The translations under genes were made by a program, and so were the position numbers. From positions 1 to 6,112 of the forward strand of contig JAGGVT010000153.1 of NCBI GenBank assembly GCA_021157815.1: a DNA stretch of 6,112 nucleotides, in the 5' to 3' direction. The number at the start of each line of letters is the position of its first letter. Within the stretch, counting starts at the first letter, position 1. The notes below the pieces were generated by a model that worked only from the letters and a program-made list of their open reading frames with translations, did not search any database and was not told the DNA's origin. This document shows positions 1 to 6,112 of the stretch, piece by piece. Source of the DNA: a bacterium (GTDB lineage Bacteria; JAJVIF01; JAGGVT01).

Positions 1-83
1 ATTTAGATAAGCGGGGTTGATAAAGTATTTCAAATGTGGTATTAAGAAATTGAAAGCCTATACATATTTACATGTATAGCCAT

Positions 84-115
84 AGGCTACCCGTAAAAGG
101 GTAGCCTTAAAATTT
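84..115 (+). terminator. Possible rho-independent terminator of an upstream gene
   Basis: A perfect 9-bp stem, AGGCTACCC (84-92) with GGGTAGCCT (99-107), closes a 6-base loop GTAAAA. It is followed by TTAAAATTT, a poor but T-containing tail on the + strand; there is no T run on the minus strand. It would end transcription entering from the left. A second perfect stem lies just before it (58-65 with 72-79), and bases 55-61 can pair with 82-88, which competes with both stems. Confidence 0.45.
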
Positions 116-197
116 GGAATGAACGCAAATGTCTATAAATTGCCACCTGTGCCGATTTACCATGATTCAGAATCCGTGTCTTTATCGCTTATCGAAA

Positions 198-225
198 TGG
201 ATTCCGGATCAAGCCCGGAATGACA
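198..225. repeat. REP-like palindrome (ATTCCGG type)
   Basis: ATTCCGG (201-207) and CCGGAAT (215-221) form a 7-bp stem around the loop ATCAAGC, within a unit beginning TGGATTCC and ending GGAATGACA. I recognise this as very close to a short palindromic sequence that recurs between genes in many bacterial genomes (the 'GTCATTCCGGGCTTGA' type). It occurs once in this window, so its dispersed nature is knowledge-based, not shown here. Confidence 0.6.
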
Positions 226-262
226 ACGAGTTCAATCGCGGATTTAGGGTTAATGTTAAGTC

Positions 263-292
263 TTTACGTCAAACACAAAACTAGTGTATAAT
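263..292 (+). promoter_or_regulatory. Sigma-70-type promoter for hicBA
   Basis: A TTTACG -35 box (263-268, 4 of 6 to TTGACA), an 18-base spacer and a perfect TATAAT -10 box (287-292). Transcription would start near 299, leaving a leader of about 75 bases before the hicB start. No obvious inverted-repeat operator overlaps it, although HicB-family proteins often autoregulate. Confidence 0.65.
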
Positions 293-360
293 CTGAATGG
301 GTAACATGGCGCTTAACGCAATTCAACTATTCGTTTCCCTTCTCGATAATAATTAAAGGC

Positions 361-366
361 AGGTGA
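361..366 (+). promoter_or_regulatory. Ribosome binding site of hicB
   Basis: AGGTGA lies 6 bases before the ATG at 373, a good Shine-Dalgarno sequence at normal spacing. It supports this start codon for the 122-residue product. Confidence 0.75.
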
Positions 367-372
367 TATACA

Positions 373-741
373 ATGGCTAAACGTCCCAGACCATATATTA
401 TCGTAGATGAAGCAAATAATATCCTGGAAATATATCTTTCCTATGTTTTACAAAGTGAGGACAGTTGGCACTTTGCCGAATGTCCGGAATTGCAAATTGC
501 CGACCAGGGTAAAACACAAAGAGAAGCGATTGAAAATCTCCAGAAAATGGTTGTTGAGGTCTTGCTTGAGGCGATTCAAACTGGCAATCTTAATCGCATG
601 TTATCAGATTTGGGATTCAGGAAATCAACTATCCATCAAAGAAAGCAATTCAGTTCGACCTTTGGCGATTATGAAGAAATGCATCCAATGAGTATAAATG
701 TACCCATTCCGCCAGAAGTTCAAATGGCTTCTACTGCGTGA
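373..741 (+). CDS. hicB: HicB-family antitoxin
   Basis: The 122-residue protein fits HicB antitoxins, which bind and neutralise the small HicA mRNA interferase in the cytoplasm. Residues about 8-66 match the family's partly degraded RNase-H-like fold: a beta strand, then WHFAECPEL (32-40), an IADQG turn (42-46), and a helix with REAIENLQK (50-58) leading into a long hydrophobic helix. The family pattern is ECPEL..A..G.T..EA..NL. Residues 75-122 carry no helix-turn-helix or ribbon-helix-helix motif that I can see, so DNA binding and autoregulation are uncertain. The start is supported by AGGTGA 6 bases upstream and a promoter at 263-292. It ends in TGA at 739-741, and the toxin gene begins in the same frame two codons later. 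The order is antitoxin first, opposite to classic hicAB but known in the family. Confidence 0.85.
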   Translation: MAKRPRPYIIVDEANNILEIYLSYVLQSEDSWHFAECPELQIADQGKTQREAIENLQKMVVEVLLEAIQTGNLNRMLSDLGFRKSTIHQRKQFSSTFGDYEEMHPMSINVPIPPEVQMASTA

Positions 742-747
742 TTTTCA

Positions 748-1011
748 TTGCCTGGAAAAAAGAAAAAATCCGGTATCGGACGAGTTGCCCCTCAAAAAGC
801 CAGAATCCTGGTTAAAGTTTTTAATAAGATTGGATATCATAAAACCAGGCAAAAGGGCTCGCATATTATCATGCGAAAGGAAAATATTAGCCGTCCTTTA
901 CCTATTCCAAACCATCCCGGCGAGGATGTACATCCCAGAATGATTGAACGTCTCTACAAACAGGCTGGTATTACCAGGGAAAAATATTTGCAGATCCTGA
1001 GTGAGCTTTAA
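748..1011 (+). CDS. hicA: HicA-family mRNA interferase toxin
   Basis: The 87-residue protein matches HicA (YcfA-type) toxins, small double-stranded-RNA-binding-fold RNases that cut mRNA and halt translation until HicB sequesters them. Diagnostic parts are a helix ending in NKIGY (26-30), then RQKGSHIIM (34-42) with the presumed catalytic His39 in the G-S-H motif, IPNHPGEDVHP (53-63), and the closing helix RLYKQAGITREKYLQIL. Family members run about 60-90 residues, so it looks complete, with a short basic N-terminal extension (KKKK at 4-7). The start is a TTG at 748 with no Shine-Dalgarno sequence; it is the first possible start after the hicB stop, and the next in-frame ATG (871) falls after His39. 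Translation therefore probably depends on ribosomes finishing hicB. A terminator hairpin begins 18 bases after the stop. Confidence 0.85.
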   Translation: MPGKKKKSGIGRVAPQKARILVKVFNKIGYHKTRQKGSHIIMRKENISRPLPIPNHPGEDVHPRMIERLYKQAGITREKYLQILSEL

Positions 1012-1020
1012 TCACAAATT

Positions 1021-1053
1021 AATAAAAAAAACAGCGCGATTACCGCGCTGTTT
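1021..1053 (-). terminator. Terminator shared by convergent hicA and sigma factor genes
   Basis: A perfect 10-bp stem, AAACAGCGCG (1029-1038) with CGCGCTGTTT (1044-1053), closes a 5-base loop ATTAC. On the minus strand it continues into an unbroken T run, so it is a strong intrinsic terminator for the sigma factor gene ending at 1102. On the + strand the tail is TTTACATTCT, weaker, but it may also end the hicBA transcript. Confidence 0.85.
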
Positions 1054-1101
1054 ACATTCTATGGCATATATTTGCGATGCTTATATATCCGCCGACTTAA
1101 A

Positions 1102-1890
1102 TCAATTCGGAGTCAATTGCATTCGCTGGCGCAGGCGATAAACCGCCTCGGAGTGAAGCTGGCAGACTCTGGATTCGCTGACTCCAAGCACCGCGCCGAT
1201 TTCCTTGAGGGTTTTATCCTCGTAGTAATACATCGCGAGCGTGATCTTCTGCTTCTCCGGCAGTTCGGAGATAGCATGAGTCAGTTCAGCCTCGATATTC
1301 TTGCGGTCCAATTCCTCAGCCGGATTTCGATTCAAATCCCGGATCGTATCGCCAAGAGGGGTCGAACCCTCCTCATCCTGGATTGTGTTCTCCTTGTCAA
1401 GAGGAATGACATAAGACGAGGAGCTTTTCCAGACAATCTTGTTAACCTCATCATGCGTGATTTTCAACTCGCTTGCGAGTTCGGATGTTGTCGGCACTCT
1501 ATTTGTGCGCTGGCGAATTTTCTCGCTCGCCTCCTCAAGCTGAACTGTTTTCTTTCTCAACGGCCTGGAAAGAAGGTCCTGTTTGCGAAGGTAGTCAAAA
1601 ATCGCGCCTTTGATTCGATAACTCGCGTATGTTTCGAATTTGACTTCCTTCGACTGGTCAAACCTGTCGAGCGCTTTGAGCATGCCAAGTACGCCTATCG
1701 ATTCAAGGTCGCCTGATTCAACATGCGATGGCAGCCCAATGGAGATTCTGCCTACTATGTAATTAACAAGTGGCAGATAATGCAGAGCGAGGTCTTCCTT
1801 GGCCTTCGGCTCGCGGGTGTTTAGGAATCGTTCCCATGTCAGTTTTAGCTGGACCTCCTTGTCCTGCCTGACTAGTGTTGATGTAGTCAT
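1102..1890 (-). CDS. FliA/WhiG-family RNA polymerase sigma factor (sigma-28 type)
   Basis: The 262-residue protein is a group 3 sigma factor of FliA/WhiG type, the subunit that directs RNA polymerase to a dedicated promoter set (flagellar in many bacteria, developmental in Streptomyces). Region 2 spans about 35-112, with YLPLVNYIVGRISIGLPSH (38-56), DLESIGVLGMLKALDRFD (61-78) and VKFETYASYRIKGAIFDYLR (83-102), very like FliA. Region 3 is about 115-165, including RVPTTSELASEL. Region 4 is about 200-258, with LPEKQKITLAMYYYED and the helix-turn-helix TLKEIGAVLGVSESRVCQL (227-245). Length is normal. The ATG at 1890 is the first start after an upstream in-frame stop, though its Shine-Dalgarno sequence is weak. 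No flagellar or anti-sigma gene lies nearby, so its regulon cannot be read from context. The segment usually close to DWVPRSVR reads DLLSRPLRK (105-113). Confidence 0.9.
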   Translation of the reverse strand: MTTSTLVRQDKEVQLKLTWERFLNTREPKAKEDLALHYLPLVNYIVGRISIGLPSHVESGDLESIGVLGMLKALDRFDQSKEVKFETYASYRIKGAIFDYLRKQDLLSRPLRKKTVQLEEASEKIRQRTNRVPTTSELASELKITHDEVNKIVWKSSSSYVIPLDKENTIQDEEGSTPLGDTIRDLNRNPAEELDRKNIEAELTHAISELPEKQKITLAMYYYEDKTLKEIGAVLGVSESRVCQLHSEAVYRLRQRMQLTPN

Positions 1891-1904
1891 ATGCTTAGGT
1901 CCAT

Positions 1905-1938
1905 TTACCGGTGATTGGTAACTTCCCGTTCATACGGG
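1905..1938 (-). promoter_or_regulatory. Two small hairpins in the sigma factor leader
   Basis: Just upstream of the sigma gene start are two perfect 5-bp inverted repeats: TTACC/GGTAA (1905-1909 with 1917-1921) and CCCGT/ACGGG (1925-1929 with 1934-1938). The first ends 15 bases from the start codon, close enough to affect ribosome entry. Stems this short are common by chance, so a regulatory role is only a possibility. I found no convincing promoter between 1891 and 2100 on this strand. Confidence 0.25.
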
Positions 1939-2100
1939 GGGTTCGTTTTAGTTGGACATCGGATTAATCAAATCTTTCGTTTCTTCAGATATTCTTGTCT
2001 GATACTCAAGTATTTAATTTTCTCCAATGCAATCCCTTTAAACTCAACCCAACTTAAAGTCGTGATATGAAGTTAAATCGTGAACCTAAAAATGGGGAAA

Positions 2101-2172
2101 GTTAGCAGGTTAGTAAGTTGGTAAGTTAGCAGGTTAGTAAGTTAGTAAGTTAGCAGGTTAGCAGGTTAGTGG
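2101..2172 (+). repeat. Tandem 8-bp repeat, nine copies
   Basis: Nine consecutive octamers of the form GTTAGYAR: GTTAGCAG at 2101, 2125, 2149 and 2157; GTTAGTAA at 2109, 2133 and 2141; variants GTTGGTAA at 2117 and GTTAGTGG at 2165. Two subtypes are interspersed, so the array has both expanded and diverged. The unit places stop codons (TAG, TAA) in every + frame, so the array is non-coding. Three copies in the opposite orientation lie at 2512-2534. Confidence 0.95.
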
Positions 2173-2298
2173 GGATTAATGAAAAGGATGATATTATGAA
2201 ATGATGCCTGTCGTAGAGGCGCCGCTTGTAACGCGCTTGCTGCACCCTGTCTTTCGCTGCTTGGTGAGTGACAGCAAACAGAAGCGCTGCTTGGAAGC
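2173..2298. other. Repeat-derived spacer without a gene
   Basis: No open frame of note. The piece includes GTAGAGGCGCCGCTTG-like sequence around 2213, which resembles a common dispersed intergenic repeat, and a direct repeat of CGCTGCTTGG at 2255-2264 and 2285-2294. A GTAGGGGCAC-like counterpart lies on the minus strand near 2473-2482, so the outer parts of this block also look related in inverted orientation, though weakly. Confidence 0.4.
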
Positions 2299-2347
2299 TG
2301 TCTCAAAACCTATATTTTTCTGTTATCCTGAGCGAAGCGAAGGATCT
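2299..2347 (+). repeat. Left arm of an imperfect inverted repeat (GAGCGAAGCGAAGG type)
   Basis: Begins TGTCTCA and ends in a 27-base unit (2321-2347) containing CCTGAGCGAAGCGAAGG. The unit folds on itself through ATCCT (2325-2329) and AGGAT (2341-2345). This CTGAGCGAAGCGAAG sequence is one I recognise as a widely dispersed intergenic repeat in bacterial genomes. A facing copy lies at 2404-2462. Confidence 0.75.
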
Positions 2348-2403
2348 CTCCTCGACGGCGTGGGTTAATATCATCTGGTTTAATCATCAACATAGCAACT
2401 TAT

Positions 2404-2462
2404 AGATTCTTCGCTGCGCTCAGAATGACAATGTTTCGCACATAATTCTATGTTATGAGACA
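2404..2462 (-). repeat. Right arm of the imperfect inverted repeat
   Basis: Read on the minus strand it begins TGTCTCA (2462-2456) and ends in a 27-base unit (2430-2404) matching 23 of 27 bases of the unit at 2321-2347. The first 20 bases of the two arms match at 15 positions, and this arm carries about 10 extra bases in its middle. The arms are separated by 56 bases (2348-2403) with no recognisable content. Confidence 0.75.
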
Positions 2463-2490
2463 CCCTCCACACTGTGCCCCTACAAGCCTA

Positions 2491-2514
2491 CCTGTACTGA
2501 GCCTGTCGAAGTTC
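2491..2514 (+). repeat. REP-like element (CTGAGCCTGTCGAAG type)
   Basis: Contains CTGAGCCTGTCGAAG, matching a dispersed intergenic repeat I recognise from many bacterial genomes (minus strand CTTCGACAGGCTCAG). It shares the frame CTGAGC...CGAAG with the element at 2321-2347, so the two may be diverged forms of one palindrome. It directly abuts the inverted octamer copies. Confidence 0.55.
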
Positions 2515-2534
2515 TAACTTACTAACGTACTAAC
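2512..2534 (-). repeat. Three inverted copies of the 8-bp repeat
   Basis: On the minus strand this reads GTTAGTAC (2534-2527), GTTAGTAA (2526-2519) and GTTAGAA (2518-2512): the same octamer as the array at 2101-2172 in opposite orientation. The two arrays bracket the inverted repeat pair, giving the whole block 2101-2534 a nested inverted layout. Confidence 0.85.
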
Positions 2535-2579
2535 AGTTTTTTCTCTCTCCATATACAAAACTCGCCCACAATATTCCTT

Positions 2580-2608
2580 TTGACACCTAACACCTTATCA
2601 ACTATAGT
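2580..2608 (+). promoter_or_regulatory. Strong sigma-70-type promoter of the LVIVD lipoprotein gene
   Basis: A perfect TTGACA -35 box (2580-2585), a 17-base spacer, and a TATAGT -10 box (2603-2608, 5 of 6). Transcription would begin near 2615, about 55 bases before the ATG at 2670. Because the -35 box contains the TTG that opens the longest reading frame, that TTG cannot be the translation start of a message made here. Confidence 0.8.
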
Positions 2609-2659
2609 ATTAATCACATTTAACACTTCGGTAATTGTGAATTTACTTAGATTCAAGTC

Positions 2660-2665
2660 GGAGGG
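2660..2665 (+). promoter_or_regulatory. Ribosome binding site that sets the lipoprotein start
   Basis: GGAGGG ends 4 bases before the ATG at 2670. It picks this ATG over the in-frame TTG at 2580 and places a signal peptide exactly at the N-terminus. Confidence 0.85.
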
Positions 2666-2669
2666 ACTT

Positions 2670-5600
2670 ATGCGCTTGATACCATTTGTAGCAACCGTAA
2701 TCGCAATCGTGATTATTCTCATTTCCGGATGCTCAGGCGGAAATCCGGTTACCACGGATTCAGATAATCCGTTGCCTGAACAATTGAATTATGCCAATTC
2801 AGAATCCGGGAATAACCTAACCGGGATAATGGGCCCCTATGAACTCATCCTTGATGCCGATTCCCAAACTGCGGAGTTGACATCGAAACGCCAATCCGCA
2901 ATCGGTGAAAGTTACATTGTGAGTGGCAGGAGCTATTTCGTAACACAGCCCTGCTCGGATTGTCTGGTTATTAAGGGAATGAGCTATGATTGCGGTGCGG
3001 TATGTGTCAACTTCGGGATAAAGCATCCGTTCGAACCGGGATCCGCCTTACAGGGTCCGCCATCGGGAAAGAACAGGCTGGATCTTGATATTTTTGATGC
3101 CGCTCTCGTTGTGAAGCCCAATGGCTTAATGCCGTCAACCTATCCATTAACTAATGCAACTATTCATAACGTGATTACCGGCGCTGACGGTTACTCAACT
3201 GAACTCGCGAATGTTATCGGGGAATCGTATGCGTTGCCATATGTCCTTGCGGTTGATGATAGCACTGCTGTTCCCCCGGCAAGCACATATAATGAATTCG
3301 CGATGGGTTCGGAAGCGGAATTCGATGTCCTTTTCCCAATTCCCCCTGGCAGCAGTCTCCAGTTTGATCTATATCTTACCTTTGCATATGGATTCAGTGC
3401 GGTACTGGAAGACAGGTTTGATCCGCAATATTCCAATCCCGAATTTAACCGAAAAGCCGCGTGGAAAGTGAATGTTACGCCACCATCTGGATGGTTAAGT
3501 TTCGACAGCGAAACACCAACCTGGGTGGAAGTCAAAGTTTACGACTGGCAGATCGGAGCGAATGTTGATACAGCGTTGACAAATCCTACTGATATATATT
3601 CAGCATCAGATGTCGATAGCGTTTCAATTGAAATTCTCGGAATGAACCCGACCCTGATATCAGTCCCCGGAAGCAGCGCTATTTCCGGGACCGGGATGCC
3701 TGATGATCCGCTCGTTTACCAGATTCCCATCAGAAACGAAAACCTGATAGCATCGGGAAATTATATCGGTCTGGTAAAAGTAACTGATCAGCGCACCCCC
3801 CAGCTTCCGGAATCAGGACGGGATTTCATTATCCATACCCCTGACGGCAAAGCTCGTGATTTCCATGAAATGCCTGAATATGCGACTTACCAGACATTCC
3901 CAGCGATAGTATCCGACGTTATTAATTTCAATCCGGTAGATGTTACTCCTCCCGGATTGCATTTCTATCCCATCGATATCTGCATTGATGGCAATTACGC
4001 CTATACCGCGGGTGAAATACACGGGGTTCATATATTCGATATCAGCAATCCGGAAAACCCAGTTTGGGTACATAAAATTGATACAGATGGATATCCGAAC
4101 AGGATATTCATTGTGGGTAACTATGCGTGTGTCACCGATGAGAAAGGATTGAATATAATTGATATCTCAAATCCGGAGATTGCAGAAATTATTGGATACG
4201 TTGAAACATCTGATGACTGCTTCGATGTTTATGTCGAAGGCACAACGGCGTATGTGGCAGATGAAGAGGACGGATTACAAATAATTGATGTTTCAGACCC
4301 GACAACGCCAGCAATCATCAATTCAGTTGACACTGACGGACAGGCTTTATCAGTTTGCATTTCCGGTGATTACGCATATATCGCCGATTATGACTACGGA
4401 GTATCTGTAATAGATATTTCCGATCACATGACAGCATCAGTTGTACATCAAATCTCAACAGCCTCTGATGCTTTCTATGTTGTTGTTCGAGGCAATTACC
4501 TTTATGTAGGTACTGATGATGATTTTGAGGTCTGGGATATCAGCACGCCAACTGCTGCAACCAATGTAAATACCATCTCTCTCAGTGATCCCTTCACTAT
4601 TCATCTTGATGGTGATTACGCATACGTTGCTAATGGTTCCTACGGTGGTATGGCTGTTATAGATATTTCATCTCCCGGATTGGAAAGCGTTGTGAAGGTC
4701 GTAGATACTCCCGGCAATACCTGTGATGTTTTCACGCAAAATGGATATGCCTATCTTATTGATTACAGGACCGCACTCCATGTGATTGATGTCGATCCAT
4801 TGGCGCAGGCGGATATTATCAACACGACTCGCACGATCAATAGAGCAAGCAGTGTAACGGTATCGGGTGAATATGCCTATGTATCAAATGGCAGACACAT
4901 TTTGTATATCCTCGACATCGCCCCTCCCGGTGCTGCCGAAATTATCAACACGGTGGAGTCAAATGGTTACTGCTACGATGTTGAAATATACCAGAACTAC
5001 GCGTACGTTGCCGCTCAAAGCGGAGGAATGGAGATCGTGGACATCTCAGATCCTTACAACGCGCAGATCGTTAACACGATCACTGGCCTGAACAATCCTT
5101 ATGCTCTTGATATTTACAACAATTATTTATATGCCTGTGAGATGTCGGTTGGAATACAAATCATGGACCTGATTTTACCAACAGCGCCAAACCAGGTAAA
5201 TACAGTACTCACCACCCTTCCGCTTGCAGTTCATGCGGATGGGAATTATGCCTGTGTTGCTGATGCTACCACTGGGATAAAGATTATCGATATCACTGAC
5301 CCATCAACAGGAGGTGTTGTTGGTTCCTGCAACACGGATGGCAGCGCGCAGGGAATCTTTATATATAACGGATACGCTTATGTCAGTGACTGGGATGAAG
5401 GAGTTGCCGTGGTTGATATTGCCCCACCAGGTTCAGCATCTGTGACTGACAAACTCGCCCTGCCGGGGGACACCTACGCTGTGGTGGTTAAATACGGCTA
5501 CGCATTCGTTGCAAACACCAATGATAATCTCGTGATAGTAGATATTGATCCTCCGGGAACACTGGAATTAGTGGCAACGTTCGATACAATCGGGAGCGGA

Positions 5601-5678
5601 GCAGATGTCGTCGTGGAGGACGGATACGCCTATCTCGCATCAGGTCATGGTGGCCTTCGGATAATCGATCTGTGGTAG
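2670..5678 (+). CDS. LVIVD-repeat beta-propeller lipoprotein
   Basis: A 1002-residue precursor, probably anchored by lipid outside the cytoplasmic membrane. Residues 1-21 are a signal peptide: Arg2, a hydrophobic core, then the lipobox I-S-G-C with Cys21 as the lipidated residue. Residues 22-429 are an exported domain region of no family I can name, probably mostly beta; it holds four cysteines (95, 98, 108, 112; CX2C-X9-CX3C), then HPF (residues about 120) and several beta-sandwich-like stretches. Residues 430-1002 are 14 LVIVD repeats of about 42 residues, each of the form NYAYVAD...G..IIDISDP. Such repeats build beta-propellers, generally thought to bind other proteins or surface ligands; no enzymatic motif is visible. 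The start is set by GGAGGG and by a promoter covering the more upstream in-frame TTG. The gene stands alone and ends in TAG. Its ligand cannot be inferred here. Confidence 0.85.
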   Translation: MRLIPFVATVIAIVIILISGCSGGNPVTTDSDNPLPEQLNYANSESGNNLTGIMGPYELILDADSQTAELTSKRQSAIGESYIVSGRSYFVTQPCSDCLVIKGMSYDCGAVCVNFGIKHPFEPGSALQGPPSGKNRLDLDIFDAALVVKPNGLMPSTYPLTNATIHNVITGADGYSTELANVIGESYALPYVLAVDDSTAVPPASTYNEFAMGSEAEFDVLFPIPPGSSLQFDLYLTFAYGFSAVLEDRFDPQYSNPEFNRKAAWKVNVTPPSGWLSFDSETPTWVEVKVYDWQIGANVDTALTNPTDIYSASDVDSVSIEILGMNPTLISVPGSSAISGTGMPDDPLVYQIPIRNENLIASGNYIGLVKVTDQRTPQLPESGRDFIIHTPDGKARDFHEMPEYATYQTFPAIVSDVINFNPVDVTPPGLHFYPIDICIDGNYAYTAGEIHGVHIFDISNPENPVWVHKIDTDGYPNRIFIVGNYACVTDEKGLNIIDISNPEIAEIIGYVETSDDCFDVYVEGTTAYVADEEDGLQIIDVSDPTTPAIINSVDTDGQALSVCISGDYAYIADYDYGVSVIDISDHMTASVVHQISTASDAFYVVVRGNYLYVGTDDDFEVWDISTPTAATNVNTISLSDPFTIHLDGDYAYVANGSYGGMAVIDISSPGLESVVKVVDTPGNTCDVFTQNGYAYLIDYRTALHVIDVDPLAQADIINTTRTINRASSVTVSGEYAYVSNGRHILYILDIAPPGAAEIINTVESNGYCYDVEIYQNYAYVAAQSGGMEIVDISDPYNAQIVNTITGLNNPYALDIYNNYLYACEMSVGIQIMDLILPTAPNQVNTVLTTLPLAVHADGNYACVADATTGIKIIDITDPSTGGVVGSCNTDGSAQGIFIYNGYAYVSDWDEGVAVVDIAPPGSASVTDKLALPGDTYAVVVKYGYAFVANTNDNLVIVDIDPPGTLELVATFDTIGSGADVVVEDGYAYLASGHGGLRIIDLW
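3957..5675 (+). repeat. Fourteen coding repeats of LVIVD type
   Basis: Repeats begin at residues 430, 476, 517, 559, 601, 641, 684, 726, 768, 810, 852, 893, 935 and 977 of the lipoprotein. Thirteen are 40-46 residues; the last is 26 and stops after RIIDLW, so its final strand is missing. Best conserved are the Y-A-Y turn and the [IV][IV]D[IV] strand. Repeats 5, 7 and 10 diverge most: repeat 7 has DVDPLAQ and repeat 10 DLILPTA in place of DISDP. The DNA copies are not near-identical, so the expansion looks old. Confidence 0.85.
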
Positions 5679-5683
5679 ATCGC

Positions 5684-5732
5684 CATTAAAAAAGCAAAAG
5701 ATGCCTGTGTAGCCAGTAATATTGGGCATCTT
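5684..5732 (-). terminator. Rho-independent terminator for minus-strand transcription
   Basis: AAGATGCC (5698-5705) pairs with GGCATCTT (5725-5732), with a 19-base loop. On the minus strand the stem is followed by TTTTGCTTTTTT, a typical terminator tail. The stop codon of the truncated SIR2-like frame (5731-5733) overlaps the stem. On the + strand it lies 20 bases after the lipoprotein stop but lacks a T run there, so it may end that message only inefficiently. Confidence 0.6.
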
Positions 5733-5877
5733 AAAAGGGGACTGACCCCTTTGGTAGTAACCCACTTGGTTTACTAATCCCTGCACCACACCACCAAATT
5801 ATATTTTTAAATTCCTTATTAAATTTAGATGCATAATCCTTAATAATAGGTGGAAGTGTTTCCAATGATATATCCAT
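5731..5877 (-). pseudogene. Truncated 5' end of a SIR2-like (NAD-binding) gene
   Basis: The 48-residue frame starts MDISLETLPPIIKDY and contains NIIWWCGAGISKPSGL (25-40). The GAGIS.PSGL segment is the N-terminal NAD-binding signature of SIR2-family proteins, preceded as usual by a hydrophobic strand. SIR2 domains need some 200-300 residues; here the match stops at residue 40-42 and the last residues (KGSVPF) are encoded by a palindromic repeat, followed by TAA. The expression signals are intact: AGAGGT (5886-5891) 8 bases before the ATG and TATAAT at 5920-5925. The 117 bases coding for residues 1-39 have 37 G or C by hand count (about 32 percent), visibly poorer in G+C than the neighbouring lipoprotein gene, which fits acquired DNA. 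SIR2-like domains are common in anti-phage defence proteins, but which kind this was cannot be told. Confidence 0.7.
5733..5752. repeat. REP-like palindrome that ends the SIR2-like frame
   Basis: AAAGGGG (5734-5740) and CCCCTTT (5746-5752) form a perfect 7-bp stem around ACTGA. I recognise GGGGACTGACCCC-type palindromes as dispersed repeats in many bacterial genomes, often discussed with REP-associated tyrosine (Y1) transposases; no such transposase is in the window. Its bases encode the last residues of the SIR2-like remnant. The start of the element at 6024 resembles it in the same orientation. Confidence 0.6.
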
Positions 5878-5885
5878 TCTGAATT

Positions 5886-5891
5886 ACCTCT
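5886..5891 (-). promoter_or_regulatory. Ribosome binding site of the SIR2-like remnant
   Basis: AGAGGT on the minus strand, 8 bases before the ATG ending at 5877. It shows that the short frame is a genuine gene start rather than a chance open frame. Confidence 0.65.
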
Positions 5892-5919
5892 ATAAAAATT
5901 GCTACTTTATGCTCATTTA

Positions 5920-5925
5920 ATTATA
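5920..5925 (-). promoter_or_regulatory. -10 box upstream of the SIR2-like remnant
   Basis: A perfect TATAAT on the minus strand; transcription would begin near 5913, about 36 bases before the ATG. No good TTGACA-like box lies 16-18 bases further upstream, and this stretch is AT-rich, so a chance match is quite possible. Confidence 0.4.
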
Positions 5926-6023
5926 AGCAATCTATAATCTGTAATCCTAGTCACATTTTCTTAGGCTTTTGTCACCTTCCCTTTAATTATTTTGAGTGCC
6001 ATCGAGTTGTAAATCAAGCGTAT
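5926..6023. other. AT-rich spacer without a supported gene
   Basis: Contains a 27-codon minus-strand frame (6044 to 5961, reading HSGQRPFIRLIYNSMALK...) bounded by stops on both sides. It has no recognisable domain and overlaps a repeat, so I do not call it a gene. GAGTGCCAT (5994-6002) is nearly complementary to ATGTCACTC (6042-6050), one mismatch in nine, so the region could fold into a long stem-loop. Confidence 0.3.
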
Positions 6024-6050
6024 AAAAGGTCTCTGTCCCGAATGTCACTC
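6024..6050 (+). repeat. REP-like element (GGTCTCTGTCCCGAATGTCAC type)
   Basis: Begins AAAAGGTCTCTGTCCCG, which matches 12 of 17 bases of AAAAGGGGACTGACCCC at 5733-5749, in the same orientation. The continuation GAATGTCACTC matches a dispersed intergenic repeat I recognise from other bacterial genomes (minus strand GTGACATTCGGGACAG). With the element at 5733 it flanks the SIR2-like remnant as a diverged direct repeat. Confidence 0.5.
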
Positions 6051-6052
6051 GG

Positions 6053-6112
6053 TTAAGCAGTATAGCCAATTTCAATTAGTTTACGTTCTAATTTTCTAGG
6101 TATGTTCAATAA
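6053..6112 (-). CDS. Possible 3' end of a minus-strand gene, partial
   Basis: Of the three minus-strand frames entering from the right edge, two stop within five codons. The third stays open for 19 codons and ends in TAA at 6055-6053, reading LLNIPRKLERKLIEIGYTA. The charged, helix-like composition looks like a protein C-terminus, but 19 residues are too few to name a family and could be chance. If real, this gene runs in the same direction as the SIR2-like remnant and ends 176 bases before its start, so the two may once have been neighbours in one acquired segment. Confidence 0.3.
   Translation of the reverse strand, partial: LLNIPRKLERKLIEIGYTA

Follow-up and report, generated by a model that had tools for sequence, protein, structure and literature searches.

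SIR2-type proteins handle NAD and often act in phage defence. Among the members of their SIR2_2 subfamily are the antiphage proteins ThsA, DSR1 and DSR2 (PMC12700824), and DSR2 mediates abortive infection by NAD+ depletion (PMC11087589). REP-associated tyrosine transposases (RAYTs) are encoded by genes lying between inverted REPs (PMC2817692), and IS elements such as ISPpu9 insert in REPs (PMC8450116). The window analysed here is a complete contig of 6112 bp (C107) from a genome in 221 contigs that is 91% complete, and it carries, from left to right, a HicB-like/HicA pair, a sigma-70 family gene, an LVIVD lipoprotein gene and the stump region that concerns us. With a probability of about 80%, we read this region as holding the dead 5' stump of an A+T-rich, probably horizontally acquired SIR2-type gene, cut at the edge of a REP-like unit.

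The stump belongs to a 48-codon ORF on the minus strand (5877 to 5731), defined by the ORF listing and its translation and by SIR2 profile matches. As the preliminary description had it, this ORF has a ribosome binding site and a 48-residue product: in-frame stops precede the ATG, the translation is MDISLETLPPIIKDYASKFNKEFKNIIWWCGAGISKPSGLLPKGSVPF, and a Shine-Dalgarno-like AGAGGT (5891 to 5886, minus strand) stands eight bases before the start. Codons 1 to 42 (5877 to 5752, minus strand), delimited by the SIR2 profile matches, form the SIR2-like part, in which the SIR2-type signature is NIIWWCGAGISKPSGL and the first NAD-binding loop, GAG[IA]S-x-P-S-G-L, is present near the N-terminus. The SIR2_2 antiphage sirtuins (Dsr1/DSR1, DSR2 and ThsA) share this N-terminal loop, hhhCGAGISxPSGLP, at about 20–40 residues from their start, whereas the stump has the first loop only and lacks the conserved TTNFD, LHGR and GYS of the domain. 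This catalytic remainder is absent because the frame ends six codons after residue 42, and a product without TTNFD and LHGR should therefore be unable to form a SIR2_2 domain. The GPxIPxxL of Dsr1-type proteins is likewise missing from residues 1–20 of the stump, and, compared with Dsr1 (about 1250 residues), the peptide falls below the NCBIfam cut-off and has no PADLOC match. A second frame across the junction (5640 to 5789) was considered and set aside, as it shows nothing SIR2-like and continues into the lipoprotein gene in antisense orientation.

The frame ends within a dispersed 19-nt palindrome, AAAGGGGACTGACCCCTTT (5734 to 5752, unstranded), recognised by counting its repeats in the genome. 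It had been proposed that this palindrome supplies the last codons and the stop: the palindrome does provide codons 43–48 and the last base of codon 42, but the stop TAA (5733 to 5731) lies just outside the 19-mer and inside a larger 67-nt REP/BIME-like unit (5686 to 5752, plus strand). This unit, identified from its copies and its fold, combines a GATGCC..GGCATC hairpin with the palindrome, and the fold of 5690 to 5752 has an energy of -22.3 kcal/mol (z -3.15). The exact 19-mer occurs once in the assembly, and with at most three mismatches, on both strands, the palindrome family occupies 43 places in its own genome versus 12 for the reversed control. The family positions inspected are intergenic, and these sequences share with the REP/BIME elements associated with tyrosine transposases (PMC2817692) both the dispersed, short intergenic palindromes that define REPs and the composite hairpins. 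They differ from REP/BIME in that the window palindrome does not begin with a clear GTAG head and that only about three copies of the 67-nt unit exist, one of them 90% identical (C208, 1738 to 1672) and another 75–76% identical on C39.

The edge of this unit is where the SIR2 gene stops. SIR2 profile similarity ends at 5755, three bases before the unit edge at 5752, and the copy on C208 is bounded at the same base as the window unit. In the window the unit sits 8 nt past the stop of the lipoprotein gene, and the C208 copy follows a different gene at a distance of 53 nt from its stop, in the same orientation. Since the unit lies behind a gene, equally oriented, in both places, we read it as the lipoprotein gene's tail, with the stump joined to its outer edge; it looks like a downstream element of that gene which the stump abuts and by which the stump is not interrupted. 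The suggestion that recombination or deletion at a dispersed repeat removed the rest of the gene is thus supported in part, for a gene cut at the edge of a REP-like unit with its remainder absent; recombination at the repeat itself is no more than a candidate for the cutting, as the unit looks like a lipoprotein tail against which the stump abuts.

On its other side the stump is followed by the terminal part of a repeat that exists in several copies and is probably a mobile element (6021 to 6112, minus strand; constant part 6034 to 6112), recognised by exact matches on other contigs. These matches span 79 nt on C70, 78 nt on C199 and 68 nt on C156, all at contig ends, and the window contig itself breaks at 6112. 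A REP half-site (6021 to 6038) adjoins the repeat, and past the constant part every copy continues as a degenerate REP half-site (..CCCCTTTT) that differs from copy to copy. It is as if the repeat were an element inserted in REPs or carrying REPs. The resemblance to ISPpu9 (PMC8450116) lies in this order, the repeat at 6034 to 6112 and then degenerate REP half-sites in its several copies; in contrast with ISPpu9, the window repeat is known from its end alone, its interior falling outside all the assembled contigs seen. The repeat ends in ...LLNIPRKLERKLIEIGYTA-stop followed by CCGAGTGACATTCGGGAC, both in the window (6034 to 6112) and at the ends of C70, C199 and C156. Two further contigs, C186 and C134, have a second, different gene end running into the same CCGAGTGACATTCG, and near the ends of C39 (L042) and C156 (L041) a sequence CTAACTTAACCGGACACTAGTGYAAAA found beside REPs is possibly the end of another IS element. 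In this genome REPs are linked with REP-associated transposases: on C65, two inverted REPs (2332 and 3080) enclose a Y1_Tnp gene of 229 aa, the layout described for RAYTs (PMC2817692), and the palindrome around it, AAAGGGGACGGACACTTTT, is related to the window palindrome without being identical to it.

The neighbouring genes carry repeats of their own. The LVIVD-repeat beta-propeller lipoprotein gene (2670 to 5678, plus strand; PF08309, E 1.3e-78) has twelve LVIVD repeats by Pfam; its ORF is listed from a TTG at 2580, and the ATG at 2670 is followed by a lipobox-like ISGC. Two lipoprotein genes on C199 (L040, 263 to 2506 and 2669 to 4000) resemble it in their N-terminal parts, differ in their C-terminal parts, and adjoin the same multi-copy repeat as window 6034 to 6112. 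Further left (373 to 1011, plus strand), the HicA toxin gene matches PF07927 (E 9.9e-17), and the HicB-like ORF ahead of it has no good Pfam model match. An array of 8-bp units, GTTAGTAA/GTTAGCAG, together with an inverted copy of 21 nt some 360 nt from it, accounts for 2101 to 2180 and 2514 to 2534; TATCCTGAGCGAAGCGAAGGATCTC at 2318 to 2346 is a palindromic, intergenic-repeat-like sequence, and GGAATGACAA/AGAATGACAA motifs occur near 213 and 2418.

The stump and its 5' untranslated side form a single-copy block (5753 to 6020, minus strand) with no second copy anywhere in its own genome. Its G+C content is 31.7%, versus a mean of 44% for sampled loci of the same genome, which places it in the lowest 1.1% of 268-bp windows and agrees with the low G+C ascribed to the fragment earlier. 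The assembly lacks the remainder of the gene, as also proposed: there is no SIR2_2 match in the genome, the six-frame profile search found no continuation, and PF02146 finds only the canonical sirtuin on C146 (10824 to 11174; L108, 1369 to 1911, minus strand). That sirtuin has only 180 aa, and in it LHGNIWHVRCTRS joins directly to CPAAGMAEMA; the second half of its zinc module and the next conserved stretch seem to be missing, through a deletion that kept the frame or through an assembly join. Six 8-mer patterns run over the GTDB contigs of 84,980 species found neither an intact allele nor a close relative, and there was no close relative among viral contigs, in plasmids and phages (protein and DNA searches) or in sets of 192 and 385 related genomes, tblastn included. 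An intact orthologue was found neither in relatives nor elsewhere, and the three genomes of the same class lack one. Searches of relatives failed to turn up the allele that had been envisaged, with the lipoprotein gene and an intact SIR2 gene side by side. These negative results count against the reading as a stump in so far as they leave the ancestral gene hypothetical. Rfam gave no match. Among relatives, the tblastn match that scored best (G120, 63% over 19 residues) lies off-frame in a repetitive gene and is due to chance, and matches on Streptomyces plasmids lie antisense to a gene.

An unlikely explanation, although the strongest of the alternatives, is that the organism has a complete SIR2 gene at another place and that the contig was wrongly joined at the palindrome. 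The fragmentation of the genome (221 contigs, 91% complete), the repeat at the contig end and the coincidence of the G+C step with the palindrome are all consistent with such a join. However, the 19-nt palindrome is exact only here in the assembly, and none of the exact matches of at least 16 nt to the loci compared crosses the junction; within the unit the longest such match has 24 nt (5696 to 5719). Both flanks also carry sequences of this genome: the adjoining repeat occurs in other contigs as well, which places both flanks in this organism, and its presence on three further contigs of the genome speaks against a join between species. Finally, no contig with a continuation of the gene was found, though 9% of the genome may be missing.

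The identity of the stump rests on its SIR2 NAD-binding signature. Profile comparison matches 5755 to 5817 (minus strand, including GAGISKPSGL) to positions 19–39 of a 300-position Dsr1-type SIR2 profile (A2). Searching the 3.2 Mb genome with A2 in six frames returned two matches only, the stump locus first (E 0.014) and then the genome's true sirtuin; A2 is not fully independent of the peptide, because four of the proteins behind it were fetched by the motif and a fifth through its weak resemblance to the peptide. A second profile, of SIR2 N-termini and partly circular because some members were fetched by motif, gave the peptide 22.9 bits versus 12.9 for the best of 20,000 shuffles. A motif-free profile, made from only seven SIR2_2-family members found through PF13289, gave 12.6 bits versus 10.0 for the best of 20,000 shuffles, which places the peptide above every shuffle by a modest margin; among the background frames inspected, those scoring above it were SIR2 proteins. 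A DNA pattern for CGAGISxPSGLP found only six places in 84,980 genomes, and all six are SIR2-like N-termini with the motif near the start. Two of these matches (L081 and L082) were scanned as long proteins together with a protein from a Rhizobium plasmid (L067) that the peptide itself had retrieved; all three contain a SIR2_2 domain and are Dsr1-like by PADLOC. In SIR2 proteins with this motif it lies about 20–40 residues from the start, as it does in the stump.

Protein searches with the 48 residues, suggested earlier as a check, gave a mixed answer. The sole NCBIfam match is Dsr1 at residues 25–40 (E 0.12), at 10 bits against a cut-off of 1400, and Pfam, PADLOC, PHROGs and PDB sequences returned nothing, so that no curated SIR2 family passes its threshold here. 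Curated families need more sequence than so short a peptide offers, and Pfam is of no help because PF13289 begins about 120 residues into the protein, past the end of the stump. Similarity to SIR2 spans only 16–21 residues, and residues 1–20 have no clear match to anything. That a random sequence of 48 codons happens to spell a SIR2-like motif would fit the lack of any family match over its cut-off and the many weak tblastn matches of the peptide, which are chance frames. We nevertheless find this improbable: no other place in the genome scores better in the profile search, either profile puts the peptide above all 20,000 shuffles, and the motif has the correct position behind an ATG that is preceded by a ribosome site. 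Given the profile results, the ATG, the ribosome site and the distance of the motif from the start, the ORF is very probably the 5' end of a SIR2-type gene.

For the decay of an acquired SIR2-type gene, we propose the following course. The start region, with its ATG, ribosome site and 42 codons through the first NAD-binding loop (GAGIS-PSGL), would have survived in the gap between a lipoprotein gene with a REP-like tail and a multi-copy repeat, while all that followed codon 42 would have been lost by illegitimate recombination or deletion with its end point at the outer edge of the REP-like unit. The mobile repeat on the stump's other side could equally have been the agent of the loss. If transcribed and translated, the remnant would yield a 48-residue peptide predicted to have neither a SIR2 fold nor NADase activity. 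We infer acquisition from outside, the deletion mechanism, a former defence role and the loss of function; that this was once a phage-defence gene is plausible by analogy, because of its family and its low G+C. A functional small peptide gene, for example one interfering with NAD-binding enzymes, or a repeat-made minigene derived from a defence protein and maintained as a REP-completed short peptide gene, would fit the intact start region and frame, but we regard both as very improbable, as a dispersed repeat supplies the final codons and the stop, searches found no conserved relative and the promoter scan was not above chance (1 found versus 2.1 expected).

Ordinary gene decay, leaving a pseudogene remnant in a repeat-rich gap, is most likely. 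The locus would be a further case in which an acquired gene, possibly an anti-phage one, has probably decayed in a gap rich in REPs and IS elements, and a single stump alone leaves existing knowledge unchanged. If many such stumps were known and all ended at REPs, they would bear on the question whether REPs favour the loss of genes.
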